Positions 1 to 64,000 of a stretch of 64,000 bases of DNA are shown here, in pieces. Location: contig OX485803.1 in NCBI GenBank assembly GCA_950295325.1, forward strand, positions 16,678,001-16,742,000, given 5' to 3'. The notes under the pieces are model-generated. The model searched no databases, had not been told where the DNA came from, and saw only the letters and a list, made by a program, of their open reading frames with translations. Position 1 is the first letter of the stretch. Each line of letters opens with the position of its first letter. This DNA comes from Polytrichum commune (taxonomy: Eukaryota > Streptophyta > Polytrichopsida > Polytrichales > Polytrichaceae). The position numbers were made by a program, and so were the translations under genes.

Positions 1-77
1 AAACTGGTCTACCTCTTAAATCAGCTAGGAGATTGATGTTACCAAGTCTACATGGATCTTTTGTATTTCTTTGATAC

Positions 78-3000
78 TTGAGGGAATCCAACAATCACAC
101 CCATAGCTCGACACGCAGCCAATCGAACTGCTGGTGTTGCATCATATTGGGAAGCATGTACCTACCCCACCAATCAAGCACACCGATTTCCTCATTATGG
201 AACACCCATGGAATACAAAATTATGAATTACCAATTGGAGAAGAAAGAAGAAAGACGATTCGATGTTGCCACTAGCATGAATTACTGCATTGTTTCATAT
301 TTGAGTTAGTCTAAGTCTATATGTAATCCTGAAATGAGCATTACAAGAATCAAATTAGATGAGCCTTGACGACTATTGCCTCTTTTTGAAGTTGAACACT
401 TCCAAATGGGCACGGGCAAGGTAGCCGGCACCTATCTCCTCCAAGAATATGCCCCTAGATTCCCACATGGTTGGGTGAAATTATCTGGTTAACCAAGACA
501 CCCCCACTATGATTGGGTGGACCATAGGTAGTAGGGTGCACCGAAAAGAAGTGCTAGGAAAGTCACCCATCCAAGTACTATTCTCCAGCCTTAGTTTACC
601 CCATAGTTCCCATGGGATTTGGGTTAAGGCCTTGGGTTTAAGCCACCCTATGAAGTACCCCAGCAAGCCAGAAAACTAAAAATTAACAAAAGTAAAAAAA
701 TCATACAATGTTGCAACTGACCAAGTTAATTAATATTGATAACCATAGCCATGGCAACGCTGCAGCCATGAGCATATGCAAATCACATGGGGGAGCTGAT
801 GAGGTGAGGAACATACTACAGAAGATAGAATGAACTCTTGTTTTGATGCTGATAATGAACAGAATACTTCAGGTGTCAAACCCGTGAAACATGTCAGGGC
901 TGCTCCTCGAACCTACAGCAATCAAGATGCATGTTCAGAATGGAGAAAATACGAAGAAAGAGATCAACGGCTTTCTGATGTTGTTTATTAAAGAAAAATG
1001 ATACATACTGAGGACCACTTTAAAGTATGGACAAGGGCAGTAACTATGAAATTGTGAGGGCCCTTGAGACTCATCCAAAGGTCGTAGGGTGGATAATTGA
1101 ATTCGAAATTTATGTGGTCACAGGCCTTCAAGTGTAGTGTAAATATTACACAAGTAGACTTTCAAGCAAGTGCTATTTCATTACCAATTATTCATGTGGG
1201 CCACTCTGGATAATAAGTTATGACAATCAAGGCATTGAGATTTTGAAGTGTCATAGTCTTCCATTATTGTGTTAAACCCACCTCTTTTTAGCAATGCAAA
1301 ATTCAGTGGATCATGAAACATTATTCGTTTCATACCATGTAGGACTCCATGTAAGTTTTTTATGCATTCAAACTTCCTAGAGCACTTAGGTCCTCAAGCT
1401 CTAGTGGAAAGTGAGTGGGATAGTCTCATAAGTTTCAACAATGAGAGTTTAGATTTCAATGGACAAGGAACCCTCAAGATCTAGAATAAAGTGCCCCTAA
1501 ATAGACAACATACTATACTAATGTGCTTGCCAGTGCTTAATGCTAGAATTGCTCCGTGGAAAACTCTCAAAGACTCAAAAAGGAAGATCGTTTATGACAA
1601 TGTCTTGCTAAGTTCGATACTACATAGGGCGACAACAACCTCCTCTATCATAGGTCAAATTCTAATATCATGTAGAATAATCAAGCGCATGATGTTAGCT
1701 TAGTTAAGCATGCTTAGGATATTCACCCTTCTTGGGATTTTGTCATTCCACCTGGTGCACCCAAGAGAACTTCCCGCTCTCTTTTTCAGGTCCTGGTGGG
1801 CTGGTATGTTTTTGGCAATGAAATAAATCTTGCTTTGTTTGTCTCAGAAAAACAAACAAAACAAAAAAGTGAAGACTCACCATGGGTGACCTGTGCAGCA
1901 ATACTCCGGGCAAGAGATGTTCTAACGCGAGGAGCCACTGGGAGCATCTGTCCTCACTTTGGTCGGATCCTGGGCTGTGTGTCGGAGATATATTTCCATC
2001 AGACATATTAGCAAGAGCCTTTTGTTCCAGGCATGATGAATGCTGTTTCGGCTGATGATCTTCTTGTGGGTCAGAAATTGATGTGACTCGGAGCAGTTCA
2101 TCCAACAGCTTCAAGAACATCATCACGTTGGAAAGGCTCAACGTCTTGGGATTGCAACATCATCATCAGCATTCACGACAGGAAATTTGGAGAAGAAAAA
2201 TTAAACATCTATGATGAATAGAGATGCTACAGTATGTCTCATTGTGTTCCTGTCACCGAAGTCAATATTTGACTAACACACAAAGTTCTAGCATACCTTG
2301 ATAGCAACAGGAATCAGTTGGTCGTCTGAAGGAATTGCATTGACAAGTCTAGGCGAAACCTCATCAATAGTTTGACATGGCTGAGTTTCTGTAGCGCCCC
2401 TGTCAATTACACCAGCGACCACCTCGAAAATCTTGTCTCTGCATGTGGCAGTGGCCTCAGGGTAATTGACTATGGCAGCCTTAAATGCCTGCAGATCATC
2501 CAAGAAATTAAGCAATGACATCACTCAGATTGGAAGCCTTCATCACAGTAAGCATGAGTGTGGGCGTGTACCACATCCGTTTACTCATGATGGAATTGCA
2601 AGGAAAAGACCAATCTTGGACCAGTACATAGGTCATTGACCCAAGATATCAATAATAACATCAACAATGGAATGAAAGAATTTACCCATGGGTATCAAAA
2701 TTTTGATTATAGCAGTCAAGTATTGATAATTGGTGGGTATGTCAATATGAGAATCTTTATACATCTAAGTTATTATTTGGGTCAATATCATTCTAAACCA
2801 TATGGATACTAAGAGGGTTTTACGTAGTTATGAAGGTTCTTGCATAGTATATAGACCCAAATGGTATCGAAAACACAAATACCATCCAATACCCATTGTC
2901 TATTGGTATTTTTTTTAAATGAAATCCTCAGTATATATATATGCGAATGGTATCAAGAAAGATGATACCAGACAAACACTGGAACAGACCAGAATGGCTT

Positions 3001-6000
3001 CCACCCGAGCAGCAGCTGGTGCAGGGGGCTGCATGTATAATATCAAATCCGGAAGTAATTGGCGTGGCTTTGTCGATTCCCTCGTTGATCCTGCAATACC
3101 AAAGACAGAACATTAGCATCTTAACCTCCCAACCTTGAGGTTTGGAGTACCTTATGACTATGATCTCTACACAAGTGCATCAGAACCTTCAGATCTTACT
3201 TGAAGACATCAGCTACCGGGTGTAGGGGATAAATCTATCATCTGACAGATGGATTATGGTTAGGAAGATATATTTAGCAGATGTAAGGTTTCGGTAAGGC
3301 CAACCTGGGAATTCATAAGCCTCTCCTGCAAGAAAAGCCGCCAAATCTCTGGATGGTGGAGTGCTACTAAAAGCTGCCCCGAGACAATTCAAAGCCGCAC
3401 TCTGGAAACAGATCACATCATATATATAATCATGCATACTACTATAAAACAAATTTACCAGGTCATGAGTATCTGTGGAGTTGACATACTCGTTCTTATT
3501 TCATTCCTTTCCATTGGTTTGTACATTCAGAGAACTGAATGTCTATAGTGGCATAGAGGATTATAACCAGAAAGTTTATAACCTTTCAAGAGAATCATAC
3601 GCACCATGGAATCGCTTTGATCCGCTGGCGAAGTGAGCAGTTCCCAACTCAATCTATTGACAGAAGTGACGACGCAGAGTAGAAGGTCGCTGGGTAACCG
3701 ATCGTACCTGGTCATATTTGCACACTTGAAGGATGAGATGGAATCACCCCAATTGTCAATGTGATAGAAAAAATGGGACAAGTAGAAAGCAAGACAATTC
3801 TTGAATGACTGAAGGGCGACAATGGCCACATTGAGGTTTTAGTTGATTCACATATATGGTTACATAATTACAGCATGAAGTTACAAACTGGTGAAAGAGC
3901 AACAGACATACGGTGTTGCTGCTACAAGAAGTGATAGCGCCTTCAGGGCAGCTACAACAACGCAGCTTTGTTTCTCATTAAGAATGGCATGCACAAGACC
4001 TGTAAGCCAGCCACACAACCGACTTGAAATTTGTAGCAGCAGAATCCACGGTCCACCCAACTTAATTAGTCTGTGAACAAATCTTCCTTCTCTACATACC
4101 CAAGCCAACCTGATGCCGCTTTATTCACCAGAGCTATTGCCAACCTTCAAATGGACTATACCCAGTTTGTCCAGACGAGTCCTCTTGGTGATAAAGGCGA
4201 ACACACAACTAGAATCTCCCAATTTATATGACCATGTCAGGGCTGACAACCCACCAGTGTGAAGTTGCACAACCATCTGAAAAAATGAACCGAGAACTGG
4301 TGCAGTAGAGAACTCTGTCGACACAACCTCCACACTTTGCAAGAATGGGTGCACAGGGCCTCCCAGCATCAGCGCAATTGTCGATGCTGCCGTAGTACGA
4401 ACCTAAAGCCCCAAATCATAAGCTCATGTAAGATAGCAAGAAAACAGGTTAATGAAGCTGCAGACTGTAACAAAAACGTTCACAGATGACACTGTACCTA
4501 AAAGCTTCAAAGCATGGGCTCGTGTAAGATAACAAGAAACAGGCAAATGGGGTTGCAGAAAAAGAACTTCACAGATGACACTGTACCTAAAGCTCCAAAG
4601 CATGGATCATGTAAGATACCACGCAAAAGGAAAATGGGATTACAGACTATAACAAAGAAGTTCACAGATGACACTGTGCCTAGAAGCTCCAAATCATGGG
4701 CTCATGTAAGATAACAAGCAAAGGAAAATGGGGTTGCAGACTATAACAAAGAAGCTCACAGACGACATAGTACCTAAAGCTCCAGATCATGGGCTCATGT
4801 AAGATAACAAGCAAAAGGAATATGGAGTTGCAGACTATAACAAAGAAGTTCACAGATGACACTGTACCTAAAAGCTCGAAAACATGGGCTCAAATAAAAG
4901 GCGTATGGAGTTGCAGAATTATAAAGATGACACTGTGCTAAAGCTCCAAGTCATGGGCTCATGTAAGATGAAAAGTAAAAGGCAAATGGGGTTGCAGACG
5001 AGACACTGTTCCCAACAAGGCGCAGCTAGAACATCCTAAGAAGCATAGGCATCATACCTTCACTACTGGATCGAATAATAAGGAGGACACCAACGTTGCT
5101 GGGTTACATCTGCACATGAGAATGCAGCCACCATCTTTCAACCTGCAACATCGTTTGCAAAATCTAGATAGAAATGACGTGATTGAGTTGGGGGTTTATC
5201 CGCTGCTGTCAACTCGTTCACAAGGGAGAGACTGTATAAACTCAGATTCCGAACAATTGTAGACTTACTCCTCGTCATGGATGGATCTACTAAGATATAA
5301 AATAAAATAAACCCTCCCTGTTGGAGATTCCACAAACTAAATTGCTCTTATAAAGTAATCTGAAGAATTTGTAAAGGAAGTTGGTATTACCGAAACTGCA
5401 AAACATCGCTTGTAGGGAAAACCAAGGCCCAATGTGCATAAAGGCATCTTGGATCTGCCCGCGCCAGCGCCTGTTCATTGCAACGTAAAAAGTCATCCTG
5501 TCAGATCCATCATCATGAACTTCTTAAGATGTCTTAGCACCCTCAGAAGCACATCTGCGCTTTGAATACTACCTTTGCAAGCATAACGTTCTTAAGTAGC
5601 CTGTTTAGGTACAAATTCATGTAGAATGATTCTTAGTTAATCCGCTTAACCTAAAAATGATTCCCCTGGGGACGCACCTCTTCAATTACAACCTTGGTAG
5701 ATGGAAGAGGGCTGTGTGTCCGAAGATAGGCAACACTGAGGTGTCGACTAATGAGAGCTTCCCACCTGAATATGCTCGACATATACATGCGTGTACTCAA
5801 GAACCTTGAACCTTGACAATCTATTCTTGAAGCTAGAATAGAAAGATCTAACATCCTTACACATGCATAACAATGCTCTGAGATTTATGGCAACAAAAGT
5901 TATCAAGTCAAACGAAAATCTTAGTGTGTCAAGTCTTTAGAAAGTGCAGAAGGTGGACCTGAACAGCCAATATAGCATTGATCCGTGGCATGCAACTCTC

Positions 6001-9000
6001 ATAGCAATCTCCAGCTTCAACGGAACCATTTGCCTCAGCTCCGGTTTCCTTGCTGAGCAGATCATGTGAAGTTCCACCCTCTACTCCCAGGTTGGGGTTG
6101 CCTGGATTATTGCTTAATCCATAAGCAAAGAACATTGGTAATACTTCCATAAAGCCTCCCACCTGCAAAGGGTGGTAAATATCAACTGGCATTAATGACC
6201 ATGGTAGTTGCCATGGATCTCTAGAAGACTCTATAATTGTCTCTTTACCAGAAAAAGGGGGGGAGGGGGGGGGGCGCTGAAACACCTTACATGCTCTTCA
6301 AGAGATCCCTGTACTTCGGAGAGCACAAGATGCACACAGTGAAGAAGAGCCCCGTAGTATCTGACAATATTGGGCACAAAGCTGATGAGTAACAATTACT
6401 AAATAGGCTGCAAGCAATATCAATCTGATTCGATAGTCAGATATTAGAATAGGCCAAACAGCACACATCAGTTGAGTTCCAGATTCATTAGCATGCAGTC
6501 ATGACATCTTAATCGTAACAAAACTTCTGAATATCCGCAGTGCTTACACTCACTCAAACCAACACCAAGTCGATTCTTACCCACCTGGAAAACTCCAGAT
6601 CCTCCACCACTAAAGTTTTCGAAGATGTCACCGAACCCAGATCCTCCAGCAAAACCTGCAGAGTCATGTTTCAACCTGCCCGTATCAGTATTCATGAACC
6701 TAACCCCCAAATTAACAACTTCGATGACTAAATGCCTTTGCAGCTAATAATCATTAAGGTATGCGGATATTATTCGGTTATATTTCTCAGTCGGACACAT
6801 ATATTTGATTGGTGTGTGGCCAGGTGAGGACCAAAAAACAAATACCATAAAGACACATGTTTAAACGAGATTTAACTAAGTCTTTACATTTTATCAACTA
6901 CTCCACAATCAATACAGGACACAATTGGGAGGACCTAGGACACAATTGGGAGGACCTATGTTTTCAGGTAAGGAATCAACAAACATGCACTTCCAATAAA
7001 CCATAACTAAATAAGTGGAGGTCCAATTTTCAGACTTAGTTTTGCTGATGCTTCATCGTAGATTTGCAAATGCAATACACGTTTCGTGGTGTAAATCTAG
7101 TCGATAGAAGTTGGAGAACATATAATACGAACCGATAACACCCATATAAGAGACTTCCAGCAGATTGAGAGTAGGCTGGAACTCTGCAATCATCTAAGAA
7201 AGTTATTCACAAGGTTTAAGGTGTAGATTTCATTTGATGTTTTATCTCAACACATACCTGTATGGTGGTTCTCAAAGCTTCATCGGGAATCACAGGTCCC
7301 GCTTGCTTGATGACCAGGCCGACGGTGACAAACGCAAGCCTCTGAATTTCCAATTCATCGTAAACACTCTTAGAGCGAGGTCCACTATTTGAAGCTACTG
7401 GGTATCTTATTAACTCCAACAGAAATGAGACCAGCAACGTGACATCGTCCACGGATAGCTGGCTATTATTGACACGAAGCACTTGCCTGCTCAAACAATC
7501 CCATACTGATAATCAATTAGTTTCATAACAATCGCTGACTCTGGGAATCTTAAGAATGTTCTCCATTCTAGTAGTTTCAGGATAGAAACATCATTATGTC
7601 ATTGTAGAGGTGAACTTTGATGAAATATACAGCACGCCTTGGAGAAAGAGAAGCTCCACATTACCCAATGGCTGTGATGGCTTCGATTCTTGCCTGGGCA
7701 GCATCTGTGCTGCATTCCTCCTCCAATAAGATGACTGTCGAGGCGGATGTGATTGTTCCCTTGAAGAAATGCAGGAGAGCAAGAAGTGAATGGGTGTTGA
7801 ATTTCAGCTGCAACCGCAACCCAGTTTCAATCACCTGCAAACACCAATAAAATCATATACATGCATCCCTGATTATAGATATATGGACTGTAATAATCCA
7901 CAGTGAAGGCTGATCCATGTAAATGAAGCTCTGAACTTAATTATCAATTCACCGAGAAGATATGATGATTCCAAGTGAATCTTCAGTTGTACCATGTTAC
8001 AAGTATTGAAGCAGAATTGCGCTGCTTGAACACCATCGATAGGTAGCCATTTGTCTGATACAGCCTGTACCAACGCAGAGATATCTGCTGCAACCTGATA
8101 CCATGGCCACAAACATGTTCCGACTTAGGAGACAATTTAGTAATATTCACATCTCATAATCTTGATTTGTGTCTGTAGGATTCCATCACCCGTGACCCTC
8201 TCAGTGAAGATGATCCCTATCTTGAAACAATGTCAAGACATGAGTCAGCCTCCACACCTAAAATTTCACTTGATTGATTTTGTCAATAGCCCTGTAGCGG
8301 GGCAAACAGACGCCATCTAGGTCTCCATGTCGACTAATACCTTCAAGTCAATTATTGCTGATGCTCCTGACCCTCAACGATTGTACAGTAAGCCATGTAG
8401 AAGAACTGGTTACGGTTTCAGCCAACTTGGTGGTAACATCACCAGGGGTAAGATTCAAGAAGCTTTACGGCCATGTAATACTTGATGGATCATCAAATGG
8501 CCACATCATCATCATCATGCGATGGCCGCAAGAAACGAAACTAAAAATTTGGCGCTCAAATCCTAACCCTGGAGTATGTGGACAATTATTGCTGATGCTC
8601 CTGACTCTCAAGGATTGTACAGGTGTCGTGTAGGAGACCCAACTTGATGGTAATATCAGCAAGGTTAAGAAGCTTTGGGCCATGTAATACTTGATGGATG
8701 GATCAAATGGCCACATCATGATAAACCTTAGGACCATGTAATACTTGATGGATAATGAAATGGCCACATCATGGTGATGATGATGATGATGATGATGCGA
8801 TGGCCGCAAGAACGAAACTAAAATTTGGCGCTCAAATCCTAACCCTGAAGAAAAAGTGTGGACAAAAGCATCAAATTAAGCAGGAAATTATGCAAAAAGC
8901 AAATAAAAGGCAGAAGAGGAGGGCCACCTCTTGGGGAGGAAGTTCGGTGCAAGATTGCAGGAGAGTGGGCCTATGAGCTAGGAGGAGTGGCACCAACGAA

Positions 9001-9056
9001 GCTGGCTCCGCTGCAGTACGCAGAGATTCAAACACCCATCGCCATGCCCCCGCCAT
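78..9056 (-). CDS. HEATR6-like ARM/HEAT-repeat protein (DUF4042), 3' part beyond window edge
   Basis: Multi-exon gene read on the minus strand. Phase-consistent exons: 9056-8928 (ATG at 9056, MAGAWRWVF), 8094-7993, 7834-7665, 7486-7258, 6162-5959, 5470-5391, 5109-5058, 4402-4255, 3999-3912, 3707-3605, 3401-3305, 3090-2990, 2488-2297, 2144-1881, 912-817, 161-78. At least 713 residues are visible. Segments matching plant HEATR6 homologues as I remember them include MFFAYGL, PTSDVLQFR, SSLLFDPVVK, the DUF4042 stretch from VRTTAAS through LMLGGP to QLHTG, VRGAALTCF and VRLAACRAMGVI. The family is helical-repeat scaffolds with no firmly assigned biochemical role. One exon between 7258 and 6162 (family segment before MFFAYGL) was not found convincingly. 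Several donors are weak (GTGGCC, GTCCAC, GTTGGC). The C-terminal ARM repeats would lie left of base 78. Introns carry a MITE, a 5S-like element and tandem arrays. High confidence in identity, moderate in each splice site. Confidence 0.85.
430..533 (-). repeat. Body of the 5S-headed element, similar to the tRNA-SINE body
   Basis: Directly 3' (minus strand) of the 5S-like head. Positions 493-532 align with 22012-22050 and 28276-28314 of the tRNA-derived SINE, about 30 of 40 positions by eye with small gaps, centred on the shared GTTGGGTGGAC block. The lower boundary is uncertain and no target-site duplication was found. Confidence 0.45.
534..661 (-). repeat. Full-length 5S-rRNA-like sequence (Pol III-type head of a retroelement, or a 5S pseudogene)
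   Basis: Read on the minus strand, 128 bases match a plant 5S rRNA along its whole length: a GGGTAC start, AATCCCAT then GAACT in the first half, a recognisable internal control region, then TAGTACTTGGATGGGTGAC and a terminal GTGCACCC. The box C region is the best preserved; box A is degenerate. It lies in the HEATR6 intron between exons 912-817 and 161-78, antisense to neither and on the same strand as the gene. Known carriers of 5S sequence in plants are Cassandra TRIM LTRs and dispersed 5S pseudogenes; 5S-headed SINEs (SINE3 class) are known from animals. No second LTR is seen nearby. Mutation load argues against a functional 5S gene. Confidence 0.75.
1012..1497. mobile_element. Tourist-like MITE, copy 1 (in a HEATR6 intron)
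   Basis: Internal sequence matches the family seen at 25234 and 50199 (CATGAAATTGTGAGGGCCC-like block near one end, TTTCAATGG and CCTCAAG near the other). Ends are diverged inverted repeats: GGACCACTTT at left and AAAGTGCCCC at right, followed by TAA. Located between HEATR6 exons 2144-1881 and 912-817. Confidence 0.65.
4403..5010. repeat. Seven-unit tandem array (about 93 bp) filling a HEATR6 intron
   Basis: Units begin at CCTAAAGC-type sequence at 4402, 4497, 4586, 4679, 4773, 4867 and about 4938 (spacing 95, 89, 93, 94, 94, 71). Each contains ATGGGCTCATGTAAGATAAC and TTCACAGATGACACTGT. The array occupies almost the whole intron between exons 5109-5058 and 4402-4255, and the first unit supplies the real 3' splice site. 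Confidence 0.85.
5110..7257. other. HEATR6 introns with an unresolved exon
   Basis: Apart from exons 5470-5391 and 6162-5959 this stretch holds intron sequence, a G-rich run at 6258-6280, a 21-bp direct duplication (6917-6958) and a canonical-looking but out-of-phase exon at 6655-6585 (Gly-rich). A 42-bp in-phase candidate (7173-7132) could be the missing exon but its similarity is weak. Confidence 0.4.
8352..8865. repeat. 234-bp tandem duplication with GAT/ATC microsatellites in HEATR6 intron 1
   Basis: Two units start at ATTATTGCTGATGCTCCTGA (8351 and 8585) and end near CTCAAATCCTAACCCTG. Unit 1 carries a short (ATC) run, unit 2 a (GAT) run at about 8772-8798 plus an extra internal copy of the ACTTGATGGAT segment. 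They lie between exons 9056-8928 and 8094-7993. Confidence 0.75.
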
Positions 9057-12000
9057 CTTCAATAAATAAATCAATCAATCCCCTTTCCCTCCCTTCCTGT
9101 TTCCGGACTTCAAGACATGATGAGTATATTCTTGCAGCATCATCATCTGCGCCCCTACCACCTTCTAAGTTCTGCATTGACATGGTGGATCCATGCTGCC
9201 TCTAGCCTCGCTCTCTCTCTCTCTCTCTTATGTGAACTTCGACTTTCTCCTGCGATACTTATCCTTTTTCCTCAATGAGTGATCAAACACCGGCCAGTGC
9301 ATCCCATGCAGGTTATTAGGTTGACATATTAGGATGATGACACAACCACAATCTGCCTACCTCCAAAATGCGTCCTCAAATTTTACAAGTCTCTATGCCC
9401 TCTCCGACCTCATCAGCAAGCTTGTCTCACCGACTCAAACCTGCTCCAATATCATCATCATCATCATCATCATCATGCCCAACCATTCAGGAATCCATAC
9501 TTTGAAAGCTCTTGTACCTGCCCTCACTCATCGATCTTCAAGCCCCAGTGCATCATGATGATGACTTTGCGAGACAAAACCTTCCTCGGGAATTCGGGGA
9601 GGAGAAGTGAATGATTTCACTGTGCGAAGATCTGCAATTAAGAAATCCGGTAGAGTTTCTGTCGCTCTCTTTCTGTCTGTCTGTCGATTTTCGGCTTTCT
9701 TCTCCACCTCTTGATGCTTATCCTTGTGTACATCCCATGCAGGTTATTAGGATGAACTAGCCAAAATCTACCTTACCTACCTACCGCCAAAAGATGTCCT
9801 CAAATTTTACAATGCATCATTCATGTCCCCTCCAACCTCATCAGCAAGCTTGACTCATCACCGATTCAAAACTGCTCTAACAACAACATCATCATCTGCA
9901 TCTCTCAACCACGCAGAAATCCTTTCTTTAATCAAAGCTCTGCAACGGTTTAAACCTCTTCTGCCTGCCTCACGTCACTCAACCTTCAAGCCCGGCCCAG
10001 TGCATATACATGTCTAACTTTGCGAGCAAAAAAACCTTTCTCAGGAATTCGGGGAACCGAAGTGAATCTCACTGTGCGAAGATCTGCAATTAAGAAACCT
10101 GATTTCTCTAGGAATAATGCAACAAGGTTCGGTCTGCATGAAAAAAAAAGTTCCGGAAGTAACTTAACATGAGCCGGGTGGAGGTAACTTAAGGGTTTCC
10201 TTCAAACTTCAAGCGTCCTTGTTTTTTTTCATTATTTATTCGGATTGTTGTGCCTCCACTCTAAAAACAGCGCGGCAGCAAGGTCAGCTCGGTAATTCCC
10301 CTCTTGTTTTTCTCTGCCTGAAAGAGAGATATCCGGGATGGTGGGACACTATTCGTGGACCCTTAACAAGATGCCTCACTATTTTTGAATACCTCTTTTC
10401 CGCTCGGATCCTACACCAGATTTTGCCAGAATCAGCAAAAGAAAAAAAACACTTGAACAATAAGCCATGTAGTAGCAGTCTGTGTATAAGATATGCACAC
10501 TCCATCAATACGCCATGATGACCATCATCCCATCTCTCTTCATTCTCTTCCGTCTGCCAATCCTCTCTGATGGTACTACGTACATGCATTTGCGAAATGC
10601 CACCCAAAACCCCAAAAATAGAAATTTTCTACAGGGCCATTTCACCACTCCCCAAAAATGCACTTATAAATGCTGAAGAATTTCCCCAAATATAAATCCC
10701 GAGAACAAATCCCTCCCTCGCTCAATCCACAACCATCTGATCACCACTCCCAACAATGCAGAATAATTTCCCAAAAAATACTATCCTATGGACAACCCCT
10801 CCCTCATTGCACAAACCATCTCACCACTCTCAACAGTGCAGAATAATTTCCCCAAAAATGAGTTTCCCCGAAATATCCTCTCGTTGCACAACCATTTCAC
10901 CACTCCCAACAATGTGGCAGAATGTCCTCAAAAATAAATTCCTTGCAAAGTCCCTCCCAGCTCACTGCACCTACGAACGGGGAGATCCAACCGCCTAGTT
11001 ACAGACAAGCGGGTTGAGTTTGAGAAATGAACTGGCCAAGTTCAAGACTTGAGGCAAATTGCTGATCACTTTAGAAGAATCCATAGAACATACTTTAAAT
11101 TAATAAACAAAAACCTAAAAATATCAATATATAACGGTTGATCTTGAAAACACTTGGATCTCGACTGATTTTGCCCAAAGTCTCCCCGGACATGTGACTA
11201 CACCACTCCCAAAAATACTTACATTCGTCAGTGCAGAAGTTTTTCTTTTCCCGCGTCTTGATGCTACCACAGTAGCAGACACGGCCAGCTGCAGCGGCGA
11301 TCATAAAAGAGTACATTCTGTACTCGCCTAACAACCTGTTGGAAGATTGACTTGGGCCCTTGAATGTTCAAACTTCAACTTCACGTGAATTGGATGGATA
11401 CAGGTCAAATGAACGAGGAAGAATATAAACTTGAGGAATCAGAGTGAACTTTGAGAGTCCAATCTTACCATTTTTGTTCCATTGTGGAGCATTTCACGAA
11501 TTGTATGCTTGCGGGCGCTAGATCCAGTGATTTACTCTACTGTGCAGGTTACCAACACTGTTACACTGTCATATATTTGAAGCTCCAAATTGTGCAACTA
11601 CAGTAGATAAGTGTTGATTTTGAGTTCAGTGTTGGTATTGAGTACACAAACCTTAGCGCCTACTATTCATGTGCATATCACATATTTGTACCTATTCTTT
11701 CCTGAATCTCACTTCATTGACCTTCAAAGGCATGTGACCTTATGATGGGCACTTTCAACTCCACATACAATCATGGTTATTGGATCACTTCAGATTGGGG
11801 TTTATCTCATCCAGTTAGCAATTGCAAATCACGTCCATTATCATTTCAAGTTTCAGGCTTGTAGGTCGGACGCAACTTGAAAAGTTACAGAAGGTCAACA
11901 TGAATATCTTTTTTTTCTCTTAGTGAGCACAGTCCCTCCAAAGTGTGTTAACTATATCAAACTAATGTATTTTTGGTGTTTGTTTTTAACTACAGCCCTC

Positions 12001-12243
12001 GTCAGATACTCATCAAAGTTTAATATCCAATTAAGAAGAGTGACAACAAACTCACACAAAAAGATAATGTCAAGGGTTGTCAATATGCAAGTCAATGTAA
12101 TTATCTGGAACAAAAATGGCAAGATTCGCACCATTAAATACAACCTCGTGAAATAAACAGCATGCTAGAGAATATCAAACATCGACAGAAACCTTGTCTG
12201 CCCATAAATTTATAGCTAGAGTTCTGACATGAGTATTCATGCT
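9057..12243. promoter_or_regulatory. Region upstream of HEATR6, largely tandem-duplicated
   Basis: This is the intergenic space 5' of HEATR6 and 3' of the AKAP17A-like gene. A GA/CT run sits at 9209-9229, suitable for a plant 5' leader or promoter. The segment from 9301 is repeated from 9732 (shared ATCCCATGCAGGTTATTAGG, later CTGTGCGAAGATCTGCAATT at both ends), period about 430-450 bp, ending near 10105. A second array of about four units of 80-100 bp (CACCACTCCCAACAATG, GCAGAATAATTTCC) runs 10625-10975. Sequence from 11000 to 12243 shows nothing I recognise. No transcription start can be fixed. Confidence 0.5.
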
Positions 12244-12760
12244 CAGAACACCACCTCCAACACATAAATGCCATGACATGTCAACATACTGCAGGAATCA
12301 GAGATTTGAATAACAACTGATATTTACCAGATCACACCATCCTGTGCCAAATGTTACTAGCAGTACCCTGAGGAAAATAACACTACAATTGTAACAATCT
12401 GTCAAAAGTATATGTGCCCAGAACACCCCCTCCAACACATAAATGCCATGATATGTTAAACATTCTGTAATAAATCGAGATTTGAATAACAATTGGCATA
12501 TACCAGATCACACCATCCTGTGCCAAATGTAACAAGCAGTAACCTGGAGGAAAATAACATTACAGTTGCAATGGTCCGACAAAAGTATTCACGCTCAGAT
12601 CACCCCCTCCAACACATAAAAACCGTGACAAGTCAAGAATTTGAAAACTGGCATTTACCAGGTCAACACCCATCCTGTGCCAAATGTAACTAGCTGTAAC
12701 CTGGGAGAAAATACATTACAATTACGATGGTCCGACAAAACTGTGTTCACCTTTCATCCA
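12244..12760. repeat. Three-unit array (about 176 bp) just past the AKAP17A-like stop codon
   Basis: Units start at 12244, 12419 and 12596 (CAGAACACC or CAGATCACC), each with CCTCCAACACATAAA and ATCCTGTGCCAAATGT. It begins 16 bases beyond the stop on the minus strand, so it probably forms the 3' UTR or the terminator region. Confidence 0.8.
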
Positions 12761-12775
12761 GGATTCACTTCAATC

Positions 12776-15700
12776 TTAGCTGCTGATTAATACCACACTG
12801 CGCAACCTTTTCTCGGAGCTTTCAACTCTGCCCATGTCTCCATCATGTGCACTCGACAGCATTTCTGTAGCATATGAGGAAGCTACACTGTGGGTCACTT
12901 CAAGAACCCATCGCTCTACCTTCAAGTTGTTGCCCTCTCCTTTATCCAGATCTTCCACTCTCTTGACATCTCTGTCATCTTCACTTTCATCGCTCTCAGT
13001 GCTATATCTAGCAGGCCGATGAGATCGATCTCCCTTTGAACTGTTTCATACACAGGCAATGAAAGAGAATTTCAGTAACATCCACGTTAAAGCTGAAGAA
13101 CTTGTTGAAATCAAGATCCAAGACGGTTATTCACATAATCTCTGTATCATGTGGCTGTGATGGTCCATATGAGATAATTCCTACAGCCATATAAACATAT
13201 GACAACACACTAGCACTGGCTGTGATGGTCCCTATGAGATAATTCCTACAGCCATATAAACATATGACAACACACACTAGCACATATGTGGGATACAAGA
13301 GAACTACAAATTACTTATTCTCCGCATATATCCCCTAAATGTTCATGTCAAATCACAAGAGTCAAATCAACAGTGCTGTGATCATATATAAGCCAGAAGG
13401 TATTTGAATGCTTACTATCTCTCATAATGATTAGGCGCATAGACTTCTCTTCTCTTCACTGGTGCTTCCCGCTCTGGCATTGGATAATCCTCTGTTTCCT
13501 CCTCTGGTTGCCACCTCTGACAGAGCATGACACACTCCACAGGTTTAGCAAATCCACTATTCACAATAATATATTATGCAAATTTTATGAACTTGTTAAG
13601 ACTGTGGAACCAAGGCCTAATGGAAAAGCCATGACCAAAACACCTTGCAGGTAAGCCCTCTTCCCAACCACAAATTCAAGGTTATCAGGTGTGATTTCTC
13701 CTGCCAGGCCCTCTTTTATTTAGTGAGCAACCAACAAAAGGATGGCAAATAGTTGGATTGGGAGTTCAATACAAAGACAGAAGCTGCTGGCTAGCACAAG
13801 TATAAGGGCTAAACCTGAATATGCACATAACAACTCATTCAAGGTCTGAGTTTCGAATTTGGGACCAGAGTTTGGTGGACCCTTGCTTGTGGTTCACAAC
13901 TAAATTTCACTGTGCTTAAGATACAAACATGCCCCTAGATGGAAGTCCAACTTGGTTGGGTACTTGTGTGTAACCATGTCAGAGGTGATCACAGAATTCC
14001 TTAAGAAATCCCTACTGCCATTTTTAGTAACAAACCTGCCATTTAGTCAGACACCTCATAACCCTTCACCTCTCTGCAGACTACTCATTCCTTAAAATGA
14101 CAAAGCACCCACATAAACCTATGTATTTGAAGTTACAGATTAAATGCATGAGAAGGAGATGCATGCAAAAAATCACCTCCAAGGTTCCAGCCAATTGAGT
14201 ATGTGCTCGTTGCAAGTCTGACTCTTCATCCTCAGACAGGTGTGTTCTATGATCCCTTGATTGTGGCAAACTTTTTCCCCCATCAATCTTAGATATGTAT
14301 CTACTCTTGTCCCTCGTTTGTGACAAGTGTTGTACATTTTCCTCATACTCAGGTGTATAGCTCCTCTTTACCCTGAGCTGTGGTGGACTCCTTTCATCCT
14401 CATCCTCATCCTCAGATGTATATCTTCTCTTCTCTCTGAGATTTGCTGGACCCCTTTCTTCCTCATCCTCAGATATATATCTTCTCTTCTCACGGACCTG
14501 CTGCATAGTCAGTTCCTCCTCATCTTCGGATGAATATCTCCTTTTTCCCCTCACTTGCACTTTCCTATCCTTGCCCCCACCCTCAGAGGAATATCTTCTC
14601 TTCACCCTCCCTTGCCGCAAGTGATATTCATCTTCATCCTCCGAAATGTCTCTTCTCATGTCTCGTACATCGGGTGAGTGTACTTCTTTCTTGTCCTTCG
14701 GCATGAATCTCCTCTCATTCCTTGCTTGTAGAGATGGCATCAGTTCCTCATCTTCAGATGTGTATCTTCGTTTCTCCCTTGATTGTGATGGATAACTTTT
14801 TTTCTCATCATCAGAAATGTATTTTCTTTTCTCTGCTGCTTGCAGTGGCTTTCTTCCTTCCTCCTCCTCCAACATGTACCTACCATTCTCTCTCTCTGGA
14901 GATAAAGATCTTTCATGGTCCTTAGATGTGTGTCTTTCCTTATTCCTGGTATTTTGTTGCACATCCTCATCTGAAGACACCTGTTTTTCATCCTGCAATC
15001 TCAGGGAGTAACTCATCCGTGTTACTTCAACAAACACCCCAGGGAAACAATTATAAATTTGTTGTCTAGGCTAAATGGGTATGCCTACACCCTACACTAC
15101 ACAAGAGTCTACAAAGAAAACATTATTGCTTGATCAATTGATGTAATGCATTAAGTGTTTTTGTGAAAGCACACAAGTAAAACAACACCTCCACAGAAGC
15201 CACAGCTCCTTTGATGCAGAACTGAAACAGGAAGAATATGTAAGGGTCAAGACATGCCTGGATAAGACCCTCTTCTTCTGATGATGCTGATTCTGAATCT
15301 GACTCGGTCACAACCTTCCTGGCTTCCTCTTCCAGCTTCTGAGCTTGCTCAGCCAGTAATTGTTGTTGCTTTCCCTCCTCCTCCTCCTCCTCCTCCCTAG
15401 ATTAATGGGCAGCACAGAACATGTGTGATGTCAAGCAGCAGGGCCTCAACCTGAAGCCCACATCCAATCCACAAAAAATATATCTACAGAGATTTCTTTC
15501 GATTCATAGTGTAAACTAAAGAACAAAATTACACCCTCCCTATCAGCACTCTGGGAGCAGGTTTTTACGTGATACAAATGGCCATTTCAATGCAAAAAGG
15601 TCAAATCATCATACTGAGCACACATACCTTCCAGGTTCTATACATCTGCAAGGTATCACACCTGGCATAGCCATTGTACTGTGGAGTAAAGGAGAACTAA

Positions 15701-17399
15701 CCTCAGAGCTGCAGCCGCTTGTTCCACCTTCTGCCTCTCCTCTTCAGCAAGTGCAAGCTCAGCCTGGCGAGCCTCTTCTTTTTGAGCCCTCTCAGCCTCC
15801 ATGCGTTCTTGCTGTTCCAGTCTCTCCTTTTCAAACTTTCTTCGCCGTACATTTAGAATGCTAAAGTAGTTATCTTTGTCCCAGTCTACTACATAAGTTG
15901 CCCTAAAGTTTGATCCTGCCTGCTCACAATGCAATATGTTTAAGAGTTAGCATGCTTGAAGAAAATAAAGTGTCCTTATCCTTGCAAAGCACAAGCACAC
16001 AAGTCAGGTGGTTACAAAGTTACAACCTACAGCCCATTTTCACCATCTTCGTTCTCCCAGTAGAACCTCTTTCAGAGAGCAAAAAAGCTAAGAGAAGTGG
16101 TTTTTTCAACATACCTTCTGCATTGCACGGCCACACAAAGCCTGAAGAGCATTGCAAAAGCTGGCATGACTTTCAAATTGCACCCACACTTGGCACTGTA
16201 AAGCTGCAGCCATGTTTGCCACGTCTTTGGAATTCTTGCCCAAGTCTTCATTCCCAATAACTTCCAAGTTCCTATTCAGCGAATGAAAACAGTCAGAACA
16301 ACAAACCAGATATCATAGCACACATAAACTACCCAGTTCTCATTAGGAAACCCAAAATCTGAAACATAGAGGAAGCATAGTAAGATAACATCATTGGTTA
16401 AGGAAAGACCTGATTTCCCCAAATTTAGAAAAGATCGTGTGGGTAACCAAAACTGAAGCTTTAGAAGAGACCCGTGGCTCAGCGAACCATCGAGACGGCA
16501 CCCCTTTCAGCGTGAGAGTAGTGGGTCCTGCTTGTGCCACTCCTGAAAGAAAAAAAATCAAAAGCTACATCAGAGATCCATGTCTCCTCTGCAAACAGAC
16601 TTTGCTGTGTGGCTAGGATGCTCAAGGAGATCAGTTAACCAAGATTTTGACGATATGGGCATCTTGGTTTAGGATTTATGTATTCCGTAAATTCAACGGT
16701 GCACGTATCCTTAAGTTCGGTCCTGGGTCGACAAAAGTAGGCGCAACGCAATTGCAATGCAGCTCAAAAAACACTTAAGACAGAGAATGTAGTGAAGAGC
16801 ATATCTCAAAGTGAACAACTCATGCCAAAACAAAATTCATGTGAATCTTAACACCCAGATTCAATTTCCCAGGATAAATTTTTTTATTTGAACATAGGAA
16901 CTCTACACTCTTCCACATCCAGCAAGTAGAACCACAGACCTCCTCGGCGAGGACCAAAAACAGTCTCCCACGATAGCTTGATGGCTTCAAACTGATTTGT
17001 CTCTGTGATGACGGCGAGACACTTGAGCTTCAGCCCGCCTACATTCAATTCTGCACCATTCACTTTCTCCACGACATACTTCCCAACATCTTCTCCTTCG
17101 CGAATTTTTGGGTCGCCCTTCGACTGACCACCCCATAGATGTAACACACCATCCGCAATCGGCTCATCCCGCCGCTTCTTATAGTAATTCTTCTCTCTGT
17201 GGACAACTAGGTCCCGGTCCGCAATGGCGATCCCAAGCCGTTTCCTGAACAGCGCTGTCAACCCTTCCTTCAGTAGCCACTCGTCTACCGGATTCACCGA
17301 AACATCTGCCCGCATGAAGGAGAGCGACACAACAGTGCAGGGCACCAAGGACAGTCCGTCACTGAGCTCAACAACGGTGGATGTTGACTCTGCCCCCAT
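12776..17399 (-). CDS. AKAP17A-like (XE7/SFRS17A family) RNA-processing protein with charged repeat domain
   Basis: Complete 8-exon gene, 762 aa. Exons: 17399-16940, 16542-16410, 16271-16115, 15919-15702, 15396-15258, 14992-14177, 13516-13416, 13040-12776; summed length 2289 is in frame throughout and ends in TAA. Residues 1-250 carry the conserved family core: DGLSLVP, VDEWLLK, YVVEKVNG, then KGVPSRWFAEPRV and THTIFSKFGEIR (RRM-like), then WVQFESHASFCNAL. Residues 251-369 hold VVDWDKDNYF followed by an E/R/Q-rich coiled coil. Residues 370-641, one exon, are about 12 tandem units built on KRRY[ST]SEDEE. The animal homologue is a nuclear-speckle splicing regulator that anchors PKA; the plant role is not established to my knowledge. 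I chose MGAES at 17399 because the family starts shortly before the DGLSLVP motif; an in-frame ATG lies at 17441. The intron after 15258 would use a GC donor. Confidence 0.9.
13153..13274. repeat. 65-bp tandem duplication in the last AKAP17A-like intron
   Basis: GGCTGTGATGGTCC at 13153 and 13218, both followed by TATGAGATAATTCCTACAGC and CATATGACAACACAC. Nearly identical units indicate a recent event. Confidence 0.85.
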
Positions 17400-18363
17400 C
17401 TTTGCTTCCCAAACAGAGCCAATCTTCACACAGACTCTCACCGCTCTTCAAAAACCTTCTCAAATTTTCTCCCTGGCCCAAATGCAGCTCTCATCACCGC
17501 TTCCTGTCGCGACAAATTGCACTTACATGTTACACTCGAGCTTCGCTTGCCAATCTAACACAATATCACACTCCAATGCAACCCTAGGCTTTGCTCCAGA
17601 AGGCAAAATTGCAGCATTCATCACCACAAACTCTGGCCTCAAAACTACACTCACATGTTACACAAAAATTATGATTCGAAGCTTTCAACGAAGCCACTTG
17701 CACATACAATCAGACCCCTGCAACCCTAAGGTTTCCTCCTGGACACATCTACTACACTCGTTACCACTTTCTCTCCTCCATTTATTACTCGTACGTTCTC
17801 AGAAACCAATCTTCGAAGCTCCAAAATGGAGCCAATCTACACGTACAATTCCATTCTTTCCGTAACCCTAGGGTTTCGCCCACCCGAACGCAAACGCAAA
17901 CGCAAATCATCACCATTACATCCATCCTCAAATTGCACTTACAAGTTATACATCAAATTCTGCACTTGGAGCTTCCCAAAGGAGCCAATCTGCACATAGA
18001 ACCGCAGTCCTCCGCAGACCTAAGGGTTTGCTCTCAAATACAAATGAACCACCAGCGGCAGCCCACTTCACTGATCACCACATTTCTGCCGCAAATCCAT
18101 GCAGCAGGCGGCGAAAGATAAGAGTATTAACCCCCGATGGGCAGATTACACATGCGAATCACATTCCGAAACAGCGGCAGCAACAATCCCCGACTCGACC
18201 GATTTGTATATTAGGATGTCTCCGCACTCCGAACATGAGCGGCAAGTCTCTGTCTCCGAAGACCTAGGTCCACTACACTAGTTTAGTTTGGTGTGGCGTG
18301 GCGTTTAGTTGAAACCCAGACATAGCCCCAGCAGCCTCGCCAAGGCGCTGGGCAACGCTATAA
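17400..18363 (-). promoter_or_regulatory. Probable promoter and 5' leader of the AKAP17A-like gene with telobox motifs
   Basis: Upstream of the chosen start the sequence holds AACCCTA motifs at about 17580, 17720 and 17863 (the last inside AACCCTAGGGTTT) and CCTAAGGGTTT near 18018, resembling plant teloboxes. A TTACATGTTACAC motif recurs around 17523 and 17649. No TATA box or start site can be assigned. Open reading frames here on the plus strand look like composition artefacts. Confidence 0.4.
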
Positions 18364-18847
18364 GGGCCCAAAGCCGGGACCATGAAATTGTGAGAGCCCA
18401 AAAGAAACTGTCCAAAGGCTGTCCCAACATCCTCCAAAATCATTTAGTGTGATCACGGATCCTCAACTGTAGTGTGAAGTCATATGCGACCGAGCCCTTA
18501 ACCAAATGCTATTTCAATGAATTTCTATTCATGCGGGTCCTCACACATGATAATATAGAATAAATCAACGGTTGTGAGCATTCAAAGTGCCATGGTCTCC
18601 CGGTTTTGTGTTAGACCTACCTCCAAGAAGTGATTTTTGAAAATAATCCAAGTGGCCATGAAACATGATGCATTGGATGCCATGTAGAAATCCATGTAGA
18701 CTTTACATCCATATCTTGCATTCACATACTCCGTTTGTCCCTCAAGCCTAGTGTGAAGCGAACTTGGACTGGCTCCGCCTTTTCCACCAATGAGAGTGCT
18801 TGAAGTCTAATGGTCACGGGCTGTCAGTCTCGCGTGTGAAATGACCC
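18364..18847. mobile_element. Tourist-like MITE, copy 2
   Basis: Close relative of the copy at 25234: shared ACCATGAAATTGTGAGAG near the left end and ATGGTCACGGGCT near the right end. Left end GGGCCC is preceded by TAA; the right end GTGAAATGACCC is followed by TTA. The left inverted repeat is shortened. Confidence 0.75.
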
Positions 18848-19200
18848 TTACTGACATGGAAAAATCAACAAACTGGTCATCATAATTTGAAGTTTTTCAA
18901 AAAAAGCAACGCATAATTTGCTCATGTGCTCAATACAAAATCATGGACAAAAAATTTAGGTAAAATAAAAATAGATTATCATGTGAAATATCCCTAATGC
19001 TTCCGATCCAGTGACAATACACTCACATGCTAAGTACACTGGAACTTTTGGGGACTTTACATCCATCTTGCATTCACATGCTCTGTTGGACCCTCAAGCG
19101 TAATGTGGAGTGAACTTGGACCGGCTCCACCTTTTCCACCAATGAGAGTGCTGGGAGCGTAATGGTCACGGGCTCCCAGTCTCACGGGCTCACCAGCCCT
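18848..19200. repeat. Repeat tail shared with 25736-25950, then a MITE right-end fragment
   Basis: Bases 18848-19056 match 25736-25950 (TTTGCTCATGTGCTCAATAC, CTCACATGCTAAGTACACTG), although they lie outside the MITE's inverted repeats. From about 19057 to 19200 a second, partial right half of the MITE follows (TTTACATCCATCTTGCATTC to GGTCACGGGCTC). Confidence 0.65.
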
Positions 19201-21639
19201 AAGTTACTGAAATTTGAGGAGGCAGGCACGGCAGTTCTGTAAACCCAGCAGTGCCCCCCAACGGCAAAAGGGGGAATCCGGAGGGCACATACCGGGCCCT
19301 TCTCCCACACCACATCACAGATGCTGTGTGTAGCCTGCCACCACTACCAGGTCTCGCCTTATTTAACCGTGTCAGGTGAATGTTTTCAAGGGAGCATCCC
19401 CAGCGGAAGCGCTATCATGACCGCCAACGCTATCTTGTATATTCAGGTACCGTTATAATGTACCACAAGGGACCCCAAGCCGTCATAATGCAGGAGCCTA
19501 TGTTCGGGGAAAACCGACGGCTAGTTCATTATCAGCCGATGGATTTCCCGTCATGGCCGGTCCAAATTTCCAACCATCGGATGGCAATCCGACTATAATT
19601 TCAATCCTCCGGCAATTAGCCGATGGACCAAAAAATGTCCCGGAAATGTAGCCGATTCTTCTTGTGAGTAACTGGATTTCAACCAGAAGCATCCAAAGCG
19701 CTATTTGTCTGGGGCATCTCATGATGCACTTGAGGAAGTACCCTAAACCTTAAACTTTTTGAATTATGCAACCTTTCCGTGACCAAATCCAATTGCTTTT
19801 ATGAAGAATTGGGGGACCCTTGGCCTTCAAGCGGTGAAGGCATTGCTAGGTTCAATTCATGCCAAGGATATTAACTCTTCAAATGTAAAGTTTTGAACAT
19901 GCCTTTCTTTTCACTTATTCAAGATTTTGTACTAAGAAATGATTTCTAATAACTTTTCATACATCTTTTAAACAATTATTGCCGATATGAATTCCATTTA
20001 ATCGGATATTGGCCAATGAAAATATGAAAATATAGGCAATTGGCCGATTGATTTTACAAAAGACCGGCTGTTGCCAATGTAAATTGGAAAAAATCCGACC
20101 CTTCGTAGCAACTACCGGCAATTAGCCACTAAGGCTTCAACAACTTCCCAGACTCTGGCAGGAGCCTATGGCGAGGTTGCTCCACCTGTCACTTGACTTT
20201 AAATGGAAAGGCATTACTCAACCAAAGAATGTCATTATCTAACAGCCAAGGCCAATGCCCCCTTCCCACCTTACTTTAGCTACGACTAAAAGTTGGTTCT
20301 AACAGCCCGGCCTTCACACCATCATTGACATTATCTAGTGCCCAGCCTAGTTGGCAAATGATGTGGCATGGCTTAAAGTGGAGGTTTTAAGCCTCAAGCA
20401 CCGATCCTCCCATCAGTACCTAACACAGGAGGCAAGAGTATAGGACCTTTAATAGTGTCGCCTCCCGCCCCTTTGATTGGTTGCTTTTTAGTCTTAGCTA
20501 AGAGGGCACGAGGAGCTCCCCATTAACGGAAAACCGATGGTAAGATAGGTGAGTAGTAAGGCATTTGGGGATGGGACAAAAACTACCCAACGTTCATTGC
20601 TTGGTAGATAAAACAATGAACATGTGTGAGAGCTACTTAACTAAAACCTACTTGAAAATCTCTTGAGGGAGTTCTTGCAGGTGCATTGGGATAGCCGGAT
20701 GCCTCCGCTATAACCAAGGGAGCTTTACCCGGTTTTTAGGAAATACTTTGGGTCTTATAGCTAAAGTCATGTGGGAAGGGGGCACATGAGTGGAATAGAG
20801 TAGATAGACCTATTTCCGTTAACTTATAGCCCACCCACACTTACGGGTGCAGGCCACCAGTGAATGTTGCGTACCAACACTAGTTGCAACCGGGGCTCTC
20901 ATTGGCTAGACCAATTTTAAAAGTGGCCCCTGTTGGTTTAGGGGTTCGTTCATTGGTGGTCCGCACAAGTGAGTATGGGTGGGTTGTTAGGCAATTTCAC
21001 ACAAGTGGAGTACATGTGTGACATTGGGATGATTTTTCATATGTCTTGAAATGATGTCACAATGTTTAACAAAAAAATCATAATCATTTCAAAGTATTGA
21101 AATTACTGTAACTTCTCAAAAGCAAGATTCACTCCCCACCCACATTCACAGCATAGGTCAACATATTTACGATTATTGAGAGGCAAAAACATGAGTGTAA
21201 TTAGTGTCCTTTTCAAGGAACCCGAACCCGTGCCCTTTTGACTAACTTTTTCCCATCACGTTGAATGTGAAGGTTGCATGTGTGATTCTTTATTTTGTTT
21301 TGTTTTGTTATGTGATTCTTCATGACTTTCTCCATCACATTAGAAAATAGCAGCTACATGTGTGGAACTTCACAACTTTAGAGACTCCATGTAATGAATT
21401 TCCTTTTAGGTTGGGGGTGTCATAAATGGGTTTGTTACTCTAGTGTATTTGCATACATAGCATGATGTTGGGCATGCTCTTAGCCCGGGTACCTTGGAAA
21501 TAGGGTTAGGTGTCTTCACAAAGCAGGTGCCATTATATATTTGCTAGTTCTTTTTATGGCGGAACATGTGGGGTAGGCCTCCCTAGAGTAGCCGTCGTAT
21601 TCCCGCTATTATAACGGTGTCTTAACCTTGAGAGGCTCA
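19201..21639. other. Intergenic sequence without recognisable genes
   Basis: Both strands lack long or conserved reading frames. The stretch is low-complexity mixed sequence with CCGGCAATTAGCC-like repeats between about 19560 and 20140, suggesting decayed transposon DNA of unknown class. Confidence 0.4.
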
Positions 21640-21735
21640 TAACATTTAGATCCATAACAATGTTTTGTGGGACTAACAATATTTTACATAATATTCTTGG
21701 ATGTTGCCCACATTCAGTTTGATGTGTTAACCTTA
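21640..21735. repeat. Half copy of the hairpin element seen at 63078-63229
   Basis: ATCCATAACAATGTTTTGTGGGACT and following bases resemble the left arm of the long inverted repeat at 63078. The opposite arm is missing, consistent with deletion or solo insertion. Confidence 0.5.
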
Positions 21736-21764
21736 AGTTATGTCATGCGGGGATGCTTTGAGCA

Positions 21765-22105
21765 GATAGATAGATAGATAGAAACTCCGGTCCCTTTTTA
21801 GCAAGGGGCTGGCGTGAATAAAGTGTCCGTTCGTAATGTCAATGACCCGATGCCCACAAGACAAGGGGACATTGGGGCAATACTACTCTCCCCTTTCGAG
21901 GATGGGCACTATAGTGACACACTATACTAGTTCCTAGCTAGCCACTAGTGCCTTGAAGATACCGGACATGGTATCCCCCCAAAGGGCTTTGAGGTACCCA
22001 TACAACAAGGTCCAAGGACCCCCCACCATAGTTGGGTGGACTAAGGTGGTGAGCACCACGCCGGCATGGGGAATAGAACCCACAACCTCCTCATTAGGGG
22101 CCATG
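21765..22105 (-). mobile_element. tRNA-derived SINE, copy 1, 5'-truncated
   Basis: Flanked by an 11-bp target-site duplication TGCTTTGAGCA at 21754-21764 and 22106-22116. On the minus strand it starts inside the head, retains the B-box region (GGGTTCTATTCCCC), then the body, and ends in a (TATC)n tail at 21765-21781. It is nearly identical to 28041-28395 but lacks about 30-50 bases of the head including the A box, as expected of incomplete reverse transcription. Confidence 0.85.
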
Positions 22106-22116
22106 TGCTTTGAGCA

Positions 22117-22640
22117 CTTTATGTATTGGCCAAGGATTGAGACCATGAAATTGTGAGGGCCCTTGGAGTTTACCCCAAGGGCCATACCTTGGGGCCACAC
22201 CATAAGTAAGTGAAATTGATCATTGTGTGGTCACGAGACTTCAATCTTCATGTGTAGTGTAAAGTCGTATGTGATCCCACTCTTCAACAAGTGCCGTTTC
22301 ATTATCATGCACTAATGTGGGTTTTTTTTATGCAAATTATCAAATTAAAACAAGGTTGTCATATTTTAGAAGTGTCATCATGGTCTCCTGGTTTTGTCTT
22401 AGGTAGACTTACCTCTTCAAGGAGGGTTCACCCCCAAATCCGATAGACCATGAAACATCATCCATGTCACGTCATACACAATTTCATGTTGGTTTCAATT
22501 ATAACTTTCTATGATCCTCTAGGCCCTCAAACTACAATGCAAAGTGAAATAGAACAATCTCGCCATTTTCCACCAATAAGAGAATTTAGATTTCAATGGC
22601 CATGGGCCCTCAAGGTTTGGTGTGAACTACTCCCGATGTG
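22117..22640. mobile_element. Tourist-like MITE, copy 3, diverged
   Basis: Shares GACCATGAAATTGTGAGGGC with the family and ends near GGCCATGGGCCCTCAAGG. The inverted repeats have eroded and no clear 3-bp duplication is visible. Immediately abuts the SINE target duplication. Confidence 0.55.
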
Positions 22641-24775
22641 CAAGGGTCCAACCTAACTCAAGTATATATATAAAGTATGCACGACATAAAGTTACAAAGA
22701 GCGAGTTTTAGACAATTGTAGTACACCATCAATGGTATTTAGTGTCATGCCAGCTAATTGCCAATATGATTCCATTCGTCAACATAAGTGACTTCTTTAA
22801 GTGAATGAATATCTACATTATGATAATTAGAGTAGCACATTGGGATACTTTACATGACAATCTTGCATTGTAGTATGCAAAGGGAGGATAATTTTGAGCA
22901 TACTGATGGCAAGTGTCATTTGTGTACACTTTAGTCAAGTCGCATACCATTGTGTAACATGGTAGGCATACACCTCATGACATCATTGACATATAATCAG
23001 GACAAGATATTAGTAAGCGCTCTTGAATGCCAAGTGTCGTGAGGCGACACTTATGATGAGTTGTTAATCATCGGTGTAACCTAGCACATGCCTCAAAATA
23101 GAGTAAAATGACAATATTATGCTTGTGACACTAAATACCATAAACATTGTACCATGGCATGAAATTATACACTCTACTTCATTCATTTTCAAAGGGAAAG
23201 TTTAACATGTCACGAGTCTATTGGTTGAAACATACGAGAGAAAGTTGATGTGACATCAAATTAGGGTACCGATCTAACACTTAAAGTGTTGGAGTTGTCA
23301 TGGTACTACATTATGTCCATACATTCAAAACAATATTTTAAAAACATGTTAGTCTACATATAGATCAAATCTAAAGATAAATTATAATCATGTGATCTTC
23401 AATGTTATTGGCTTGAAGTATGAGTTCTATCATTTGGTGGGTACAACTCCTCCCCATATGGTGGAAGTCTCTCAAATGCATATTATTTTCAATCTAGCTT
23501 TTTCTGGTAACCTATAATGTTATCTTAAAATAGTGTGGTTTAATGATTTGTTTGCACCCACAATATGATTCCCCAATGTTTTTAGTGCGAAAATAAGTTG
23601 AACGTTGTGGCTCATATTATTTACACAACCATCAATCCCAAATATCGAATAAATATCGGGCAAAAACATGTTGACCTCAAGAATTGTATTTTTGACATGT
23701 GCTTGCAATTCGTTATAGTTCTTCTTTGGTGACTATGTCTAGCGGACAGAGACTATGCATTGACTTCTATGTTTCAAGAGTAAATTTCCTAACCACTTTA
23801 CGTTCACACTTGGATGTTACTTGTTCTTGATATTTTTGGTCCACTTTTTTTAGCGTGGATGGTGAAAGCTTGCATACCTTGGATAATTAACCAACTAATT
23901 CAACTATTAGTTAACTAGTTGCCTTTTGTAACTATAGTTGTTCGCAATTTGACCTGCCAAAGAATGTAGTTAATTATAGTTGCTCTAAAATCTAGTTAAG
24001 TATAGTTGTTCCTTGACATGTATTGAAAACATTTGATTCACTATAGTTGGTTATAGGTATAGTAAATAGTCACGAATTGGCAAGAGCAAAGTATACAGCT
24101 ATAATTGTAGTCTTTCATAAGGAAGGACAGAGCCTCACGGTTCTACCGTTTTCTTGTTTAAAAGTTCGGAATTTTTAAATTCATTTAAAACCCTAACATG
24201 TTGTAGGGGATAGTACAGATGAGAAATAATGTCGGTCTATTTAGAGTCTTCATTTTGTAATGCGATGTGGGGGGTTCCCTTAATTTAGTGTGGGTTACCC
24301 AATTGATCATTTATTAACAAGGGATCGAATGTAATTACAACCATGTATTGTCATTTGCTTGCATTTGGTATTTTGGTCAAGAAGGATGAAGGACTCGTTG
24401 CTTATGTAGTTCGTCATCACCTCCTTCCATGCTTCTCAACAATCCTTAAAGTATTGGGGTTCAAGAACTCGTGTTTAGGTAAGGAGCTCCGCACCACTTT
24501 TTTGACACTTTACTATGTTAAAGAAGTGTTTAAGTGGTGTAAGAACCCCTAGTTTTGGTAAAATGAAAAGGAGGAGTTTGACTTTGGCCAAAATAAGGCT
24601 ATCTAAATACAAACTCCTAGTAAACCTTTCAAAGAGCACCATCATAGGTGTCTTCAAATAGTGTGCCATGAAACATTGATGATCATTGGTTGAACATTAT
24701 AACACTACAATATTTGCCGAGGTTGCACTAAGATTAGAATAACAAGTGAATAGATACCTACACCAATTATCCCAA
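22641..24775. other. Intergenic repeat-derived sequence, including one member of a dispersed pair
   Basis: No gene seen. Bases 23735-24180 are similar to 44415-44830 (GACAGAGACTATGCAT at one end, CAGAGCCTCACGGTTCTACC at the other). Between them lie several ACTATAGTTG motifs. Around 22730-23160 and 55700-55900 a GACACTAAATACCAT motif recurs, another decayed dispersed family. Confidence 0.5.
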
Positions 24776-24965
24776 TTAGTGTGTGTTACTATTCGGAGTT
24801 ACGCAATGCTATAACTATTTCATGAGAATGCAATGTTTTACTAAGAAAAACCATTTATGTACTATAATAATATTTGAACAACCTATTGAACTTTCATTAG
24901 TAAAATTTGAACTCTTGAGTAAGACGTTATTGCATTGCGTAACTCCGAATAGTAACACACACTAA
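24776..24965. mobile_element. 190-bp MITE with perfect 34-bp terminal inverted repeats
   Basis: Bases 24776-24809 and 24932-24965 are exact reverse complements (arms begin TTAGTGTGTGTTACTATTCG). The central 122 bases are AT-rich and non-coding. Flanks allow an AAT or TA target duplication; the class cannot be fixed. Confidence 0.9.
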
Positions 24966-25233
24966 ATGGGATAGTTAGTGTACTGGACTCTTAACATCCA
25001 AATGCACTTGGGGAATTTGCCCCAAACTGGCCCAAAACGACATCATGTTTTTGGTGATTGTTTGACAAATCACATATTTGGAACATATTTGGAACATGTA
25101 GATGTATGGATGTGGTTCCCTCTAAGTCTACAATATTGAGTGTGTTTTTCAACTGTCCATGTGGCTTAATCTATGGTATTTAAGACTTAGGAATACATGG
25201 TGGTTTGAAATGGGCAGCTAGGACATAGGTTTA

Positions 25234-25732
25234 GGGCCACTTCACACACGAGCCTAGAGCCGTGACCATGAAATTGTGAGAGACCAAAAGGAACTGTCCA
25301 AAAGCCGTCCCAACACACCTCCAGAATCATGTAGCGTGGTCACGGATCCTCAAGTGTAGTGTGAAGTCGTATGTGACCGGGCCCTCAACCAAATGCTATT
25401 TCAATGAATTTCTATTCATGCGGGTCCTCACACACGATAATATAGAATAAATCAACGGTTGTGAGCATTCGAAGTGCCATGGTCTCCCGGTTTTGTGTTA
25501 GGTCTACCTCCAAGAGGTAGTTTTTGAAAATAATCCAAGTGGTCATGAAACACAATCCATTGGATGCCATGTAGGAATCCGTGTAGACTTTACATCCATC
25601 TTGCATTCACATACTCTGTTGGTCCCTCGAGCATAGTGTGAAGCAAACTTGGACCGGCTCCACCTTTTCCACCAATGAGAGTGCTTGAAGTGTAATGGTC
25701 ACGGGCTCTCAGTCTCGTTTGTGAAGTGGCCA
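25234..25732. mobile_element. Tourist-like MITE, copy 4, near-complete
   Basis: Terminal inverted repeats GGGCCACTTCACACACGAGC (left) and the complement of TGGCCACTTCACAAACGAGA (right), extending about 36 bp to GTGACCAT on both sides. TTA is duplicated at 25231-25233 and 25733-25735. TTA/TAA duplications and these ends are what PIF/Harbinger-derived Tourist MITEs show. No transposase. Confidence 0.85.
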
Positions 25733-25735
25733 TTA

Positions 25736-26470
25736 GTGACATGGAAAAACTATCAAATTGGTCATCACATTTTGAAGTTTTTCAAAAAGCGACACATAAT
25801 TTGCTCATGTGCTCAATACAATATCGTGGACAAAACAATTTAGGTAGAATAAAAATAAAATATTATGTTTATTTTCCCTAATGCTTCCAACGCAGTGACA
25901 ATACGCTCACATGCTAAGTACACTGGAAGTTTTGGGGAGTTTTTTTTCAGTACTCTAAAGCACAAATTTAGAAATCCCAATGGTAGGTGCTTTTTATATA
26001 TGTGTGTCCATAAACTATGCTAAAATTTGAGGTGTCATTGTAATGAGATTTGCTATGCCTATTGCTAGTGGTCATTATGTTAACAAGTGGCTAGAATGGG
26101 CATAGGTCCGGCCCAAATGGAATACCGTTGTCGTACTTCAAAAAAAAAAAATGGAGGCTAGAGATTCTATTGAAAACCAAAACCTTTTTCTAAAACCTTT
26201 TTACTTTTTACTTTTTACTTTTTGTGGGTGGGCAGAAGGTGCTCTATAACCACACCCAACTTCTAGCCAAATTTTGGTACAAGCTGTTAAAATTAAGACC
26301 CCGAAGCAAAGAATTACGTGGCATATGACTCCATATGCATTTAGGTGTAAATAGTGTTATGGTGGTCCACCCAATCTTAACGCTTTGGAGCAAGGTTTGA
26401 GGTCGAGGCATCTGTAGTCAACGATGTTCATTTAACCATTCACCAGGGTCATGTAATGCCAACATGGATG
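25736..26470. repeat. Repeat tail shared with 18848-19056, then unassigned sequence
   Basis: The first 215 bases match 18848-19056 as described there. The remainder up to the microsatellite has no recognisable gene; it includes a poly(A) run at 26140 and a short TTTTTACTTTTTACT repeat at 26200. Confidence 0.5.

Positions 26471-26474
<4 letters not shown>

Positions 26475-26544
<70 letters not shown>
26475..26544. repeat. Compound (CT)n-(AT)n microsatellite
   Basis: About 23 CT dinucleotides followed directly by about 11 TA dinucleotides. Likely highly polymorphic. Confidence 0.95.
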
Positions 26545-26949
26545 TTTTTAAAGGTGAATGGAGTCAAGGTTTATGTGGGAGCACGTGTGATTAGTTACCC
26601 TCGTAAGAGTCATGATAATTGTTGAAGCCAAGCATTAGAATTTAGATGAGCGGTTATGAGTTAACCTACATATTGACTGTGTTTTACCTTGACTTTACCG
26701 GTTCAAAATTTGTAGAAATTTCCATATTCTTGAATCTATTATTATTATTTAGTTGCACTCTCTCTAGTCTTTGTTTCTCTTCGCAAGAAAAATGGATTCC
26801 GTGCTATTACTCCCCCTAAATAAATGCAAACTCTCTTATTTTAATGGTTATAGATGCCTCAACCTTAAGTGCCAAGTGTATGTGATGATGGAGATGGCCC
26901 TTTGGCAACTGTTGGGACATGTTTGGATGAGTTGAGATTTGAGAACTAA

Positions 26950-27460
26950 GGGCCACTTCACACAAGAGACTGAGGGCCCGTGAACATCGCATTTCAAGGA
27001 CTCTTGTTGGTGGAGAATTTTGTAACTTGTAACGGAGCCAGTCCAAGTTCGCTTCACACTACGCTTGAGGGACCCATGGAGTATGTGAATACAAGATGGA
27101 TATAAAGTCTACATGAATTCCTATATGGCATCAAATGGATCATGTGTCATGGTCACTTGGATTAGTTCCAAAAACCACCTCTTGGAGGTAGGCCTAACAC
27201 AAAACCAAGAGACCATGGCTCTCCAAACACTTACAACCGTTGATTTATGCTATGTTATGATGTGTGAGGACCTGCATGAATAGAGTCTCATTGGAATAGC
27301 ATTTGGTTGAAGGTCTGGTCACATATGACTTCACACTACACTTAGGGTTCGTGACCACACTACATGATTTTAGAGGTGCTTTGGGACGGCCTTCGGACAC
27401 TTCATTTTGGGCTCTCACAATTTCATGGTCACGGCTCTTGGCTAGTGTGTGAAGTGGCCC
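26950..27460. mobile_element. Tourist-like MITE, copy 5, inverted orientation
   Basis: Starts GGGCCACTTCACACAAGAGA and ends TGTGTGAAGTGGCCC, inverted repeats of about 36 bp. TAA is duplicated at 26947-26949 and 27461-27463. Internal sequence is the reverse complement of the copy at 25234. Confidence 0.9.
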
Positions 27461-28040
27461 TAAATTACTAAATTACAAGAGACACTATGTGGAGATTTTC
27501 AATCAAGCAAGCATATTCCAAAAGTGACCCCATGAGATGTATAACATGGACCAGAACGAGGATTGTATATAATTTACAACCAAAGTTATATATTTAAGAC
27601 TTACTTGTAGTAAGGACAACCACGTAAAGTTATTGTACCTACCGTGTACTACACTAATCCGTCCTGTAATTAGTGTGGTTTACCACTTGGAGCTATGTGT
27701 TATTATGACATGTATAAAGAATACTATTGTTTTTGAGATAGGTTTATTTTCATGTTCTATTGATGTACATACTACACTAAATATATGATCAAGTACAACC
27801 TTCATAATTCATCATGGACCCACATTGATTTTGTTTACAATCCCTTGTTAGTAACCATAGAAGGTGTTACATGACACTTGGTGATGTAAGTATGACAAGC
27901 CACAAAGACCATCATAATTGGCAGCACTACCACACTTGATAAGATGTTTAATGTAGTTGTTTGTGTTATTTGACAATATTGCAAATTTCTCACTTACAAC
28001 AAAAGTTTTAGCAATGTGTAATACCAAATGGCAACCCATA

Positions 28041-28395
28041 GATAGAAACTCCGGTCCCTTTTTAGCAAGGGGCCGGCGTGAATAAAGTGTCCGTTCGTAA
28101 TGCCAATGACCCGATGCCCACCAGACAAGGGGACATTGGGACAATACTACTCTCCCCTTTCAAGGATGGACACTATAGTGACACACAATACTAGTTCCTA
28201 GCTAGCCACTAGTGCCTTGAAGATACCGGACATGGTATCCCCCCAAAGGGCTTTGAGGTACCCATACAACAAGGTCCAAGGACCCCCCACCATAGTTGGG
28301 TGGACTAAGGTGGTGAGCACCACGCCGGCATGGGGAATCGAACCCACAACCTCCTCGTTGGGGGCCATCAGCCCCAACCACCAAGCCAAGGCCCG
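28041..28395 (-). mobile_element. tRNA-derived SINE, copy 2, with intact head
   Basis: A 12-bp target-site duplication TGGCAACCCATA flanks it at 28029-28040 and 28396-28407. On the minus strand the 5' end carries an A-box-like TGGCTTGGTGG and a perfect B box GGTTCGATTCC about 40 bases later, the layout of a tRNA-type Pol III promoter. The body (GTCCACCCAACTATGGTGGG, GGGGGATACCATG) leads to a short TCTATC tail. 355 bp, no coding capacity; mobilisation would need a partner LINE, not seen here. Confidence 0.9.
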
Positions 28396-28407
28396 TGGCA
28401 ACCCATA

Positions 28408-30880
28408 CTAATAATACATATTGACGGTGGCACCTTGTTATTGCGCTTGTTTCACGTATTCTCCTTATGTGTCGAGAAAATTATCCAAGGTGTCTCCTTC
28501 TTGGATTCTAAGTTGGTCTTCATAATTGGCATGCATCTATGGTGCATGATCATGGACTTGGTTGTAAGTCCATGATATTGACTCTAAACTTACCAATTTG
28601 TACCAAAATTACAATATTATTGTAGATGGCTCTCTATTCCGACAAAAATAAGTGTCACATGTCAATCATGCGTTGGTTGCGCCCTCTTGAATCCTACGTG
28701 GAAATTATGTTCTTGGTACGAGTGTGAAAATAGAGTGCCATGTATGGTGACGAGAGATTATCACAATCATGTGCTCATGGGTACACAATAAACGACCCGG
28801 TATAGAATCTACCACAAAAATTTACCCTTTTTCCAACAAACGTTGAGCATTTTGTATGATGACTTGGTTGAAATAAGGATGGCAGTGTATTAAAGTGGGC
28901 ACGAATCCCATGTCCATCCACTCATAGAGCTCATCTTCAATGGGCGGCGAAAGCCTTCAAAGCCAATAAAGGAACGGAGATGGAACACTTATAATGAGTC
29001 AAAGTAAAGAGTATCTTTTATCTTTGGAAGATACTTAATTAGGCCCTCGTGATTGTTTTTACTAAGTTTTTGAAATTAGAACGACGTTTGTTTATTGAAC
29101 ACACAATTTGATCTCGTCATGACATGTGTATTTTGTTTTGGTGTCCCTTCTTACCTACAACCTTCTCATTGTGCATAACCAATTGCTCATCCAAGAACAT
29201 AAGGGTTCTCATAGTTCGTCACACCCTTCATCCATGAAGGCACGATGTTCTCCATACTTCACAAAAGTTGTCCACAAATTAATTGGTTCCAACTGATAAC
29301 CAACTTGTCATCCACTATCCTCTCAATGGTTGTTTGGTACATTCTTCACCAATGTCAATGATGACAATTTCGACGAGGAACAAAGACATGTGTATCCTTA
29401 ATATGCTCTCCACCTCCACTCAAAACGTGATACAAGAGACACTCATAATATAGCGTACATCGAAGTGGGTGCGATTGGTGTAATACAACTTGGTGACTTT
29501 TGAAAATAATAGAAGTGCGTAGTCTTTGAGCTTCGTAACATTACTAAGCAACTAGTTGATGATCTCTTTCCAAAGAAACTCCCAAAGAAAGAGGCTGCAA
29601 TGAAAAAAAAACTATGTTAAATTACAGATGTTGGTCAACAACTCCATAATACACAACCCGAGCACTCCCCATAAACACGAAATCTCATAATCACAAGAAA
29701 ACTAACACTCACCCAACATGATCCTAAGTGAATACTGCCATGCTAGATTGGGAAAGAATAATCCTTGATATACGACATCTTGATTAATTAGCAAGGAAGT
29801 TGAAGCATGTGCCACTCCACTACTACCGAGGAGCAATGAACGGGTAGTGTTGGCAATTAGTTACAAGCTAGCCGGTTGATTTTGAGAAATTTTGAATGAA
29901 TTAGAAATGTTTAGGAAGGGGTTCCGGAAGAAAATCAAGGCATTTAGGAAGGAAGGGGTTGCCTAAATGTTGGCATTTAGGCAAGTTGCCCTAGAGTATC
30001 CACGGTAAATTACCGATTGAAAGGTATTTTTCACGGCAGGCAGCCGACCATACATATAGTTTCTAGGAACTTTTTTAATACTCTGTAGACTCGGAGACTT
30101 GTAGACTTGGAGTTACCATTGCCTTGCTAGCTTGTGGTTTATGGTTAGTTGCTTGCCGCTGCAACTTGCATTTTCGTTTCCATTATGAGTTTTTGAGTGC
30201 TTGACTTCTTGAATTACTCAATCGTTGAGTGATTGACTTTGTGCCACTCCGACATGTCTCGTTTCACATCTGGAGCTCTCAGCACACGAAGCCGCCGTCG
30301 GAAACTACTCGGACCCTTTGTGGTGCTTGTATTTTCTGAAAGTTAAATCCTTAGCCCTAAGCTGATAGGGGCTTTGCCAGGTTGAACTCTTACTAAAGAT
30401 ACTATTTAGACAAAAAAATAAAGACTGAATGCCAACATTCTTTAACCACAAACACTTGGAAAAAGAGAGAGGGAATAAACGACAATGAAACTTACAGGGA
30501 GAAAAAACAAAGAGGGAAAAAAACCATCCACCACCAAAATGCAAAACCGACCCCATTTTAAACCTCTAGAAAACTAGATAAATGAAAAAGGAACGTCGAC
30601 TAGTTGCCTGAATACATTAGGAAACGGGGGATAGATATCAACCGAAAAAGTTTGCACTCTCTAGGCCCACTTCCGGGTAAGATTTGGAAAACCCGAGCCA
30701 TCTCCTAGAAGCTAGGAAATTATCCGTTTTTTCTCTACAGAGCTGCCCGGGCTGTGATCCAAACATTATCCGATTCGACTGCTCAACAAAGGGGCAGGGG
30801 AGCAGCATCAAGCCTTTGTGGGTTTATAAGAGTAATTATGAGGGGGTCACTCACTAAATAACCACACTGTTTACAAAGTC
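28408..30880. other. Intergenic sequence with dispersed repeat fragments
   Basis: No gene supported. Bases 29571-29720 resemble 61619-61780 (TCCAAAGAAAGAGG, GAGTGCTCCCCATGAACA-like), a dispersed family. The rest, up to the GC-rich SINA promoter, is unassigned. Confidence 0.4.
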
Positions 30881-33090
30881 CAAGTCACCCACGGGCTCGC
30901 CGACGCAGGGGGGGAAGGGACCGCGGCAGTAAAGTAATAATAATTTAAAAGCCCCCCCCCCTCCCTGCGCTTTCCGTTGGGGCGGGAGAGGCGGACCCGG
31001 CGTTTCGCCCGGTCAGGTCATTCCTACTCATCACTAACGCGGACCCCGGTTCCCCGGCCCCCCTGAGATTAATCACCAGGTCAGGTCAGGTCAGGTCACC
31101 CCGCTCCCTAGAAACCGGCCCCGTCCCCCCTCAGAAACTGGGAACCGGTGCCGATATTCGTCGCTCCAGGGTATCTATTCGAACCAGGCCGCGGGTCCTG
31201 TGACGGCCGGTGTTTGAGCCAGTCACACCCGGCCCGGGCCCGTATGAGGAGCCCGGGACCCGGGGAGTGGCCCGGCGCGTCGTCGCTTCCGAGGGGGCTT
31301 GGTTGCGTTTGAAAAGGTCAGGTCGTTCCTCTCCCTTCACCCGGGCACCGGTTTTTACTTTGTCAGGGTATCTATCACCGGGTCAGGTTATTCGAATTAC
31401 CCAGGTGACAGGGCCCGGGATCCAGATCAGGGTATCTAGTACCTGGTAAGGCGATTTGTGCTGGCGAAGGCGGGGGTCCATCGGTGCCGGTGGTTCGGCG
31501 GGTTGCAAGGGGACCCGGAAATTAGGCGGGTGACAGGGCTTCTTTCTCATCGAGGGGCTGGTTTGCAAAGGGGGAGCGCTCGCGTTGCATGCTCGCTCGA
31601 GAAAGAGAGAGAGGAGAAGAGAAGAGGAGAGGAGAGAAGAGAGAGGGGAAGCGTCGGGTCGAGGAAGACGAGCTAACTCGCTCGCTCGCTCGCTCCATCA
31701 ATGCGCCGGAATCCGGCCACGACGTATCGCATCCAACAAGCGGGCGACAGCGGCCTGCAGTGCCAGTATGTCCGCGGATGTCGCCGCTGGCTGCCATGGC
31801 AGGGATCGCGGGAGCAGCTGGGTGGGAGAACGAGGGTTTGAGTGCAGCAGCAGCAGCTGGAGGGTTAGCCTCCGGAGGTTGGCGTCGTGTTAGGGTTTGG
31901 GGAGATTGGGGTTCGGGGTGAAGGATTTGGTCTCTCACATGGCTGGGGTTGTGGCAGCTTGAATTGGTGGGGTAAGGTTCGGAGTGTGCGGAGTTAGGGT
32001 TCGGGGTTCGATGACATCCTTGGTGTCTGGAGCTATGGTGGATTTTAGAACCAGGTCCCCCTTTCCATGAGGGTAGCTTGGTTAGTGGGGTGACTTAAGC
32101 TTCCTGGTGGTGTTTGGGAAAGAAAGCCAGGGTGCAATCATACTCGTGGTCACTCGCTCTCGGTCTGGATCAGTATGGCAGGATAGGATGTGGGAACGGC
32201 CGTGTTGAGAGATGGTTTTTGACATGTGGCATGTGGTGTTTAGTAGTGGCAGATTGAGGCAGTCGACAGAGTAGATCAATTTTGAACAAGGGGCAGCTGG
32301 GACGGCCGAATTTGGGGAGAGCGAGCGGAGAATGAGCTGTGGTAATGTAGGTCGTTCGTTGAGTCTCTCAGGCCACGAGGCTGAGAATCTTCTTGGTACC
32401 CTCTGACCTCAGTAGTACGGTCTGTTTTTTCAAATCTTTAGGGTTGATGATATCTCCTTCCGAGATTGCTGGATAAAGACGCGGAGTGAGTCCGTAGTAG
32501 GGAGATGTGACGAGTGCAAGCTTGATTGATTCTGAGTTTGGCATCCTTCTAGAGATTGTGAAGACTTCCGGGGATATTGGGAGATTCTTGAATTGGAGAA
32601 GATTGGGCTTATGGGGACCAAGTTGGCGTATAGATAGGATGTATGCAATGTACGAGAACAATTTATGTGGTCAGCCTGTGTTCTCCTGAAGATCTGGAGG
32701 TGCTGTCTTGTTAAGATTGGATCCAAGCCGTTCCGCATCCCAATTGACTACTGAACTTTGAGGGTCAAGCTCTTGAGACATGCCCGTTCACATGCAAAGG
32801 CTTCTGATGGAGAAGGAAAATCATGATGATCCAGTTGCTATCTAGTAGCAACAGCCATCACAGAGAGAGACGTGGGGCATGTGATAGGATTTGGAGCCTT
32901 GACGGGCATCAAGGGATTAGTGTTTTCCTGCAGGCACATCTCAGTGTACCCCTAGGACTCGGGCAGTGGATCGGTCTTGGGTAGGCTACATTGAAAGAGC
33001 CATAACTAGTGGAAATCCTTAAGATTCCAATTAGTGGAATTGCACGGTGAGAAGCTGGTAAATCTTTGTGTGAAAGAAACGAGGGTACTC
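30881..33090 (+). promoter_or_regulatory. GC-rich promoter and 5' leader region of the SINA gene
   Basis: Composition changes sharply at about 30880 to a CpG-rich tract that lasts to about 31920, the only such island in the window. It holds tandem AGGTC copies (31078-31098 and scattered GGTCAGG), three copies of CAGGGTATCTA (about 31168, 31362, 31429), a polypurine GAGA tract (31600-31650) and CGCT repeats (31680). The 5' UTR probably starts within it and may be spliced. Overlapping reading frames here look like products of composition. Confidence 0.55.
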
Positions 33091-35901
33091 ATGGCTCCAT
33101 CTAATGTGAAAATGGAAGTTCCAGAGTCACCTATGCGGGAGGGCGACACTCCTTCAAGTACAGAATCTGAGGCTGAGTCGAATGTTCTTCCTAAAAACAC
33201 CTTAGCTTTAGCAAGGAAAGCAGCTGGGACTCCGGCCAGCAGTGTCCATGAGCTACTGGAGTGCCCTGTGTGCACAAACTCGATGTACCCTCCTATTCAT
33301 CAGGTTTGTGACTATAATGGGGACATGCCATGTTGATTATCTGTTTCATGTTTCTGTCAATTGGCTCAGCTCCTCCAGGCAGAGTTCACGAACTGGGAGC
33401 TCCTACACCAGAAAACCCAGTCCAATATCTTGTTTTTGTAACTACTACATATTGCAAGTTCTTGTGTATTGATGAGCCTCAATAGGATAGAATTGCTTGC
33501 AGTTGGAAGATTTTCTCTGCATGATGTCGTTGGTAGACTTGGCAAAGGGTGGGCAGCGGTGATTGATATGGTGGATTTACCCAGTTGAAAGCTGGCTATG
33601 TTCCTGTTTGGTCACCCACATTTTACTTATTGAGCCTCCTGTGTTTGCAGTGCCCAAATGGACATACTTTGTGTTCCAGCTGCAAGCAAAGGGTACATAA
33701 TCGCTGCCCAACATGCAGATATGAACTTGGGAACATCCGGTGTCTTGCCCTAGAAAAAGTGGCAGAGTCGCTGGAGCTACCTTGTCGATACCACAGTCTG
33801 GGATGTCCAGATATTTTTCCATATTACAGCAAACTCAAGCATGAATCTCAGTGTACATTCCGGCCATACAACTGTCCTTATGCTGGATCAGAGTGCTCAG
33901 TGACCGGCGACATTGCGGGGCTGGTAGCTCACCTGAGGGATGAACACAAAGTGGACATGCACAATGGATGCACTTTCAATCATCGCTATGTGAAATCCAA
34001 TCCACAGGAAGTGGAGAATGCGACATGGATGCTAACGGTAAGCGTGACCGTTGATATACACTTTTTTGATTTGACAGATACTCTGTGCATTTAGGTTTTT
34101 GCACAGCATGTTCTCTTTGGTTATTTTTGCTCCTGCTCTTCTCAGGTTTCTTGAGAGTGTGAAGATTTCAGGAGAACCAACATCATACTACAAAACATTA
34201 ATCGCTGAGTGATAGGTCATGATTTAATGCTCAATGCAGTGGTTGAATACTACAACTTTTTGCTGAGCTTTGATTACCTCTTTAGTGTAGAAGTGCTAAG
34301 CGCCATAATTTCTGAATATCTAACATGGTCAGATTTGTGGAGGTTTGTCCCCCAGAAAGAAGCATATGTGGATGTTTTTGGGTGGTGACCTACTGAGTAG
34401 GCAACTCAAAATACATTAAGAGCTTGTCCACTTAGGCTACGATCCTCTTATCCTATGTGCAATTTCATCCTCTTTGGATAGTATGGGCAAGCAGTTCTCG
34501 AAATAGTTCCAGAATTGCATATAATGTTACTGTTGGAACATATGTACGTTCAACTTTGGAACTGGAGCTTCTCAGCTGATGAGCTTGAGAGTAATTCAGG
34601 GAGCACTGTCGTTAGGATGTCCCAAAAGTGTACACAAAGGTTTTTTGAAATGTCATTGTAGACATGTGAGAGGGATGCCTGCTTGTCCTGGCTGATGTAT
34701 GTTTCCATCAGAGTAAGGAGGTCTTAGTCATCTGTTTCCTTGTGGAAGGGGTTCCTCTTGAACCCTCCAAGTGTTTGTATAACATACCAATGTCTCCAAG
34801 TGGTTGGACTTAGTTTGGTTATAGTACAATTCACCTCATTGCAGTCTATGAAATAAAATGCTTTAATCATAGCTGCCATGCTTAAACTAGGTGCTTGCCA
34901 CTTTTTATTAGAAGGCGAGAAGTTTGTAGACTTATAGTAGTCCATTGTGCCTTAAAAGAGTACTCATTTAATTGCACAGAACCTTCTTTTGCAGGGTCAC
35001 AAATCCTTCACTGTGCATGCTCCTAATCTTGTAGGGCTGGTGATCTGACATGTATGTGCAATTTGAGCATGCAGGTTTTGATAGAAGTTTAAGTGTTCAT
35101 GCACTTGTATGTGAAATAGAAGAGAGTGCGTTTTAGTGTGTTGTGTATAAAGGAGCAGCTTTGCTGCAGACTGATCAGTTTGAAATTACTCTGAGTTCAA
35201 GCCGCTTGCTTGTGAAGTTTTTTAGTATTGCCTGCCATTTTCTTTCTGAGCTTTTGTCCATCACTTTGGTTAAAATTTGTTTTTAATGTTAAAGTCCCTC
35301 CAACTTCGTCTAGATACGTCCCTCACTTAAGTATGGTTATCCTGAAGTGGATGTCGTCTTGTTGTGATAGACCCTAGAGTCAGATTGCAAGGTAAAAAGG
35401 CAGTTCACAATTGTTGAATAGGTCTTCTCCAAGGATGCCCATAAAATATCAAAGGTAAAGGCAAGAAATGAAACTTGAACGAAATATGCCTAGGAACGCA
35501 TCTATGAGCTGAAATTTCAGTCAGCACTGTCAAGATCATCCAGGCCTCATATTGTATATGTCATATCTTTCTGAATGCAGGTCTTCAACTGCTTTGGGCA
35601 GCACTTCTGTTTGCACTTCGAAGCTTTCCAGCTTGGAATGGCACCTGTCTACATGGCATTTTTGCGTTTCATGGGCGATGACAATGAGGCAAAAAATTTC
35701 AGCTACAGTTTGGAAGTTGGAGCAAATGGCCGGAAATTGATCTGGCAAGGTGTACCGCGCAGCATTCGTGACAGTCATCGCAAAGTGCGGGATAGTCATG
35801 ATGGGCTGATTATACAGAGGAACATGGCTCTTTTTTTCTCAGGTGGTGATCGAAAAGAGTTGAAACTCAGGGTGACAGGGCGTATTTGGAAGGAGCAGTA
35901 G
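33091..35901 (+). CDS. SINAT: SEVEN IN ABSENTIA (SINAT) RING-type E3 ubiquitin ligase
   Basis: Complete 3-exon gene, 306 aa: 33091-33303, 33651-34037, 35581-35901, every junction in phase 0 with GT-AG introns. The RING finger spans residues 58-93 (C58, C61, C72, H76, C79, C82, C90, C93) and is split by intron 1. The SIAH-type double zinc finger follows (C116, C123, H135, C139; C146, C153, H165, H170). The rest is the TRAF-like substrate-binding and dimerisation domain, ending in RVTGRIWKEQ. Family length is usually 300-330 aa, so this is full length. SINAT proteins dimerise and ubiquitinate substrates for proteasomal turnover, acting in autophagy and hormone signalling in plants. An in-frame ATG at 33034 (MELHGEK) would add 19 residues; MAPSN at 33091 fits the family better. 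Intron 2 is long (1543 bp). Very secure identity. Confidence 0.97.
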
Positions 35902-38900
35902 CAGCTTTCATTGGTCCCCATCTTGGTACAACATTTGTCTGGTCCTACTTTTCTTGCAGTCAATCAGTTTAGCTGACAGCAGGGTTCTGGAGGTTCCTGC
36001 TGTAAACAAGTGTGTTGCTTTTCAGGCTGGATGCTTTGCAGGTTTGGGGATCCTGGAACCCTCTCCACCCATTTGCTTCCGTCTGAAGCCGTACCTCATT
36101 CTTGCTCTCACCCCTTTTCCTTTCTACTATATTCTCTGCATCCTGGAAATTGGTGAAACACATATGAACCTGAACTAGTTCCTTAGTAGAAGCTTGCTAT
36201 TGCTCAACTCTTCGAGCTTAATGGCAACCCCTAATGAATAGATGGGAGCTGCAAGTTCCCAGTTCTTTTTTTATTTGCAGCTGTCTAAGATCATTGAGTA
36301 CCAACTTTTGGAGTTCTTGTCTTGTCTTTTGTACTTGCAGGTCATGAAATATTGTTATGCATACGCAGCAAGTCCTAGTTTTTCGCTAGGAACATGATAT
36401 TCTGTATGTGTATTCACAGGCTTCACTATGGTTAGTGTCTGATGATCTGTCTTTCTGAGAAACAAGAAAAGGATTGATAGCAGGTTTTTGGCACCTTCGC
36501 CCAGCATCCTTCATCAATGTCAATTGTTACCAGCGTTGGTTTGTGGTTGTACACTGACATGCACAGAGATTAGATATATTGCCCTATTGTGAGCATCTTC
36601 AACTTAATGGCTCTGAATTGGCTCAGAAGCGTCTCATTCATTTACAATTGTGAATCACCATAGATTGTCATTTCAAGTTTCAGAATCAGAGTAAAAATTT
36701 CGAAAGAGGTGAAAGTGGAGATTTCTTTCTCTTGAAGTGATTAAACAGACCCAATTGCCTTAGCTATTGTACCTAGGATGATGTTTTGAGGACATAGTTC
36801 AACCTCATTGCAACAAGTGTCTTTTGGTGTCTGATCTTAGCAACAAACCCTGCCTTATACCACTAAAACGTATGCGGTAGAGTAATAGTGACCACGTAAG
36901 GCCCACATACCTGAGTTCCGAAATACTACTAATCCAAAACTATTATTCCAGCTGAGGATCAGGACCAGGAATCTAGAATGCATTGGGAAGAAGCCCATTA
37001 TTCCAACATACTAGGCTATGCTATTATTGATAACAGCGAAGCATGTATCAAAAAGCTGTGGAAGCTATCATTGCATGACCTCTAACAAGTGGCAGGGATA
37101 CTGTTCTCCCTCTTTATTAAGACAAGTTTGGTCGTGCAAGAAAGTGTTGTATTATCCGAATATTGTATTCTCGGTGATATGACATTTTCGCCTCAAATGT
37201 CATACTATTGAGGTTTTTCAAGAAAGTGACCAATTTCAATGTACAATGCCATTTTGAATATATAATGAAGATACGTACCTATGGAAGAACATTTGTACAG
37301 AAGATATGCTCACGACGTCATGCATATGAAGATAAAATAAAAAACAAAAAATAAAAGAAGTCCTATGATGATGTCCTCACCATATCACACACTATGAAAG
37401 CAAGACTTTATTGTTTGTTTATGATGTTTGCTAATGTTGGAAACATTTATTCATAAAAGAAGCACATGTTCATCACATCTACAATTGAAAATTCCAAAGA
37501 ATTTGCCACTATAGAATTAGATACCCATTGGACATGGGCTTGAGGGAGCTTGACTATTGGTGTTGGATTGTCATCCACATCATTCCCTTTCAATGGCTCT
37601 TCATTGAAGTCAAAATTGATCGGCTTCTATTGTTAGCATCTCTTCACAACCTCTATCGCAAATTTGGAAATGACAAATATAAACTGTCATTGAATGAAGG
37701 CCAAAACAAGTGAGTGCTAGAATCCACATTACAAAATAATAAGAAAGTGTGGGAGAAATATGCACCTGCTTGAATCATGTTAAAAGGGCTCACTCTAGCT
37801 ATGGGTTACATGGCTTCCTTGGCCGTCTTGACTTCTTTTAGATCATCACTTCATTAATCTTCATAGAGTCTTTTAGAAACTAAGAAACTAAATTTCTCTT
37901 AAGATCCTTTCCTGCATGCTTTTGGTTAAACTCATTGGCAAGTTGTGTCCAACTTGGATTAGACCTAAGGTACTGAGGCCTTAAAGCGACACTTTAATAT
38001 ATCAAGCATGTTATATAGATTGGAATTTTTTCAAATTGTTTCATGAATTAAAAATATCTATACATAGTCCATAATTATATTTTTTCAAAATTAATAACTT
38101 CATATGCAACCTATAGAAATTTGCAAAGTCGTCTTAAGGAAAGAGCCTTTTACTCTCCATTAGGGGGTTTCTATTGATGTTGGATTGCTAGGTGAGAACC
38201 ATCACAAAATCAACCTTATTACATGTGAGGATCTTTTATTAAATGAAGGTGTTGTCCCCTTTTTGTGGATCACTTCTTACAACCCCCCTCCCCTCCCCTC
38301 TTTGAGCGGATATATTTCTGATTAGCCATTGTGATTGGCCAAAGTTGGTGCTCTTCTAAAAGCATTCTTGCATCCTTCTTACACCACTATTATGAATGGC
38401 CAAAGTGGTGCTATTTTTAAATCTTTTATTCTTAAATGCCACATATTATCGATTGCTTTTAACATTGACTTACTCAATGGCACTTTACACTCACTTGTTG
38501 ACGCCTTAAGGATGAAAAATAGGTGTCACCAAAAGGAAGGTGCTACTTCAAGCCTCAATTTCCTATGCACTAAAACAACCTTCCTTCTTCTCTTCTCTCG
38601 CCAATCGTGTTCTCTTTTCTCTTTGAATGTTCCATCCTGCAAGAGTAAAAGAAGTACAATGTATTAGATAACCGGTCAAGTTGCGGAGCTAGGAGTCGGT
38701 TATTGAACACAACCCTCTTGTCCAAACTAGAGCAAGACCCTTACATTGAGGAAATTTGCAACTCTCTTCAAGTGTGAATATTGGAGAGGGTTGTGACTTT
38801 CAACCAACTTCAATGTTTCCAATTACCTTCCACCATGTGGCAATGAAAGTGAGAAGAGGGTTATCCTAATCACAAAAATCCTAATTTGTAAGGGAAGTTG

Positions 38901-40867
38901 AACTTCGAAATACATGAGGGTCCCACCATTTGTGCACATCAATTTCCTCTATTATATGACACATCAAGCCTAAAAAAGTGTTGTATCACAAGAGTTGTAG
39001 TCATAGTATGGAGATGAATCAACACTAGAAAGTTTGGTCAGCGGGAAATGCAATGTATAGTCGATTTGTCGTGATTAAGAACTGTAGCTTTGAAACTGAT
39101 CCATCTAGAAGATTTGAAATCCATGTGGGTGCAAGCATGGTAAAATGGACAACTCTTGACCCCCTACCTAGTGTTAGTGAAAGTGATTCAAAACTATACA
39201 CTAACTTTGAATTTTGTGAAGAAAAAAATCATAAACATTTAAAAAACATACTGAGTACAAAGCCAAGCAAATTATGATGACCAAAAAAATTCCAAGAAAA
39301 GTCTACTTATTTTAGACAAAGGCGCAAGTGGTGTGCAAGTAGGTGACATCGAACAAATGACTGTCTAAAATTTGTTTAAAGTACAATAAAATTACATTAA
39401 AATGATGGTTCTCCACAAAGTTTTGTGCTGATGCCCTCAAGTAAATAATGAAATCAAGGAGCATGAAAGAAAATGCCAACTTTAAAATAGTTAAGGTCAC
39501 GAAATCTACGTCCAAAACTAGACTCAATCATTTGCTTTTGAGCTTCACTTTTGATGATAAGTATTGAAGATCTCAACTTGATATTCTACATTCAAGTATT
39601 CAACACAACAACAAAGGTCATCATGAAAAGAAATCCAGTTTAAACAACACTTTGCTACTACTTTTAGGCCTTTGACCACAAAAATAATGGTTTTAGTATA
39701 CTAGAGCATTTTTTTGGCCCACTTTACCATGCTTGCACTCATGTATTGAGTGCGTCATTTGTGTGGAAAAGTGTTTGATATGCACAATCAAATTGCAAGA
39801 GCTCCCATCGTGTATATTGGTGTGCTTGGAAACAAAGTATATTTGCACACGGGCACACGACCGTTTGGAATCCCATGGAAGGTAGGGGTGGCTATTTCTG
39901 TCCAAATTTCAGATGTGCCTAGTTGGGATGCTGAAACTATTTGTTTTTATAAATTTTGAGCGCTCCACAAAGCTGGTGCAAGAGCAACTATGAAAAAATC
40001 AAAAATTTCCGGCATGTTTATGATTTCCTACAAAATTTTAAAGGCAACCTTATAGAGTGACCAACACTCGCACATAGGGTACGTGGTATATCCACATACT
40101 GGATTTCTAAAACCGACCGCTGGCAGCCAATGAAATGTTGGCAGTGCTGTGAACGGTAAAAGGACCTTGATAGGTGCTTTTGTAAACCCAGGTAAAAGCA
40201 CCTAAAAAGGTGCTTCCGACATAGGGGTCGACTTTAGGACCCGCACGGAAATTGCCACCCCTACCTTACAATATTGCAGAAAACCAATGAAGCGTTTGTC
40301 TCTACATTCGAGTGCTCTACACAAAGTATGATATTTAGTATTTGATACACTAAATACAAACGCATACACTAAATATCAATAACCCTATGAAAGTAAGTAA
40401 CATTATATGTAAACTCAAACACTAAATGTCAACTATGGTAATATGTGGAAGTTACATGTTTGAACTTAGTGTTAGTAAGGATGTGAAGAAAAAAAGGATA
40501 TAATAAGGGAGGTGGCAGTAGGGAAGGTAGCGGCACATTTATGTCTAACACTAATTGTCAAAGAATTGAAAATTAGTGTTGAGCATGGTAGGGTGGTAAC
40601 AACACCAAATATAATCAAACACTAGATATCATATTTGTGTAGTGGTGTTTGAAGATGCATGCATTGTTGGAATGTGAGTGCAGAAAGGTATGTGGCCCAA
40701 TAGGAATTTGGTGCATGCAGTTGGCCAATTGCAAATCTATAGGATTTTGACTTATTAGAGGGGCACAAAACTATCGCCAAATCCTTGTCCTAGCATCAAC
40801 ATATATACTATCAACACCACTTCAAGTGTAAGCAAACCAAGGCCTAGCTACTTCAAGCATTATGAAA
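35902..40867. other. SINA 3' UTR followed by gene-free sequence
   Basis: The first few hundred bases after the stop are presumably SINA 3' UTR; I cannot place the poly(A) site. From about 36900 the sequence is AT-rich with no conserved reading frame. Between 40270 and 40640 ACACTAAATA-type motifs recur several times. Confidence 0.4.
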
Positions 40868-42350
40868 CCTCTAAAGAGGGAATTGTTGTGGTTGAAATTG
40901 GCATGCCATGTGGCATTTGCCACCCCAAAAACTAGTGTTTTCTCCCTCACCTTGTTTTGTGCAAATTGAGAATGCATGTGGAAGAATGTTGGTCCTACCA
41001 CCAACTAGGGTTATGTGTTATATGCCAATGTTTTAAGCATAAGTAATGTGCAGCTCTGGTCACTAGCATGCACTCTCATGCCTCTAGAGAGGCATTTGTT
41101 ATGGTCGAAATTGGCATGCCATGTCTAATCCGAGATCCAAAAATGAGGACATGTCTTTGCCAACCCTTTTTGGATACTTGTTGAGAATGCTTATGTGGTT
41201 GAAATGGTTGCCCCAACACTTGTTCGGTTTTTTTGGTTTGCCGTGTGGCAATGTTTTAAGTGGAAAGACTTTAGCGTCTTTCCATTGGCATGCACTCTCA
41301 TGCCCCTAGTAATGCAATTGTTGTCACTAAAATTGGCATGAGGATTCTTGATTGGCAACCCAAAAAGGATTTTTATTGAGTATCAATTGAGAATGTTCGT
41401 GCAGCTAAAATGCTTGTCCTGACACTATCTTGATTTATTTGTCAAAGATGGCAATATTATATGCTTAAGGAATTGCATGATTTTGCAACTCGCAAGCCTC
41501 TGGAGAGGTCATTGTTGTGGATGAAATGGCATGAGGATTCTCAACTAGCACACAAAAAGGGTTGCATATTCATAATTCTTGTATGGTTGAGATGGCTACC
41601 CCGATTTCGTGTAATTAAAATGGTTGCTCCCAACACTTGTTGGGGTTGTTTTGTTTGTCATGTGAAAAAACAAAATTGAGCACTTGGACTCCATGTTTTT
41701 GCCAACTCAAGCACTCTCATGCCCAAAAAGTGCAATTGTTGTGGTTCATATCGGCATGACGATTCTCGACTGACACCCAAACAACGAGAATTGCCACTGA
41801 CACCTTTTTTCTGGGTGCTAATTGAGAATGCATGTGGATGTAATGCTTGCCCTGACACTCCTTGGGTTTTTTGAGCGAAGAACTACAGGTTTTGGCCAAT
41901 CCCATGCACTCTCATGCCTCAAAAAATGCGGTTGTTGTGGTTAATATTGGCATGAAGATTATGAATTGGCACCCCTTTTCTAGGTGCCAATTCAAAATGC
42001 CTACGTGGTTGGAATGCTTGCCCTCACACCAACTTGGGTTGTTTTGTGTGTCATATGGCAATGTTTCAAGCGTAGGGATTGCAAGGTTTTGCCACTATTA
42101 GGGACTCGCTCCCCTAAAGAGGCTATTGATGTGATGGAAATTGTTATTAGAACTTTCAACTAACATCCAAAAAAAGGTGTTGTTGCAGGCACCCTTTTCT
42201 TGGGTGCATGTTGAGAAATGTGTGGTTAGAATGGTTGTTTTCAACATTTTCTAGGCATGTTTTGTGTGTCATGTGACACTTTGTTAAGCATATGGACGAA
42301 ATGTTTTTGTCAATCCTTGACACTCTCATGCCCCAAAAGACATAATTGTT
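40868..42350. repeat. Eight-unit tandem array, about 195-225 bp per unit
   Basis: Anchor motif CCTCTAGAGAGG with variants recurs at 40868, 41081, 41303, 41497, 41722, 41917, 42111 and 42331. Units share GCACTCTCATGCC, ATTGTTGTGGTTGAAATTGG, GGCATGA, TTGAGAATGC and CGTGTGGCAATGTTTTAAG. Spacing is 213, 222, 194, 225, 195, 194, 220. Divergence between units indicates an old array. No coding signal. Confidence 0.85.
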
Positions 42351-45300
42351 GGGGCTACAATTTACCCTCTCTAAGTGTTACATCTTTAAGTGCCACTCTG
42401 CCATAAGCGTTACATTTTTCATACTCCCCTTGAATAATACACTAGTAAGTGTTATTTGTTACTCTGTTACACAAAATCTACTCCCCTCTTTGTGAATTTA
42501 CACGTATAGCTATTATTTGCACCAAATCCAATTATTTTTTTCTTGACAATGTGAATATATTATGGGTATATTATGCTTTTGGGGGCATTAAACTCATACA
42601 TAAATTTACAAAAAAGGCATACATATATAATAGATTCTAGAAAGTTGGGTGGGGACTAAGCTGAAGATAAACATCCAACACCTCCATATTTCATAAAATC
42701 TATGAATGGCCCATCTACCATCCTAGAAAATCATCAAAGTCAATAGTCACCAAGAGTTGGTTTCTTGGGAGGATATGTAGGATGCATTACAACATAGCAA
42801 ATAGGTGGATAGAGTATTGAGATCCAATTAAACCTCATAAACCTACCTTTGAATATGACAATAAGGTTATGTTTACATCAAAAGCCAAGTGGCTCAATGT
42901 GGACTTATAATGTGAGTGACAACATCATGATAGACTTTACAACGGTAGTTGCCTTGGGCATAATGATATTTATAGTGGTGGGAACCAATTTGTAAGAATT
43001 ACATCCGTTCCCAATTTGTAAGAATTACATCCAATTGACAAAAGAGTCTTCCATGACTTCAATAAGCAATATTGAAGTATTATTCCTTACAAATATTGGA
43101 CGCATGCTGTTTGCAAGTCTTTTACATAAGTTATGGTATTACATCTTTTGGATTGTACATATGCTTTTGTGATCTCTGAGCTACCACTTTGTACATATAC
43201 ACCTTTTTTCATCCACCAAAAAATCTTATATAAGAGCATTAAACGAAGCCGTTGCACACATGTGACACATGCTTTTAGTGACGGGTGAACCCCCAGGTCA
43301 CAAATTAGTTTCACAAACTATAATGTGATAACAAACCAACGTGCGCACATACAAAATTGAGAATTTTGTCATTTAAATATGTCCATTCTGACATCCTTGT
43401 CATAAGAATCACATCAAAAAAAATTCCCCAAAACTCCTCACATATGAGAAAGTCTAGAAATTTTTTGGAGCTAGTTGTGTGCATAGTTTGGTATTGCACC
43501 TATGAAAGGGTTGCTTGTGAAAGGGGTGTTGGTGACAACACCATTTTTTCAAGTGCAAGTTGAGGTATTATGGTCCCGGAGGGTGCACTCCATTGTCAAG
43601 TTGAACACCACGTGCAATAAAATAAAAATAAAAATAAAAATCTACTTTTTACATAAAGAATCACCATAATGGGTCAAAATTTTATCAATATGTTTTCATA
43701 AGTAGATATACATGGTATCTATTACATAGTAAAAAATGGTAACTAAATTTGATGATTATATATATATATATATATATATTATATACCGTTTCTAACTAGA
43801 ATGACGCAGAATTTAACTAAATCAATTACTACAAGAAAATGAAGATGCCTAAAAATTTCAAAAAGTACAAAGAAGATAGTATCAATGGTTATGCATATGT
43901 AGAAAAAAAATATAATGATTTTTAGAATTATCTATGACATATAATATAGGGCATCAATCTTTTATCACACGTGGTTATGAACCGTAAGGGGGTGTGATCA
44001 CCCCAAGATTATGGTATAGGAATATGAATGGGTTTGTCTTTGAGGCCTCTTCCCTTGCCTTTGTAAATTGATATCACAAATTGTAATTAAGCAAGTACCT
44101 AAAGCAATTAATTGCGATTGTGAAATAATGGCATAATATATATGGCAAAACATGAAGATTTGCACGGGCTAGTACTGCAAAGTGATATTGCATAAAAAAA
44201 AATTTATGGCTTGGCCCTCAAGGGTAGGTTTTCCCCTCCCAAGCTTGTGAATGGATTTTATTAACTCGAATTCAATAGTGAACTACACATTGACTTCCAA
44301 CATCTTCCCATCCTAAATGCCTCTCCATGACTCTCATTTTGTTTGAGCTCATAGGCTAGGTAGGAGCGATTGCTTTCAAGTTGTGCTTAAGCACTTTCTC
44401 TCTTACACTTTGTTGGCTCTGTCTGTAGGACAGAGACTATGCATCAACTTCTTCGTTTCAAGAGCAAAATTCCTAATCACTTTGTGTTCACACTTGGACG
44501 TTACTTGTTCTTGTTATTTTTGGTCCACTTTATTTAATGTGGATGTTAACTATAGTTCATATATAAGTGCTCCCTAAAATGCATTGAAAGAAATCTAGTT
44601 AACTATAGTTCTTTCAGTAGTTCTTGATTATTTATTTTAAAAAATTTGGGTGATAAATGAGTAGCTTCAATCCTTGACCCGTATTTGAGAAGAAGGTGCA
44701 CAAAATCCAAGAAAGGTTTGGTATAGTGAATAGCCATGTATTGGCATGAGCAAAGTGGACAACTACAATTATAGTCTTTCATAATAAAGAACAGAGCCTC
44801 ACGGTTCTACCGTTTTCTTGTTAGACACTCTCGATCTTAGTATAGACTGTACTTTCTTTTCCTCACATGGTTTTAGTCGCTTTTTGTTTCAAAGCCATCA
44901 CAACGTTTGAAATTAGTGAGCATAATCACTCATAGCCATCCTTGGGATATTCTTTGCATAGGTCTTGCGCCAATGAACATTTATTTATGGTACAAGAACT
45001 TAGGCTAATGCCTTTGTGGCAAACCATAGAGGATCCATAGATAGCTTGTTCCTTTTCAATGGTACTACTTCATAGAGATAGTAATCATTTTTCATTGGAA
45101 GTGCAAATTTCATAGATAGTGTTATTATAGACAAGGGTTTTTCTTCCAATTTTCACTCTTGTTCTCGGTGGAAAAAGCTTCTAACTATGTGTTGTATTGG
45201 GGATAAGCCCTCTATTAGTTTGCGAATCTAAGAAATTACTAAGGTTTTGCGAATTAGTCAAAGACAAGGCAATCAATTTGTTAGATGCTCAAGGTGACAT

Positions 45301-47323
45301 ATGAAAACCATTATTGCACCCATCTACAAAAAAACAAATCGAGGTTTCTCTATACAATGTTAGTAGGTTTGCATGATTACAACACGACTTGCAGAGCTAG
45401 AAAGAGAACTCTAATAATATCAACAATTATGAACATGCATAGAGATCGTGGTTCTACCAAGTCCTTAATAAAAGTGTGTACGTGGGAGCGAGTTGTGTTC
45501 AATCCCACTCTAGGGATTTTTCTTTTAGGTCAGCATGAGGGGGGTATAATCACCACATTCATTTCAACTCAAGGGAAATTGTTGTAGGTGAGTTGGTTTT
45601 TTTTTCAAGTGATTTTTTGAGTTTGAGTGGTTTAGGTTGGAGTCCTAACATGCATTTGAAATTAAAGGGGATTCAAATAATTCCCAAATTCTTCCCCCCA
45701 AAAAACAAAATCACAAGGGCTTGGTTGCTTTATTCCAAAGCCTTACATGCATGTCTACTTGTTCTAGTTGTTTTCAATATTGTATTCATACAATCCAAAT
45801 CCAAAACAAGATCCCAATCACATGGTTGTAGTAATCCCCATGGTTTTAAAATGTTAATTAAGTTAATTTGAAATATATATACAACACACTAGAAACACCC
45901 AGATTCATATTATTCTCTTACATTCGAATCCTACTACAACAATAAAATTGTTGATTTTTCCTTATTGAACAAAGATGCCTTAGTGTTGTGGAGGGCAAAT
46001 AGCTATTGGTTTTTGTGTATTATACGTGCAATTATATTGCCTCCACAAAACCTCACTTGTGTCTCAAAGACACAATTGGGGCACAACCAAGGATATATTT
46101 GGCTACGTCCAATATGCATAGGTTGCATCTTGACTCATGTAAAACCCATAACTATGGTTATCCATCTGTATAACCATTATAGTAAAAAAAATTAAAAAAA
46201 AATCAACTATTTTGTTATTGTGGTAATAGATATTCAAATATTAGTGTGGCATGTTGCTAAATTAGTGTTGGGCCACCTGATTACACATATAGATGTTTAA
46301 TAATAGGTATACTTTCGGTTGCATTCAATCCTTGACATGCTCTTTGCAATACAAAAGATGTTAATCAATACTAGGATTTATATTTATTCTCTCTACACAT
46401 TTTCTGGTTATTATTATATTGTGAATGACTTGTTTACAATGCATGTTATGGTTCATGAAAACCTCCTTAAAAGTAGTTATCTTCCCATACAATCAAGTGG
46501 ACATCTTTGACATCCTGAAATGCCAAGTGTTTGAATTCTCCTGGCACTCATGCTAATGCTGACATTCCTCCATGTAGAGGCTTTGGGGTCCTAGGTTGAG
46601 GTGACTCTTCCTACACGTTCACCTCAATGCAATTCTCCAAACTCTATACACAGTTTTTAAGGATACGTACCGGTTTACATGTTTCAAATCTTTCAGACTT
46701 CCTTTATTGATTTAAGATATATTCTACAGATTCCTCTGAGAATATCAGTATTATAAGTCTTGGACATGAACCAGCCCATCTGTTGGGGATGGAGCAAAAC
46801 AATCTGTACACTGGTACCTTGGAGGCAGGGCTAAAGGCATCCAACAAGGAAGCAGTGTATGGGTTGGTTCGCTCTCCCCATTGTGTTAGCTATGGTGTCA
46901 CATTGTGGAGTTGATAGTTCTTTCCAGGCTGTTTGAATACCAACGCAGCCCAGAAACAAAGGCAGGGAACACTCAAGCCTGTCGACGCAATGTTGAACCC
47001 ATTCAATCTGAGAATATGTATTTCCCTCCATGTGGCTGGAGAGTGAGAGCAGCAATCTTGCAAACAATCGTGAGGGATGTAACAAAGAATGTAACTCTTT
47101 GTATTGAAAGACACCTTTTTCAAGAACTGCCATTGGGGGAGGGAGGTCATGTAGCCAACTGCCACAAACCCTGGTGAAGTTTTGTGGCCAAAGTTTAAGA
47201 TAAAAGTACAGTTTCAGATTTTAGGGTTTAAAGTTTAGGGGGAGATCTGTGACCACCTAAACCACTCTCTTTCTTGTTTTCACATTGGGATTTCAACGTT
47301 ACACATGGAACATCATCAATATC
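42351..47323. other. Gene-free sequence with repeat fragments
   Basis: Holds a (TA)n run at 43757-43781, the second member of the dispersed pair (44415-44830) and AT-rich sequence. At about 45430-45540 a B-box-like GTTGTGTTCAATCCC follows GTGGGAGCGA and is followed by a T-rich TTTTTCTTTTAGG, resembling an old tRNA-derived SINE fragment. Confidence 0.4.
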
Positions 47324-50300
47324 CTACATCCTTCGACCAACTCTTCCAAGACGTTTCGCGACTCCGAGAACAAGAAACTTCCCAACCGCACCTCTATCAA
47401 CTGTGCAAGCAACGGCCACGGCACCACCTAACAAAAGCCACTTCATGTAACCCTTGTTTTTCTCAACTGACTCATTGTCCCTTCCCTTTCCTGAAACTAC
47501 AATAGAATTCTCGGTTTCCGACATACTTGATTTCTCCACACCATTCAGAGGGTAGGGCACTTTAGTGGAGATCTGGGCAATCAACGCGGACGGTGTCAGG
47601 GGCTTATTTAGTTTCCTCATCGCCTTGTATTTTCGGATCCCGGGCTCCAACTTCTTTACACATCCCCACATCCCCTGGCGAATTCCCATCTTTGCCAGAT
47701 CCCGTTGGATGCCCATCTCTTCGTAATGAATAACAATCACTTCAACAGCTGTCATTTGTCCATCTCCTCTTAATGACTCAACTGCACACATGTATGATGC
47801 ACTTTCAGGATCCATTTTCACTTTGACAAACACAACAATACAATGAGTTATCCATACAAGTCAAATGGAACTTTGTGGGGAGTTCGTTCCCTTCGATTTT
47901 CCTTTGGTTGTTTTCCATGTAATAGAGGTATCCTTTTAACTCAAGCAGAGATTTCATCGGCAGTTGGTTGTTCTGTATACAATATTTTGCTTTCCATGTT
48001 CAGTAAGTTTTTGGTGCATGCTTGGAATTGGTGTAGAGGTTTGAACAAAGAACTTCCCAAATTGGTTCATTGAAGGCCAAACTCATTTTGGCATGGCAAG
48101 AGGTGCTAAATTGAGATTTGTCTCGAAATGAACTGATGTAGAATGTTCTCCGTTCAAACCACTACACCAACTCCAAGCATGCATTTAAAACTTACTGAAC
48201 ATAGAAAGTGTTGGATACAAAATAACCAACTCCCAACTAAATCTTCAGTTGAATTAAAGGATAACTCTAATATCAATACTTTATTTCCACTTTCTACCCA
48301 CACTAACTTTCAGCCCACACAAATAGTTGTAAACGGTGTGGTCACCTAGCAATTCACAATGAAGATAGGAATGTATCTTGTATGTGCACAAAGTGGTGGT
48401 GCATGCTCAGAGGCAGCGGTTCGATTTGAATGGAGACCAGCCTATTTGCGTTCATTGAGGGCCAAACTCATTTTAGCACCTCTGGCATGCCAAAATTCAT
48501 TCAAACCTCCACAGTACCTCTCCAAGCATGCACCAAAAACTTAGATGTTGTATGCAAAACAACCAACTCCCGTCAAAAAGTCATGTCGAGGTAGAGGATA
48601 ACTCTAGTGCCTAAATCTTCAGCCTAGCAGTAGATAGTCAAAACACACAAAATTCATATATACACAAAGAGGTGCAGATGTCATTCAAAGCCCTGGTAGC
48701 CTTTACCAACATTTCCATGTTTAGGGTTTAAGGTTTTGGATGAAAACACAAGTACACAGTCAGTTTGTTCTCCCAAATCCTACCTGCTCGTATACTCCAA
48801 CTTGAGAAGTAAACATCCACTCTTAATGGTGACTTCTGTCTGGGCACTGATGGATGGTGCACACCCTGCCATAGAACATAAAATATGTTTCAGTGTCCTA
48901 AGATATCCAGTGCTCAATACAAACAAGGGCATATTACAAACCACTAAGCTCTTTACATCACAGCAAAAAAAATTAAAACCAGGAATGCAACTGACAATAA
49001 AACTACCTGAGTGATGCAATAGTAGGTGTTGTTGGATTCCCAGATGCGTCGTCCAACGATGTACTCCCGATCTTTACAATAAAATGGAAACTGCAGGAGA
49101 CATCCATTTCAACACAACTTTTTAAATGATTCGCTTGTGAGCATAACCAATTTTTTGATACTTCTACTCAGTGATAATTAATGCACTTATGAACTCTTAA
49201 AGGTCCAAGAGGCCCATTCTGAGCCTCAAGCTGTCATACACAGGGGTTTGAGATTACTTACTGATATTTTTAGCTAAAGGTGTCAAAAGTGACTGTATCT
49301 TGAGTTATCCCATTCATTATATGCATAATTTCAATCGGAGCATGCATATATGTTATATATGAGTTATAGAGAGGTTTGAACTTGTATAAATAAGCTTCAA
49401 TATCATAGAACAAATAATATACTATTACAATACTTGTTGGAGGTTCATACAAATCATCACAAAACCCATATAAACACGCCCCTGGTCATTTAAGGATTGA
49501 AACTTCTTGCATTGGATACAACAAGTAGGTAAAAGTTAATGGTAAAGGGCACAACCAACAACATACCTTCCTCACCCAATGCACAATTTCGGCACCAGTC
49601 TCCTTGCACTCCTCCAGAGTTTTAGTGTGGACAAGCATGTCATCCCACACTTGTCTAAAATCATTGTCCCAGAAGAAGTCACGCATCATTGAAGGTGAAA
49701 CATCCTCCATTACTGTTCTACTCCGATATTGAGTCGGGCCAACCTGGAACACTTCACCACATTACTCAAGAGTCTACATTCAAGGTAGACATTAAGCCAT
49801 AGAATATGTGTCTCTTTGTAATAATAATAGTACAGATCTTCTGAACTCAATTTCACTTGTAAAGACTTGGAAGTAAGGATTGCAAAAATGTTAATTACCT
49901 CAGGGTCCCGTCGGTATGCTTGGTAGGTCATGCCACTCACAGACCTATCCATAATTTGTTGCCAGCTAGGACCTCCATCTGTACAATCCAGCATCTTCAT
50001 AAACTGAGCTAAGTCCTCCGTTGTGACCGGTTCCTTGTAAGTCTCAGAACCCACAGATTTGCTGCATGATCATCCCAACAAAGCACCTACAATGAGAACC
50101 CCAGTTGTGAAACTAGGTTATATATGTACAATCTCTCATTAAAAACCTTCAGAAAGGTCCCACACAGAAATTAAATACAAAACAGGTTGGGACCCTTAGG
50201 GCCACTTTACACTAAGCTTGAGGGCCCATGACCATTAAAATCTAAAATATCTCATTGGTTGAAAATGCCAAGATTGTCCTACAGCACTTCAAACTAGAGC

Positions 50301-51355
50301 TCAAGGGCCTAAGGGACCAAGGAAGTTTTAATGGATGAACAAACTAACATGCAATGAATCATGTTTCATGGACGACAGGCTTTTGCGTCAAGCACACCTC
50401 AAAAGGGTGGGTCTAACACAAAACCAGGAGCCCATGAACCTTCAAAACCTCACAACCCTTGATTTATTATTACTTATTGTGTGGAAGGGTCCACATGAAT
50501 AGGATGGCAATGATAATAGGATTTAGTTGAGAGCCCGGTCACCTATGTCTCTACACTTGATGGCCCGTGACAACACAAAACTCAATTTCAATTGTCCATG
50601 GTAGAACCTTCAAGTGAATTTGAAGGGCCCTCACAATTTCATGGTCACAGCCCTCAACAACAGTATAAAGTGCCCCTTACTATCAGAAAATGCATGTCAA
50701 AATCAATCTGGACACAAAACTCCAAAAGGTGGATTTTGTGTTACCCTGGGCTTGTTGCAAAATCCAGTAGACTATGAAACGTTATACATTGCATGTAAGT
50801 TTGTTCATCCATTCAAACCTCCTTGGTCCCTTGGATCCTCAAGCTCTACTGTAAAGTGAAGTGGAAGGGTCTTGGCATTTTCCATCATTGAAAGATTTAG
50901 ATTTCAACGGTGCCCAGCCCTCAAGCACTGGTGTAAAATGCCCCTTGGTATCAGAAAATGCATCTTAAAATCAAATTTGGAAACAGAACTCACCAAAGAT
51001 TTTGAGGATGTTCTGTGAAGTCATATGCAGCAGCAGAATTTTGACTAGAGGGCCACATCCAAGCACTGAACTTCACGCATGCATCCTTCAACATAGGTAA
51101 GGCCGACACAGCTGTCATGGCAAGCCAGAACCGACGAGCCCCAAACCCTGGGGGTGTTTCCCAAACAAGCCTTGGACGGCTCCTTAATCCCAGTAAAATA
51201 AAACTGAACCATCTAGGTTTCCATGACCAACCCACAATTAAGCCCACTGCAATGGCCATCCATATGGGTGTCATGCAAAACATCATGTCCACAGCCGTAT
51301 CCAGCACCACAGGTTTCCCCCATAAGGAGTAATTTACTTTGCCTGTTGCGTCCAT
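47324..51355 (-). CDS. Membrane-anchored START-domain lipid-binding protein (plant PC-TP/STARD-like)
   Basis: Complete 6-exon gene, 441 aa: exons 51355-50994, 50061-49899, 49743-49567, 49090-49007, 48865-48784, 47781-47324; total 1326 bases, in frame. The N terminus has a membrane segment (about residues 23-44, MMFCMTPIWMAIAVG) followed by GWSWKPRW and PPGFGARRFW, hallmarks of the plant subfamily that includes Arabidopsis At3g23080, At3g13062 and At1g55960. The START domain covers roughly residues 125-330: WQQIMDRS, RSRTVMEDVSP, RDFFWDNDFR, FPFYCKDREYIVGRRIWES, VDVYFSSWSIRAVES, RGDGQ, MGIRQGMWGCVKKLEPG. A second hydrophobic segment (KWLLLGGAVAVAC) and a basic tail close the protein. Likely a lipid or sterol carrier tethered to an internal membrane; the ligand is unknown. 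Intron 1 contains a complete MITE plus a MITE fragment. An upstream in-frame ATG at 51373 is possible. Confidence 0.95.
50199..50676. mobile_element. Tourist-like MITE, copy 6, in START-gene intron 1
   Basis: Ends GGGCCACTTTACACTAAGCT and TATAAAGTGCCCC form inverted repeats. TTA is duplicated at 50196-50198 and 50677-50679. It lies between exons 51355-50994 and 50061-49899. Confidence 0.9.
50700..50945. mobile_element. Tourist-like MITE right-half fragment
   Basis: GGATCCTCAAGCTCTACTGT, AGATTTCAACGG and a final GTGTAAAATGCCCC match the right half of the family. The left half is missing. It sits beside copy 6 in the same intron. Confidence 0.7.
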
Positions 51356-51373
51356 TGTTGACTTGATGTACAA

Positions 51374-53099
51374 AAACTATCCGAGGCTGGAGCATACACC
51401 CCAGCAGCAGGTGAGACCCTGTCATCATATCACAAAATGAAGATTATTAGACTCACTCAACGACAAAATCACTTTCTGTTGCAAATATTTTGGAGATGTG
51501 CATCCCAATACACTAAACATCTTGTTTAGTCTGGCATTAGAATCGGTGTGCCATGTTAGATAGAGTGGACTTCGTGAATTGTCATGCAGCAACATGTGTT
51601 GTATGACACCCTCTCCAGTTACCACCCAGTGATTGTGTCACATGGCACTTGGTACTAGATGACAAGTCACAAAGACATGATCTAATTAACATGGCACACA
51701 AACTGTAATGCAACACTAAAATCACATGTTTAGTGGCAGCATGACCAATTCTCTTCAGTACAAGATAAGAGCAAATTGAGCATCTTCGTAAAGACACTGG
51801 AAGACCGTAATCCACTCATACTGGTCGTTGAAATACATTAGTAAAATGACCAAATCCTTGTCCTCAATAAGTAGTGCGTTTTCAATGTGTATACCATAAT
51901 TAGCAATGTCCTCTCAGAACTTCATCACAAGGTCAGATGAGTTGTTGTTGGCTACTTACCTCTGCCAAGAAACCTTCAAGTTGACAGTGGTTTTTTCCTG
52001 GGCACCCTCATGTAAACGGTCTCCTTCAGAAAATCACCTTTATTCTGTTCAAACCCACCAACAAAGCAACCCAATTAGATACATCCCATATACTTAAAAA
52101 TTCACAGCAACATCAGCAGAAAACTGCAAACCCACGGCTCTCCTGTAATCAACTTATCAAGAAGCATGCGAACGATCTTTCTCTCCATCTTCCCGGCAGA
52201 ATGAACCTACATGATGAAGCTTACCACTCAAATCTCCTACAATTCCAATCGAGAGGATTTACACAGCACGACCTGAACTACATGCCGTCCTCCAAAGAGT
52301 TTCTTGATCTCAACCCTAGCTAACAAAGGGAGTGACCCTTGATAATGCGAATGTATCGCTGTTCCAAGCCTACAGTACGAGGATCGTGACCCAATACATG
52401 TCTGAAATAAGATTTGAAACAGGTTGCTATCTCTGGTCAATTCTACCTCGCCGACCTACGCTTCTTGGGAAGGCCTGCCCATTTGAGAGCCAGTAGGCTC
52501 ACACAAAGCCTGTGTGATGCACAAATTGGAAGGTGGACGCTATCTTTAGATGCATCAGCCCAGTACAGGGCGCGATCGTCGCTCACTCTCAAAGCTCTCA
52601 AGTGAAGGAAAGAAGTCAGATGCCTACTCAGAAACTCAGCCCACATGATCTCATTACCCTTCTTGAAGACATTATGGGATCGACTTCAGAGAAAGTTTGT
52701 GAAAACCAACGCTCCTAAGTTCACTCATCTCATCTCCCCCCTCGAGTCCTCCCAAATGCAAGCAGCCACTCAAGAAGCGCTACAATCGCCACAACTGCCA
52801 GGGCTGATAGCAAAACCAAAGATCCCTTAGTACCATAATGTACCCCAGATGAGAACTTTGACAGCCATCACCGCCACTCTTTCAATTTCGGTGCAATTGC
52901 CAATACTGCCAATACTTGAGCTATCTCGCTCTCTTGAGCGATCCAGATTGCCTACCTCGCATTGCTCTTCCTCTCAAACGAGATGATTCTCAACTGCCTC
53001 TCACTTGGGTCCGAGGTGTTCTTCTCTACCTGACCAGATATTGCACCATAACCAGACCTGCGTAGGTACCCCTATCGTTCTCTCTCGAAGGAGTTCAAT
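51374..53099. other. Upstream region of the START gene
   Basis: Likely holds the 5' UTR and promoter. No TATA box or start site could be fixed. Short reading frames on both strands around 52410-52650 have no family I recognise. Confidence 0.35.
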
Positions 53100-53335
53100 G
53101 AGTTTCCCAAAATGGTTGAAGCACTGTGCGTCCCCTTGATCGTTCTGGGGTGTGTTTTGCTTCCTTCCCCTACCTTAATGATCTCATTTCGCAGAACCAC
53201 TCCAGTTTACACATCTCTATGTCCCTCTCTCTCACACACATTACTCCTCACTCCTTCGTACCTCAAGACGAGTTGGTTCGGAGCAGATGGAAGGCAATGA
53301 GTGAGTGCCCCTTGTTCGTTCTGGAATATGCTTGA

Positions 53336-53378
<43 letters not shown>

Positions 53379-53780
53379 AAAGAGTTGATTTGGAGCAGAT
53401 GGAAAACTACGAGTGAGTGCTCTTTGTTCGGTGAGGAGTGACATTCCTACCTCAATCATCGCATTTGACACAAACATTCCATTTTGATCATCTGTCTGTA
53501 TATCTTCCTATTCCTCACTCTCTTGCCCCTCAAAAGAGTTGATTTGGGAAAACTCGAGGGCCACGAGTGAGTGCCCCTTGTTCGTTGAGGAGTGAATTTT
53601 TTTTTCTATCTTGATGATCTCATCTCGCACAGTTTGATCATCTCTCTGTCCCTCTAAATTCTATTTCTCACTCCCTCGAACCTCAAAAGGAGTTGATTCG
53701 AAGAAACTGGAAGACTGTGAGTGAGTGCCCCCCCCCCCCTCCTCTGTTCGGTGAGGATTGATTCCCCTACCTTGATGAAG
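53100..53780. repeat. Five-unit imperfect array (about 110-180 bp) with CT/CA microsatellites
   Basis: GAGTGAGTGCCCCTTGTTCG or variants occur at about 53120, 53300, 53410, 53562 and 53715, each followed by a CTACCTTGATGATCTCAT-like segment and often preceded by AGTTGATTTGGAGCAGATGG. A (CT)n-(CA)n run sits at 53340-53378 and a C run at 53729-53738. Confidence 0.7.
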
Positions 53781-54401
53781 GTCCGGTTGGCGCACGACTT
53801 CCCATACTCTCGCCTCCATTTGCACTTATACGAATGTGGTGCAGCTCCAGAGGTCGAGAGCAGAGGTTCCGTGGGCACGAGCTCGCAAATTCTCGGCAAC
53901 AAAAGAGGCCGCGGTGCTCTCCCTCCTCCCCCCTTGATCATCCACGACAAACGACACAGGCATGACCCCACCCCGGAATCTACCTCCGCTCATTTCCACA
54001 TCTACGAAAACACCCCCGACATATTCCACCGCAACCTAGATCTACAAATCTACATAATAAGATGATTTGGGGGCGTATTCGTCACCCAGTTGAAAGCGGG
54101 GACGGGCCGCCCACATCTTCGAAACCGTGGTTTCGAGATTCTTATTCGGTTAACACACGTAGATCTAAAAATGTTCACAGGGGGGTGATTTTGGGGGCAC
54201 ATGTCTATAAGCTGACAGCGGGGATGAGATAAGGCAGCCCGACCTATCACGACAGGGCTCCGAATTCCCCTCTTGTTTGTTTCCTATTTTGGTTTCCTTT
54301 CTTTCCCCTTTAGAACTAATAATAAGCCAATATGAAAATGCTTTGAAAATGCTTTGAAAACGCCTCTTGTAGGTCCGTGCAAGAAGCACACGCTCAATTA
54401 T

Positions 54402-54985
54402 AAGGGAGCATAAAGCGGGTCTCCGTGTTGGAGGCACCCCCGGGGATAGCCTTATTCTATAGCCGTGTGTGTGTTCGACACCGCTAGTTTTAAGGGTCCA
54501 CGAAAGTCATGTTTAAGGGCCGGTTTAGACTGTCGGACAAGAATGTCAAGGGAATAGAGCAATATGATTGACTATGAAATGGGTTCTTTGCTAGTCGAGG
54601 TTTACGCTACGGTCAAGACTTCTCCGGTGGAGAATTTTGAACATGGATGGAAAAAATGACATGGCTATCAACATGTCAATATTATTTGTCAGGGGGAGTT
54701 TGTAAGGGAGCATAAAGGCGGCCTTCGTGTTGGAGGCACCCCCGGGGATAGCCTTGTTCTATAGCCGTGTGTGTGTTCGACACCGCTAGTTTAAGGGTTG
54801 GTTTAGACTTTCGGACAAGAATTTCAGGGGAATAGAGCAATATGATTGGCTACGAAATGGGTTCTTCGGTGGTCGAGGTTTACACTACGGGCAAGGCTTC
54901 TCCAGTGGAGAACTTCGAACATGGATGGAAAAAATGACATGGCCATCAACATGCCAACACTATTTGTCAAGGCGAGTTTTGTGGA
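54402..54985. repeat. 302-bp tandem duplication
   Basis: AAGGGAGCATAAAG at 54402 and 54704 starts two units sharing GAGGCACCCCCGGGGATAGC, GTGTGTGTTCGACACCGC and AACATGGATGGAAAAAATGA. Identity is high; differences are mostly transitions, compatible with methylation-driven decay. A B-box-like TGTTCGACACC follows a TAGCC motif, so each unit might derive from a Pol III element. Confidence 0.8.
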
Positions 54986-56329
54986 GGTCAAGTTTCTTGA
55001 GCAACCTCAAACCCTCAAACAAGAAACTTAGCTTCTGGAGAACTTCAACTTGGGGCATTCTTTTATCGTTGTTTTTTTCCAGCTTGTCCTACCATACCAA
55101 CCGTTGCCTCAAATAACCTTGTCTTGGGCTAAAAGATTGGACCAATCGGTGCACTTCTTCACCGTAATCTAAATTGGCCCTAACTTACCGTTTTGGCTTT
55201 CACATTTGTGGCAGACCATGGTCAGTCTTCTTTGAGGCATTTGAAGGGGCCACATTGTCATTGACCAATACAAGGACCAAGGCTACATCAATTATGGTGT
55301 TTAGCATCGCTCAGTTCTATTTGGAGTTACATAGTGCTATAATGTTTGCCTTTGAGCGTTATGTTTTTACTATGTTAGGTGTATGGTATTATATAATGCT
55401 CATTCTACATTGTTTAGGTTATTTAGCATCGCATGCGTAATAGTGCCACTTACCCTATTTTGTGGTGTATGCTAGATTACACCCTAGTCAACAACTTTAC
55501 TAAAAGTCTCACCTCATGACACTTGGGATTAGTATGCTCAAGAATATCTCCCTCTTGCGTACTAGATTGTAAACACATGGCACCTACCATTAGTATGTTT
55601 ACCCCTTCCATACTAAAACACGATCTATTATATCGAGTACCTTAGTGTGCTACACTAATTGTCATAATGCAAATACGCTTTCACTTGAAATAGTCACTTG
55701 TGTTGGTGAGTAGTGTCATATTGACAATTAGCATATGCGACACTTTGAGACCTCTAGGCATCTAGTTCAGGCCCTTCACAAGTAGTGTACATGACACTAA
55801 ATACCATATACGATGTAGTTTACTCATACGTTGTTTGTAAAACTTTTGTACTTGATGTTGATAGCATTGCACATTTCCAAACAATAAGTGACACTAAATG
55901 TCATGAAAGGTGTAGATGTTTTACTCTTTCAGTTGGGTCCAATTGATCTTACCAAAAGTGAAAACACAATCAATTATACTATAGCATATATATTGTTGTA
56001 TCTTTGTTACCATCATCATCAATTGTATTAAGTGATTCAACAACAAAATTTGCACAAGAGACCCGAAATTATTTTATTGAAAATAAGATATAGTCACAAT
56101 GAATAAACCATAGCGCTCGCCATCTCAAATCTGGGTGACGTGTTGTGTGTTTACTGCACACGAGCACAACAAATAAAACTTAGATTGTAGCAAACAACCC
56201 TCACAACATGATAGACACTACACTTAATACTTAATAAGTAGGGCCTAATGCATTTTTTATTATACATGGAGGGGCGGTGCTTTTGTCTACGATCGGGAGA
56301 TGAATTCTAGCTACGGGGGAAAAAAAGTG
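54986..56329. other. Gene-free intergenic sequence
   Basis: No supported genes. Several ACACTAAATACCAT-type motifs relate this stretch to 22730-23160. Confidence 0.35.
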
Positions 56330-56358
56330 TTAGGGTTTAGGGTTTAGGGTTTAGGGTT
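56330..56358 (+). repeat. Interstitial telomere-type repeat, about four TTTAGGG units
   Basis: Four uninterrupted plant-type telomere units inside AT-rich intergenic DNA. Confidence 0.95.
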
Positions 56359-59300
56359 GATAACATGACCTTACATGAAAATTTAATTAACAAAGAAACA
56401 TCATGTTGAGTTGGCATGCATGAAGCCCAACATGTAGAGCTTGCATTTAACTTAGGGTCGGTTTACATCATGGATTGTGAAGTCATATCATGGCAAATGG
56501 CCTTTTTCTATGGTCCAACTTTCATCGTCCGATTTCTTAAGAAATCTATTTACCAAGCCTTTGGGCCCCTCACTAGGTGTAAACCAAATGTGGACCAAGA
56601 GAAACGATCATGCACGAAAAAAATTATGTGTTGATTTCTTCTTTTAACATATGTCCCAAAAAGGCAGTTTTGAAATAATTTCAAGTTTGACCATTCTCAT
56701 GTTGTCTCTTGTCTTCATCTTCTCTTCCCCCCAAAAAAATTCATTCAAATTTATATCATAACAACATTTTTCTGCCACGGACCACAATTTTTTTTTCTTT
56801 CCTACCAGAGCACAATTTTTGCCTCTCCCACCACAAAACCCGTTGGACCACGTCAGTAGATAATGTAGGCATTCAAACATATCTTTTGGGGACCTTAAAC
56901 TCCATGATCGCTCTAACATTTTTTTTCTTGGTGTAAACTGAAGTGATTGCACGACAACTTCAACATCCAATCCCAAATTTTACAGGGCCTTCAGACAACT
57001 TCATGGTCCATGGTGTAAACAACCCCTTACCATAGAAAGCACTTCCAGGTATTGATTTTACATTCCTCAACTTGGCCTCCGTTAGTTACTGCACACCTTC
57101 TTCCATTGTTCATCATAGCATAGTTGTAATTACGGTAGGCTATAGAAACCCTAGGATGCAAACCCCCACGCCTTGGTTCAATCTTCATGCTCTCCAACTT
57201 AAACCAAATGGATTTACATAACAAGACATGTGTTGCATTAGCAAATCTATGATGAAACATCAACAAAAATCGGGCCTCCCCTGATTTAGTTATGATTGTC
57301 CAAAGTACATCTTTGTAAACTCTGGGCTCTCTCAATGAACTGAAATGAATCTCACTTCAATAGTCTAGGAAGCCAAAGTTATCAACTAGAAGTTTATCAA
57401 GATGTTGTCAAAAAAAGGTTGATTTCCCATAGTAATGGAGTGCAATGCCGTGAAGGAATAAAGCTATCACATTGCTAACTCGACCTAGCACGAGCAACAT
57501 TGAGAATGATGAGAGTTGAAGTGCTTTCAAAATCGTCTTCACATGAGCTTTGTTCTCAAGAAGGGATTCAAAGTATCATTGACAATCATTGATGTAAAAT
57601 GAAAATTTAAATGTTTTCTAGTATTTAAATATACATATTTTTGTTCAATGATATAGTCACCAAGCATGCATATGGCGCGGGCCATCATTGGTATTGTACA
57701 CATGTTGCCATGCTACAAATTGCAGCATGACCCCTTTTGTATAATATTTAATACGTGATCCTACAAGAGATAAGTGTTTAATGCACCAATTATCCCAAAT
57801 AGTACACGCAATACTAATTCCCGAAACATGCACTATTTTTCCAAGTCTCAAAATTTCGGTAAAGAGTCCTATTATTTTGGGCTACAATAATTTCTAGAGC
57901 CCATGCTAATTTTCATAACAAGAATTAATGTGGTCCACATTAATTTTCAACCTACTCTAAATTTATAATAGAGAATTTGAATGGGCCACACTAATTGTTT
58001 TTTCTAGAAGAATAATTTGGGTGGTAATGTTATTTTGTGCTACTTTTGTCCTATAACTAGTATTTAATGTGTTGGCTGGAGGTCTTCATGAAGATTTAGG
58101 GGAGGGTTGTGGGGTCTTGGATGCATATTACTTCCACCTTGACCCAAAAAATTAGTGTGGCCCATGCTAATCTCGCACCCACACTAATAGGATTATTTAG
58201 TGTAGTGAAGGCTGATTTTTTTTTGACTAAGTGATACTAAATTCATGAATACATGCTCATTTACTGTACATAACTTCCAAAAAAAATGCACACTCTAATT
58301 AAAATTCTTGTAGATTGATAAAACAATTTATATGCAAACACATGTTTGTTAGTGAATAGTGCTAGGATACATAGTGCTTCTTATATTTTTTTGGTGACAT
58401 TGATTTCATAGTGTAAAGAAATTTAGTATCACCCTCACTAGCACCCACACGCACTATTAGCCCTCACTAATTAGGATAATTAGTGTAGAATCCTTTCACC
58501 TTCGGTAAGCTTGATGGGTTTTTTTTGTTGTTTTTTAATGGTTTGGGGTAGGGGGGGGGGGGTAACATGGCCCTACACAAAGTGGGTTTTGGGTCCCACC
58601 TTACTTACTTGGAATAAATGCTTATTACTCACTTACAAAACATTTAGGGCATGTTGCACCATTTGCGGAGAGTTGACCTTTGATTCCGAACCATGTCTTT
58701 CAATTATTTCTTGGTAACAACTAAACGTTTGTTCATATTCCAATGGAATTAAGTAATCCAAGGATGGGTATCACTAACAAACAAGGTGATGGGATGGTTT
58801 GTTGGTTCAAAACATTTGGACCAAGCTTGAAGGGTTATTAGCTGTAATTTCCTCTCAAGTCCAAGGCCTTAACCAAAAATAGATTGCAATTTAGAAGATC
58901 AACCCACCATCAATCACAACCACAAGGATTCACACAAGACAAGTGTGAATGGTGAAGAAATACAATTGTTGAAAAGACAAACACACACACACACACGTAT
59001 GGATGTGGTTAACCACTACTATCTTTTTAGTGTCGATGATCCTTAAGTCATTGAGGTCACACTATTGTCCTTCCTCACACATAACAACTGCTTGTTTATG
59101 TTTCACCTATGAGAGGTCTCCCTTTTGGAAAACTTTCAGTTATGTGGTTTTTGCCTAAGTGTTGTGACAATTAATTGATCTACTTGGAGTCACTTTCCCT
59201 ACTCAATATGGGACACTATCCATGTGTCAATTCAAGATCACATGGAAGTGACACTTCCTTCATGTAGTTCACATGGTTAGACAAACCAACCATCAATAGG

Positions 59301-60382
59301 TTCGTATATATATATAAAAGCCCCGTTCTCAAAGTTGGGTAAAACTCCATCTACCTCGTAACAATACTCAACATGGTCCACCTCCTCCATGTGACATGGA
59401 ATATTCACAATATATTTTAGAGTATCCAACAAACATTCTTGCATGTTGAGGTTTTAGGCTAAGTCTCAAGATGAAGCGCTCGAGTTCAAAGGAGGAATCA
59501 ACAACAACTAACGGTCGAACAATATAGTGCTCTGGTGTTCAGAAGGTTCAAACATAGTAATTGTGAGAGCATCACATTCACATATGAACTTTTCTTTTCT
59601 TTATCTTTCACAAAGTTGACTCGATTTCTAGCCTTGTGGAGTGCAAAGGAACTTTGGAAAACATTGTAGTTGGCAAACACTTTTATAGTTGGCAATAGCC
59701 ACCTCCAAAGACCAATTCAAGTCAACATTCCTTGTATTCAAGAAAACGGCATTATGTGATAATTCTACATGCCATGTGATGTTTTCACAAATACCATGTT
59801 TTCTACTATGTCCAAAATATATATTTTGAATAGTGGTCTCTCAATATTTTATGAGAAAATTTCAAGATCTACACTAGTATGTGCAATAAGGTTGCCTCAC
59901 ACTAATATATCGACATTTCACACTATGGCGACAATATCATAAACTATTTTGCTAATGAAGATTGCCATACATTTGAATAAACAAAAGTTATTAATGTTCG
60001 AGATCTAGTTTAGAGCTTAAATAATTTGTACATGTAAAGAGGCAACATATCCACCAAGCCAACCTACTTACACATATATATATGCATAACATGGTTTATC
60101 CATGGGACCCATCAACACAAATACCATATTGGCCTAAGGAAACCTAGCTTGTCCCACTAATCCTCATATGACAAGCTATAAAAATGTTTTGTTTTTTTTG
60201 TTGTTTTGCCTTTTTCAGTAGAAATTACACTCTTTTATCTTGCTAAGTCAAATTCTAAAAAAACTTGGGTGACCATAACAAATTTAGCTCTCAAATTCGT
60301 ATTTCAACCAACCCACCCAGAGTTTGATCCAAAGACTTTATGCATAATTTTCATAACCATATTGTGTTTTTTCCTCCACTTA
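56359..60382. other. Gene-free intergenic sequence with an ACACTAAT-rich dispersed family
   Basis: Bases 58085-58215 resemble 63370-63460 (GGGGTCTTGG, CACACTAATAGGA); 57940-58040 resembles 62720-62830 (GGGCCACACTAAT). These look like pieces of one decayed family. A G run is at 58551-58562. No gene. Confidence 0.35.
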
Positions 60383-60835
60383 GAGTGTGTGCGCACCAGA
60401 GCCCTACATCGGGCGCCCATACCCATGCCCATGCCCATACCCACCCATGCCCATGGGTTTTGGGTGGGCATGGGTGCAATATTATTGTTCATGGGCGGGC
60501 ATGGGTGGGCATGGCTGCGCTATTATTGTTCATGGGCGGGCATGGGCGGGCATGGGTGGGCATGGGTGGGGCATAATTACACAATTACACAATTACACAA
60601 TACACATTACATAATTTTTGAATACATGGGCGCAATTTGAATAGCATGGGTGGGCATGGGTGGGCACATGTCATGCTATGTGTGGGCATGGGTGGGCATG
60701 GGTGCGCACATATCATGCTATGGGTGGGCATGGGTGGGCATAGGTCGTTGCTGATGGGCATGGTCTGGGTATGGGTGCAATTAGAAAGGAAAATGTTGGG
60801 CTCTGGTGCGCACACACAAACACAAACACACACTC
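60383..60835. mobile_element. Fold-back-like element filled with a GGGCATGGGTG minisatellite
   Basis: Left arm GAGTGTGTGCGCACCAGAGC at 60383 is matched in reverse complement at 60798-60835, where a CACAAACACA expansion interrupts it. Between them GGGCATGGGTG-type units repeat about 20 times, reversed in polarity near the left arm (CCCATGCCC copies at 60416-60455). Reading frames here are repeat artefacts. Confidence 0.75.
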
Positions 60836-63077
60836 CAATTCAAATTTCGACTTCCTATCATGCAAACTTTGGTGCATAGATTTGGAGACTTGGCATATTC
60901 CCTCAACTGCATGTAAATCTCATTTTTATATTACCTACATAAGGGTAATCATAAGAACATCGCCCTTTGGGTTGGATGTCGATTCATCCCAATTTAAGCT
61001 CATTTGACAATTTTGCGATTTATGATCCCAACTCAAGGGTTCAGTTAATCCTCATAAAATTGGGCGTTCGCAGTCATTCAACATACTAGCTCCATCTACG
61101 CACATGCGCCTAAAATAGGCATTTTGCAAGAAATGATTGGAAAAGTGTTTGGAATTTGACAACTGGAGTGTGTTTCATATGGCGTTGTGGCGTGTTCTTA
61201 TTGTGTTGATGGTGAGAAGGTTGTGATCAACGTAGACGGCTATCAAGAGCATGAACTCTGCATACTCGTTGCCGAGACACACCCTAGGCGTTTTCGGAAT
61301 GAGTTTTTTTCTTCTTAATTTATGCGCATTGCTCTAATTGTCCTATGCGTTTAATGTGTCTATTATAGAGCGATTTATTTAATGAGACCTGAGTTGATTC
61401 AATTAAAATAAAATAATCATGGGCTCTACACCAAATACATTGTTCATCCTGACACTATTCACCAAAATACTATTCATAGCAACCTTATTCGTTGAAAATA
61501 CCGGCATTGTTCACTATGCATACCAACATGAATTTCTTCCTACTATCTAAGTTTCATCCCACGAAGATCACTGCCAAATGCTACATATAATAACTGAGCT
61601 CAACCATACAACTGAATAGTGTTATGTCTTTCCAAAGAAAGAGGTTGCAATTACCAAAACAAAATACAAGTTGATAGTTGCTTGTCAAAAACTCCACTTT
61701 ACACATCGTGAGTGCTCCCCATGAACAAGGAATCACGTGATTAAAGGACAATTGTATCACCTGAAAACTTAGTCCTACGCAGTGCAACCAAGGAGCTAAG
61801 TAACGCTACGGAGCCCACCATTTATTTCCTTGACTATATTAGTATATGGCAAGTACATTTTTGGAGGTTTGTTATGTTACTCATGTTGGGAGGGAGGGAT
61901 TTATCGTATACAAGCATACCTACCATTCATCCAACATAAAACCCCAAAATAACATGCAACCCATAGGTTATTTCTATGAACTGATTTGACATGGGAGATG
62001 GTTTGAAGACCCCGAATTAGTCTACTTGAGGTCAATTGAGACGAATTGACAACAAACCTATACATGGTCAAGAGATTTTTTTTATTAATTAAAATTTTAA
62101 TGATAGATGGATGAGAGGTACACTTGTATACAATAATTCTTTTGTCCCTCATGGTGGGTTTACACACTAAGAGTATGGGTTTGGTAAACTTGGGGTCAAG
62201 AACTTGGGATTCAAAACATAGAGTTCAAGAAACTTGGACCTCACTTTTGGGCTCAAGATGTTCTCCTCAAACGAGGAGTATTGGATCAGGTGCGGAGGCA
62301 AACAAGTTTTGGCATGAGAGTGATGTCACAATAGGACCACTTCAATTTTTCATATTGCAAACTTGGATCCTAGTGTAAACTCTTCAAGTTCATTGTTTTG
62401 CTCTTGACCAAATATCACTTGATTTAGGGGTAGATATTGTGGTCTTGGACCCTACTATAAAACCATTGTGCATTTAGTATAAATATTTTTGATAAATTAT
62501 AACATGTTCGTGAACCAAACTCAACACGACTAGGCAACAACCACATAATTTGAACTCTCTCTATACATTGATAATTGCAATAGATACTTTGGAGTGTATA
62601 GTTTTCAGTGTATATGAGAATTGACTTTGGCATGAGATACATGCTCACATTTATATATAGTACATTTTGTATTATGCATGTCATTTTTCATGCCTAATAC
62701 AAACTAAACTCTCTTATTAGGTTGGGCCACAATGATTCTCTATAACCCACACTCGTTACTAGCAATGAGAATCAGTGTAGTCCATGTTAATCTACAACCC
62801 ACACCAAATCTTTATTATTGATTTAATGTGTCCTTTCCCCCCCCCCCCACCAAGAGGCACTAGATTTTTGTATTTGTAGCACATGAGAGCACATAATAAT
62901 GGGTATTAATTATGATCGTGGTCTATTGAATTTACATAATGGTATGGTGCTCATAGCAATATGAGCATAATATGGCTATGGAACAATGGAAAGGATACAT
63001 AAATTCACAACAAGAGACATGTATACTCGTGTGGAAATTTCAATATTTCATCCTAACCTTCCATACTTGCATACCAT
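60836..63077. other. Gene-free intergenic sequence
   Basis: Contains the 61619-61780 partner of 29571-29720. Nothing else recognised. Confidence 0.35.
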
Positions 63078-63229
63078 TATTCAAATCCATAATAATGTTT
63101 TTTGGGACTGAACATATTCCATGTAGTAATCCTTGATATTCCCCACTTTCAGACTGAATGTGGGGAATATCTAGGAATACTACGCGGAATAATGTCAGTC
63201 CCACAAAACCATGTTATGGATTTGAATAA
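63078..63229. mobile_element. Long imperfect hairpin element (about 150 bp)
   Basis: Left arm starting ATTCAAATCCATAA is the imperfect reverse complement of the right arm ending TTATGGATTTGAATA, meeting at a centre near CCCCACTTTCAGACTGAATG. A half copy lies at 21640-21735. Confidence 0.75.
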
Positions 63230-64000
63230 AGTTATGTGTGTGTTTTATATACCTCTTTCTATTTATGATCTAGCACTTTGTGTGTATGTATATATATAAC
63301 TTTGTATTGTTGTTTTATTTTTGTCCACATAGAACCAAAGAAACGAAAAAAAAATCTCTAGTCAAAAGTCTCAAGAAGAGACTTAGGGGAACGTATGGGG
63401 TCTTGGGCCCACATTATTTCCATCCCACACTAGTAGGACAATATAGTGTATCTTTGGCATAATGCATGGATTTTGTGTGTTGATATTATACATCATAGGA
63501 TGGGTTGCATAAAATATGTTTCCAACAAACTTTACTATTTTGGATGAATGGGTTTGTCAAAACTTTTTTTTTGTTGGATTTTGAATTTCCCAAAATAGTC
63601 CAAATAGAAAATTATGACAATCCACTCAATTTTTTTTAAAGGTGAGGGGGGGGGGGAGGGGAGAGAAGGTCAGATAATTGACTATTTCGTCATGGAGTTG
63701 GGACTAATATGTGCACCTGCATATGTAAGAAACTAGTATAGACTTGTGCCGTGTCAACCAATTTCACATGATTTAATGTTATGGGCCACCTTCGTAATAT
63801 CCATTGAACATGCCATTGTGGACAACCAATGTTTGGAATGGAAACAACAACAACACCCATGCGATTGCCATTCAATGTCTTCAAAATCTACAATGAAAAA
63901 CAAGTGTAATTTAACAAGAGGAGCACAAGTCTACAAACTCAGTCTAACTTAGGAGGATGGGCCCAAGAATTGTTCGAGTGACCAAAAAGCTTATGTGAAA
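63230..64000. other. Gene-free right end of the window
   Basis: AT-rich, with a G run at 63643-63665. No gene or element edge recognised. Confidence 0.35.

Follow-up and report, generated by a model that had tools for sequence, protein, structure and literature searches.

A 5S rRNA-headed SINE family in a land plant genome with body segments in common with a tRNA-headed SINE

Introduction

Whether a plant SINE can carry a head derived from 5S rRNA, and whether one SINE body can be combined with two different RNA polymerase III promoters, is the question raised by a locus on contig C1 (16678001-16742000) of a 408-Mb land plant genome; this stretch of 64,000 nucleotides is referred to below as the window. 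A first-pass annotation had described window 430-661 as an element with a 5S-like head that shares a body segment with a tRNA-headed SINE of the same window, and had weighed two readings, a SINE3-like family of plants and a Cassandra LTR whose resemblance to that SINE would be fortuitous. 5S-headed SINEs are known from insects, vertebrates, and Aspergillus, according to the accessible portions of three papers (PMC10886601, PMC3747384, PMC5063351). For plants, the available part of PMC10741241 describes nearly all SINEs as tRNA-derived and distinguishes three LINE superfamilies.

Results

The window contains a full-length element with a 5S-derived head

The sequence at window 648-233 (minus strand) is a full SINE with a complete 5S-derived head, a core, a 3′ part, and a TTTC-type tail, hereafter called the 5S-SINE. 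It is enclosed by 11-nt duplications at 659-649 and 232-222, which are identical at 10 of 11 positions. The features are, in the order in which the minus strand is read:

649..659, minus strand: 5′ target-site duplication, GGTACTTCATA; the duplication score of this copy is 8.5
534..648, minus strand: 5S-derived head, matching RF00001 end to end with 17.4 bits; the family consensus is 84% identical to the genome's own 5S genes over 69 nt
398..533, minus strand: core, with a block in common with the tRNA-headed SINE at about 532-501; lower limit approximate
254..397, minus strand: 3′ part, with blocks common to the tRNA-headed SINE and a LINE 3′ UTR; upper limit approximate
233..253, minus strand: TTTC/TTC microsatellite-like tail
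222..232, minus strand: 3′ target-site duplication, GGTAATTCATA, 10/11 identical to the 5′ one

The box names used for the head (534..648) follow what we take to be the usual assignment. The 3′ part (254..397) ends in a 3′ hairpin region, which reads ATTCACGCCGG.. in the family consensus. The lower limit of 430 proposed earlier was too high, since the element continues to 233, and the interval given corresponds to its 5′ half plus a duplication. The accompanying 5S match, placed at 661-534, is indeed end to end, but the 5S part itself covers 648-534, and 659-649 is the 5′ target-site duplication.

The window contains several other repeats. A dispersed repeat is present at 1013-1081, 22112-22180, and 50551-50645, of which the first two have ATGAAATTGTGAGGGCCCTT in common and the third lies in the other orientation. 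A long direct repeat is found at 18366-19058 and 25252-25942, about 6.9 kb apart, with pieces that are 86-92% identical, and window 54398-54979 holds repeat units that are 88-92% alike at a spacing of approximately 280-300 nt.

The 5S-SINE belongs to a dispersed family with sharp ends

The genome was searched with window 430-661 (minus strand), and the best 40 of 1625 candidates were scored, the 39 others showing 78-84% identity. These 39 loci were fetched as stretches of 1101 bases each and aligned with the window copy (n = 40). Agreement in the alignment sets in sharply at GGGTGGCTTAAACCC, where the 5S begins, and breaks off sharply at GGAGTCGTC, after which a TTTC microsatellite follows, and beyond both limits the majority base drops to approximately 30-50% in most columns. 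The element is about 394 nt long, with 329-428 nt between the two limits in the 40 aligned copies. Divergence from the consensus was 14.6% on average with a minimum of 8.1%, figures that are biased, as are those for conservation per region, because the 40 copies are the best matches to window 430-661.

For the detection of target-site duplications, the bases before the head were compared with those after the tail, and the upstream bases of one copy paired with the downstream bases of another served as control. A duplication score of at least 8 was found in 18 of the 40 copies, compared to 1.6% of 1560 control pairings, and a score of at least 10 in 8 of 40, compared to 0.06%. The duplications vary in length, the longest exact one being 14 nt. 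Such variable duplications are a signature of target-primed reverse transcription and fit a SINE.

The family comprises several hundred copies. With up to 3 mismatches allowed, a 30-mer of the head matched the genome 602 times (reversed control, 0), and the 100 places listed among these 602 cover all 7 large contigs. A 36-mer of the 3′ end matched 95 times (control, 0); this lower number is probably due to the longer pattern and the more diverged region.

The head resembles the genome's own 5S genes

Model positions 1-120 of RF00001 match window 648-533 (minus strand) with 17.4 bits (E 0.39 in a small search), compared to a gathering score of 38, and a search of the whole window against Rfam at the gathering threshold gave no match, the window copy lying below the 5S cut-off. 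At E values up to 0.1, Rfam listed 1 of 12 5S-SINE copies (L030, 25.8 bits). Stronger evidence for the origin of the head than this sub-cut-off score comes from the match between the family consensus and the 5S genes of the same genome. A genome search with RF00001 scored 47 of 15430 candidates; 29 of these exceed the cut-off, 12 of them with 98-110 bits. In the six 5S loci read, the consensus was 83-85% identical over consensus positions 27-92 or 27-95, with E 2.7e-17 in most of them (for L040, 84% over 27-95, E 2.7e-17), and this match takes in the box C stretch TAGTACT-GGATGGGTGACC. The head is therefore small-RNA-derived by homology to 5S, and its sequence predicts an internal RNA polymerase III promoter. 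Moreover, it has states of the genome's own 5S genes, for example CTCTGA and GCCGGAATAGTACT, in place of which angiosperm 5S presumably has CTCCGC and GCGAGAGTAGTACT. Since the head carries the own-5S rather than the angiosperm states, its source would most likely be a 5S gene of the own plant lineage. That the host is a land plant follows from contig C8, on which rbcL is adjacent to a frame resembling accD by eye; the rbcL itself appears to be of a bryophyte type.

The 12 strong 5S matches (among the 47 scored of 15430 candidates) are scattered and do not form one dense array. At one locus (L045), two full 5S genes lie in opposite orientation approximately 1.2 kb apart, at C2:45902799-45902917 (minus) and 45903998-45904116 (plus).

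With the ends, the duplications, and the source of the head at hand, the two readings that do without a SINE can be weighed. The 5S-bearing element known in plants is Cassandra, as described in the available part of PMC10886601, and if the 5S sequence lay in the LTR of such a TRIM, the likeness to the tRNA-headed SINE would be due to chance. We consider this exceedingly improbable. The 39 loci show a single match each, with 341-530 nt inspected on each side, and no LTR pairs; L016 alone has a second, weak and partial match with 67% identity. The TG..CA ends that the first-pass annotation had named as the sign of an LTR are absent, the consensus instead starting with GGGTGG, at the 5S end, and running out into a microsatellite tail, (TTTC)n, and the duplications differ in length from copy to copy. 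Likewise, in 15 loci around 17 weaker RF00001 matches, only three repeat pairs (L053, L056, and L059) included the 5S match, at a spacing of about 184 nt. Cassandra is thus rejected for the 5S-SINE family, a statement that concerns this family and not the whole genome. Processed 5S pseudogenes with chance neighbours, the other reading, could draw on the presence of 5S-like loci outside the 5S-SINE family; we give it practically no weight, as the 40 aligned copies have one sequence of about 394 nt in common, approximately 70% of which lies outside the 5S part. The SINE3-like plant family that had been suggested is, by contrast with the LTR reading, supported by single copies, duplications, and sharp ends, and we regard its identity as a 5S-headed SINE as nearly certain.

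The paired weak 5S matches at L053, L056, and L059 lie within two-copy repeats.

A young tRNA-headed SINE family and its likely LINE driver

The tRNA-headed SINE (tRNA-SINE) is present in the window in two copies:

28036..28400, minus strand: tRNA-headed SINE, full-length; 468 bits to the family profile, which includes this copy; duplication TATGGGTTG
21766..22137, minus strand: tRNA-headed SINE; 448 bits to the family profile, which includes this copy; BLAST match from query position 29, the first 28 nt being unmatched

This is a young family. Of 1799 candidates, the best 40, among them the window copy itself, show 97-100% identity to that copy, and an exact duplication of at least 8 nt was found in 17 of 18 copies, compared to 1 of 306 control pairings, in a test that left out L063 and one window copy. 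With up to 3 mismatches allowed, the genome contains 577 matches to the 3′ 45-mer, and the control gave 0. ARAGORN called no tRNA on the consensus, and the label "tRNA-headed" rests on the first-pass annotation and on motifs that we take to be A- and B-box-like.

LINEs were collected by Pfam genome searches, in which 150 candidates each were scored for the reverse transcriptase (of 2620) and for the endonuclease (of 401); the LINEs among them were sorted by match length, and the 3′ sides of some were fetched. L1-like LINEs (X1; L079-L081) were rejected as helpers, as 3 of 3 terminate in poly(A) and a SINE 3′ end was not found in any of them. LINE types X2 and X3 (L082-L086) were likewise set aside, no SINE-like end being present in the stretches fetched, in which 3′ ends could not be located. 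The loci L082-L086, L093, L094, and L098 hold diverse LINE-like reverse transcriptase genes, one of them in a frame of 1845 amino acids, and the regions past the reverse transcriptase in this group appear proline- and glutamine-rich by eye.

A further lineage is X4. The copy examined has a reverse transcriptase (RVT_1, 118 bits), an endonuclease (Exo_endo_phos, 24.6 bits with a cut-off of 24.5), and RNase H in the adjoining frame (56 bits). Against PDB, its reverse transcriptase scored 102 bits to R2 and about 59 to human L1. Some plant L1 elements have RNase H, so this domain alone does not separate X4 from them. The one X4 copy inspected for this feature (L099; C2:36078500-36084610, frame from 1956) contains GDIELNPGP near the start of its frame, before the first Met, which presumably represents a 2A self-cleaving peptide motif.

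The 3′ ends of X4 fall into several types, X4a, X4b, and a further one. Among 20 X4 3′ pieces, 17 were aligned as X4a, L109 lacked this end, and L111 and L115 had an X4b-like one; 14 more pieces comprised 5 with the X4a end, 4 with a tRNA-SINE-like end, and 5 with neither. The X4a end (17 copies aligned) consists of AACGGGCTC..ATTCACGCC, a hairpin, GGGCGTTA, and (TTTTC)n. In the structure predicted from this same alignment, 408 of 425 pair cells are standard, with two-sided changes at several positions. For X4b, a UTR query overlapping the tRNA-SINE-like part by only 13 nt gave a list of 40 places, and 20 copies were fetched from these. In all 20, the last ~150 nt align with the tRNA-SINE profile, starting at profile position 225 or 226 and stopping at 365-377 (of 379), with E values from 4e-32 to 1e-45. 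The tail, counted by eye, is of the CTAT type in 18 of 20, L132 and L134 having other short repeats. By sequence, the tRNA-SINE and X4b are a SINE/LINE pair, and the driver of the tRNA-SINE is likely an X4 LINE with an endonuclease, a reverse transcriptase closer to R2 than to L1, and RNase H.

The further X4 3′-end type (L143, L147, and L149; L115 is cut off) has a TTC tail and a fully or almost fully paired hairpin. Stems differ between the X4 3′-end types, while the layout stays similar.

The two SINE families have collinear body segments in common

A body block common to the two SINEs had been noticed in the first-pass annotation, together with the possibility that it would vanish when consensus sequences are compared. 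It stays, and further blocks join it. The first block, 5S-SINE 121-152 with tRNA-SINE 89-119, is identical at 27 of 32 positions (BLAST E 5e-5) and begins 1-2 bases from the 5S end in the 5S-SINE and shortly past the tRNA-like part in the tRNA-SINE. It is followed by 205-220 with 152-167 (14/16, E 0.15, weak alone), 253-283 with 230-260 (24/31, E 0.001), and 365-375 with 320-330 (11/11, E 0.40, weak alone). The four blocks are collinear in both consensuses and reach into the 3′ hairpin; the same BLAST listing contains further weak matches that break this order. Core against core gave a score of 48, a value that 2 of 2000 dinucleotide shuffles also attained, and the two 3′ parts gave 42, with again 2 of 2000 shuffles as high. 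The tRNA-SINE profile exceeded 5 bits in 24 of the 40 5S-SINE copies and 10 bits in 9, with a best score of 15.9; of 400 shuffled sequences, 0 exceeded 5 bits. A hybrid intermediate, with a tRNA head on the 5S-SINE body, was sought with a corresponding query, and in each of the 40 matches scored of 3350 candidates, the overlap with the tRNA part was 3 nt or less.

The 3′ part of the 5S-SINE also resembles X4b, with a score of 43 that none of 2000 shuffles attained (maximum, 42), although the match is confined to blocks. A hairpin layout, AC-G-CCGG..CGG-A-GU, is common to most X4b copies, the tRNA-SINE, and the last hairpin of the 5S-SINE, whereas the tails differ (TTTC in the 5S-SINE versus CTAT in X4b). 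X4a was considered as the direct partner, having ATTCACGCCGG, the hairpin, and a TTTTC tail in common with the 5S-SINE, and was rejected, since the stem layout and the upstream UTR differ by eye. The exact LINE partner was not found among the X4 3′ ends sampled, and we take it that the 5S-SINE would be driven by an older or unsampled X4 relative.

How the two families came to have these segments in common can be explained in two ways. Two independent SINE births, in which a 5S gene and a tRNA gene were each fused to pieces of related X4 LINEs, so that the shared segments were captured twice, would agree with the LINE-like 3′ parts of both SINEs, and a LINE source for the core is possible, LINE 5′ regions having been sampled at one locus (L099). 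The core speaks against it. No match was found with the X4b 3′ UTR (score 17; 456 of 500 shuffles as high), nor with the LINE stretches available to that comparison, other than a truncated old SINE copy (L095) and a match of 28 nt within flanking sequence at L127, and the core blocks are collinear in both families. We regard two births as rather unlikely. Since the core has no match in the X4b 3′ end, we favour an exchange of heads on a single body over a double capture of one LINE end. The best explanation, to which we assign a probability of roughly 0.72, is therefore a 5S-headed SINE integrated by target-primed reverse transcription, with an X4-type reverse transcriptase that would use the hairpin and tail, and with the same body also carried under a tRNA head, probably through a head swap. 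The earlier proposal that one body was captured by two RNA polymerase III heads thereby stands as the best explanation, its direction and mechanism being inferred. The doubt in it sits in the head swap, the weak point of which is the modest core match (27/32; 2/2000) and the fact that two of the four blocks are non-significant alone.

Mechanistically, RNA polymerase III would most likely start at the internal 5S promoter and transcribe through core and tail. Against easy read-through stands a TTTT at consensus position 172, a candidate stop; 32 of the 40 copies have TTTT somewhere, and 8 have TTTTT. The 3′ hairpin and pyrimidine tail of the RNA would then be recognised by the reverse transcriptase of the RNase H-bearing X4 lineage, which would copy the SINE RNA at a nick, insert the copy in trans, and leave a duplication. 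In the head swap, reverse transcription probably moved between two templates, a SINE body and a second small RNA, and the head was attached near the ACCACCT junction. The exchange would most likely have occurred by template switching between SINE RNA and 5S rRNA, or in the reverse direction.

Discussion

The 5S-SINE can be compared to several known systems. SINE3 elements (zebrafish SINE3, lepidopteran HaSE3, and the fungal SINE3-1_AO and AfuSINE3) are likewise short dispersed elements with a 5S head, as described in the accessible sections of PMC3747384, PMC10886601, and PMC5063351. The 5S-SINE differs from those of animals and fungi in its land plant host, in a head with own-5S states, and in having body segments in common with a tRNA-SINE of the same genome. 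Animal and fungal SINE3 elements depend on LINEs, as the 5S-SINE would. Copy number differs as well, with hundreds for the 5S-SINE and five for AfuSINE3 in the part of PMC5063351 that was available. A likeness in architecture is also offered by the DeuSINEs, one superfamily with either 5S heads (AmnSINE1/SINE3) or tRNA heads (LmeSINE1/SacSINE1) and LINE-derived 3′ ends (PMC3747384, accessible text). They differ in their animal hosts and their CR1 or RSg-1 partners, and the likeness is one of description.

Among plants, TS SINE with RTE-1_Stu and ZmSINE2/3 with LINE1-1_ZM are cases in which the 3′ end of a SINE is common with that of a LINE, and a maize and sorghum SINE group has a 3′ hairpin, like the 5S-SINE (both from the same portion of PMC3747384). 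TS SINE and ZmSINE2/3 differ in having tRNA heads and L1 or RTE partners, whereas the X4 reverse transcriptase scores higher to R2 than to L1. Cassandra TRIMs resemble the 5S-SINE as plant retroelements with a 5S-derived RNA polymerase III promoter, but they are LTR elements, and the 5S-SINE is without an LTR pair.

In the literature searched, outside of which lay subscription papers and Repbase, no plant 5S-headed SINE (SINE3) was found, and a report among those sources may exist. We lean slightly towards the view that this is the first plant lineage of 5S-headed SINEs, with one body, two interchangeable RNA polymerase III heads, and a hairpin-recognising plant LINE outside L1 and RTE. A plant SINE3 would break with the tRNA origin described for the SINEs of plants, and the helper of the 5S-SINE may lie outside L1 and RTE. 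The origin of Cassandra has been attributed, speculatively, to the landing of a SINE3 in an LTR (PMC10886601, available part). The available text of PMC10853983, which mentions promoter acquisition by animal SINEs, prefers capture from a 5S array. If the present reading is true, the 5S-SINE is the kind of plant element that was supposed as the source of Cassandra's 5S, and the family makes a SINE3 origin of Cassandra testable by comparing the 5S regions. As the same genome has a young tRNA-headed family together with its LINE, it would be a good system in which to study how a SINE changes its head while keeping its LINE.
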